39,794 nt of DNA from Candidatus Symbiothrix sp. (lineage in GTDB: Bacteria > Bacteroidota > Bacteroidia > Bacteroidales > Azobacteroidaceae). The notes below the pieces were generated by a model, which was given only the letters and a program-made list of their open reading frames with translations, ran no database searches and was not told the DNA's origin. The stretch is from the NCBI GenBank assembly GCA_031290435.1, contig JAITNQ010000143.1, forward strand, positions 1 through 39,794, written 5' to 3'. Of this stretch, positions 1-39,794 are shown piece by piece (within the stretch, counting starts at the first letter, position 1; every line of letters begins with the position of its first letter). Position numbers and translations under genes: made by a program.

Positions 1-558
1 CACTTGTCGGGGCAATTGCTCAACACGTCCAAAATCGGCGAATCGATGGGCGTGGCGCATACTACCGTAAGAAGATACATCGATTTGTTGGAACAAACTT
101 TTTTGATCCGCACGCTTCCGCCTTTTGAAACCAACGAAAAAAAACGTTTGATAAAGTCGCCGAAACTGTATGTGCGCGACACCGGTATGCTGCATCAATT
201 GCTTAGAATAGAGGATTATAATTCGCTATTGGGAAATCCCGTTTTTGGCGCTTCGTGGGAAAGTCTGGTGGTTGAAAACGTATGTTCGGTTTTCAGCGAC
301 TGCCGTTTCTCGTTTTACCGAAGCGCTACGGGCGACGAACTGGATTTGGTAATCCAAAAAGCGGATGCAACCATCGCCATAGAATGTAAAGCGTCTGCCG
401 CACCGCAGCTCACAAAAGGATTTTGGCGGGCAATAGAATTTGTGAAACCGCAAAAATCATTTGTAGTAGCCCCCGTCAAGAAAAGTTATCCGATACATGA
501 AAATGTAGAAATATGCGGATTAAACGAGGTGCTGGCGAAACTTTCCGGTCTGCTTTGA
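1..558 (+). CDS. C-terminal part of DUF4143-type AAA+ ATPase (partial, 5' end outside window)
   Basis: The frame is open from the first base, so the TTG used by the ORF track at base 4 is not a real start; the gene begins upstream of the window. The visible part starts in a winged-helix-like segment (SKIGESMGVAHTTVRRYIDLLE) and continues into the restriction-endonuclease-like DUF4143 region: KSPKLYVRDTGMLHQLL, then GASWESLVVENV, and a DELDLVI...IAIECKAS core that matches the family's D...E.K pattern. Family knowledge: these are ATPases of unknown physiological role, with an N-terminal P-loop domain that is missing here only because of the window edge. The gene is followed by a long non-coding stretch and is probably unrelated to korAB downstream. 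Confidence 0.8.
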   Translation, partial: HLSGQLLNTSKIGESMGVAHTTVRRYIDLLEQTFLIRTLPPFETNEKKRLIKSPKLYVRDTGMLHQLLRIEDYNSLLGNPVFGASWESLVVENVCSVFSDCRFSFYRSATGDELDLVIQKADATIAIECKASAAPQLTKGFWRAIEFVKPQKSFVVAPVKKSYPIHENVEICGLNEVLAKLSGLL

Positions 559-625
559 TTGCCTGAAATGTGATTTTAGGAACGTAAAATAAACAAATTG
601 TAATATATCCTGTTTTTATTGTGTC

Positions 626-695
626 CTTTGTGTGTTTTTTTCGGTTAAATTTTTTACCACAAAGAACACACAAAGTTTTCACAAAGTGCACAAAA
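626..695. repeat. Inverted repeat plus near-tandem CACAAAG units
   Basis: ctttgtgtgtt (626-636) is perfectly complementary to aacacacaaag (665-675). The right arm lies in a short series of CAAAG units starting at 660, 671 and 682, with a CAAAA at 691, so spaced 11, 11 and 9 bases. It could fold into an AU-rich hairpin ending the upstream gene or be a remnant of a dispersed intergenic repeat; the sequence does not decide. Confidence 0.5.
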
Positions 696-841
696 TTATT
701 TATTTTTCATGCCTTCATGCCTTTTTAAATTCAGGGTATCTTCCCTTTGCGACTTGTATTTGAAAAAAGTGAATTAGAAATAAAATTGCGAGTATATGTA
801 TTTTTTACCGTTAAAAAGAATATTATTTATTAAAAAAGTTG

Positions 842-849
842 TATCTTTG
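842..849 (+). promoter_or_regulatory. Putative -7 element for korAB
   Basis: TATCTTTG matches the Bacteroidota -7 consensus TAnnTTTG and lies about 97 bases before the korA ATG, giving a leader of about 90 bases. I do not see a clear TTTG -33 element at the expected spacing, so this is a partial match. Confidence 0.45.
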
Positions 850-946
850 CCCGCCGCATGAAATGAAATTGAATTTTCAATGGATTTTATAAAATCCGTG
901 TCGTGCGATTATAATATAGAAAAGTTTAACTATATAAATATACATT

Positions 947-2794
947 ATGACAGAGAAAACAAAAATTAAAGACTTAGAGAGCGTTGTCATCCGGTTTTCA
1001 GGAGATTCCGGTGATGGAATGCAATTGGTAGGCACGCTATTCTCTAATCTTTCGGCAGAATTAGGAAATGAAATAATTACTTTCCCCGACTATCCGGCTG
1101 AAATACGTTCTCCACACGGAACGCTCAGCGGTGTTTCGGGTTTTCAGATGCAGGTCGGCTCCAAAAAAGTGTACACGCCGGGCGATAAGGCCGATGTGTT
1201 GATTGCCATGAATCCGGCTGCTTTGAAAGTGAATGCACAATTTCTGAAACACAATTCGGTGGTGATAATTGATACGGATTCTTTTCAACAATCCGATTTG
1301 GAAAAGGCTTTGTTTAAAACGGACGATCCATTCAAAGAATTAGGTTTGAATTCGTTGCAAGTTGTTTCTGCGGCTATTACACAAATGTGTAAAGATGCCT
1401 TAGATGGCTTGTATGATAACAAACAGGCGATCAAAAGTCGTAATATTTTTGCACTTGGTTTGGTTTGCTGGCTGTTTAACAGACCTTTAGAAATTGTAGA
1501 AAAATTGTTGTCCGACAAATTCAAAAAGAAACCGGACGTATTGCAGGCCAATTTATTGGTGTTACAAGCCGGATTCAATTACGGACATAACATTCACGCT
1601 TCGGTTTCTACCTATCGCATCGAAACCATCAGCCAAAAAAAGGGTTTTTACACCGATGTAAATGGGAACAAAGCAACGGCATACGGATTAATCGCTGCCT
1701 CTGAAAAAGCTGGAATTCCTTTATTCTTAGGCTCTTATCCTATTACACCGGCTACGGATGTCATGCAGGAATTGACAATCCGCAAAGAATTAGGTGTAAA
1801 AGTTATGCAGACAGAAGATGAAATCGCCGGTATTTGCACGGCTATTGGCGCTTCTTTTGCAGGAAATTTAGCTGCTACGAGTACTTCCGGTCCCGGCCTC
1901 GCGCTGAAGAGTGAAGCTATCGGCTTGGCTGTGATGGCTGAAATTCCCTTGGTAATCGTTGATGTACAGCGTGGAGGTCCATCCACCGGTTTACCTACCA
2001 AGAGTGAGCAAACCGATTTATTGCAAGCGCTTTACGGAAGAAACGGCGAAAGTCCGGCTGTGGTGATGGCCGCTACTTCCCCGACCGATTGTTTCGATAC
2101 TGCTTTTTGGGCGTCTAAAATTGCATTAGAGCACATGACGCCGGTTATTTTATTGACTGACGGTTATATAGCCAATGGTTCTTCTGCTTGGCTAATTCCT
2201 GATTTGGCAGATTATCCCGAAATCAAGCCGCCTTATGTTAGCCCGGAACTCAGGGAAGGCTGGACGCCTTACCTGCGCAATGCAAAGACTGATGTACGTT
2301 ATTGGGCAGTACCTGGAACGGAAGATTTTATGCACCGTATCGGCGGTTTGGAAAAGGATTTCAATACAAGTACGATAAGTACTGATCCTGATAATCACCA
2401 GAAAATGGGAGAGATTCGTCAATCCAAAATTGATAAGATTGCCGCTTATTTGCCTAAGCAGGAAGTCATAGGCGACCCGGATGCAGATGTTTTGGTGGTA
2501 GGATGGGGAGGCACTTTCGGCCACTTGTATGAAGCCGTTGAAACAATACTGAAATCAGGGAAAAAAGTAGCATTCACCCATTTCCGCTTTATCAATCCTT
2601 TACCCGAAAATGCGGAAGAAATACTGAAAAGGTATAAAAAGGTGATAGTTATTGAGCAAAATCTGGGGCAATTTGCCGGTTATTTGCGTTCAAAAATCGG
2701 TGGATTTAATCCTTACCAATTTAATCGTGTGAAAGGACAACCCTTTATCGTTGCCCGCTTAGTTGAAGAAATCAGTAAAATTATAGAATCATGA
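947..2794 (+). CDS. korA: 2-oxoglutarate:ferredoxin oxidoreductase, fused gamma-alpha subunit
   Basis: This 615-aa protein combines the gamma and alpha domains of 2-oxoacid:ferredoxin oxidoreductases. Residues of about 10-190 are the gamma domain (VIRFSGDSGDGMQL, then the FPDYPAEIRSPHGT segment). The alpha pyrimidine-binding domain starts near 240 with the GSYPITPATDVMQEL motif and continues through GPGLALKSEAIGLAV and QRGGPSTGLPTKSEQ. The C-terminal domain contains VLVVGWGGTFGH. With KorB it catalyses CoA-dependent oxidative decarboxylation of a 2-oxoacid with ferredoxin reduction in the cytoplasm. The fused gamma-alpha plus separate beta layout is the two-subunit KorAB type, which favours 2-oxoglutarate as substrate, although substrate choice cannot be proven from sequence. 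The stop overlaps korB by four bases, implying translational coupling. Confidence 0.93.
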   Translation: MTEKTKIKDLESVVIRFSGDSGDGMQLVGTLFSNLSAELGNEIITFPDYPAEIRSPHGTLSGVSGFQMQVGSKKVYTPGDKADVLIAMNPAALKVNAQFLKHNSVVIIDTDSFQQSDLEKALFKTDDPFKELGLNSLQVVSAAITQMCKDALDGLYDNKQAIKSRNIFALGLVCWLFNRPLEIVEKLLSDKFKKKPDVLQANLLVLQAGFNYGHNIHASVSTYRIETISQKKGFYTDVNGNKATAYGLIAASEKAGIPLFLGSYPITPATDVMQELTIRKELGVKVMQTEDEIAGICTAIGASFAGNLAATSTSGPGLALKSEAIGLAVMAEIPLVIVDVQRGGPSTGLPTKSEQTDLLQALYGRNGESPAVVMAATSPTDCFDTAFWASKIALEHMTPVILLTDGYIANGSSAWLIPDLADYPEIKPPYVSPELREGWTPYLRNAKTDVRYWAVPGTEDFMHRIGGLEKDFNTSTISTDPDNHQKMGEIRQSKIDKIAAYLPKQEVIGDPDADVLVVGWGGTFGHLYEAVETILKSGKKVAFTHFRFINPLPENAEEILKRYKKVIVIEQNLGQFAGYLRSKIGGFNPYQFNRVKGQPFIVARLVEEISKIIES

Positions 2795-3804
2795 CACAAC
2801 AAATATATCAAGCCAAAGATTTCAAAAGTTCGCAATTGGTGCGTTGGTGCCCGGGTTGCGGTGATTACGGAGTGTTAAACAGTTTGCATAAAGCTATGGC
2901 CGGTCTGGGGATTGCACCCCACAATACGGCGGTCATTTCCGGTATCGGCTGTTCGTCCCGTTTGCCCTATTATATGAATACTTATGGTTTTCATACCATT
3001 CACGGTCGTGGCGCAGCTATTGCCACAGGCGTTAAGGTAGCAAATCCAAAATTGTCGGTATGGCTGTCCACCGGCGACGGCGACTGCTTAGCCATCGGAG
3101 GCAACCATTTTATCCACGCCGTAAGGCGCAATGTGGATATCAACATCTTGTTGATGAACAATAAAATATACGGTCTGACCAAGGGGCAGTATTCTCCTAC
3201 TTCCGATCGTGGATTTGTTTCCAAATCTTCTCCATTTGGTACGGTAGAAGACCCTTTCTCTCCGGCGGAACTTTCTATTGGCGCCAGAGGCCGGTTTTTT
3301 GCCCGTACGATAGATACGGATATCAAAAACTCTCCGACGATTCTGATGGCTGCTGCCGAGCACAAAGGTACTTCGGTAGTGGAAGTTATCCTGAATTGCG
3401 TGATTTTCAACGATGGTGTTAACGACCCTATTGTCGCAAAGGAATTCCGTACGGAAAGAACAATTTTCCTGCAACACGGAGAAAAAATGTTGTTTGGAAA
3501 AGACAACAGCAAGGGTCTCGTACAGGACGGATTCAATCTCAAAGCGATAACAGTCGGTGAAGGCGGCTATACACTTGACGATGTGCTGGTGCACGACGCC
3601 ACTATAGCTGACCCCACTTTGCACTTGAAACTGGCTTTGATGGATGGTGGTGCATTACCTGTTGCTTTAGGTGTGATAAGAGACGTAGCCGCTCCCGCTT
3701 ACGATGAGGAAGTAGAAAAACAAATCGAAAGTGTGAAAGCCAAAAAACCGGCCAGGACTTTGCGTGAATTCCTGATGGCAGGTGATGTTTGGGAAGTGAA
3801 ATAA
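2791..3804 (+). CDS. korB: 2-oxoglutarate:ferredoxin oxidoreductase, beta subunit
   Basis: This is the 337-aa thiamine-diphosphate-binding subunit that partners KorA. The N-terminus has the WCPGCGDYGVLNSLH motif. The TPP/Mg signature follows as STGDGDCLAIGGNH and LLMNNKIYGLTKGQYSPTS. Cysteines in the CPGC segment and near GIGCSSR are in the usual places for the single [4Fe-4S] cluster of this subunit. Length is normal for the family. The ATG overlaps the end of korA (ATGA), so the two are co-transcribed and coupled. The pair may act in the reductive or oxidative branch of an incomplete TCA cycle, as in other anaerobic Bacteroidales; this is inference. A strong hairpin follows the stop codon. 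Confidence 0.93.
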   Translation: MTQQIYQAKDFKSSQLVRWCPGCGDYGVLNSLHKAMAGLGIAPHNTAVISGIGCSSRLPYYMNTYGFHTIHGRGAAIATGVKVANPKLSVWLSTGDGDCLAIGGNHFIHAVRRNVDINILLMNNKIYGLTKGQYSPTSDRGFVSKSSPFGTVEDPFSPAELSIGARGRFFARTIDTDIKNSPTILMAAAEHKGTSVVEVILNCVIFNDGVNDPIVAKEFRTERTIFLQHGEKMLFGKDNSKGLVQDGFNLKAITVGEGGYTLDDVLVHDATIADPTLHLKLALMDGGALPVALGVIRDVAAPAYDEEVEKQIESVKAKKPARTLREFLMAGDVWEVK

Positions 3805-3820
3805 AACCAAATTGTCAATT

Positions 3821-3862
3821 AGTATATCCTACCCCCCCTCAGGGGTTAGGGTAGGATATACT
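3821..3862. terminator. Bidirectional hairpin between convergent korB and oadA-like genes
   Basis: agtatatcctaccc (3821-3834) pairs perfectly with gggtaggatatact (3849-3862), and the centre can pair further as cccc/gggg around a three-base loop with a three-base bulge. It sits exactly between two convergent stop codons, 17 bases after korB and 13 before the end of the oadA-like gene. No strong U-tract follows on either strand, so termination is inferred from location and stem strength. Confidence 0.65.
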
Positions 3863-3875
3863 TAAAAAATCAAAA

Positions 3876-5660
3876 TCAGTTGATAAAAGCCAAGATTTCT
3901 CCTTTTTGAATTTCTTTTCCTTGGCCTACATAAGTTCCTACAATTGTTCCGCTGTAGCCTGCTTTTACCGGTTCAATACCATAATAACTTTGAATATAAC
4001 AAAGATTATCTCCTTTTTCAATCGTAGCCCCTTCAAAAGGAGCCGTCGATGCGTCCATCAGGTCGTATTGCCAAATAACCTGACCCTTGCAGGGTGCATG
4101 GATAGGTTTGGCATGCGGATATTCCGAACTGATTTCTTCGAAACTGAACATGGGTATTTCGACTACCGGGCGTTTGACGATAATCGGCGTTCCGGCTTTT
4201 TCTTTGGCCTGTTCAAGTTCCTGCTCAAACCGGTTCTTGGCCGCGCCTGACTTCATGTCGCGGTATTGACGTTCATGCATGGCAAATTCGAATAATTCTT
4301 CCCGGTCGGGACCTTCGTCCCATTCATTGGTTTTCATTTCCTGCTCGAAACGCTCTAATTCGTCAGGAAAAGCGGATTGTGGGTCGCCGTCGTAAAATTC
4401 TAAATTATTGGCCTTGGCCAATTCAATAATTTCAGGCGCCAATGGGCCGGGCAATTTACCCGTTTTCCCCAGAATCATATTCCATGAATCCTTGTCAATC
4501 AAAGAGAAACGAGGTTCATCTTTTGCCACGGCAAAAATATTCATCAGCGCTATGTTCTTCACATACTGGCTGAAAGGAGTTACCAAAGGCGGGTAGCCCA
4601 ACATCGGCCAGATAGACGCTACTTCCTCGAACAACTGAATGACCAAGTTATTGAGCGTCACCTCCTTTTTCCCTTTTTGTTTGAGCGCCAGATTGATGGC
4701 ATTGTGCATCCCTTTCAGGTCGGCCATCATGGAACCCATCATACCGCCGGGTAAACCGCATCCTACTAATAAAGAAGTCATTATCTTATTGCTTGGGTCG
4801 ATAAAATAGCCCAAGAAATCGTCAATGAAAGATTGGGTCAAACGGCGTGCTTCCATATAGGCTTCCATATTGATATCCGGAACCAAAAATCCGGCGTCTT
4901 TCAGCATCGCGCGGATGGTGATTACATCGGGATGCACCATACCCCAAGACAAGGGTTCCATGGCTACATCAATGTAGTCAACGCCATTTTCGGCAGCTTC
5001 CAGCATAGATGCGACGGAAAACCCGGGGCCGGAATGTCCGTGGTATTGTATGGGAATATCCGGATGAAGTTTTTTGATTCCTTTGATAATCTGTCCGTTG
5101 CTGTATGGTCGGCCGATACCTGCCATGTCTTTCAGGCAAATTTCTTCAGCGCCGGCTTCAATAAGCCGGTTGGCTAAGTTTACATAATAATCCGCTGTGT
5201 GAATGGGTGAATAGGTGATGCAGAGGGAAGCCTGAGGTATCATACCTCCTTCTTTGGCGTAGCCGATGGATGGGATAATGTTCCTTACATCGTTTAGACC
5301 ACAGAATATCCGGGTGATATCAACGCCTTGCGCATGTTTCACCCTGTACATCAGCTTTCTTACATCGGACGGAACCGGATTCATCCGTAGCCCGTTCAAT
5401 CCGCGGTCAAGCATATGCGTTTGTATACCTGCTTTATTAAACGGCGCCGTAAATTCTCTTACGGCCAAATTGGGATTTTCACCATAAAGTAAATTTACTT
5501 GTTCAAAAGCGCCGCCGTTGGTTTCTACTCTTGAAAAGCATCCCATGTCAACAATTGCCGGAGCAATTTGTTTTAATTGGTCAACACGTGGCTGATATTT
5601 TCCGGAAGATTGCCACATATCCCGGTAAACTAAGCTAAAATTAATTGTTTTTTTTGTCAT
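3876..5660 (-). CDS. OadA/PycB-like carboxyltransferase with biotin-less C-terminal domain
   Basis: This 594-aa protein matches the alpha subunit of oxaloacetate decarboxylase/pyruvate carboxylase subunit B. The carboxyltransferase TIM barrel begins at VYRDMWQSSGKYQPR, with LKDMAGIG carrying the lysine expected to be carbamylated and YHGHSGPG giving the two metal-binding histidines. After the conserved carboxylase domain and a charged helical linker, the last 70 residues resemble a biotinyl domain. However, the usual EAMKM motif is replaced by QSYYG (in CYIQSYYGIEPV), so there is no lysine to biotinylate. I start at MTKKTINF (5660), not the track's 5714, because a good promoter overlaps the extra codons. 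No OadB, OadG or biotin carboxylase gene is nearby. Biochemical activity is therefore uncertain. Confidence 0.85.
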   Translation of the reverse strand: MTKKTINFSLVYRDMWQSSGKYQPRVDQLKQIAPAIVDMGCFSRVETNGGAFEQVNLLYGENPNLAVREFTAPFNKAGIQTHMLDRGLNGLRMNPVPSDVRKLMYRVKHAQGVDITRIFCGLNDVRNIIPSIGYAKEGGMIPQASLCITYSPIHTADYYVNLANRLIEAGAEEICLKDMAGIGRPYSNGQIIKGIKKLHPDIPIQYHGHSGPGFSVASMLEAAENGVDYIDVAMEPLSWGMVHPDVITIRAMLKDAGFLVPDINMEAYMEARRLTQSFIDDFLGYFIDPSNKIMTSLLVGCGLPGGMMGSMMADLKGMHNAINLALKQKGKKEVTLNNLVIQLFEEVASIWPMLGYPPLVTPFSQYVKNIALMNIFAVAKDEPRFSLIDKDSWNMILGKTGKLPGPLAPEIIELAKANNLEFYDGDPQSAFPDELERFEQEMKTNEWDEGPDREELFEFAMHERQYRDMKSGAAKNRFEQELEQAKEKAGTPIIVKRPVVEIPMFSFEEISSEYPHAKPIHAPCKGQVIWQYDLMDASTAPFEGATIEKGDNLCYIQSYYGIEPVKAGYSGTIVGTYVGQGKEIQKGEILAFIN

Positions 5661-5683
5661 AATCAAAGTGATTTTTTTCGATG

Positions 5684-5714
5684 CAAATTTAACATTTGTT
5701 TTGGATATAAACAA
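5684..5714 (-). promoter_or_regulatory. Promoter of the oadA-like gene
   Basis: On the minus strand a TTG (5714-5712) is followed after 20 bases by TAAATTTG (5691-5684), a match to the Bacteroidota -33/-7 promoter. The predicted transcript would start near 5677, a short leader before the ATG at 5660. This is the reason for rejecting the upstream ATG at 5714 as the start. Confidence 0.65.
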
Positions 5715-5732
5715 GGAAAATGGCCAAAAAGA

Positions 5733-6542
5733 TTAGGTATTTTTTATTCTTTTTGATTTATCTAATTTAAAGTCTTTTATCCAGCCATTCAGGCTGTCCA
5801 ACAGGACAGGAGAAGTTTTTCGTACAGCCCAAGCCTGAAGCTGCGTAAAGCTGATATCGGTATCAAAATCCAATTCAGGGAATAGTCCGGTGTTTTTCAA
5901 GGCAATTTCTTTATCCACAACAGCATAATCAATCTCTTTTTGGGCAACCATATAAATCAATTGCTCGGAAGTATACGCTGTGATTTCTTCAATAAAAATA
6001 GCTTCTGCTATTTCTTCCGACAAATTTTTTAACCGGAGGATAGCCGGGGAATTTTGTGTTACATAGACGGTTTTATTGGCCAATGCAATCTGATTATCGA
6101 CAAAATCAGTAGGTTCGTTTTCCAGTGGTTTTCGTTGTACCAGTACTTGTTTATTTTGGGTGACCGGAATTGTGAAAACCAAAAAATGTTTGTTGTCATT
6201 GGTTATCGGTATATTACGCGCAATGATATCGAAGGTTTTATCTTCCAACCCTTTTATGGAAATATCCATGTTGTTTTCCAAGTAAATCCGGACGGTCAAG
6301 CCGGAACGCTTGCCAATGTACTTGCACAGCTCATATTGCATACCGGAAATTGTATCTCCTGAAACATAATAATCTACCGAATTATATTCTGTTACAACAT
6401 TTAATGTGTTTTCTTTCTTGATTTCCGGCAAATCACGGTTTTCTATCGGATTATTTTTTATACGCAGCCGTAAGAACAACATAATCAGCAAACAAAGCGT
6501 AAGCAGACTGATGAGTAGTACCAATAGTTTATTTGTTTTCAT
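5733..6542 (-). CDS. Membrane-anchored periplasmic solute-binding-like protein
   Basis: This 269-aa protein has an N-terminal hydrophobic segment (LLVLLISLLTLCLLIMLFL, about residues 7-25) that looks like an uncleaved anchor, followed by a type-3 extracellular solute-binding fold: LNVVTEYNSVDYYV at the start, FDIIARNIPIT in the first lobe, YVTQNSPAILRLK at the lobe crossover, and IDYAVVDKEIA near the second hinge. This resembles the N-terminal regulatory domain of the lytic transglycosylase MltF, but no transglycosylase domain follows. No ABC transporter permease or ATPase lies beside it, so a sensing or cell-wall role is as likely as transport. It is the last gene of a minus-strand run, 21 bases after the porin gene. 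Confidence 0.7.
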   Translation of the reverse strand: MKTNKLLVLLISLLTLCLLIMLFLRLRIKNNPIENRDLPEIKKENTLNVVTEYNSVDYYVSGDTISGMQYELCKYIGKRSGLTVRIYLENNMDISIKGLEDKTFDIIARNIPITNDNKHFLVFTIPVTQNKQVLVQRKPLENEPTDFVDNQIALANKTVYVTQNSPAILRLKNLSEEIAEAIFIEEITAYTSEQLIYMVAQKEIDYAVVDKEIALKNTGLFPELDFDTDISFTQLQAWAVRKTSPVLLDSLNGWIKDFKLDKSKRIKNT

Positions 6543-6563
6543 CGCTCCGGCTCTCTCTTTGTA

Positions 6564-8651
6564 TTAATTATGAAAATCTACCGAAAGGCCTAATTTGAGT
6601 ATGGTAGGATTGACCGGATAGTGTGGAATTGAAAAATATTCCGCAGGAGAGAGAAACATAGAACCGGCATTGTAGTATTCGATAAAGAACCGGGTTTGTT
6701 TTAAGTGGGCATTAATAAAGCCATTCATCAAGGGGTATTCTCCGACTTTCGTGTCATGTTGCAAGCGGAATTGTTGGGTGGCAGGTTCATAGACGGGCGA
6801 ATAATATTTTGTCCAATAATGCGCATTGACGCCCATTTGAATCGTCAAAACTTTTGCTACAACAATTTGTAAGAATAAGCTTGAATAAACGGCCAAATCC
6901 GGCAAAGGAATAATATTTTGTGCGGACGATGTTTGGTAAACAAGGCGGTTGTGCCAATGCAGGGCGCGCAAGTGAAAATCCTGTTCTAAACCGGCGGATA
7001 GAATTTGAATATTTCCCCCATCTTGCTTGGGATAGCCTGTTTCATCGAAATAAATATAATTGCTTACGTTTTCCACGCCGAGGGTGAATCGCGAATGGGT
7101 ATGCGGTATCGCAACGGCGCCTCCGAAAAAGATTTTTTTGACTTTGCCGAAATGATTGTTCCACCAGAAATACTGACTGTGATAATTGTTTTCATAGAAA
7201 GTAGGCGAGAGATTTTTTATGTATCCGTCGGCAATAATAGAAGCTGTATCGTGTAAGAATGGAATACGGGTTTCTATATTTCCGGATATATCGAAATCTC
7301 CCAGATTATAGCCCAAGATGCCAAGGCTTCCTTGTGCATTGTATGTCAGAATTTTACCTGTCCGTTTTATTAATTCTCCGCCAATATAAGTTGCGTATTG
7401 CTTGCTTTTAAAAGAATCGAAAACAATTGTATCCGGAATATTTCTCAGGTTCGTATCCATCAGTGTAAAATTCCGGATATCCTGGGTAATAAAAGCGGTC
7501 AAATCGAATTTTGCCCATTGACTGAATCCTTCTCTAAGCGAAAGTCCGACGGTATTTCGCATCGAACTATAAGATGTAGAATCACGAAGCATCCTTCTTT
7601 CCCGGAGTTGATTAGGACTCAAAAAATCGACATTATTATAAAATTTATTTACACTGGCGGAATCATCGGTATAAAACAACCGGTTCCGGTTCGTATAATC
7701 AAAAGTATAGATGATGCCGGAAACCGGAATAAACTGTTCGATTTCATTTCCTTCTTCGTCTTTTTCCCCTGTTTTCCGGTCAAACCCTAAGTTGTAGTGG
7801 TAATTTAGATAATACCGGGTTCCTTTTATCTGGTTCCATGTCTTGTCAATCTTTGTCGGATAATCTTTGCTTCCGGCATTCCGGTTGTCTACTTCTTCCG
7901 GATGGGTAATCCAGCGGTCATCGGCCAATCCGCCGTTTTCCCCGTTTATATAATCTGCCGGATTGATAAACAAGTGCGCCTGATGTTTACCGGAAATATA
8001 GTTTCCAAATAGAACCCATTCTAAGTGTTTAGATGCTTGTGAATTATAGAATCCTCTGGCATAAAGGTAATCCACATTGAAACCCATATTCAGTTGCTTA
8101 TTAAAATTTAAAGCCAGTAGCGCTTGCAGTCTTTCTTCTTTGTTCCGGCGACTTCCGGCTGTTTGATAGGAAATGTTCGAATAGGGAATTTTAGTGTTAA
8201 TGAAATGGAAATTGTCCGGTCGTTTAGCATATGCCCAGAAAGCATCCCCAAACATAAATTCCGACCGGTCTTCTCTGTCGAAAAAAATCCGGGATTCGGA
8301 AGGCAAGCCCAAATTACCGGGATAAGCGACAGATAAGCCTTGCCCTTCCACATTGGTGCGATTGAAATAATCTGTTAGAAAAGTATCCGGTCTGACAGGA
8401 AATACCTCACCGGTTCGTTCGGTAATACGCCAATAATTAACAGCTTTGCTTGAATCAACAGTCATAACAGAGCCGGACATTACAGGTAAATCTTGTGTAA
8501 TATCCGGCTTACCGGCAAGGGAATCAATCGGAATAACCTCCTTTTCGCGTATTTCCGGCTGATTGTCTTTGATAGCCGGAATGGTATCCTGTCCAAAACC
8601 AATTATTGGAAAAAACAGGGATAAGAGCAATATGTATACCTTCTTTTTCAA
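6564..8651 (-). CDS. Putative outer-membrane porin (Porin_10-like)
   Basis: This 695-aa protein starts with a signal peptide (KKKVYILLLSLFFPIIGFG, cleaved before QDTIP). After a variable stretch there is a conserved-looking WRITERTGEVFPVRPDTFLTD region, then FFDREDRSEFMFGDAF, and the rest is a series of alternating aromatic/polar strands typical of a beta-barrel (for example YLNYHYNLGFDRKTGE and HFGKVKKIFFGGAVAI). This fits the Bacteroidota 'putative porin' family (PF14121). It probably sits in the outer membrane; the substrate is unknown. It lies 9 bases downstream of the 2-oxoacid oxidoreductase gamma gene, an arrangement suggesting co-transcription rather than a shared function. Confidence 0.8.
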   Translation of the reverse strand: MKKKVYILLLSLFFPIIGFGQDTIPAIKDNQPEIREKEVIPIDSLAGKPDITQDLPVMSGSVMTVDSSKAVNYWRITERTGEVFPVRPDTFLTDYFNRTNVEGQGLSVAYPGNLGLPSESRIFFDREDRSEFMFGDAFWAYAKRPDNFHFINTKIPYSNISYQTAGSRRNKEERLQALLALNFNKQLNMGFNVDYLYARGFYNSQASKHLEWVLFGNYISGKHQAHLFINPADYINGENGGLADDRWITHPEEVDNRNAGSKDYPTKIDKTWNQIKGTRYYLNYHYNLGFDRKTGEKDEEGNEIEQFIPVSGIIYTFDYTNRNRLFYTDDSASVNKFYNNVDFLSPNQLRERRMLRDSTSYSSMRNTVGLSLREGFSQWAKFDLTAFITQDIRNFTLMDTNLRNIPDTIVFDSFKSKQYATYIGGELIKRTGKILTYNAQGSLGILGYNLGDFDISGNIETRIPFLHDTASIIADGYIKNLSPTFYENNYHSQYFWWNNHFGKVKKIFFGGAVAIPHTHSRFTLGVENVSNYIYFDETGYPKQDGGNIQILSAGLEQDFHLRALHWHNRLVYQTSSAQNIIPLPDLAVYSSLFLQIVVAKVLTIQMGVNAHYWTKYYSPVYEPATQQFRLQHDTKVGEYPLMNGFINAHLKQTRFFIEYYNAGSMFLSPAEYFSIPHYPVNPTILKLGLSVDFHN

Positions 8652-8660
8652 ATGAAATAA

Positions 8661-9203
8661 TCAGATTTCTTTGATTATCTCCATCCCTCTTAAAATCGCT
8701 TTTTCATTCATTGGCAATAGTTTATGATGACGTTCCGGAAGCGATTTTTTCAATCCTTTCATCACGCTTTCTATTGTGACCATCGGCTCTATTTTCAACA
8801 TTCCTCCCAGTACAATCATATTGAATGCTTTTGCATTTCCTTCATTAACGGCTGTGTTCATCGCGTCAATATGAAAAATCCGAATATCTTTTCGGGTAGG
8901 AGGGGTCGTGATACCATTCCCGTCGTAAATCAAAATACCTCCGGATTTGACGCGACTTTCGAATTTTTCCAAAGACGGTTGATTGAGGATAATGGCAATA
9001 TCGAACTGGAGTAATATCGGTGAAGAAATTTTGTCATCACTCAGAATAACCGTCACATTAGCGGTTCCACCTCGTTGTTCCGGTCCGTAAGAAGGAAACC
9101 ATGCAACTTCTTTATCTTCCATTAATCCGGAATAGGCCAGGATTTTTCCCATGGAAAGGACGCCTTGTCCGCCGAATCCGGCAATAATTATTTCGTGTTT
9201 CAT
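8661..9203 (-). CDS. 2-oxoacid:ferredoxin oxidoreductase, gamma subunit
   Basis: This 180-aa protein is a stand-alone gamma subunit. The N-terminus IIIAGFGGQGVLSMGKILA is the family's glycine-rich signature, followed by WFPSYGPEQRGGTANVTV. Further on, FDIAIILNQPSLEKFE and GGILIYDGNGI are also typical. It belongs with the three genes just upstream (beta, alpha, ferredoxin) to form a four-subunit enzyme, most like 2-ketoisovalerate oxidoreductase (VOR), which makes acyl-CoA from branched-chain 2-oxoacids and reduces ferredoxin. Substrate is inferred from overall family similarity only. The spacing to the beta gene is 15 bases. Confidence 0.9.
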   Translation of the reverse strand: MKHEIIIAGFGGQGVLSMGKILAYSGLMEDKEVAWFPSYGPEQRGGTANVTVILSDDKISSPILLQFDIAIILNQPSLEKFESRVKSGGILIYDGNGITTPPTRKDIRIFHIDAMNTAVNEGNAKAFNMIVLGGMLKIEPMVTIESVMKGLKKSLPERHHKLLPMNEKAILRGMEIIKEI

Positions 9204-9218
9204 ATGTACATAATTTAA

Positions 9219-9980
9219 TTAAATGTCTTTCAAATCTCCTAAAGGATACTTCGGAAACATGTTTTCAACCATCCATTTATTTGACTGGTCAGGCGTCATT
9301 TTCCATCCTGATGCACAGGTAGATACAAATTCCACAATCGAAGTCCCTTTGCGTGCCATGGAATTTTCGAAAGCTTTGCGGAGCATCTTCTTCGCCTTTT
9401 TGACGGCCGCCGCCGTATGAACCGCTTGTCGGGTTACCAAACACGTTCCTTCTAATTGTGCCAATAAATCGGATATTTTTAAAGGATAACCGTTCAGTTC
9501 GACGTTTCGTCCGAGCGGACAGGTAGCTGTCGCCATGTTGAGCAGGGTAGTGGGGGCCATTTGGCCTCCGGTCATTCCGTAAATAGCGTTATTGACAAAA
9601 ACGATTACGATGTTTTCGCCACGGTTGCAGGCATGAATTGTTTCAGCCGTTCCGATAGCGGCCAAATCACCATCGCCTTGGTAGGTAAAAACCATTTTGT
9701 CCGGATTCAGGCGTTTTATGGCTGTTGCCAGCGCCGGTGCACGACCGTGGGCGGCTTCTTGCCAATCTATATCCAAATAGTTATAAGCAAAAACGGCGCA
9801 TCCGACCGGAGCTACTCCGATGGTTTTCTCTTCCATTCCCATTTCTTCAATAACTTCTACAATCAGTTTGTGGACAACACCGTGACTGCATCCGGGGCAA
9901 TAGTGCATCGGATTATCATTCATCAAACGGGGCTTCTCGTAAACTAAATTTTCCGGTTTAATTATTTCTAATATATTCAT
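9219..9980 (-). CDS. 2-oxoacid:ferredoxin oxidoreductase, TPP-binding beta subunit
   Basis: This 253-aa protein carries MHYCPGCSHGVVHKLI near the N-terminus and the TPP/Mg signature TYQGDGDLAAIGTAE followed by VFVNNAIYGMTGGQMAPTT. ARKGTSIVEFVSTC appears close to the C-terminus. It is shorter than KorB (337 aa) and belongs to the VOR-like class rather than the KorAB class. Its ATG overlaps the stop codon of the alpha subunit gene by four bases (9977-9980), as in korAB, so the two subunits are likely made in equal amounts. Confidence 0.92.
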   Translation of the reverse strand: MNILEIIKPENLVYEKPRLMNDNPMHYCPGCSHGVVHKLIVEVIEEMGMEEKTIGVAPVGCAVFAYNYLDIDWQEAAHGRAPALATAIKRLNPDKMVFTYQGDGDLAAIGTAETIHACNRGENIVIVFVNNAIYGMTGGQMAPTTLLNMATATCPLGRNVELNGYPLKISDLLAQLEGTCLVTRQAVHTAAAVKKAKKMLRKAFENSMARKGTSIVEFVSTCASGWKMTPDQSNKWMVENMFPKYPLGDLKDI

Positions 9981-11053
9981 AATAATTTCTTTAATTCATT
10001 CAGTACTTCATCCGGCGTAGGGACAATACCACCCAAACGCCCGTAGAAATTGACCGGAATTTTACATTCCACGGCTAATTTTACATCTTCCACCATCTGG
10101 CCGGCATTCAGTTCGACGGTCAAAATTCCCTTTATTTTTTCGCTGTATGCTTTCAGTTTCTTTTTTGGAAAAGGCCAAAGCGTAACCGGACGGAAAAGGC
10201 CTACTTTTATACCTTCTTTCCGCGCCATTTCCACCGTTGCCTGGCTGATACGGGCAGTAGAACCGAATGCAACGATCAGGTATTCGGCATCGTCGCAAAG
10301 CAGTTCTTCATAAATCACCTCATTCTCCTCTATTTGATTGTATTTCTGCTGGAAGCGGATATTGTTCTGTTCCATCACAGCCGCGTCTAATTCGAGAGAA
10401 GTGATAATATTCGGTTTGTGGCCACGGAGTTTTCCAAGCGTAGCCCAAGGCTGTTCTTTCCGGATTTCTTCTTCGGTTTTTCTTGGTTTTTGTTCGGGTA
10501 ATACTACCTTTTCCATCATTTGACCAATTATACCATCGGCCAAAATCATGGACGGATTGTTGTATTTGAAAGCCAAATCAAATCCCAATGCTACGTGGTC
10601 GGCCATTTCCTGTACCGATGCCGGGGCTAAGGTAATTAAGCGGTAATCGCCGTGACCACCACCCTTAACCGTTTGAAAATAATCGGCTTGGCTCGGCTGG
10701 ATAGTTCCTAATCCGGGTCCTCCGCGCATAACGTTTACGATTAAAGCAGGCAATTCTGCACCCGCCATATAGGAAATACCTTCCTGTTTCAGGCTGATTC
10801 CCGGACTGGAAGAAGAGGTCATCACCCGCTTTCCACAGGCGGCTCCTCCGTAAACCATGTTGATGGCCGAAACTTCACTTTCGGCTTGAAGGACTACCAT
10901 TCCGGTCGTTTCCCATGGTTTTTCATCCATAAGCGTCTCCATAATTTCTGACTGAGGAGTAATAGGATACCCAAAATATCCGTCAACGCCATAGCGAATC
11001 GCCGCATGGGCAATCGCCTCATTTCCTTTCATTAACTTTACTTCTTCTGCCAT
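9977..11053 (-). CDS. vorB: 2-ketoisovalerate-type ferredoxin oxidoreductase, alpha subunit
   Basis: This 358-aa protein is the alpha subunit of the four-subunit oxidoreductase. It starts with LMKGNEAIAHAAIRYG and has GYFGYPITPQSEIMETL, the motif that contacts thiamine diphosphate in this family. Then come SSSSPGISLKQEGISYMAG and NVMRGGPGLGTIQPSQADYFQ. The C-terminal transketolase-like domain contains LIVAFGSTARISQ and LFRPVTLWPFP. Length and motif layout match VorB-type 3-methyl-2-oxobutanoate dehydrogenases. The gene follows the ferredoxin subunit by 6 bases. The vor names are used inconsistently for the other subunits, so I give the symbol only here. Confidence 0.87.
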   Translation of the reverse strand: MAEEVKLMKGNEAIAHAAIRYGVDGYFGYPITPQSEIMETLMDEKPWETTGMVVLQAESEVSAINMVYGGAACGKRVMTSSSSPGISLKQEGISYMAGAELPALIVNVMRGGPGLGTIQPSQADYFQTVKGGGHGDYRLITLAPASVQEMADHVALGFDLAFKYNNPSMILADGIIGQMMEKVVLPEQKPRKTEEEIRKEQPWATLGKLRGHKPNIITSLELDAAVMEQNNIRFQQKYNQIEENEVIYEELLCDDAEYLIVAFGSTARISQATVEMARKEGIKVGLFRPVTLWPFPKKKLKAYSEKIKGILTVELNAGQMVEDVKLAVECKIPVNFYGRLGGIVPTPDEVLNELKKLL

Positions 11054-11059
11054 AATTCT

Positions 11060-11284
11060 TTATATTTTAATCTTATAAATAGTGATACATCCGTCAGGAC
11101 AGACATATCCACAATTGGCACATCCGATACATTCGTCCGGATTTTTCATCCGGGCGTAATTATATCCTTTGCCATTCACTTCTTTTGCCAATTCCAGAAC
11201 ATCCGTTGGACAAGCCACAACACATAGGTCACAACCTTTACACCGTTCCGTATTGACAACCACTGCTCCTTTTATTTTCGCCAT
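11060..11284 (-). CDS. 2-oxoacid oxidoreductase delta subunit, 2x[4Fe-4S] ferredoxin
   Basis: This 74-aa protein has two complete four-cysteine motifs, CKGCDLCVVACP and CIGCANCGYVCP, predicting two [4Fe-4S] clusters. It is the electron-transfer (delta) subunit of the oxidoreductase encoded by the next three genes, passing electrons from the TPP centre to soluble ferredoxin. It is the first gene of that group. There are 58 bases between it and the preceding TPR gene, without a clear TAnnTTTG element, so it may be read from an upstream promoter. Confidence 0.92.
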   Translation of the reverse strand: MAKIKGAVVVNTERCKGCDLCVVACPTDVLELAKEVNGKGYNYARMKNPDECIGCANCGYVCPDGCITIYKIKI

Positions 11285-11342
11285 AAATTGGTCTATTTTA
11301 TTTTAAATTAATTCAAGGTAATAATACTTACTTGTTTATTCC

Positions 11343-12449
11343 TCAGCGTGAACCAAGAAACAGGTCGTCTAACCGGCCTAATTCCTTCTTTAGTTCACCA
11401 CCTGGGTCGTCTGTAGCGCCGATTCCTTCTATCAACGCTAATTTTGCTTTTTTTAAATCATCCATATTCATCAGGAATTTACTTTTGTAAATGTACAGAG
11501 AATCAACATCCGGCATTAACTTAATTGCTTCATCTATATATTTTAAAGCCTCTTTCCAATCTTCAATATGCGAGCATAACTTTGCTGCAATCAAATTAAT
11601 TAAATAATTATCCGGATACAAATTTATAAATTCTTTTACTTTTTCCAAAGCTTTTGTATAATTATTATTGTTTCCGTAAGCATGAATCAAATGTAACAAA
11701 TTATTTGGAGATTCGTATCCAAGTGATTGTGCATTTTCCAATGCATCAATTGATTTCTCATAATCTTCTATTTCTTCGAAAATAATGCCTTGCCTATGCC
11801 AACTTTCAGCGTCAAGGGGTTTCAATTTTTGAATCCGTTCAGCCAAAGCTATCACTTTGTCTTTTTCGTCTAATGACAAATAACATTGTATTTGAATCCA
11901 ATAGAGGTCAACGTTCTCTCCGAATAACTCCAGTCCTTCCCGGACAAGCGCTAATGCCGAATCAAAAAGGTCTACATCATGCAAGGCTTCTCCCATCGAC
12001 TGGTAAATGATGGATAATTCTTCTTTATCTTTGGCATATTTTACTTTTAACTTCCGGAAATACAAAAAGGCTTCGTCTTCCATTCCTAAGTGAAGCAAAG
12101 CAGCCAATTTATGTCCGTCACCATATATATAGGCTTCCTCTTTGTATTTCTCGCAGATATACAGGAGTTCGTTCCATCGCTCATAATCGTTCAGCAGTAA
12201 AAGAATTTCATATATCAGTTCTTCGTCTTCCGAATAAATATTCATCGCATAGTCAATGGCATGCTTAGCCCGTCCGATATCATTGTTCGCTATATAGATA
12301 TCAATGATGTCGGTTAGCTCTTCCTGTTCGTAATAACCGGGATTTTTACCTGATTTAACAGCCTCATCCCATTTATAAAAGAAATCAGGATAAAGTTCTT
12401 CCTCTTCTTCTTCTTTGAAAAAATCATTATTGAAAATGTCATCAAACAT
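11343..12449 (-). CDS. Tetratricopeptide repeat protein
   Basis: This 368-aa protein is almost entirely helical. After an acidic N-terminus (FFKEEEEEELYPDF) there are successive degenerate 34-residue TPR units; the clearest are AESWHRQGIIFEEIEDYEKS and NLIAAKLCSHIEDWKEALKY. No signal peptide or membrane segment is present, so it should be cytoplasmic and act as a binding scaffold. It lies 13 bases downstream of glnS and upstream of the oxidoreductase genes. Nothing in the sequence gives a specific partner. Confidence 0.85.
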   Translation of the reverse strand: MFDDIFNNDFFKEEEEEELYPDFFYKWDEAVKSGKNPGYYEQEELTDIIDIYIANNDIGRAKHAIDYAMNIYSEDEELIYEILLLLNDYERWNELLYICEKYKEEAYIYGDGHKLAALLHLGMEDEAFLYFRKLKVKYAKDKEELSIIYQSMGEALHDVDLFDSALALVREGLELFGENVDLYWIQIQCYLSLDEKDKVIALAERIQKLKPLDAESWHRQGIIFEEIEDYEKSIDALENAQSLGYESPNNLLHLIHAYGNNNNYTKALEKVKEFINLYPDNYLINLIAAKLCSHIEDWKEALKYIDEAIKLMPDVDSLYIYKSKFLMNMDDLKKAKLALIEGIGATDDPGGELKKELGRLDDLFLGSR

Positions 12450-12462
12450 CTTTTGTCTATTA

Positions 12463-14175
12463 TTATTTATCTTTTATTTTTTGCCATGAATCCTTTAAAG
12501 CAACTGTACGGTTGAATACCAATTTCCCTTCTTTTGTATCCGGGTCTACATTGAAATAGCCTATACGCTGAAACTGAAAATTTTCCAAAATTTGGGCATT
12601 TTCCAATTCTTTTTCAACGCGGCAACCGGTTAAAATTTTCAACGAATCGGGATTTATCAAATCACGGAAATCCAACTCTTTTTCTTCATTCGGATTTTCA
12701 ATTTTGAAAAGTCTGTCGTACAGACGTACTTCAGATGGAATACTATGCACTACGGAAACCCAGTGTAGCGTGCCTTTCACCTTGCGATTACTTTCCGGCA
12801 TACCGCTTTTTGTAAGCGGGTCGTACTCCGCATAAATTTCCTTTACTAAACCGGCTTCATCCTTTTTGCAATCCGTGCACTTGATGATGTAGGCATTTTT
12901 CAGTCTGACTTCTTGTCCCGGAGTCATCCGGAAGAATTTCTTCGGGGCATTTTCCATAAAGTCTTCCCGCTCAATATACAATTCCCTTGTAAAAGCAATT
13001 TCATGGCTACCCATAGACGCGTCTTCCGGGTTGTTGAGCGCTTCCATCATTTCGGTTTTATTTTCGGGATAATTAGTGAGAATCAACTTTACGGGATCCA
13101 ATACGACCGATACTCGCTTGGCCTTGGTATTCAAGTCTTCCCGGATAGAATGTTCCAAGAGGGCATAATCAATGATGCCATCGAATTTCGTGTAGCCGAT
13201 TTTATCTATGAAATGATGGATAGCGGCAGTGGTATAGCCTCTTCTGCGAAAACCGCAGATGGTTGGCATACGCGGGTCGTCCCATCCGGAAACCAGCCCT
13301 TCTTTGACCAATTGCAATAGTTTGCGTTTGCTCATCACCGTATAGGTAAGGTTCAATCGGTTGAATTCAAACTGTTTGGGGCGGTAATCTCCGTCTTGGG
13401 GGCGTTCTTTCTTCAATTCATCGACAAACCAGTCGTATAAGGGTCGGTGTACCTCAAATTCCAAGGTACAGATGGAGTGTGTCACGCCTTCGAAATAATC
13501 CGATTGTCCATGAGCGAAATCATACATCGGATAGGCTTTCCAAGTATTACCCGTCCGGTGGTGCGGGGTATGAATCACCCTGTAAATGAGCGGATCACGG
13601 AAGTGCATATTGGGACTGGCCATATTGATTTTAGCGCGTAAAACCATTGCACCTTCGGGAATTTCACCGGTGTTCATCTTATTGAACAACGCAAGACTTT
13701 CCTCAACCGGACGGTTCCGGAACGGACTGTCGGCGCCGGCTCTTGTAGGAGTTCCTTTCTGTTGGGCGATTTGCTCCGAAGTTTGTTCGTCGATATACGC
13801 TTTACCTGCTTTGATCAACTGAACGGCAAAATCCCATAATTGCTGAAAATAATCGGAAGCATAATAGACAGCTCCCCAACGATAACCTAACCATTGAATA
13901 TCTTCCATAATGGAATCAACATACTCCATATCTTCCTTGACAGGGTTGGTATCATCAAATCGCAGGTTGCATACGCCACCGTATTTCTGCGCAATACCAA
14001 AGTCCATACAAATTGCTTTTGCATGGCCAATGTGCAGATATCCGTTCGGTTCGGGCGGAAAACGCGTTTGTATTTTTCCGCTATTGGCGCCTTCTTCCAA
14101 ATCTTTTTCTACAATCAGCTCAATAAAATTCAAGTTTTTTTTATTTTCTTCCGGAGCTATATTTTCTTCAATCAT
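12463..14175 (-). CDS. glnS: Glutaminyl-tRNA synthetase
   Basis: This 570-aa class I aminoacyl-tRNA synthetase charges tRNA-Gln with glutamine. The HIGH signature is in RFPPEPNGYLHIGHAKAI and the KMSKS-equivalent is VMSKRKLL. Other GlnRS-typical stretches are LRFDDTNPVKEDMEYV, YDFAHGQSDYFEGVTHSICTLEF and GWDDPRMPTICGFRRRGYT. The anticodon-binding beta-barrels occupy the C-terminal 220 residues. Length is normal for the family. It begins the minus-strand run and is divergent from the PdxA-like gene, with a 223-base promoter region between them. Confidence 0.97.
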   Translation of the reverse strand: MIEENIAPEENKKNLNFIELIVEKDLEEGANSGKIQTRFPPEPNGYLHIGHAKAICMDFGIAQKYGGVCNLRFDDTNPVKEDMEYVDSIMEDIQWLGYRWGAVYYASDYFQQLWDFAVQLIKAGKAYIDEQTSEQIAQQKGTPTRAGADSPFRNRPVEESLALFNKMNTGEIPEGAMVLRAKINMASPNMHFRDPLIYRVIHTPHHRTGNTWKAYPMYDFAHGQSDYFEGVTHSICTLEFEVHRPLYDWFVDELKKERPQDGDYRPKQFEFNRLNLTYTVMSKRKLLQLVKEGLVSGWDDPRMPTICGFRRRGYTTAAIHHFIDKIGYTKFDGIIDYALLEHSIREDLNTKAKRVSVVLDPVKLILTNYPENKTEMMEALNNPEDASMGSHEIAFTRELYIEREDFMENAPKKFFRMTPGQEVRLKNAYIIKCTDCKKDEAGLVKEIYAEYDPLTKSGMPESNRKVKGTLHWVSVVHSIPSEVRLYDRLFKIENPNEEKELDFRDLINPDSLKILTGCRVEKELENAQILENFQFQRIGYFNVDPDTKEGKLVFNRTVALKDSWQKIKDK

Positions 14176-14202
14176 AATTTTAAGTCAAAAATTATTAGCC
14201 TG

Positions 14203-14210
14203 CAAAATTA
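14203..14210 (-). promoter_or_regulatory. Putative -7 element for glnS
   Basis: On the minus strand TAATTTTG matches TAnnTTTG and is 27 bases upstream of the glnS ATG. A well-placed TTTG -33 element is not evident. Confidence 0.45.
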
Positions 14211-14250
14211 CAAAATTATTTTCAAAATTCAGTTAATATTTAGCCTGCTT

Positions 14251-14281
14251 TTTGACGTTAAAGGAAATATTACTACTTTTG
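14251..14281 (+). promoter_or_regulatory. Promoter of the PdxA-like gene
   Basis: TTTG (14251-14254), a 19-base spacer and TACTTTTG (14274-14281) match both Bacteroidota promoter elements. Transcription would begin near 14288, leaving a leader of about 110 bases before the ATG at 14399. Confidence 0.7.
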
Positions 14282-14398
14282 TATGCGGATAAAAAAACGT
14301 GTAAAGCGGTTGGTTTTATATAAATGTATGATTTTCAATAGTTTGCATTTTATTGATTGATTGCTTTCTGAAAAATGATGTAATAATTAAAGAATCAC

Positions 14399-15454
14399 AT
14401 GAGCGAAAAAATGATAAAAGTCGGGATTAGCCAAGGCGACATCAACGGCATATCTTATGAATTAATACTCAAGACTTTTGATGATATAAGGATGTATGAA
14501 TCTTGTATACCTGTTGTCTATGGCTCTTCGAAAGTCTTGGGATATCACCGGAAAGCATTAGACCTTCCGCCGATTAATATCAATAACATAGCACAGGCCA
14601 AAGATGCAGGCTTTAACCGTCTGAATGTAATCAACTGTGGAAATGAGGACATCGCTGTGGCGTTTTCACAAGCTACGCCCGAATCCGAAAAATTCGCCGA
14701 ATCAGCTTTCAGCAGAGCTGTGGACGATTTGAAAACCGGCAAGATTGATGTATTGGTAAGCGCTCCCTCCAATCAGGATGAAATTACCTATATTGAAGAA
14801 CAGTCCGGGGAAAAAGTCCTGAATATGCTGATAAGCGATAGTTTCAGAATTGCCTTGGCAACGAATAAAATACCGCTCGCCGAAGTGCCTTCAGGGATAA
14901 CGGTGGATTTGCTGAAAGTACAACTACAGATTCTTCGCGATACCTTGATTCATGATTTTATGATTACACTTCCCAGAATTGCTGTATTGTCGTTGAACCC
15001 GGGTGCGAGTGTCAGCGAACATCAATTCGGCAAAGAAGAAAATGAAATCATTATCCCGGCTATAAAAGAAGCAAACAATGCAGGTGTCATTTGTTTTGGC
15101 CCTTATTCTTCCGATAGTTTTTTCGCAACAGACAATTATCAGAAATTCGATGCGATTCTCGCCATGTATTATGATCAAGGCTTGACGCCTTTTCGTTCAC
15201 TTTCCGTGGGAAGGGGCGTTTGCTATGCGGCTAACCTGCCGTTTGTCAGAACAACTCCGGATCAAGGCCCCTGTTATGAAAGGGCAGGGAAAAATGAGAG
15301 TACGGAAAGTTTGTTCCGTGAAGCGATATTTTTGGCGATAGATATATTTAACGCACGGATTCTTGACAAGGAAATATATGCTAACCCCTTGAAAAAACAG
15401 TATTTTGAAAGAGGTTCGGATAATGAAAAATTAGATTTGACAAAAGAAGAATAA
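14399..15454 (+). CDS. PdxA-like protein lacking the metal-binding histidines
   Basis: This 351-aa protein is homologous along its length to 4-hydroxythreonine-4-phosphate dehydrogenase (PdxA): VGISQGDINGISYELILK at the start, PRIAVLSLNP and FGKEENEIIIPAIKEA in the middle, and LAMYYDQGLTPF and LPFVRTTPDQGP near the end. The three histidines that bind the catalytic metal in E. coli PdxA are all changed: TTH to TNK (K157), LNPH to LNPG (G202), and YHDQ to YYDQ (Y258). The GHTE segment expected near residue 130 is shortened, and DHGT reads DQGP. The reading frame is intact, with its own promoter, so it is not a decayed pseudogene. It is probably not an active PdxA. The role is unknown. Confidence 0.8.
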   Translation: MSEKMIKVGISQGDINGISYELILKTFDDIRMYESCIPVVYGSSKVLGYHRKALDLPPININNIAQAKDAGFNRLNVINCGNEDIAVAFSQATPESEKFAESAFSRAVDDLKTGKIDVLVSAPSNQDEITYIEEQSGEKVLNMLISDSFRIALATNKIPLAEVPSGITVDLLKVQLQILRDTLIHDFMITLPRIAVLSLNPGASVSEHQFGKEENEIIIPAIKEANNAGVICFGPYSSDSFFATDNYQKFDAILAMYYDQGLTPFRSLSVGRGVCYAANLPFVRTTPDQGPCYERAGKNESTESLFREAIFLAIDIFNARILDKEIYANPLKKQYFERGSDNEKLDLTKEE

Positions 15455-15473
15455 TAAAAAAGTGGCGTAAATA

Positions 15474-15505
15474 TTTGCCGGGGTTAAAGTTTTTTTGCAC
15501 TTTTG
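15474..15505 (+). promoter_or_regulatory. Promoter of the inositol-lipid type cluster
   Basis: TTTG (15474-15477), a 20-base spacer and CACTTTTG (15498-15505, one mismatch to TAnnTTTG) lie just upstream of the ATG at 15531. The predicted start is about 19 bases before the gene. Confidence 0.55.
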
Positions 15506-15530
15506 CACGTTTGAATTTTAAAAAAGAACA

Positions 15531-17150
15531 ATGAATTATGCGATAATAGCGGCAGGAGTGGGATCCCGTTTGGTTGAGGAAGGCATTGCCTTTCCGAAGC
15601 CTTTGGTTGAACTCAATGGCGTACCCCTAATTGACAGGCTGATTGCTGTTTTTTCAAAAAACAATGCAGTCTCGGTTTCGGTAATAGTGAATGAAGAGAT
15701 GAAAGAAGTCAGGCAGCATATTGAACAGCTAAAAGCCGACTTCCCCATTCATTTAGTGGTTCGTTCTACACCCAGTTCCATGCATAGTTTTTTTGAATTG
15801 AGTCCTTATCTAAAAGGGGGGAAATTTTGCCTGACAACGGTTGACACCGTATTTAATGAGGATGAATTCACCGAATTTATCCGAAAATTCGAAACCGATG
15901 AGGAAAATGACGGGATAATGGCAGTTACCGATTATATCGACGATGAAAAACCGCTCTATGTTTCCGTCAACGAAAATGATATGTCGATAAATGATTTTCT
16001 TGATAAGCCGGATGGCCGGGAAAAATATATTTCCGGAGGAATTTATTGTCTTACACCGGCTGCGATTCATATTTTGAACAACTGTTTAGAAACCGGCATG
16101 TTGCGGATGCGGAATTTTCAACGCCAATTGGTTCGGGAAGGATTCAAATTGAAAGCTTATCCTTTTCAAAAAATTATTGATATAGACCATGCCTCGGATA
16201 TCGTCAAAGCTGAAAAATGGTTGCAAAACGGCGCTATTTCACACAATGGGAAAGTTTCGCACAACGGCTCATGCTTGGTAGAGAAAGCATCCCTCCCGAT
16301 CGAACTGAAAATTGCCGGTGTTCGCAGGGGAAATAAATATTCGCCCAACCACATAGGAAATGATGCCGCCATCTTTAACCTGACTGTCGAACAACTGAAA
16401 AAAATGACTTGCAAAGTGCGGGAATACTCCGAACAGGAATTTCAGGAGCAGGAGATTGATGCGGATATTATCTTCAATATGGCAAGAGATACTGCGACTA
16501 TCCAAAAACTTCAGTTGATGGAAAATCAAGGAAAAAAAATTATCAATTCCGGATACGGTATAGAAAACTGTACCCGGGCAAAAATGACGAATATACTTAT
16601 TGCCAACGAAATACCTCATCCAAGAAGCCTGATTGTATCGACTTATGATAGTTTGCCGCCTGAAGCCAGCGAATTAGGCGCCTATTGCTGGGTGAAGCGA
16701 GGTGATTTTCATGCCATTCATTATGAGGATGTTACATATGCAAGGAATGGTAAAGAAACGGAAGGTTTGCTGAATGAATACGCTTTACGTGGAATTCCCA
16801 ATGCTGTCCTGAATGAACATTTAGAAGGCGACCTGATAAAATTCTATGGGGTAGAAAATACCGGTTTCTTCTATTGGTTTTATCCTAATGATTTGAATCA
16901 TAGTAAATTTGGATTAGAAGCCATCAATGGGAAAGCCAAAGGAATACCTTTCGATGAGGGAAAACTCAGAAATATATGCAGCAGAGCCGCCCGTGTTTTA
17001 AATATTTACATATACGGCGGAGATTGCGTAGTAGACAAAACGGGAATCATCCGCATCATTGATTTTAACGACTGGCCGAGTTTCGCTCCCTGTAGAATGC
17101 AGGCGGCGCCTCATATAGCACAATGTATTTATGAATTTGCAACAAAATAA
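15531..17150 (+). CDS. Nucleotidyltransferase/ATP-grasp fusion protein
   Basis: This 539-aa protein has two parts. Residues 1-235 form a sugar-phosphate nucleotidyltransferase domain: AIIAAGVGSRLVEEGIAFPK holds the G-x-G-x-R loop and the FPKPL lysine, VDTVF the metal-site aspartate region, and ISGGIYCLTP a typical later strand. Residues of about 300-539 look like an ATP-grasp domain: CWVKRGDFHAIHYEDV, LNEHLEGDLIKFYGVEN, and GGDCVVDKTGIIRIIDFNDWP, where acidic/Asn residues sit at the usual Mg positions. In this context the first domain could make CDP-inositol from inositol phosphate. The ATP-grasp part could be a kinase or a ligase; both are inference. It overlaps the next gene by 20 bases. 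Confidence 0.7.
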   Translation: MNYAIIAAGVGSRLVEEGIAFPKPLVELNGVPLIDRLIAVFSKNNAVSVSVIVNEEMKEVRQHIEQLKADFPIHLVVRSTPSSMHSFFELSPYLKGGKFCLTTVDTVFNEDEFTEFIRKFETDEENDGIMAVTDYIDDEKPLYVSVNENDMSINDFLDKPDGREKYISGGIYCLTPAAIHILNNCLETGMLRMRNFQRQLVREGFKLKAYPFQKIIDIDHASDIVKAEKWLQNGAISHNGKVSHNGSCLVEKASLPIELKIAGVRRGNKYSPNHIGNDAAIFNLTVEQLKKMTCKVREYSEQEFQEQEIDADIIFNMARDTATIQKLQLMENQGKKIINSGYGIENCTRAKMTNILIANEIPHPRSLIVSTYDSLPPEASELGAYCWVKRGDFHAIHYEDVTYARNGKETEGLLNEYALRGIPNAVLNEHLEGDLIKFYGVENTGFFYWFYPNDLNHSKFGLEAINGKAKGIPFDEGKLRNICSRAARVLNIYIYGGDCVVDKTGIIRIIDFNDWPSFAPCRMQAAPHIAQCIYEFATK

Positions 17151-18039
17151 CCCGACCCTTGAGTCAAGTTTAAAGTCAGTAGATACCGAAGAATTGATAG
17201 ATTTGTATTTCTACCGACCTATCGGTTACCGTTGGGCCTTGTTTTTCAATAAATTGGGTGTAACACCCAATCAGATTACCATTGCTTCTATTTTTATCGG
17301 GATGGCAGCAGGTGTATGTTTCTATTATACAGAATTTTGGATAAATCTCTCAGGCATATTCCTGTTGATATGGGCTAATTCTTTCGATAGCGCCGATGGG
17401 CAATTAGCCCGGATGACCGGTCAAAAATCGGAATTGGGGCGCATACTTGATGGGGCCTGCGGCGATTTCTGGTTTGGCGCGATTTATATAGCCCTTATTT
17501 GTCGCATGTGGTCGCAATGGGGTTTCTGGATGCTGCCCTTGGCTTTGATAGCCGGGTATTTTCACAGCAAACAGGCGGCCATGGCCGATTATTACCGGAA
17601 TGTACACCTCCTTTTTCTAAAAGGGAAGAAAGGTAGTGAATTGGATAATTCGTACGCATTAACGGAAAAATACCGGTCTTATCAATGGAAAGAAAAACCG
17701 CTTCAGAAGTTTTTCGACCGGATGTATCTTTTTTATACTGCCGGACAGGAGTTATGGACAAAAAATCTACAACGGATGCTGTCTGTCATCAATGAAAAAT
17801 ACAAGGGGAATGCGCCGGAATGGTTCTGTTTGGCATACAGGAAAAAGAGTTTTCCATTGTTGAAGTATACCAACATGCTCTCGTTTAACCTGCGGTCTAT
17901 TGTGCTGTTCGGAAGTGTACTCTCCGGATTTCCATGGGTTTATTTTGTTTTCGAACTGACGGTTTTAAACTTGATGCTGGTTTATATGCTTGTGAAGTAT
18001 GAACGAATTTGTTCCGATTTTGTTGAGAAAATTAAATAA
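17131..18039 (+). CDS. CDP-alcohol phosphotransferase family membrane protein
   Basis: This 302-aa protein has the family signature: DSADGQLAR, eight residues, then GRILD. That is D-x2-D-G-x2-A-R-x8-G-x3-D, but the final Asp follows after four residues (DGACGD) instead of the usual three. Hydrophobic segments around GVTPNQITIASIFIGMAAGV, FGAIYIALICRMW, FWMLPLALIAGYF and the C-terminal FELTVLNLMLVYMLV indicate an integral membrane enzyme. Family members transfer a phospho-alcohol between CMP and a lipid or alcohol. With myo-inositol-phosphate synthase three genes away, the likely product is an inositol phospholipid. The start is 20 bases inside the previous gene. Confidence 0.82.
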   Translation: MNLQQNNPTLESSLKSVDTEELIDLYFYRPIGYRWALFFNKLGVTPNQITIASIFIGMAAGVCFYYTEFWINLSGIFLLIWANSFDSADGQLARMTGQKSELGRILDGACGDFWFGAIYIALICRMWSQWGFWMLPLALIAGYFHSKQAAMADYYRNVHLLFLKGKKGSELDNSYALTEKYRSYQWKEKPLQKFFDRMYLFYTAGQELWTKNLQRMLSVINEKYKGNAPEWFCLAYRKKSFPLLKYTNMLSFNLRSIVLFGSVLSGFPWVYFVFELTVLNLMLVYMLVKYERICSDFVEKIK

Positions 18040-18054
18040 AATAAGCTAAATTTG
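18022..18054 (+). promoter_or_regulatory. Internal promoter before the HAD gene
   Basis: GTTG (18022-18025), 21 bases and TAAATTTG (18047-18054) resemble the Bacteroidota promoter and lie about 24 bases upstream of the HAD gene ATG, overlapping the end of the previous gene. The -33 element is imperfect. Confidence 0.45.
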
Positions 18055-18077
18055 CTCGCTGATTTGAAATTGAAACG

Positions 18078-18800
18078 ATGCTATACAGATATAAAATTAA
18101 AGGTATAATTTTTGATTACGGTGCAACCATAGATACCAATGGGATGCATTGGGCGGAAGTGTTATGGGATGCATACGTCAAAAACGGCGTACCGGTAGAT
18201 AAGTCTCAGTTCAGAGAGGCATACGTATATGCTGAGCGTTACCTGGCGCTTCATCCGGTCATCCGCCCATGGTTTACTTTTAAAGATGTTCTGCTGTCGA
18301 AAACGGAAATACAGTTAAAATGGCTTGTTGAACAATTTTTTTTGCCAAAAGATACAGATTCTTTGGCATATTCGCTTGCTATTTCAAATCAATGTTATAA
18401 CTTTGCCACCGTTGTGCTTGAAAAAGCAAGGCCTGTTTTAAAAAAACTGGCTTCACTTTATCCTCTGGCATTGGTTTCCAATTTTTACGGGAATATAGAG
18501 ACCGTTCTGAAGGATTTTGACCTAAGTGTTTATTTTACAGATATAATCGAATCCGCAGCGGTCGGGATTCGTAAACCGGATCCTGCAATATTTGCCTTGG
18601 GTGCGAAAGTTTTGAAATTGAATCCGGAGGAAATAGTCGTCATCGGCGACTCTTATAAGAAAGATATTCTTCCGGCAGCGAGTATAGGTTGCCAGACAAT
18701 CTGGCTTCGGGGAGTCGGCTGGGAGTCGGATAACTCTCCGGGCGAAAGTGCGAGTGCGGTGATAGATGATTTCGGAACACTGTGGGAGATTTTTGCTTAG
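18078..18800 (+). CDS. HAD-superfamily hydrolase-like protein
   Basis: This 240-aa protein has the HAD core: motif I FDYGATID (D13), motif II in LVSNFYGN, motif III in GIRKPDPAIF, and motif IV VVIGDSYKKDI. In motif I the second Asp of the phosphatase DxDx(T/V) is glycine (D13-Y-G15), so the usual general acid/base is missing. A helical cap lies between residues of about 20 and 110. It stands between the CDP-alcohol phosphotransferase and MIPS genes, suggesting a role on inositol phosphates or phosphatidylinositol phosphate, but the motif I change makes ordinary phosphatase activity uncertain. The 37-base gap before it holds a possible own promoter. Confidence 0.8.
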   Translation: MLYRYKIKGIIFDYGATIDTNGMHWAEVLWDAYVKNGVPVDKSQFREAYVYAERYLALHPVIRPWFTFKDVLLSKTEIQLKWLVEQFFLPKDTDSLAYSLAISNQCYNFATVVLEKARPVLKKLASLYPLALVSNFYGNIETVLKDFDLSVYFTDIIESAAVGIRKPDPAIFALGAKVLKLNPEEIVVIGDSYKKDILPAASIGCQTIWLRGVGWESDNSPGESASAVIDDFGTLWEIFA

Positions 18801-18883
18801 TATACTATAAGGAGTGAATTAAAAAAACGACTGATGTTGTTTTTCAGCCGCTAAAATATAAGTAATATATAAATAAATTGTTT

Positions 18884-20182
18884 ATGGAAAAAGTACAAGT
18901 GAAGGAAGCTAAAGGTAAACTTGGCGTCCTTGTTATTGGCGTTGGTGGCGCTGTCGCTACTACATTTATAGCCGGAACAATGATTTCCCGGAAGGGTGCA
19001 GGTGTGCCGGTTGGTTCTATATCTCAATTAGCTACGATCCGTTTGGGGAAAAGAGAGGAAAATCGTTTCCCTAAAATAAAGGACGTTGTGCCTTTGGCGG
19101 ATCTTAACGATATCGTTTTCGGAGGATGGGACATTTTTGAAGATGACGCTTATGCTGCGGCGCGTCATGCGGAAGTTTTAACTGTCGAGGATTTGGACAA
19201 AGTGAAAGACGAATTGCAGGTAATCAAACCGATGAAGGCCGTCTTCGACCAGGATTTTGTAAAAAGACTGCACGGAACTTGGGTAAAAGAAGCGCCCACT
19301 AAATGGGATTTGAAAGAAGCGGTGCGTAAAGATATTCGCGATTTCAAAGTCAATAACCGGCTTGATAGAGTAGTTTGTATCTGGTGTGGAAGTACGGAAG
19401 TCTTTACTAAAATCAGCGATGTACATAAAACGCTTCCGGCTTTGCAACAAGCCTTGCAAGAAAACAATCCGGAAATAGCGCCATCTATGATTTATGCCTA
19501 TGCAGCTTTGGAAGAAGGCGTTCCTTATATCAATGGCGCCCCGAATCTGACGGTGGATATGCCTGCTATTTGGGATTTTGCAGCACAGCAACAAGTTCCT
19601 ATCTGCGGAAAAGACTTTAAAACAGGGCAAACCATGATGAAGACGGTTATCTCTCCCATGTTGAAAACCCGTATGCTTGGTTTGAGCGGCTGGTTCTCTA
19701 CCAATATTTTGGGTAACCGCGATGGAGAAGTTTTAGACGATCCCGGATCGTTCAAGACAAAGGAAGAATCCAAACTTTCGGTTATCGACAATATTTTGCA
19801 GCCGGATCTTTATCCGCAGCTTTATGGCAATATCTTCCATAAAGTGCGCATCAATTATTACCCGCCGCGCAAAGACAATAAGGAAGGCTGGGACAATATT
19901 GATATCTTCGGTTGGTTGGGTTATCCAATGCAGTTGAAACTAGACTTTCTTTGCCGGGACTCCATTCTGGCAGCTCCGCTTTGCTTGGATTTGGTTTTGT
20001 TCACTGATTTGTCTAAACGCGCCGGTTTCAGTGGCATCCAATCCTGGTTGTCTTTCTATTTCAAGAGTCCTATGCACGATGATGAACATATTGCGGAACA
20101 CGATTTGTTTATCCAGTACATTAAACTGAAAAATACCTTGCGTCAGATAATTGGAGAAGAAACCATTGATTTCATTGATTGA
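18884..20182 (+). CDS. myo-Inositol-1-phosphate synthase
   Basis: This 432-aa NAD-dependent enzyme converts glucose 6-phosphate to inositol phosphate. The Rossmann loop is VLVIGVGGAVATTFIAG. The family signatures follow as NGAPNLTVDMPAIWDFA and the stretch CGKDFKTGQTMMKTVI, GNRDGEVLDDPGSFKTKEESK and VRINYYPPRKDNK, which supply the active-site lysines. I use the ATG at 18884 (MEKVQV); the track's 18878 start is a TTG two codons earlier. Bacteroidota inositol-lipid clusters carry a MIPS gene together with a CDP-alcohol phosphotransferase, as here. The leader of about 80 bases has a weak hairpin (cgactga/tcagccg) but no clear promoter. Confidence 0.93.
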   Translation: MEKVQVKEAKGKLGVLVIGVGGAVATTFIAGTMISRKGAGVPVGSISQLATIRLGKREENRFPKIKDVVPLADLNDIVFGGWDIFEDDAYAAARHAEVLTVEDLDKVKDELQVIKPMKAVFDQDFVKRLHGTWVKEAPTKWDLKEAVRKDIRDFKVNNRLDRVVCIWCGSTEVFTKISDVHKTLPALQQALQENNPEIAPSMIYAYAALEEGVPYINGAPNLTVDMPAIWDFAAQQQVPICGKDFKTGQTMMKTVISPMLKTRMLGLSGWFSTNILGNRDGEVLDDPGSFKTKEESKLSVIDNILQPDLYPQLYGNIFHKVRINYYPPRKDNKEGWDNIDIFGWLGYPMQLKLDFLCRDSILAAPLCLDLVLFTDLSKRAGFSGIQSWLSFYFKSPMHDDEHIAEHDLFIQYIKLKNTLRQIIGEETIDFID

Positions 20183-20185
20183 AAA

Positions 20186-21013
20186 GTGAAGGAAAAATTA
20201 ATAGATTTGGAGGTGTTTCAGAACGCCTCCTCTATTTTTAAAAAGCCTTATGGCCCGTTTTTGGCTAAGTGTATCACGAAAATCGCCGCTTTTGACAAGG
20301 TAAACCGGGTGTATGATTCCGGTAAATATAAGACCGGAACCGCTATTGAAGATGCCATGATTGATGGTCTGGGCATCACGAAAATAGTTCATAATATAGA
20401 CGTACTCAGGCAATTCGAAGGAAAACCTTTCATCACGGTATCCAATCACCCTTATGGACATATAGACGGAATCATGTTGATTGGTGAAGTGGCCAAGATC
20501 AGGCCGGACTTTAAGGTAATGGTGAATTGGATGTTGGGTTTGATTGATGTTATGGCCGATCATTTCGTAGGAGTCAATCCGTATCGTTCGGATACTTCGA
20601 AGAAGTCGAGCCTTTCCGGTGTGAAAGAATGTTTAGCGCACTTGCAATCGAATCATCCCTTGGGATTTTTTCCGGCAGGAGCCGTTTCCAAGAATATAGG
20701 CGGTAACAAAATCAAGGATAGAGAATGGCAGGATGGCGTGATTAAACTAATTCAGAAAGCCAATGTGCCGGTAATTCCCGTCTATATATCAGGTCAAAAT
20801 TCTTGGTTTTTCAATTTTTTGGACAAGATAGACTGGCGCATCCGAACCATCCGTTTGTGTCATGAATTGGACACAAAAAGAGGAAAAACAATAAATTTGA
20901 TATTTGGAGATCCTATTTTCCCGCAAGAACAACAAAAAATGCAAAATGTAAAGTTGTTTTCACAGTTTTTGCAGAATAAAACGTATGAATTAGCTATTAA
21001 ATCGAATCAATAA
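20186..21013 (+). CDS. PlsC-like lysophospholipid acyltransferase
   Basis: This 275-aa protein belongs to the glycerolipid acyltransferase superfamily. The histidine motif is in TVSNHPYGHIDGIMLIG, written H-x5-D rather than the classic H-x4-D, as in several Bacteroidota members. The second motif is VGVNPYRSD and the third FFPAGAVSKN, followed by VPVIPVYISG. It probably acylates a lipid acceptor at the inner membrane face. The GTG at 20186 is the only start that keeps it next to MIPS (3-base gap), but a later start is possible. It is co-transcribed with MIPS and, through a TAATG overlap, with the AraC-family gene. Confidence 0.8.
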   Translation: MKEKLIDLEVFQNASSIFKKPYGPFLAKCITKIAAFDKVNRVYDSGKYKTGTAIEDAMIDGLGITKIVHNIDVLRQFEGKPFITVSNHPYGHIDGIMLIGEVAKIRPDFKVMVNWMLGLIDVMADHFVGVNPYRSDTSKKSSLSGVKECLAHLQSNHPLGFFPAGAVSKNIGGNKIKDREWQDGVIKLIQKANVPVIPVYISGQNSWFFNFLDKIDWRIRTIRLCHELDTKRGKTINLIFGDPIFPQEQQKMQNVKLFSQFLQNKTYELAIKSNQ

Positions 21014-21855
21014 TGAATAGAGAAGATGCTGTTGTTTCCGGACAAACAAGGCCTCAAATGAATTCCGATACTGTTTGGGAAAGTTTTTATTTCCCAGCGG
21101 AATATTGTTTTGAGAATGCAAACAATCATGACCCTTTCATTTTCTTTGTAATAGAAGGTAAAATCAATGTTTTTATCAATGATGTGACTAAATGTACCAT
21201 GCATTCGAAAGAGATGTTTTTGGTTCCGGATAGCGCTTCATTTAAAATAATTACCTCCGAACCCACTCAGTTGATGATTTGTCTGATTCCTCTTGAATTT
21301 TTGTTTTCAGTGCAAAATTTGATTAGCAAATTAGTGCGTCAATTTGAAAGCGGCCAAGAAGCGTTCGAAAAATTAACAGTAAAAAAGACTATTTTACATT
21401 TTTTATCATTATTAGATACCTGTATCAAAGAAGATTGTAATTCTGATTATTTTTTCGGACTAAAGAGACAAGAATTGTTTGTTCTTTTGTTTTTTTACTA
21501 CAAAAATGAGGATTTGTCTTCTTTTTTCAGTCATATTTTGTCTAAAAATCTTCAATTTGTAAAATTTGTGATGGATAATTATTTAGCTGTCAAAAATGTT
21601 CAAGAATTGGCCATTGTAGCGAATTATTCTACATCCGGTTTTATCAAGAAATTCACAAAATATTTCAATGAGCCACCTTATCAATGGATTCAGAAACAGA
21701 AAGCTAAGCATATTTTAGTAGAGATTGGTCAAGGGATAAAATCTTTGCAGGAGATTGCAAGCGAATATAAATTTTCCTCGTATCAGCATTTTTCCGAATT
21801 TTGCAAAAAACAATTTGGGTTTCCGCCAACAGAGCTTTCAAAAAAATGGAAATAA
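21013..21855 (+). CDS. AraC-family transcriptional regulator
   Basis: This 280-aa protein has an N-terminal cupin-like half (FIFFVIEGKINVFI, then KEMFLVPDSASFKI) and a C-terminal double helix-turn-helix. The first HTH is in NVQELAIVANYSTSGFIKKF, followed by FNEPPYQWIQKQKAKHI and the second HTH with LQEIASEYKFSSYQHFSEF and the closing FGFPPTELSKKW. The layout is typical of AraC proteins with a ligand-sensing domain. The ATG overlaps the acyltransferase stop codon as TAATG, so it is translated as part of the same transcript. It might control the lipid cluster, though no operator was identified. Confidence 0.9.
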   Translation: MNREDAVVSGQTRPQMNSDTVWESFYFPAEYCFENANNHDPFIFFVIEGKINVFINDVTKCTMHSKEMFLVPDSASFKIITSEPTQLMICLIPLEFLFSVQNLISKLVRQFESGQEAFEKLTVKKTILHFLSLLDTCIKEDCNSDYFFGLKRQELFVLLFFYYKNEDLSSFFSHILSKNLQFVKFVMDNYLAVKNVQELAIVANYSTSGFIKKFTKYFNEPPYQWIQKQKAKHILVEIGQGIKSLQEIASEYKFSSYQHFSEFCKKQFGFPPTELSKKWK

Positions 21856-21952
21856 GGAAAAAAATTACTAATTCGGCCTATCAATATTTGACAAGGTAAA
21901 AATATATGTCATACAGGTAATATTTTATGAATGAATGTTGCATAAATACACT

Positions 21953-21960
21953 TATCTTTG
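21953..21960 (+). promoter_or_regulatory. Putative -7 element before the HU/T9SS gene group
   Basis: TATCTTTG matches TAnnTTTG, 62 bases upstream of the ATG at 22023. The -33 region (tattttatga) is only loosely similar to TTTG. It starts a new transcription unit after a 167-base gap. Confidence 0.5.
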
Positions 21961-22022
21961 TAGCGTTTCTGAAAGAACATTCGTAGTTATTTTATTTTTT
22001 ATTTTTCATTAATAATAAAATT

Positions 22023-22304
22023 ATGGTAAAACAGACATCATTTGCTCATCAAAAGAGCGTTTTGGAACAGTTTCTATCAGTGCTTTCCGGTTTTGAAAAT
22101 GAACTCAAAGGGCTGGTTAGCAGGTATGAGCAAGGTATAGAGTCTTTGTATGAAGAAGAAGGTTTGATGACGGAAGTTTATGAAGACTACCGAGAAGCGT
22201 ATTTGCTCACGATGAAAGCTTCTTTATCAGAGTTACTTACAAGAATACAAGAAGAAGATATTCCTTTTGTAGAAAAAGAAATAGATTTTATTTCTTCGCG
22301 TTAG
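22023..22304 (+). CDS. Small helical protein of unknown function
   Basis: This 93-aa protein is predicted to be all helical and strongly acidic, with heptad-like spacing of hydrophobic residues through LEQFLSVLSGFENELKGLV and LLTMKASLSELLTRIQ. No signal peptide, membrane segment or known motif is seen. It has a promoter-like sequence ahead of it and is followed after 28 bases by the HU-like membrane protein gene. I do not recognise the family. The partnership with the HU-like protein is inferred only from adjacency. Confidence 0.75.
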   Translation: MVKQTSFAHQKSVLEQFLSVLSGFENELKGLVSRYEQGIESLYEEEGLMTEVYEDYREAYLLTMKASLSELLTRIQEEDIPFVEKEIDFISSR

Positions 22305-22332
22305 TGTTCACGTTTTTGATAAATTTTTCTGA

Positions 22333-23337
22333 ATGTTAAAAGAAAGTCAAATAGGAGCGGGTCTCTTCCCTGAAATAGAGATCACGATTGTTGATGCCCT
22401 GTTAAAAGGGGAAAAGGTGGTAATTCCGGATTTTGGATATTTGGAATCAAGATTATTATCCGGTAGACGTACTGTTTTATTTAAATCGGAAAATTTGACG
22501 GATTCTTCTGATAAACAGGCATTTGGAACTACAGAAAGTGAGCAGAAAAGTTTCTTTACGGCAATATCTAAATTTATTTCAGCGCCCTTAAAAGAGGGTA
22601 AAGTTGTTTCTTTATCGAAAGTTGGTGTTTTTCGTCCGGTAAAAAAAGGGGATGAAGATGTAAAGATTGCCTTTACGCCCTCAACTTTCCTTCGGCAACA
22701 ATTGAATGGAGGAGAAGTGGTGAATCGGCCTGTTGTAGCGGGAATTCTTCCTGCTGCTAAAAATGTAGAAGTTTCATCTCCTCCGGTGGCAGATAAGGAT
22801 AAGGTTGTAAGTGCAGATTCTGCAAAACCGCTTACGAAGACAAGCGAAAAAAAGGTAGAAATACAAACGGGTGAAAATTCGGAAAAACCTGCGCATAAAG
22901 AAACGCCTTCTAAAGCGCCGCAACGTGGACCGGCCAAAGTAGGAGATGTTATTGTTCCGCAGGAAGAAACGCCTGTCTCAAACCGGAAAAATAATAATAT
23001 AGCAGGCTGGTCGATTGGTGCTATTCTTGTTTTTGCATTTATATTTATTCTATTAGGCAGAAGTAAATCTTCTGATGAACTGCAGCCTATTTTAACCTCG
23101 CAGTCGGAGTATGTAAATTTGCCTGCTATTTCAGAGCAGCATTATGGTAATCGTGCTTTTTGGGTGTATATTTTTGAAGCGAATAAAAATAAACTTATAT
23201 CACCGGTAAACATACCTAAAAATGTGGTGATAAGTATTCCTGATTTAGTAGAATTTGGCGTTGATGTTAGAGATAGTGCAGAAATACAGAGAGCTAATAT
23301 AAGAGCTAAAATAATATTGGAACAAATAAATAATTAA
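22333..23337 (+). CDS. HU-like DNA-binding/transmembrane/LysM-like protein
   Basis: This 334-aa protein has three parts. The N-terminal 125 residues look like the HU/IHF-superfamily (CCDC81-like) double module: ALLKGEKVVIPDFGYLE, then LKEGKVVSLSKVGVFRPV and IAFTPSTFLRQQL. A disordered Lys/Pro/Glu-rich linker follows. One membrane helix, WSIGAILVFAFIFILLG, is at about 225-242. The last 90 residues resemble a LysM module: LPAISEQHYGNRAFWVYIFEAN followed by PVNIPKNVVISIPD. With the HU part in the cytoplasm and the LysM-like part outside the inner membrane, the protein could tether DNA to peptidoglycan. The same gene order continues into a T9SS cargo gene 9 bases later. Confidence 0.75.
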   Translation: MLKESQIGAGLFPEIEITIVDALLKGEKVVIPDFGYLESRLLSGRRTVLFKSENLTDSSDKQAFGTTESEQKSFFTAISKFISAPLKEGKVVSLSKVGVFRPVKKGDEDVKIAFTPSTFLRQQLNGGEVVNRPVVAGILPAAKNVEVSSPPVADKDKVVSADSAKPLTKTSEKKVEIQTGENSEKPAHKETPSKAPQRGPAKVGDVIVPQEETPVSNRKNNNIAGWSIGAILVFAFIFILLGRSKSSDELQPILTSQSEYVNLPAISEQHYGNRAFWVYIFEANKNKLISPVNIPKNVVISIPDLVEFGVDVRDSAEIQRANIRAKIILEQINN

Positions 23338-23346
23338 ATAAAAAAG

Positions 23347-25017
23347 ATGAATATGAAAAAATTGTTTACTATTTTATTATCATCGCTGTTTATCACGAAT
23401 TTGCTGGGACAAGTTCCTGTAGCAGTATTAGGAGATGTGTATGTTGCCGGTGGTGGCAAAATGTTATCCGAAGGTCCTGTTCATGTTCGTGCTACAGCGA
23501 CAGCAAATGGGAGGATAAATAATGAGGCAAGTGCTACTTTGTCTTTTAAAGACAGTCTTATCTTGTATTCTAATAATGATCGGGATGGTCTTCTCTTGAA
23601 TAAAGGAGCCAAAACCGCAATTACAATAGGGGGGCCCGTTCTTGTCCGTAAACTTTTTACCGGGTATGATGACGGTGGATGGCATCCTGTTTCTTTTCCT
23701 TTCGATGTAGAGTTTAATAACGTTTATCAGCCGAATGGGGATCCAGCCTACCTTGGCCGTGACTACCCAACTACTGCCCACTATTGGGTTTCTGAATTCG
23801 ATACGGTGAACAGGGCTAATGAAGGCCTAACTACCGAAAATTGGATATGGCTTCCTAATACTACAGCAAAACTGAACAAGGGCATTGGATACAGAATTAC
23901 AAGAGACGTATTGTATGGCGGCGCTGTGGATCAGGAATTAGATTTTGTTATTAAAACTGCTGATGTGGATACATTATTTAATAACACTGTTGCTTTTAAG
24001 TCTAAGAAACTTTCTTATGCAGATGGAAAAGGAGGATTAGACGAATGGATAGGTAATAGAGGCTGGAATATTATAGGAGGGCTTAATGCTTCTTCTTTTC
24101 TACTGGATAAAGATAATGTAGGAGCGTACACAGGCATTATTTACTATTGGAATACTGTAGCTAATCACTATGAAGATATTCTGATTAATCCTATTTCAAC
24201 AGAATTCGCTATACTTTCTCCTTATGTTCCTTTTTATGTTCAGACTGATGGCTTAGGTAAATTTTTTGAGTTCAAGACGACCGGTTTAACTTTGGATAAT
24301 GGAACTACCGGTTTCCGTTCTATAGAACAAGTGGAAGACGCCACAAGTGATGTTTTATATCTTGCCGTTTCAGACAATAAGAATAATTTTGGACGGATAT
24401 ATTTAATGCTTTCGGATACTTATGATGAAAATTTCAAACCGGGAGAAGATGCATTAAAATTAGCTACGACCCATCCTCTTTCACCTGTATTATGGAGCTT
24501 GCATACCGAAAACGGGAAAATTACGCCTTTGGTGCTAAATAGTTTGCCGCGTGTTAACGGTACGCGTGAACTCAAATTGGGATTATCCGTTCCTGCTGCC
24601 GGTGAATATACTTTTGATTTGAGAGACTTGGTGAATAATAAAGTCCGCTCGGCGCTCTTGTTGGACAAAGAAACCAATAAACAAACAGAGTTGTTGGCTT
24701 CACCGTATTCTTTCCGGACAAGCGGATCGGCATTGTTAGAAAATCGTTTCGTTTTGTATATAAACAAGGTATCTACGGCTATTGATCAACCGGGCATTCC
24801 TGAGACTGCGGTTTATGCTTATACCAACAATAATGTTTTAACAGTTAAAAACTTACTTGTAGGGAATAAGGTTCAGGTATCCGACTTGACAGGGCGTTCT
24901 ATTGCAACAGGTGTTACTACTGGAAGTGAATTTTCAGTTCTATTGGTGCAGAAAGGTGTTTATATTGTCAACGTTATAGGTGAAAAAGCGACGGTGTTGA
25001 AAGTTTTGAATAAATAA
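23347..25017 (+). CDS. Secreted protein with type IX secretion C-terminal sorting domain
   Basis: This 556-aa protein has a signal peptide (KKLFTILLSSLFITNLLGQ, likely cleaved before or after Q) and a C-terminal domain of about 70 residues (AYTNNNVLTVKNLLVGNKVQ, DLTGRSIATG, KGVYIVNVIGEKATVLKVLN), which fits the type A sorting signal recognised by the T9SS. The middle is beta-rich with repeated aromatic and Asp/Gly strands; I recognise no enzymatic domain. It should reach the cell surface and be processed there. It follows the HU/LysM-like gene by 9 bases, so it is probably in the same operon. The sorting domain implies a T9SS elsewhere in the genome. Confidence 0.8.
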   Translation: MNMKKLFTILLSSLFITNLLGQVPVAVLGDVYVAGGGKMLSEGPVHVRATATANGRINNEASATLSFKDSLILYSNNDRDGLLLNKGAKTAITIGGPVLVRKLFTGYDDGGWHPVSFPFDVEFNNVYQPNGDPAYLGRDYPTTAHYWVSEFDTVNRANEGLTTENWIWLPNTTAKLNKGIGYRITRDVLYGGAVDQELDFVIKTADVDTLFNNTVAFKSKKLSYADGKGGLDEWIGNRGWNIIGGLNASSFLLDKDNVGAYTGIIYYWNTVANHYEDILINPISTEFAILSPYVPFYVQTDGLGKFFEFKTTGLTLDNGTTGFRSIEQVEDATSDVLYLAVSDNKNNFGRIYLMLSDTYDENFKPGEDALKLATTHPLSPVLWSLHTENGKITPLVLNSLPRVNGTRELKLGLSVPAAGEYTFDLRDLVNNKVRSALLLDKETNKQTELLASPYSFRTSGSALLENRFVLYINKVSTAIDQPGIPETAVYAYTNNNVLTVKNLLVGNKVQVSDLTGRSIATGVTTGSEFSVLLVQKGVYIVNVIGEKATVLKVLNK

Positions 25018-25109
25018 ATCTTAGATAACGATGCATTTATTCGGGCTTGGAATATAAATTAACAAATCAATTGTATAAACAAAATACTATATATAAAATT
25101 TTTTAAAAA

Positions 25110-25412
25110 ATGAAACTAAAATCAATCATATTAATTTTAACTCTTTTATTTTTGATCTCAGGGTCAACGAGTGCACAAGGTATATTCAGTAAGAAGACTG
25201 ATGAAAGTTCTTCGTCAACAACATCTACGCGAGGAGATGTTACGAATACGTTAGGAGGAGGACTCCGTGCACCTTCTAATCCCGGCGGTTCACAACCTGA
25301 CCCGGGATCAGATGAAAACACACCTATAGGTGAAGGGCTGACTATCTTGATTATCTTGGCAGGAGGATATGTTATTCTTAAAAGAAATGTACGGAAATCG
25401 CATGAAAATTAA
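25110..25412 (+). CDS. Small exported protein with PIGEG-transmembrane-basic C-terminal tail
   Basis: This 100-aa protein has a signal peptide (LKSIILILTLLFLISGSTSA) and a short Ser/Thr- and Pro/Gly-rich middle. The end is TPIGEGLTILIILAGGYVIL, then KRNVRKSHEN: a short PxGEG motif, one hydrophobic helix and a basic tail. This three-part layout resembles C-terminal sorting tags such as PEP-CTERM and the PID-CTERM tags of Bacteroidota, though it is not an exact match to any I know. It lies 92 bases downstream of the T9SS cargo gene and its end overlaps the polysaccharide export lipoprotein gene by 11 bases. Function unknown. Confidence 0.7.
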   Translation: MKLKSIILILTLLFLISGSTSAQGIFSKKTDESSSSTTSTRGDVTNTLGGGLRAPSNPGGSQPDPGSDENTPIGEGLTILIILAGGYVILKRNVRKSHEN

Positions 25413-26235
25413 AACGAATATTTTTTTCTTTTTTGCCATCCTGATTTTGGTTACCTCTTGCGGTACATCCAAGAGAATACCTTTGTTTCAATTAGGAGAC
25501 GATGAGAAAAGTGACAATGCCTGGATTTCTTACTACGAAAAGAATCCCATTCGCTTAAAACCGGGAGATGTTTTAGGTATTTCTGTTAATGTATTGGGTG
25601 AACCGAAAGTCGGTGCAAATTTCAACTTGCCGCTTATACCGCTTGCAACAACGGAGAATAGCTCTGAAAGTAGTTCTGTTGATCAGGGAATGGGGCGGCA
25701 ATCATTTTTGATTGATGAAAACGGGGAAATTGACTTTCCCGAATTGGGAAGAGTAAAAGTCGGCGGTTACACCCAGACGGAGTTGGAGCGACATCTTAAA
25801 GCATTGCTTGTTAAGGATTTGTTACAAGGCGAAAATGCGCCTTTAATAACCGTACGTTTGTTGAGTTTCAGGTTGTATTTTATGGGAGAGGTTGGTTCTC
25901 CGGGTTGGAAAACTGTACCGTCGGAGATGAATCATATAAATATCTTGGAAGCTTTATCTTTAGCCGGTGATATCACCTTATATGGAAGGCGGGATGCAGT
26001 AAAGGTTACCAGGCGCTTACCGGATGGATCTTATGTGATGAAAGTTTTGGATGTAGGCCATATGGATGTAGTTTCTTCTCCTGATTTTTATCTCCAACAA
26101 GGAGACATGATTTATGTGGAACCGGTTAAGGCGAAAACCCATGAAGTAGATATCAGTCCGCGCTTTAATTTTGTTATATCCCTGACAACTTTTGTGTTAG
26201 GTATAACATCATTTGTATTAGCGATTAGTAGATAA
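25402..26235 (+). CDS. Polysaccharide export outer-membrane lipoprotein (Wza-like)
   Basis: This 277-aa protein begins with a lipoprotein signal (FFFFAILILVTSC), so I start at the ATG at 25402 instead of the track's 25369. The Poly_export domain is seen as IRLKPGDVLGISVNVLGEP, then a DENGEIDFPELGRVKVGGYTQTELERHL stretch typical of Wza/BexD proteins. A SLBB-like part follows (RLYFMGEVGSPGWKTVPSE, ILEALSLAGDITLYGRRDAV). A C-terminal hydrophobic segment (FVISLTTFVLGITSFVLAIS) may anchor it. It forms the outer-membrane exit channel for surface polysaccharide. The gene is followed 20 bases later by the Wzc-type kinase, the usual partner. Confidence 0.88.
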   Translation: MKIKTNIFFFFAILILVTSCGTSKRIPLFQLGDDEKSDNAWISYYEKNPIRLKPGDVLGISVNVLGEPKVGANFNLPLIPLATTENSSESSSVDQGMGRQSFLIDENGEIDFPELGRVKVGGYTQTELERHLKALLVKDLLQGENAPLITVRLLSFRLYFMGEVGSPGWKTVPSEMNHINILEALSLAGDITLYGRRDAVKVTRRLPDGSYVMKVLDVGHMDVVSSPDFYLQQGDMIYVEPVKAKTHEVDISPRFNFVISLTTFVLGITSFVLAISR

Positions 26236-26255
26236 AGTTATATTATAAGTAATCA

Positions 26256-28673
26256 ATGGAAAACGAAGAAAGTAAACATAGTGTAAGAGACAAAGAAAAA
26301 GAAGTGAATTTTCAATGGTTTTTTGTTAGTTTTATAGTTCATTGGAAATGGTTTCTATTTTCTGTTGCCTTTTGCCTGTTAGGAGGTTATATTTATTTGC
26401 GTTATTCAGCGCCCGTTTATCATGTTGAATCTAGTATCATCCTTAGAAATAGTAGACAGGGAGGAATTAGCAATACTGAGTTTTCGATGCTGGAAGAAAT
26501 GGGTGTTCTCAATCCCAGCAACAGTAATGTGGATAATGAGATGCTGACACTCAGATCTCGTGACTTGATAGAAAAAGTTGTTGTTGAGCAAGGAATTTTT
26601 ATCCGTTATTCTGTTAAAGGAAGGTTTAAAGATACGGAATTGTATGGGAATAATAACCGGAATTTCTACCGATCAGTTCCGATAAAGGTTTTTACGGATC
26701 ATACAATTATCAATTCACTGACCTCCTCCTCTTTATCGCTGAAAGTTTCCCTTACAAATGATAATGCAATTCGTGTAGATGGGACTTACGAAAATACCTT
26801 ATTTTCTGATGAATATACCAGTATGCCGGCCGTTTTGTCTACTCCTATCGGTGATTTATTTCTTTATGCAGATGATTTATCCGTATTGCAAAAGGAAGCT
26901 CCATTGCATATTGAGATTATTCCACCCTTGACGATTGCAAAATATTATGTCGCATTATTGAATCTTGAGCTTGTCAATGAGAAAACTTCTGTAGTGAAAT
27001 TATCCGTGAAAGAGACGCATCGTCAACGTGGAGAAGATTTTCTTTCAAAGTTAATTGAATTGTATAATGAAGATACAAAATCGGAGACGACGCAAGCTGC
27101 TTCCAATGTTGCGGACTTCATCAGAGAGCGAATTGATGACTTAAAAGTTGATGTGGTTTTATCTGAGCAGAATATTGAAGATTTCAAGCGGGCAAATCAT
27201 ATTGCCTCTAGTTTGGACATGGAATCCCAGATACTTTTAACCAACGATGATGAATATGTAAAGAAGTTAATTGGTATAGAGACGGAGTTTATTTTGCTAT
27301 CCATTCTGGAAAAAGAAATTGCAAAAGGAGATGCTACATTGCCGGCTTCATTAGCGGGTATGTTAAATCCATTTTTAGCGCGTAGTATTGAATCTTACAA
27401 TGTTTTGGTTTCTGAGAAAGAACGTTTGATGACCTCTTTTCTGAAAAAACCGATAGCCACTGTTAAAAGGATAGATGAGAAAATCAGCGCTTTAAAAGAA
27501 GATATTCGAAATAGCACCAAAGGGCTTAGGCAGTCCTTGGAAAAGCAAAAAGAAGAATATGGCAATTTGGCCGATTACTATAGCGCTAATATAGAGGATG
27601 TACCGAGACTCGAACGAGGTCTGATGAACTTGGAAAGAGACAGGGTGATCAAATCGGGTATTTTTGATGATTTACTTAGAAGACAGCAGCAGATCGAATT
27701 GACGCTTGCGCTTGCAGTACCTAATGCAAAGGTACTTGAGTATGCTTTATCATCTCCTGTTCCGGTTTCTCCCCGAAAGTTGTATATCTATTTGATTTGT
27801 TTATTAGCAAGTGTGGTATTGCCTTACCTGATAATAGGCGTCCGTGAAATGCTGAATTATAAGTTGAGTCGCGAAGATGAAATCAGAAGATTCTCGGATT
27901 TACCCATCATTATATCTTTGCCTATTGTAAAGACAAAAACGCCTTTGATTGTTTCAAAATACGGAACAACAAGTATTGTCGAACAGTTTAGGCTATTGCG
28001 TACTAATATTCAGTTTATATTGGATACACCTGAAAAGAAATCAATTTTGGTTACTTCTACGATAAGTGGAGAAGGGAAGACTTTTGTGGCTATCAATACG
28101 GCAATGATTTTTTCTTTGCAGTATAAAACAATATTGGTAGGCTTGGATGTTAGACGCCCTAAAATTAATAGTTATCTGAATCTTCCAAAACAAGTAGGCC
28201 TTATTTCATTTTTGACCGGTGAAGAAACGAACGTAGATAATTTGATCTATAAAAACATTAATGATTCAAAATTGGATGTGCTGATTTCAGGTATTGTTCC
28301 TTTGAATCCGAATGAACTTTTGATTGAAAAAACGCTTGATGATTTATTCAGAATATTGCGTCAAAAATATGATTATATAATAATTGATAGTTCTCCTGTC
28401 GGCAGTGTATCCGATGCCTTCTTATTAAATCGGGTTACAGATGTTTCTCTTTTTGTTGTTAGAAATGATTTAACGCCAAAATCAGCGATTTCTCTTGCAA
28501 ATAGTATTTATGCCAATAAAAGATTAAACAGTTTGAATCTTGTATTAAATGGTTTCAATACAAATCAGAGAGGCCGTTATGGTTATGGCTTTGGATCCGG
28601 CTCGGGTTACGGATATGGATATGGTTACGGGTATGGTTATGGTTATGGTTATGGATCTGATACTAATTTATAA
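26256..28673 (+). CDS. Wzc-type polysaccharide co-polymerase and tyrosine kinase
   Basis: This 805-aa inner-membrane protein has a Wzz-like N-terminal domain between two membrane helices (WFLFSVAFCLLGGYIYL at about 33-50 and YLICLLASVVLPYLIIGV at about 510). In between is a long coiled-coil region (VDVVLSEQNIEDFKRANHIA). The C-terminal bacterial tyrosine kinase domain has Walker A (STISGEGKTFVAIN), Walker A' (ILVGLDVRRPK) and Walker B (YIIIDSSPVG). The last residues form a tyrosine-rich tail of alternating Tyr-Gly, the expected autophosphorylation cluster. It controls polymer length and export together with the Wza-like lipoprotein. No tyrosine phosphatase gene is visible nearby. Confidence 0.9.
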   Translation: MENEESKHSVRDKEKEVNFQWFFVSFIVHWKWFLFSVAFCLLGGYIYLRYSAPVYHVESSIILRNSRQGGISNTEFSMLEEMGVLNPSNSNVDNEMLTLRSRDLIEKVVVEQGIFIRYSVKGRFKDTELYGNNNRNFYRSVPIKVFTDHTIINSLTSSSLSLKVSLTNDNAIRVDGTYENTLFSDEYTSMPAVLSTPIGDLFLYADDLSVLQKEAPLHIEIIPPLTIAKYYVALLNLELVNEKTSVVKLSVKETHRQRGEDFLSKLIELYNEDTKSETTQAASNVADFIRERIDDLKVDVVLSEQNIEDFKRANHIASSLDMESQILLTNDDEYVKKLIGIETEFILLSILEKEIAKGDATLPASLAGMLNPFLARSIESYNVLVSEKERLMTSFLKKPIATVKRIDEKISALKEDIRNSTKGLRQSLEKQKEEYGNLADYYSANIEDVPRLERGLMNLERDRVIKSGIFDDLLRRQQQIELTLALAVPNAKVLEYALSSPVPVSPRKLYIYLICLLASVVLPYLIIGVREMLNYKLSREDEIRRFSDLPIIISLPIVKTKTPLIVSKYGTTSIVEQFRLLRTNIQFILDTPEKKSILVTSTISGEGKTFVAINTAMIFSLQYKTILVGLDVRRPKINSYLNLPKQVGLISFLTGEETNVDNLIYKNINDSKLDVLISGIVPLNPNELLIEKTLDDLFRILRQKYDYIIIDSSPVGSVSDAFLLNRVTDVSLFVVRNDLTPKSAISLANSIYANKRLNSLNLVLNGFNTNQRGRYGYGFGSGSGYGYGYGYGYGYGYGYGSDTNL
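28578..28655 (+). repeat. Tyr-Gly coding tandem repeat at the Wzc C-terminus
   Basis: Six-base tat/tac-gg(n) units encode two Tyr-Gly pairs, a short F-G-S-G-S-G break and then eight more Tyr-Gly pairs. The unit is nearly uniform in DNA (several identical tatggt), so it could change length by slipped-strand mispairing, always in steps of two residues. Confidence 0.85.
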
Positions 28674-28752
28674 ATAAGTAGCAGATTGCTCCTTTAAAAT
28701 GAGTGAATAATAAATTAAAAAGAAAGTAATAATAAATTAAAGATAAATAATT

Positions 28753-30039
28753 ATGAGAAAAGTAGCAGTTTTTTTAGTTGCTTTGATTGCGTTAGCCTAC
28801 GCAAACTCTGTTGAGGCTCAATCGGAGAGCACAAGGGGTACTATTGTAGAGACACTGAATAAGAATCAGTATGGGAATAATTGGTTCATTTCGCTTGGGG
28901 GGAATGCCAATTTGCTAATGGCAGAACAAGACAAGGGTTACGATCTCGTAAAAAGGATTTCCTATGGAGGTGCTTTTACAGTGGGTAAATGGTTTACGCC
29001 TGATTTTGGTATGCGTATTCAAGCGAATGGAGGTGTATTACGTGGGTTCAATTTTGTATTGCGTAGAGCGCCCTCTTATTTTACCTCTAAAGATGACGGT
29101 CATCTCGAACATCCGATGGGTGGCTTTCTTATACCCGGCAATGGCTACACGTTTGTTGATAGTAAGAAGGCATACAATTTTGAAGAGGGTTTCTTGCAGG
29201 AATTTAATTATGGAACTGCGACTATAGATTTGATGTTTAATCTGACAAATCTATTAAGGGGACATTATGAGGAACTCAATAAGTTTGATTTTATACCCTT
29301 TGCCGGTGTAGGTTTTATCAATGCATATAATAATAAATATACCACGCCCTATTTTTATTCTGCTGTGCTTAAATTGGGTTTTCGCGCCAATTATAATGTG
29401 ACCCCCAGTATAGGTGTCTTCGTGGAGGCGCAAGGCAATGTGACCGATCCTGAATTTGACGGTTACAAAGGAACCGCTGTGTTTGATGCTATATCCAACT
29501 TCGGATTAGGCGTACAGTATACATTCAACAAAGGATTCCCCTCATTGCCAAAACTAACGCAAGACGAAATCAATCGCTTGAATAAAAAAGTGAATGAAAA
29601 TCGCTATTTAATAGAAAATCACCAAGATATTTTGGAAAGACAGCAAGATTTATTGGATAGATTGCAGAAGTGTTGTGATGAAAAAGAAGTTGTTGTAACA
29701 CAGATTGTCGATAAAACATCTTTACCGGGATATATTCGCTTTGTATTGGATTCCTATATTATAGAAGATTCCGAACAACAAAAATTAATTGATGTTGTGG
29801 AATACTTGAAAGGGGTGCCTGACAGCAAATTGCTTTTGATCGGTTATGCCGATAAAAATACAGGTAATTCAAAGTATAACTTAGGATTAAGCCAGAAGCG
29901 AGTTGAAGTGGTCGCTGCCGAATTGGAAAGTCTTGGTATAAATCCAAATAATTTAGTTATTGATTGGAAAGGAGATAAAGAACAACCGTTTTCACAAAAT
30001 GATTGGAATAGAGTTGTAATAATGGTTGAAAGGAAATAA
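28753..30039 (+). CDS. OmpA-like outer-membrane protein
   Basis: This 428-aa protein has a signal peptide (RKVAVFLVALIALAYANSVEA) and a beta-barrel-like N-terminal domain of about 250 residues (for example WFISLGGNANLLMAE and GVQYTFNKGFPSLPKL). A coiled linker with two neighbouring cysteines (KCCDEK) follows. The C-terminal 110 residues are an OmpA peptidoglycan-binding domain (LLLIGYADKNTGNSKYNLGL, QKRVEVVAAEL, WNRVVIMVERK). It would link the outer membrane to peptidoglycan. It lies between Wzc and the sugar transferase, a position common in Bacteroidales surface-polysaccharide loci. A strong hairpin follows 22 bases after the stop codon. Confidence 0.85.
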   Translation: MRKVAVFLVALIALAYANSVEAQSESTRGTIVETLNKNQYGNNWFISLGGNANLLMAEQDKGYDLVKRISYGGAFTVGKWFTPDFGMRIQANGGVLRGFNFVLRRAPSYFTSKDDGHLEHPMGGFLIPGNGYTFVDSKKAYNFEEGFLQEFNYGTATIDLMFNLTNLLRGHYEELNKFDFIPFAGVGFINAYNNKYTTPYFYSAVLKLGFRANYNVTPSIGVFVEAQGNVTDPEFDGYKGTAVFDAISNFGLGVQYTFNKGFPSLPKLTQDEINRLNKKVNENRYLIENHQDILERQQDLLDRLQKCCDEKEVVVTQIVDKTSLPGYIRFVLDSYIIEDSEQQKLIDVVEYLKGVPDSKLLLIGYADKNTGNSKYNLGLSQKRVEVVAAELESLGINPNNLVIDWKGDKEQPFSQNDWNRVVIMVERK

Positions 30040-30061
30040 GTATATTGAAGATATTTTTAAT

Positions 30062-30119
30062 AAAAGTTTATAAATCTGTATTGAAAAAATACGGATTTAT
30101 AAACTTTTCGGTCTTTTTA
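30062..30119 (+). terminator. Long hairpin with U-rich tail before the sugar transferase gene
   Basis: aaaagtttataaatctgtat (30062-30081) and atacggatttataaactttt (30089-30108) form a 20-bp stem with one mismatch and a seven-base loop, followed by cggtctttttat. It fits an intrinsic terminator for the OmpA-like gene. It lies only 9 bases before the next ATG, so it could also act as an attenuator. Confidence 0.75.
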
Positions 30120-30127
30120 TCTGTCCT

Positions 30128-31444
30128 ATGAAAAGAATTTTATATATTTTAGTTGACATTATAATTATTTATGGATGCATACTTTTTACTTTTTTCTTGT
30201 TAGATAGAAATCAAGTATTAACCGAATTCCAACGAAATTTTGAGGCTTTTAAAATAATATACCCATTTATTGGGTTATTCTATCTAATTTTGATGTATGC
30301 ATTTGGCTTATACGATTTGATGCGTAAAGAACTGTTCGAATTGTTTTATACGGTCTTTCTTGTTTCAATTTCTCTTACGATAGGGATTATGGGTATTTGT
30401 TTCTTTGTGAGAGATATTGCTTTGGCTTTTCCCAGAAGTGTAATTCTTCTGAGTGCGCTATTTTACTTTGTCTTATTGTCGGCATGGCGTTTTTTGCTAT
30501 GGTTTCTTGATATTAAGTTCCATGGTGTGAAGCGGGTTATTATTTTCGGAGAAGATAACAGCCGCTTGGTAGACACTATCACAAACAGGTACGCTCATTT
30601 TTACAAAATAGAAGGGATTTATAATTCGGTAGAACCGAGTATTAAAGAAAAGATTCAATCAATAGACGGGATATTTGTCTGCGCTGACGTCTTGCAAAAA
30701 ATCAGGCAGGAGTTATTACCGCTTTGTATTAAGTATAGAAAAGAATTTTTTTATATTCCCAAGTATTTTGATTTGAGCATAAAATCTTCTACTTTGCTGA
30801 AAATAGATGATATTCCTACATTTCGGATTCCTATATACGGACTTTCTCCTGAAGAAAATTTTGTGAAACGATTGTCGGATATATTTTTGGGTCTTTTAGC
30901 TTCTATTTTCTTTTTGCCGTTTGCCGTTATCATTGCTATGTTTATAAAATTAGACGGTGGTCCGGTTTTTTATCATCAAGAACGTTTGACCAAAGACGGT
31001 AAGACATTCAAAATCTATAAATTCAGGACAATGATACCGGATGCGGAAAAATTGTCCGGTCCTGTTTTGGCCGGAGATAATGACGACCGTATAACGAAGG
31101 TAGGCCGGTTTTTAAGGATTGTAAGGTTAGATGAAATTCCCCAATTGATAAATATTCTGAAAGGGGATATGAGTATTGTCGGTCCGAGACCGGAAAGACC
31201 TTTTTTTACCCTACAATTCGAGAAAAAGATTCCGGAATACAGCTATCGTCTCCGGGTTAAAGCCGGTTTGACAGGATTAGCTCAGGTAGAAGGTAAATAC
31301 AATTCAACCGTTGAAAACAAATTGCGGTATGATTTGATTTACATCAATAACTATTCTGTGCTTAGAGACTTGTTAATTATGTTGCAAACGGTCAAAATCC
31401 TATTTATGAAAAGTAGTACGGATGGCGTAAATACCAATACCTAA
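30128..31444 (+). CDS. Polyprenyl-phosphate sugar-1-phosphate transferase (WcaJ-like)
   Basis: This 438-aa protein has four N-terminal membrane helices (ILYILVDIIIIYGCILFTFF onwards), a soluble nucleotide-binding-like middle domain (GVKRVIIFGED) and the catalytic sugar-transferase domain from about residue 245. The domain shows the hallmark sequences VFYHQERLTKDGKTFKIYKF, FLRIVRLDEIPQLINILKGD and MSIVGPRPERPFF, and LRVKAGLTGLAQVEGKYNST. It transfers a sugar phosphate from a nucleotide sugar to undecaprenyl phosphate, the first committed step of repeat-unit synthesis. The hairpin just upstream may separate its regulation from the export genes. Confidence 0.92.
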   Translation: MKRILYILVDIIIIYGCILFTFFLLDRNQVLTEFQRNFEAFKIIYPFIGLFYLILMYAFGLYDLMRKELFELFYTVFLVSISLTIGIMGICFFVRDIALAFPRSVILLSALFYFVLLSAWRFLLWFLDIKFHGVKRVIIFGEDNSRLVDTITNRYAHFYKIEGIYNSVEPSIKEKIQSIDGIFVCADVLQKIRQELLPLCIKYRKEFFYIPKYFDLSIKSSTLLKIDDIPTFRIPIYGLSPEENFVKRLSDIFLGLLASIFFLPFAVIIAMFIKLDGGPVFYHQERLTKDGKTFKIYKFRTMIPDAEKLSGPVLAGDNDDRITKVGRFLRIVRLDEIPQLINILKGDMSIVGPRPERPFFTLQFEKKIPEYSYRLRVKAGLTGLAQVEGKYNSTVENKLRYDLIYINNYSVLRDLLIMLQTVKILFMKSSTDGVNTNT

Positions 31445-31449
31445 ATGAT

Positions 31450-31857
31450 ATGGAAGAAAATAAGGTCGCATTGTTCGATATTCCTCGGATATTAGATGTA
31501 AGAGGTAATCTTTCCTTTATAGAAAAAGGCGTCGGATTGAGGTTTGATATGAAAAGGGTTTACTGGATATACGATGTGCCGGGCGGTGAGATTCGGGGCA
31601 GTCATGCTTTTATTGAACAGGAAGAGATAATTATTGCCTTGTCGGGAAGTTTTGACGTGGTTTTGCATGATGGAAAAGAAGAAAATTGCTTTTCCTTGAA
31701 CCGTTCTTATAAAGGTTTGTATATTCCCAGTATGTATTGGCGAAGGATGGAGAATTTTTCAACTAATTCCGTATGCTTGGTTATGGCTTCCACATTTTAC
31801 AGGGAAGACGATTATATCAAAGATTTTGAATTGTTTCTAAAAATGAAAAAAGGATGA
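31450..31857 (+). CDS. FdtA-like cupin, first of a tandem pair, altered active site
   Basis: This 135-aa cupin resembles dTDP-4-keto-6-deoxy-glucose 3,4-ketoisomerases (FdtA/QdtA) and WxcM-like proteins. It keeps RVYWIYDVPGGEIRGSHAF and LSGSFDVVLHDG. The family's RG-x-HAH motif reads RGSHAF, so the second catalytic histidine is phenylalanine. The overall similarity to the next gene (141 aa) shows that the two arose by duplication. The altered motif suggests this copy is not a normal ketoisomerase; it might bind substrate, act as a partner, or catalyse something else. The start overlaps nothing upstream (5-base gap) and the stop overlaps the next ATG as ATGA. Confidence 0.8.
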   Translation: MEENKVALFDIPRILDVRGNLSFIEKGVGLRFDMKRVYWIYDVPGGEIRGSHAFIEQEEIIIALSGSFDVVLHDGKEENCFSLNRSYKGLYIPSMYWRRMENFSTNSVCLVMASTFYREDDYIKDFELFLKMKKG

Positions 31858-32279
31858 ATGCTACGATTTATAATTGTAATGTGCTTACTTTACCTAAGAT
31901 CCACAACAGAGCAGGGAATATTACCGCTTTGAATAATTCTTTGGATTTGCCGTTTGATACGAATCGGGTTTATTATTTGTATGATATTCCTTCCGGAGAA
32001 ATCAGAGGCGGTCATGCCCATAAGGCTTTGCAGCAACTGATTGTCGCTGTGAGCGGCAGTTTTGATGTTACTATTGACGACGGACACAACAAGAAAACCG
32101 TATCCCTGAATCAACCTAATTTCGGTTTGCATGTTATCCCCGGAATCTGGCGAGATTTGAGTAATTTTTCGTCGGGCGCTATCTGTTTGGTATTGGCTTC
32201 TCATCCATACGATACAAACGATTACATACGAGATTATGACGAGTTCCTACACTATAAAGCGGTTTTGGCATGCAGATAA
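31854..32279 (+). CDS. FdtA-like dTDP-sugar ketoisomerase, second of a tandem pair
   Basis: This 141-aa cupin retains the complete motif SGEIRGGHAHKALQQLIVAV, with both histidines and the arginine used by FdtA-type 3,4-ketoisomerases. RVYYLYDIPSG holds the conserved tyrosine and VSGSFDVTIDDG follows. The expected substrate is a dTDP-4-keto-6-deoxyhexose, on the path to 3-amino or 3-acylamino sugars. Such sugars are often acylated on the amino group, which fits the acyl-assembly genes downstream. It overlaps the previous gene by four bases and the following adenylation gene by ten, so all three are translationally coupled. No rml or aminotransferase gene is visible in the window. Confidence 0.83.
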   Translation: MNATIYNCNVLTLPKIHNRAGNITALNNSLDLPFDTNRVYYLYDIPSGEIRGGHAHKALQQLIVAVSGSFDVTIDDGHNKKTVSLNQPNFGLHVIPGIWRDLSNFSSGAICLVLASHPYDTNDYIRDYDEFLHYKAVLACR

Positions 32280-33787
32280 ACCTTACACAATATCTTGATC
32301 GGACAGCAGCCTTGTTTCCACATAAAATAGCGGTCGATGATACCAAGAAAGTTTTGACTTTCGGTCAATTGAAACGACATGCACAAAATATCGCTACCTG
32401 TCTTATTGCCTTGGGTTTGAAAAATAAACCGGTGCCTGTTTTTATGCAGAAAGGTTGTGATATGGTGGAAAGTTTTGCTGCTATCGGCTATTCGGGTAAT
32501 TTTTATGTGCCGATAGATACCAAATCGCCGGAAAGTCGCTTGAAAAGTATCTTCGATTCGCTGGGTTCTGAAGTGATTCTGACGAATAAGGAGCATCAGG
32601 ATAAATTGAACGCTTTTTATACGGGGAAAATAATTTGTATAGAAGAAGCGTCTGAATTTTCCGGCTCATTACAATTGATAGCGGATGTATTGGGTGAGGT
32701 AATAGATACAGACCCTGCTTATTCGATTTTTACTTCAGGCTCAACCGGCAACCCTAAAGGCGTCGTTATTTCTCACCGGGGGGTGATTGATTATATCGAC
32801 TGGGCGATTGCCGCCTTTTCGGTGGACGAGCATACCGTCATTGCCAATCAGGCGCCGTTTTACTTTGATAATTCGACTTTGGATTTGTACCTGATGTTCG
32901 CAACGGGCGCCAAACTGCTGATTGTGCCCGAAGAGTATTATGCATTTCCTGCGCGTTTGATGGATTTACTGAATCAATCGCAAGTGAATTTTGTGTTTTG
33001 GGTGCCTTTTGTGCTGATCAATATAGCCAATTACAAATTGCTGGAACAAAAGAAGCCGGAGTATCTGCAAAAAGTGCTTTTTGCAGGAGAAGTGATGCCG
33101 AACAAGCACCTTAACTACTGGCGTCGGCATTTGCCGGATTGTTTGTATGCCAATCTCTACGGACCGACCGAAATCACGGTGGACTGTACTTATTATATTG
33201 TGGACAGGGAATTTTCGGATGATGAATCATTGCCTATCGGGAAAGCTTGCCGTAACAGCGGTATCTTGATTTTGACCGATGAGGGCAAGGAAGCGTTGGC
33301 AAATGAGTCGGGTGAACTGTGTGTGAGGGGTTCATCACTTGCATTGGGTTATTACAATGACCCGGAGAAAACGGCGAAAGTTTTTGTGCAAAATCCGCTC
33401 AACAAGCATTATCCGGAGCTTATTTACCGAACGGGAGACATTGTTTTCCGGAACGACAGGGATGAAATCATTTATGTGGGTCGGAAAGATTTCCAGATAA
33501 AACACAATGGTTACCGGATCGAATTGGGCGAAATTGAAAATGCGGTCTTGGGAACCGGACTTGTAGAAACGGGTTGCGTGGTATACGACAGAGAGAATAA
33601 GGAAATTGTCTTGTTTTACCAAGCGAAAACTGAGATGAATGTTGGGTTGCTTCGCAAAGAAATGTTGCAATTTGTCCCTAAATACATGGTACCTACCAAG
33701 TATCGGCGTTTGGATGAAATGCCGCTGACTGCGAATGGGAAAATAGATAGATTGAAATTGCAGCAGCAAATAAATGAAACATTATAA
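32270..33787 (+). CDS. Stand-alone adenylation enzyme (amino acid/acid-ACP ligase, DltA-like)
   Basis: This 505-aa member of the ANL superfamily has the expected core motifs: FTSGSTGNPKGVVISHRG (A3), NLYGPTEITVDCTYYIV (A5), YRTGDIVFRNDRDE (A7), YVGRKDFQIKHNGYRIELGE (A8) and LTANGKIDRLKL with the catalytic lysine (A10). No carrier or condensation domain is attached. It should activate a carboxylic or amino acid as an adenylate and load it on a separate carrier protein, for which three candidates lie downstream. Overall it resembles D-alanine:carrier ligases, but the substrate pocket code was not analysed. It overlaps the second FdtA-like gene by ten bases. Confidence 0.87.
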   Translation: MQINLTQYLDRTAALFPHKIAVDDTKKVLTFGQLKRHAQNIATCLIALGLKNKPVPVFMQKGCDMVESFAAIGYSGNFYVPIDTKSPESRLKSIFDSLGSEVILTNKEHQDKLNAFYTGKIICIEEASEFSGSLQLIADVLGEVIDTDPAYSIFTSGSTGNPKGVVISHRGVIDYIDWAIAAFSVDEHTVIANQAPFYFDNSTLDLYLMFATGAKLLIVPEEYYAFPARLMDLLNQSQVNFVFWVPFVLINIANYKLLEQKKPEYLQKVLFAGEVMPNKHLNYWRRHLPDCLYANLYGPTEITVDCTYYIVDREFSDDESLPIGKACRNSGILILTDEGKEALANESGELCVRGSSLALGYYNDPEKTAKVFVQNPLNKHYPELIYRTGDIVFRNDRDEIIYVGRKDFQIKHNGYRIELGEIENAVLGTGLVETGCVVYDRENKEIVLFYQAKTEMNVGLLRKEMLQFVPKYMVPTKYRRLDEMPLTANGKIDRLKLQQQINETL

Positions 33788-33803
33788 GTGAATGTATTGA
33801 AAA

Positions 33804-34091
33804 ATGAGTGACGAACGAAAACAATATATAGCTAAATATAAAAACTTGTTTTGGTACACGCCGGAAAGCAAGAAAGAAGAAATAAGTGACAGCTTATTGG
33901 TGGAAACCATTTTGAATTATGGAGATATGGAAGCTGTAACACGCTTGTTTCAATGGATGGGTATTAAAAATGCGGCTAAAATTTTTTTTGATAGCATCAA
34001 TCAAAGCGAAAGACGGAAGAATAATTATTATCCGGAAATATATAATTTTTTTAATCTTGTTTTTAAAAGATATGCACAAGGAAATTCTTAG
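33804..34091 (+). CDS. Small protein paired with an AbiEii-like nucleotidyltransferase
   Basis: This 95-aa protein has no signal peptide. The segment NLFWYTPESKKEEISDSLLV and the later LNYGDMEAVTRLFQWMGIKN resemble short Bacteroidota proteins commonly found just before AbiEii-type nucleotidyltransferase genes. In that position it may serve as an antitoxin or accessory partner. The gene overlaps the following nucleotidyltransferase gene by 20 bases, and starts 16 bases after the adenylation gene. The high AT content of the stretch 33.8-34.8 kb compared with the flanking genes suggests a separate origin. Confidence 0.7.
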   Translation: MSDERKQYIAKYKNLFWYTPESKKEEISDSLLVETILNYGDMEAVTRLFQWMGIKNAAKIFFDSINQSERRKNNYYPEIYNFFNLVFKRYAQGNS

Positions 34092-34686
34092 TCAACAACA
34101 AATAGATTTATTACCGCTGATACGTTCTTTTAAAAGAGAATATTATTTGGTTGGAGGTACGGCAATAGCATTATATATCGGTCATCGCCGGTCTATTGAT
34201 TTCGACTTATTCAAACACTCGGCAATTAATCACAAGAAGAATTTGGATAAAATAGCAAATTATAATGTGTCGTTTACTGTAACAAGACGTGTAGCAGAAC
34301 AAATGAATTTAACGATAAACGACGTTAAAGTGACTTTTTTTGAATATCCTTTTGATCTCGCAGCCGAAATGCCATTTGAAAAGTATATAAAACTACCTTC
34401 ATTATTGGATTTGGCAGCCATGAAGTCTTATGCTTTAGGTCGGAGGTCGAAATGGAAAGATTATGTTGATTTATATTTTCTTTTAAGAGATCATTTTTCC
34501 ATAGATGAAATATCCCAAAGAGCAGGAGAGATATATGGAGAATTATTTTCCGCCAAACTATTTAGGGCGCAATTAGCCTATTTTGAGGATATAGATTACA
34601 CAGAAGAAGTTGAATATTTGGTGTCGGCGCCCAAACTGGGAGAGATAAAAGAAGAATTGATAGAGAAAGCAACAAATATATTGTAA
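34072..34686 (+). CDS. AbiEii/AbiGii-type nucleotidyltransferase (putative toxin)
   Basis: This 204-aa protein has the nucleotidyltransferase core YLVGGTAIALYIGHRRSIDF with DFDLF supplying the paired acidic residues. The typical later segment is LPSLLDLAAMKSYALGRRSK followed by KDYVDLYFLLRD. I start at MHKEILSQQQ (34072); the track's longer ORF (33970) adds a low-complexity stretch that overlaps the previous gene. AbiEii proteins are toxins of type IV toxin-antitoxin systems, modifying RNA through nucleotide transfer. Whether this one is toxic cannot be told. It is in an unusual position inside a polysaccharide operon. Confidence 0.83.
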   Translation: MHKEILSQQQIDLLPLIRSFKREYYLVGGTAIALYIGHRRSIDFDLFKHSAINHKKNLDKIANYNVSFTVTRRVAEQMNLTINDVKVTFFEYPFDLAAEMPFEKYIKLPSLLDLAAMKSYALGRRSKWKDYVDLYFLLRDHFSIDEISQRAGEIYGELFSAKLFRAQLAYFEDIDYTEEVEYLVSAPKLGEIKEELIEKATNIL

Positions 34687-34853
34687 TGCAAACAATCACT
34701 GATTACAAATATATAGCCAATGCAATGATTGCTATAAGGGCAAAAAATGCAGAACAAATACATGATCTTCTTGAAGCCTATTTTGATAAATATAGCGAAC
34801 AAATAACGATTAAAAACGAAATGGTAATAATGATATACAATGTTGGTATTTAA
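34686..34853 (+). CDS. 55-aa ORF between the nucleotidyltransferase and FkbH genes
   Basis: This short frame is below the ORF-track cut-off. It starts at an ATG joined to the nucleotidyltransferase stop (TAATG) and ends at 34853, overlapping the FkbH-like gene by 14 bases. The peptide (MQTITDYKYIANAMIAIRA at the start, helical and charged) has no recognised motif. The tight overlaps on both sides favour a real gene or the remnant of one. It may be a third member of the inserted module. Confidence 0.5.
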   Translation: MQTITDYKYIANAMIAIRAKNAEQIHDLLEAYFDKYSEQITIKNEMVIMIYNVGI

Positions 34854-36561
34854 CGATTTAAAGAAGAATTTAAAGAAAGATTTATCGAAACTGAAAAAGT
34901 TACGTTTGGCTTTTTTAGGCGACACGGCCACCCAATTTATTGCACAGGCAATAAAAGGGATGGGTGTGGAATACCATCTTGATATTGATTTGTTTGAAGC
35001 GGATTTTAATCAGATTGACCGACAAATTTTTGATCCGGGTTCGGAATTGTATCATTTTGATCCGGAAGTAGTTTTGATTTTTGAATCAAGCCATAAATTG
35101 CTCCAAAAGTACAACAAGACCGCTCCGGATACCCGCAGACAGTTTGCCGAAAGCACTATTTTATCTGTGCGGGAAAAGGTTTCGGTTTTACAGGAAAGAA
35201 CGAAATCGAAAATTATTTTCTGTAATTACACGGAAGAAGATGATCGTGCCTTTGGTCAATATGCCAATAAAGTAGCAGCATCATTTATTTTTCAGCTCAG
35301 AAAATTGAATTTTCTACTACAGGAATCGGCCGTTCAAACGACAAATCTTTATATCTGCGATTTGAGTGCAATTCAGAACACGATAGGTCGTGAACGTTTC
35401 TGGTCTGCATCTATTTATACCCATACAGAGATGGTTGTAAGTATTGATGCCTTGCCTGATTTTGCTTTGTCGGTAGTCCGGATTGTGCAATCTTTTCAGG
35501 GACAGTTAAAAAAATGCCTCATCCTTGATCTGGATAATACGGTGTGGGGAGGCGTTATCGGGGACGACGGCATTGAAAATATTCAGATAGGGCAATTGGG
35601 TATAGGAAAGGTTTTTACGGAATTTCAATATTGGATCAAAAAGTTACAACAGCGGGGAATTATTATTGCCGTGTGCAGTAAGAATACAGCATCAATCGCA
35701 AAAGAACCTTTTGAAAAACATCCGGACATGGTGCTGAAATTGTCCGATATAGCGGTTTTTATAGCCGACTGGGATAATAAGGCGGATAATATCCGAAAAA
35801 TACAGCAAGTACTGAATATTGGCTTCGACTCAATGGTTTTTTTAGATGATAATCCATTTGAAAGGAGTATTGTCAGGGAAAATATTCCGCAGATAACCGT
35901 GCCGGAATTGCCGGAAGACCCTGCGCTGTATTTGGATTATCTTTATGGTTTGAATCTTTTCGAAACCATTTCTTATTCGAATGAAGATTCACAACGGACG
36001 CAACAATACCAGAAAGAGGCGGAACGGCTTGTCTTTCAGGAATCATTCACGAATGAGTCCGATTTTTTGCAAGGTTTGGACATGCGTTCGGATACAAAGT
36101 CATTTGATAGCTTTACGGTTCCACGGATAGCCCAGTTGTCCCAACGTTCCAATCAATTCAATTTGCGGACAGTCAGGTATACGGAAGATGATATTAAACG
36201 GATAGCCCAGTCGGATAAGTATTTGACCCTTTCGTTTACATTGGAAGATAAATTTGGAGATAACGGCTTGATTTGCGCCGTTATTCTTGAAAAACAGGAT
36301 GAAAAGAGCCTGTTTATTGATACTTGGTTTATGAGTTGCCGTGTATTAAAAAGAGGCATGGAATCATACGTGTTGAATGCGATTGTCGATTTGGCGAAAA
36401 AAAACGGGTTTACTACACTTTTAGGCGAATATATTGCAACGCCCAAAAATGAAATAGTGAAAGATCATTATAAAAGTCTTGGTTTCCAGCCCAAGGGTGA
36501 TTTATGGAAACTTGACATAGACCAATATGAAAGAAACAGTAATTATATACTTAAAAAATAG
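34840..36561 (+). CDS. FkbH-like HAD-IIIC protein (glyceryl-ACP forming type)
   Basis: This 573-aa protein has an N-terminal SGNH-like part (LAFLGDTATQFIAQAI), a HAD-IIIC domain from about residue 225 and a GNAT-like C-terminal domain. HAD motif I is LILDLDNTVWGG (both Asp present), motif II AVCSKN, motif IV VFLDDNPFER. The C-terminal part contains LSQRSNQFNLRTVRYTEDDI and the FGDNGLICAV segment. FkbH-type proteins dephosphorylate 1,3-bisphosphoglycerate and load glycerate on a carrier protein; an ACP gene lies two genes downstream. The expected product here is glyceryl-ACP, by analogy. Its start lies inside the preceding short ORF. Confidence 0.87.
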   Translation: MLVFNDLKKNLKKDLSKLKKLRLAFLGDTATQFIAQAIKGMGVEYHLDIDLFEADFNQIDRQIFDPGSELYHFDPEVVLIFESSHKLLQKYNKTAPDTRRQFAESTILSVREKVSVLQERTKSKIIFCNYTEEDDRAFGQYANKVAASFIFQLRKLNFLLQESAVQTTNLYICDLSAIQNTIGRERFWSASIYTHTEMVVSIDALPDFALSVVRIVQSFQGQLKKCLILDLDNTVWGGVIGDDGIENIQIGQLGIGKVFTEFQYWIKKLQQRGIIIAVCSKNTASIAKEPFEKHPDMVLKLSDIAVFIADWDNKADNIRKIQQVLNIGFDSMVFLDDNPFERSIVRENIPQITVPELPEDPALYLDYLYGLNLFETISYSNEDSQRTQQYQKEAERLVFQESFTNESDFLQGLDMRSDTKSFDSFTVPRIAQLSQRSNQFNLRTVRYTEDDIKRIAQSDKYLTLSFTLEDKFGDNGLICAVILEKQDEKSLFIDTWFMSCRVLKRGMESYVLNAIVDLAKKNGFTTLLGEYIATPKNEIVKDHYKSLGFQPKGDLWKLDIDQYERNSNYILKK

Positions 36562-36569
36562 GAAACAAG

Positions 36570-36971
36570 ATGCTTGAGAACGCTATATTTCACCATGTCG
36601 GGATCGCTGTCAAATCAATAGCCGATACGGCTTTGCTATATACGGAAGCCGGTTACAGGACGACGCCCGTTGTTTATGATCCGATACAGAATGTAAATAT
36701 TTCCTTTTTGGAAAAAAACGGCAGTCCTTTACTGGAACTTGTAGAGCCGGTAGATAAAACATCCCCGGTTTATAATATTTTGAAGAAAGTAGGCGTTTCG
36801 GCTTATCATTTTTGTTATGAAGTGGTGTCTATACAGGATTGTATTACAGCGCTTGAAAGCAAAGATTTCCGGTTATTGCAGGAACCTGTGCCGGCTATCG
36901 CTTTTAATAACCGCAAAATCTGTTTTTTATATCACATCGCTACCGGTTTGATAGAATTGCTGGAAAAGTAA
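36570..36971 (+). CDS. VOC-family protein (methylmalonyl-CoA epimerase-like)
   Basis: This 133-aa protein has the glyoxalase/VOC fold: two beta-alpha-beta-beta-beta modules starting FHHVGIAVKSIADTALLY and GVSAYHFCYEV. Candidate metal ligands are the histidine in FHHVG, the glutamate in LLELVEP, the histidine in AYHFC and the glutamate in LIELLE, as in methylmalonyl-CoA epimerases. Genes for such proteins are often next to FkbH-like genes in polysaccharide clusters. It may epimerise or otherwise isomerise an acyl-thioester. It begins 8 bases after the FkbH-like gene and is followed 29 bases later by an ACP gene. Confidence 0.78.
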   Translation: MLENAIFHHVGIAVKSIADTALLYTEAGYRTTPVVYDPIQNVNISFLEKNGSPLLELVEPVDKTSPVYNILKKVGVSAYHFCYEVVSIQDCITALESKDFRLLQEPVPAIAFNNRKICFLYHIATGLIELLEK

Positions 36972-37000
36972 ACAATTAAGTTGAATAAAATAAAAATGTT

Positions 37001-37243
37001 ATGGAAAAGAAAGAAATTTTATTGGTATTGCAGGCTATTTTTAGAGAGGTGTTGGATGATGAAAATATCGTTTTGAGCGAAGAAACCGTATCAAATGATA
37101 TAGAAGGATGGGATTCTTTGACTCATATCCAAATAATTGTGGCCATTGAGCAGCATTTTAAGATTAAATTCACCTCTAAAGAAATTCTGTCTTGGAAAAA
37201 TATAGACGAAATGCTACATAGCATTTGTGAAAAAAAAGTATAA
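37001..37243 (+). CDS. Acyl carrier protein 1
   Basis: This 80-aa protein has the four-helix carrier fold with the phosphopantetheine site IEGWDSLTHIQIIVAIEQHF (Ser39). Its D-S-L motif, acidic surface and length fit a discrete carrier. It follows the VOC gene, close to the FkbH-like gene, so it is the leading candidate to carry the glyceryl group, but it could serve the adenylation enzyme instead. A GNAT-like gene comes next after 43 bases. It is different in sequence from the other two ACPs in this cluster. Confidence 0.9.
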   Translation: MEKKEILLVLQAIFREVLDDENIVLSEETVSNDIEGWDSLTHIQIIVAIEQHFKIKFTSKEILSWKNIDEMLHSICEKKV

Positions 37244-37286
37244 ATTGGAGCAAACAATCTAATAGATAGAAATAATAGAAATATAT

Positions 37287-38054
37287 ATGTGTCGGTTTAT
37301 TGTAGGCGATAGTGCAGTGTTGAAAGGGAAAATAGCGGAATTTATTTCCCGAAAACCCCCATATTCAAATTATTTCGGCATAGATTTTGAGAATGTCGAC
37401 TATATTGAATGTTCCGAAACCCTGCTTTTGAGAAAATCGTACGATAATTTTTCCCGGATTTATTATTTGTCGTCAAATGCAGCTCAACTTGTCGGTTTGT
37501 TGGGATACTTGTCCGGTAAGGATATTATCAATATACCTTCAAAAGCTGAATTATCTGTTGGTTTGACTGATCTGTTGTTATCCGGAGGCTACGCTTTGTA
37601 TGCGACTTACGAGCGGCAAGTTAATAATCATGTTGAGTCGCGGGGAGAATTTGCAGGCTATTTTGCCGAGCAGGAAGATGTATCAACGATATATGATATC
37701 CTTTATTTAAAATTTAACCCATTTACGGATCGACTTCCTTCGCGGCAGGAATTAATGGAAATGGTAGACAAAAAAGAAATATTGGTAAATCGTGACGGCG
37801 AAAATAAGGTTACCGGTATACTGACTTTTACCTTAAAAAAGGCAGTCTGCAATTTCAATCATTTAATAGATACAACCGAAAGCAGCAATGGTTTATTTTT
37901 GTTACTGAAAATGTTTGATTATATGGGCGAAAATCATGTTGCGCAATCCGCTATATGGGTGAATATCAATAATCAAAAAATGAAAAAGATATATCAAATA
38001 CTTGGTTATAAACCGGATGGACTGAAAGATTATACATTTATAAAACAACAATAA
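37287..38054 (+). CDS. GNAT-fold-like protein of unknown function
   Basis: This 255-aa cytoplasmic protein has no signal peptide. Its C-terminal third looks like a GNAT acyltransferase: VNRDGENKVTGILTFTLKK, then WVNINNQKMKKIYQILGYKP and the closing DGLKDYTFIKQ. The N-terminal part (SRIYYLSSNAAQLVGLLGYL) is unassigned; it could be a degenerate second GNAT half. Because it lies between two carrier genes and 2 bases before ACP2, it may move an acyl group from a carrier onto a sugar or amine. I do not recognise a close family. Confidence 0.6.
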   Translation: MCRFIVGDSAVLKGKIAEFISRKPPYSNYFGIDFENVDYIECSETLLLRKSYDNFSRIYYLSSNAAQLVGLLGYLSGKDIINIPSKAELSVGLTDLLLSGGYALYATYERQVNNHVESRGEFAGYFAEQEDVSTIYDILYLKFNPFTDRLPSRQELMEMVDKKEILVNRDGENKVTGILTFTLKKAVCNFNHLIDTTESSNGLFLLLKMFDYMGENHVAQSAIWVNINNQKMKKIYQILGYKPDGLKDYTFIKQQ

Positions 38055-38056
38055 AA

Positions 38057-38287
38057 ATGAGACAATCAATAATAGAAATTCTCACGGAATTGAGGCCTGA
38101 ATTTGATTTTCAGCAAGATGTGGATTTTATTGAGGCCGGAATGCTTGATTCCTTTGATGTGGTGATGCTGGTAACGGCATTGGATGAGAAATTCGGCATA
38201 TCAATTGACGGCATGGATGTCTTGCCGGAAAATTTTTCATCCATAGAACAAATAGAAAACTTATTAACGAAAAATGGCGTTAAATAA
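38057..38287 (+). CDS. Acyl carrier protein 2
   Basis: This 76-aa protein has the carrier site IEAGMLDSFDVVMLVTAL (Ser32, D-S-F instead of D-S-L) and the characteristic helix III segment SIEQIENLL. It begins 2 bases after the GNAT-like gene and its stop codon abuts the KASIII start (38287/38288), so it may be the acceptor or donor carrier for that ketosynthase. Low similarity to ACP1 and ACP3 apart from the motif implies specialised roles instead of simple gene duplication. Confidence 0.87.
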   Translation: MRQSIIEILTELRPEFDFQQDVDFIEAGMLDSFDVVMLVTALDEKFGISIDGMDVLPENFSSIEQIENLLTKNGVK

Positions 38288-39358
38288 ATGAGTCTCAAAT
38301 TCACTTTTCGAAATAAACGCATCAGCGGCATACTGACTGTACTTCCCAAGCGGGAAATACCGTTTGAGGACGAAATGGCTCATTATAATTTTCCTCCGGC
38401 TAAGTCATTGAAGTTGAAATTAGCCATGGGATATAACAAACATCGCATTGTAGAGGCCGGAACCAATGTCTCGGATTTATGTGTGTATGGAATCAATTAT
38501 CTGTTGGATGAAGGTTTATTGGAAAAAGACGATATCAGTGCATTGGTATTGGTAACTCAGTCCCCTGAGCATTTTTTGCCGCCGACAAGCAATATTATCC
38601 AAGGGAAGCTGGGTCTGCATACAGATGTTTTGTGCATGGATATCAATCAGGGTTGCGCCGGTTTTATCATTGGCTTGCTACAGGCTTATATGTTGCTTGA
38701 GCAGGAAAGTATTAAAAAGGTGCTGTTGCTGAATGCGGATGTTCTCAGCCAAAAGATCAGCAAAAGAGACCGGAATAGTAATCCGCTTGCAGGCGATGCC
38801 GCCACGGTAACTGTTGTTGAGAGAAGTTTGGAGGCAACTGTTATTCAGTCTGTTCTGAATATGGATGGAAAAAGAGCGTATGTGTTGCAAATTCCTGCCG
38901 GTGGATTTAAATTGCCGTCCGGTCCGGAAACGGCTGAAATGAAAGAAGATGAAAACGGCAATTTCAGAAGTTTGGATAATTTGGTGATGAAGGGCGATGA
39001 AGTGTTTAATTTTGCCCAGAAAGAAGTGCCCCCGATGATTGAGGACTTGCTGGAAATTTCCGGTAAAAAGGCCGGAGACATTGATTTTTATTTTTTCCAT
39101 CAGCCCAACAAATTTATGCTCCATAAATTGGCGGATAAGATTGGGGTGCCCCGAGAAAAGATGCCGGCAAACATTGTGGAAAATTTTGGCAATGCGAGCG
39201 GCGCTACCATACCGGTTGCCGTCAGTTTTAATTTAGGCGCCGATGCGCTTGCTTCAACTTATGAAGTTTGTTTTGCCGGGTTTGGCGTAGGCTTGACCTG
39301 GGCGGCCATACAACAAGAATTAGGAAAATTAAAGTTTAATCAAATAATATATTATTGA
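38288..39358 (+). CDS. 3-Oxoacyl-ACP synthase III (KASIII/FabH-like)
   Basis: This 356-aa thiolase-fold protein keeps the KASIII triad: Cys123 in DINQGCAGFIIGLLQA, the histidine in FYFFHQPNKFML and the asparagine in ENFGNASGATIPVAV. LVTQSPEHFLPPTSNIIQGK and AGDAATVTVVE are also typical. It condenses an acyl starter with a malonyl-type extender, or transfers an acyl group as some KASIII-like proteins in secondary metabolism do. It starts at the base after ACP2 ends and is followed 3 bases later by ACP3. It is unlikely to be the housekeeping FabH, given its cluster and divergent N-terminus. Confidence 0.88.
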   Translation: MSLKFTFRNKRISGILTVLPKREIPFEDEMAHYNFPPAKSLKLKLAMGYNKHRIVEAGTNVSDLCVYGINYLLDEGLLEKDDISALVLVTQSPEHFLPPTSNIIQGKLGLHTDVLCMDINQGCAGFIIGLLQAYMLLEQESIKKVLLLNADVLSQKISKRDRNSNPLAGDAATVTVVERSLEATVIQSVLNMDGKRAYVLQIPAGGFKLPSGPETAEMKEDENGNFRSLDNLVMKGDEVFNFAQKEVPPMIEDLLEISGKKAGDIDFYFFHQPNKFMLHKLADKIGVPREKMPANIVENFGNASGATIPVAVSFNLGADALASTYEVCFAGFGVGLTWAAIQQELGKLKFNQIIYY

Positions 39359-39361
39359 AAA

Positions 39362-39589
39362 ATGGATGAACTTTTTGGACAATTAGTCGAGCTATTCGAA
39401 GTAGAAAGTTTAGATTCGAACGATAATCTGGTAGATTTGGACATGTGGGATTCGCTCACACAGTTATCAATTATTGCGCTGGCAGAAGAAAATTACGGCA
39501 TAACGGTTTCTGCTGCGGAACTCAGGGACGCCCAAACAATCGGCGGCGTGATAGGTCTTTTTGAACATAAGAAAAAAAGTCGAGTATAA
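39362..39589 (+). CDS. Acyl carrier protein 3
   Basis: This 75-aa protein has the carrier site LDMWDSLTQLSIIALAEENY (Ser31) and ends in a basic tail (EHKKKSRV). It begins 3 bases after the KASIII gene and precedes the SDR gene by 3 bases, suggesting that the beta-keto product of the ketosynthase is held on this carrier for reduction by the SDR. That order is inferred from position only. It is the third discrete ACP within 2.6 kb. Confidence 0.88.
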   Translation: MDELFGQLVELFEVESLDSNDNLVDLDMWDSLTQLSIIALAEENYGITVSAAELRDAQTIGGVIGLFEHKKKSRV

Positions 39590-39592
39590 GCA

Positions 39593-39794
39593 ATGGAACA
39601 AGCGACATATATATTAGTGACGGGTGCATCGTCGGGTATTGGCAGGGAAACGGCTATCCGGCTTTCGGCCGATTACGGTGTAATCCTTGCCGGTCGTGAC
39701 CGGGAGCGGCTTGCAGCAACTTTGTCTGCCTGTGACAAAAACCGTAATCATTTGATTTGGGAATATGACTTGGCCGATTTGCCGGACTTGGAGG
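39593..39794 (+). CDS. Short-chain dehydrogenase/reductase, N-terminal part (truncated by window end)
   Basis: The reading frame begins ATGGAACAAGCGACATATA and is still open at the last base, so it is absent from the ORF track. The visible 67 residues have the NAD(P) loop YILVTGASSGIGRETAIRLS followed by ILAGRDRERLAATLS, with the G-R-D-R pattern that often favours NADPH. It resembles FabG-type 3-oxoacyl-ACP reductases and would fit reduction of a KASIII product on ACP3. The catalytic Ser-Tyr-Lys residues lie outside the window. Confidence 0.87.
   Translation, partial: MEQATYILVTGASSGIGRETAIRLSADYGVILAGRDRERLAATLSACDKNRNHLIWEYDLADLPDLE

Follow-up and report, generated by a model that had tools for sequence, protein, structure and literature searches.

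Can a PdxA protein be kept by a bacterium after the residues that make it an enzyme are gone? The window, a 39,794-nucleotide stretch of DNA from a Candidatus Symbiothrix genome whose genus appears to be termite-gut and Azobacteroides-like, carries on its forward strand (14399 to 15454) a 351-aa ORF that raises this question. Profile searches revealed a match to PF04166 with 242 bits (curated cut-off 27) over profile positions 2 to 286 of 286. With TIGR00557, the NCBIfam PdxA equivalog, the ORF reached 219.5 bits; this is below the cut-off of 290.35, so the protein failed as a PdxA equivalog. An earlier note on this DNA had read the ORF as a PdxA homologue that lost all three metal-binding histidines and in which the GHTE segment is shortened. 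Alignment with Escherichia coli PdxA gave the same picture: H166 is replaced by K157 (ATNK; 14867 to 14869), H211 by G202 (LNPG; 15002 to 15004), and H266 by Y258 (YYDQ; 15170 to 15172). A deletion of 11 residues, with its junction at 14786 to 14791, removed the segment corresponding to E. coli residues 128 to 138 (approximately), including F-x-GHTE and thus the substrate loop with H136 and T137. K123, K274, and N283 were also lost, with R266 at the position of K274 and C275 at that of N283. Since the metal ligands, the H136-T137 loop, and these three residues are all replaced or missing, the observation was correct, as were the coordinates and the reading of the ORF.

In total, 8 of the 11 active-site residues are gone, and D239, D259, and R284 (E. 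coli D247, D267, and R292) are left. These three, together with the fold-level PF04166 match, are what speaks for a rebuilt site in a still functional 4-hydroxythreonine-4-phosphate dehydrogenase. The protein contains histidines only at positions 50, 185, and 208, and none of them is conserved as a replacement; substitute metal ligands, which the earlier note had named as a possible objection, were therefore rejected. Taken with the absence of a PdxJ that could use the product (see below), this makes a working dehydrogenase extremely improbable. C232 is invariant in the genus (1.00) and rare in canonical PdxA (0.14). An AlphaFold2 model of the protein, built from 4 sequences only, had a pLDDT of 31.

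The genome assembly comprises 3.23 Mb and is 87% complete, and within it we found a single PdxA match. A search for a second, intact pdxA, as suggested in the earlier note, was negative in this 87% complete genome, and an intact backup copy was rejected as an explanation. In a relative that was assembled separately, the locus is 94.6% identical and shows the same synteny, which confirmed the intact frame and excluded an artifact or misassembly. The dN/dS ratio between the window gene and its counterpart in genus member G020 was approximately 0.09, similar to six neighboring genes (0.03 to 0.15). For other genus pairs it was 0.09 to 0.22, and for a pair without detected myo-inositol-1-phosphate synthase (MIPS) it was 0.086. 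Furthermore, open PdxA frames are kept in more than 45 species. That the degenerate PdxA is under purifying selection is well supported by these substitution patterns. Loss of catalytic residues combined with purifying selection is the mark of a pseudoenzyme, and at the sequence level the window gene displays both.

Upstream of pdxA, a Bacteroidota-type promoter match (TTTG-N19-TAnnTTTG) is located at 14251 to 14281 on the forward strand. Its −7 box lies 125 bp 5' of the ATG and is accompanied by a matching −33 element. In 25 of the 32 genus members, a −7 box was detected 15 to 50 bp 5' of the ATG, while 1.6 would be expected in AT-rich sequence. In its Bacteroidota form, the separate promoter proposed earlier is supported and conserved across the genus.

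We then considered whether the protein could still serve pyridoxal 5'-phosphate (PLP) synthesis. Of the 37 genus genomes, 32 carried a degenerate orthologue, in single copy in each and with the site lost in every one; the other five gave no match. PdxJ was detected in none of the 37 genomes, and PdxB in none of the 10 members tested. PdxS was found in most members, including the window genome, and PdxA is therefore unnecessary for PLP there; with no PdxJ in the genus, the DXP-dependent route offers it no role either. These data, together with the signs of purifying selection, support well the earlier suggestion of a pseudoenzyme rather than an enzyme of pyridoxal synthesis. The rlmN-pdxA synteny was preserved in many members. 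Four of them also carry a second, intact PdxA that is approximately 30% identical to the degenerate one. These copies were not accepted as backups, as they belong to a separate PdxA2-like lineage. In G020, the intact gene adjoins genes for an alcohol dehydrogenase and a four-carbon acid sugar kinase-like protein (the latter read by eye), and because of these neighbors it is probably a catabolic PdxA2. Two reduced endosymbiont genomes, G003 (locus L041) and G024 (L042), have very divergent PdxA-like open frames; the inositol cluster discussed below was lost in G003 and kept in G024 between identical flanking genes. Considering these two copies and the five genomes without a match, the constraint may be weak in that part of the genus.

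To place the genus in its order, we surveyed 295 Bacteroidales genomes that were at least 90% complete, with the 87% complete window genome included as the center. PdxJ was missing in 33 of the 295, and PdxA was kept in 31 of these 33. PdxB, used as a control for pathway loss, was found in 1 of 31 PdxJ-less genomes vs 15 of 20 genomes with PdxJ. Low-scoring PdxA proteins (E > 1e-90) occurred in 16 of the 33 PdxJ-less genomes and additionally in G317, where PdxJ is only a subthreshold remnant, and in G297, which has PdxJ alongside a degenerate PdxA. G297 (L093, L107) was the only genome combining a full PdxJ match with a site-dead PdxA, and its congener G233 has no PdxJ; a recent reacquisition of pdxJ or a binning mix is possibly the cause.

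When we scored 11 active-site positions in the sequences of 81 PdxA proteins, the site was intact (11/11) in 21 of the 22 proteins from genomes with PdxJ. Proteins from PdxJ-less genomes were mostly degraded. Eight of them scored 11/11, all in assemblies of at most 95% completeness, so the absence of PdxJ may be a gap in these cases. In G135, G219, G287, and G232, substrate residues were lost and the metal histidines were kept. On the PdxA gene tree, loss of the metal site corresponded to at least nine changes. The clearest separate origins were the genus of the window, G260 beside the canonical G038, and G233/G297 beside the canonical G040, the latter two on well-supported separate branches. 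The tree also placed G039/G150 within the genus clade on a branch of 1.65, a position that we distrust as long-branch attraction. A phylogenetically paired sign test comprised four supported pairs, a number at which significance is unreachable. Some of the degenerate lineages have PdxS, and in others neither PdxS nor PdxJ was detected, so the retained function does not consist in regulating a single de novo route. Intact pdxA has been reported as essential in Porphyromonas gingivalis (PMC3547785), but this does not discriminate between the readings, because the species has PdxJ (PMC12119571).

Is the gene then a relic, either an unneeded enzyme that is slowly decaying or a leader ORF whose sole use is to allow the downstream operon to be transcribed or translated? 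Such a history would fit the decay of the catalytic residues following PdxJ loss, the promoter in front of pdxA, and the very divergent copies in G003, G024, and G027. We nevertheless consider it quite unlikely: PdxB and PdxJ did vanish from these same genomes, whereas pdxA stayed as an open frame in many gene contexts, and the dN/dS values reported above were low even in the pair without detected MIPS. The conservation of a C-terminal tail at the amino-acid level, described next, also argues against it.

We compared conservation over 12 degenerate representatives at residues that are invariant in canonical PdxA. These residues split into two groups. Catalytic ones were kept in at most one-third of the representatives and the others in nearly all. 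The well-kept group consisted of fold residues and of residues missing from E. coli, e.g., N16, S43, K45, D186, and A195. In an N-terminal stretch (residues 14 to 52; 14438 to 14554, forward strand), D14, N16, E21, G42, S43, K45, and K52 were kept in independently degenerate PdxA proteins. In a small comparison of polar sites, retention was 0.77 for the 7 Bacteroidales-specific ones and 0.37 for the 21 universal ones (P = 0.028, uncorrected); the same comparison over all residue types gave no significant difference (P = 0.32).

Within the genus family, conservation is highest in a C-terminal tail that is absent in E. coli PdxA; in the window protein it spans residues 326 to 349 (15374 to 15445, forward strand) and reads IYANPLKKQYFERGSDNEKLDLTK. 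Its near-invariant genus form, NPLKKQYFERGSDNEKLDLT, shows a per-site conservation of 0.89 with codons varying synonymously, and it is retained even in G027, whose copy has 272 aa, while the frames of G003 and G024 are without it. No second occurrence was found in other proteins of the window genome. The tail is missing from most other degenerate lineages and so cannot alone be the ancestral function. Outside the genus, G140 (L111) has a strongly degenerate PdxA (90.6 bits) with a similar tail, RGRDDYKLDLTKDEE, and an intact PdxA2-type copy elsewhere.

Downstream of pdxA, the window contains a cluster of the inositol-lipid type, which is context and not part of the pseudoenzyme. It begins with an NTP transferase gene (PF00483; 15531 to 17150, forward strand), followed on the same strand by genes for a CDP-alcohol phosphatidyltransferase, a HAD hydrolase, MIPS, and an acyltransferase (17131 to 21013). 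This neighborhood suggests another explanation, namely, that PdxA became a neofunctionalized enzyme or a helper dedicated to the cluster. Indeed, in 18 of 32 genus loci, some of them rearranged, the NTP transferase gene comes immediately 3' of pdxA in the same orientation; of the cluster genes, pdxA adjoins only MIPS in G031 and only the acyltransferase in G010. However, the sister genus G278, which has PdxJ and a canonical PdxA, shows the order rlmN-pdxA-NTP-CDP-HAD-MIPS-plsC, so the linkage predates the degeneration; the cluster noted earlier is thus real and its position ancestral. Moreover, occurrence of the gene was not tied to the MIPS cluster: it was retained in 11 members of the genus that gave no MIPS match (several of these assemblies are incomplete) and also in other families, where most degenerate PdxA genes, G260 excepted, have no such neighbors. 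We conclude that the link to the cluster is older than the degeneration and is not required for retention. The earlier note had left open a new reaction beside a pseudoenzyme; this is the weaker half of its proposal, since active-site residues differ among independently degenerated lineages and no new ligand or catalytic residue set was fixed. Altogether, a role dedicated to the inositol-lipid cluster appears unlikely. In several genus members (L034, L047, L053, L054, and L055), pdxA is separated from the remaining cluster genes by an inserted block of five or six genes, which includes a second, oppositely oriented acyltransferase homologue.

The reading that we prefer, with a probability of roughly 65%, is that the window gene encodes a pseudoenzyme that purifying selection maintains because Bacteroidales PdxA has a second function, independent of the metal site and of PLP synthesis. 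Site loss, retention, selection, and co-occurrence with the loss of PdxJ and PdxB were observed. According to the mechanism that we propose, an ancestral PdxA would have done both jobs. The lineage would then have taken up PdxS, which provides the ribose-5-phosphate route to PLP, and lost pdxB and pdxJ, whereupon the catalytic site decayed while the fold was preserved along with the residues that serve the second job. We infer both this order of events and the absence of any catalysis. The second job would be structural: as the kept residues and the tail suggest, the protein probably docks a putative partner. The docking surface may comprise the Bacteroidales-specific D14, N16, E21, G42-S43-x-K45, and K52 near the N terminus together with D186-F187, and in the genus of the window docking may also involve the tail.

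The recurrent site loss upon disappearance of pdxJ suggests, as far as genome comparison can tell, that PdxA has a second, unrecognized job in these bacteria. The wider proposal, to which we give an even chance, is that PdxA is bifunctional throughout the Bacteroidales, combining the PLP step with a conserved noncatalytic role, that the site decays and the protein stays upon pdxJ loss, and that the window gene represents one of several natural alleles in which the two functions became separated independently. In the limited set of literature that we searched, we found no description of the retention of a site-dead PdxA. The gene is in routine use as a marker of vitamin B6 synthesis; it persists here in genomes without the route, so annotating B6 synthesis from pdxA is misleading. 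By its recurrence, the pattern points toward an overlooked function for a textbook enzyme within a major gut order, and naturally occurring site-dead proteins offer a clean genetic test of this function.

Among known systems, the closest is the PdxA enzyme itself (E. coli structures 1PS6, 1PS7, and 1PTM; TIGR00557), with which the window protein shares the family, the orthologous position (next to rlmN in many genus members), the kept fold residues, and presumably the fold. Unlike the enzyme, it has no metal ligands or substrate loop, lacks most active-site residues, and falls below the equivalog cut-off, and its genus is without the pathway partners PdxJ and, in the 10 members tested, PdxB. 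The PdxA2 (D-threonate 4-phosphate dehydrogenase) type is a PF04166 paralogue, and its copies in the four genus members differ from the degenerate PdxA by their intact site and their identity of only approximately 30%. The alternative Bacteroidetes inositol-lipid cluster (PMC9246714) comprises the NTP transferase, phosphatidyltransferase, HAD hydrolase, and MIPS that also stand beside the window gene; the main text of that paper does not mention PdxA, and PdxA of the window type also occurs in genomes that gave no MIPS match. The plant protein PDX1.2, a pseudoenzyme of the PdxS type (PMC6829848), belongs to an unrelated protein family and regulates B6 synthesis, whereas the degenerate PdxA persists also where neither PdxS nor PdxJ was detected. 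Nevertheless, both are relatives of a vitamin B6 enzyme that are maintained by selection, PDX1.2 as a noncatalytic protein and the degenerate PdxA probably likewise.
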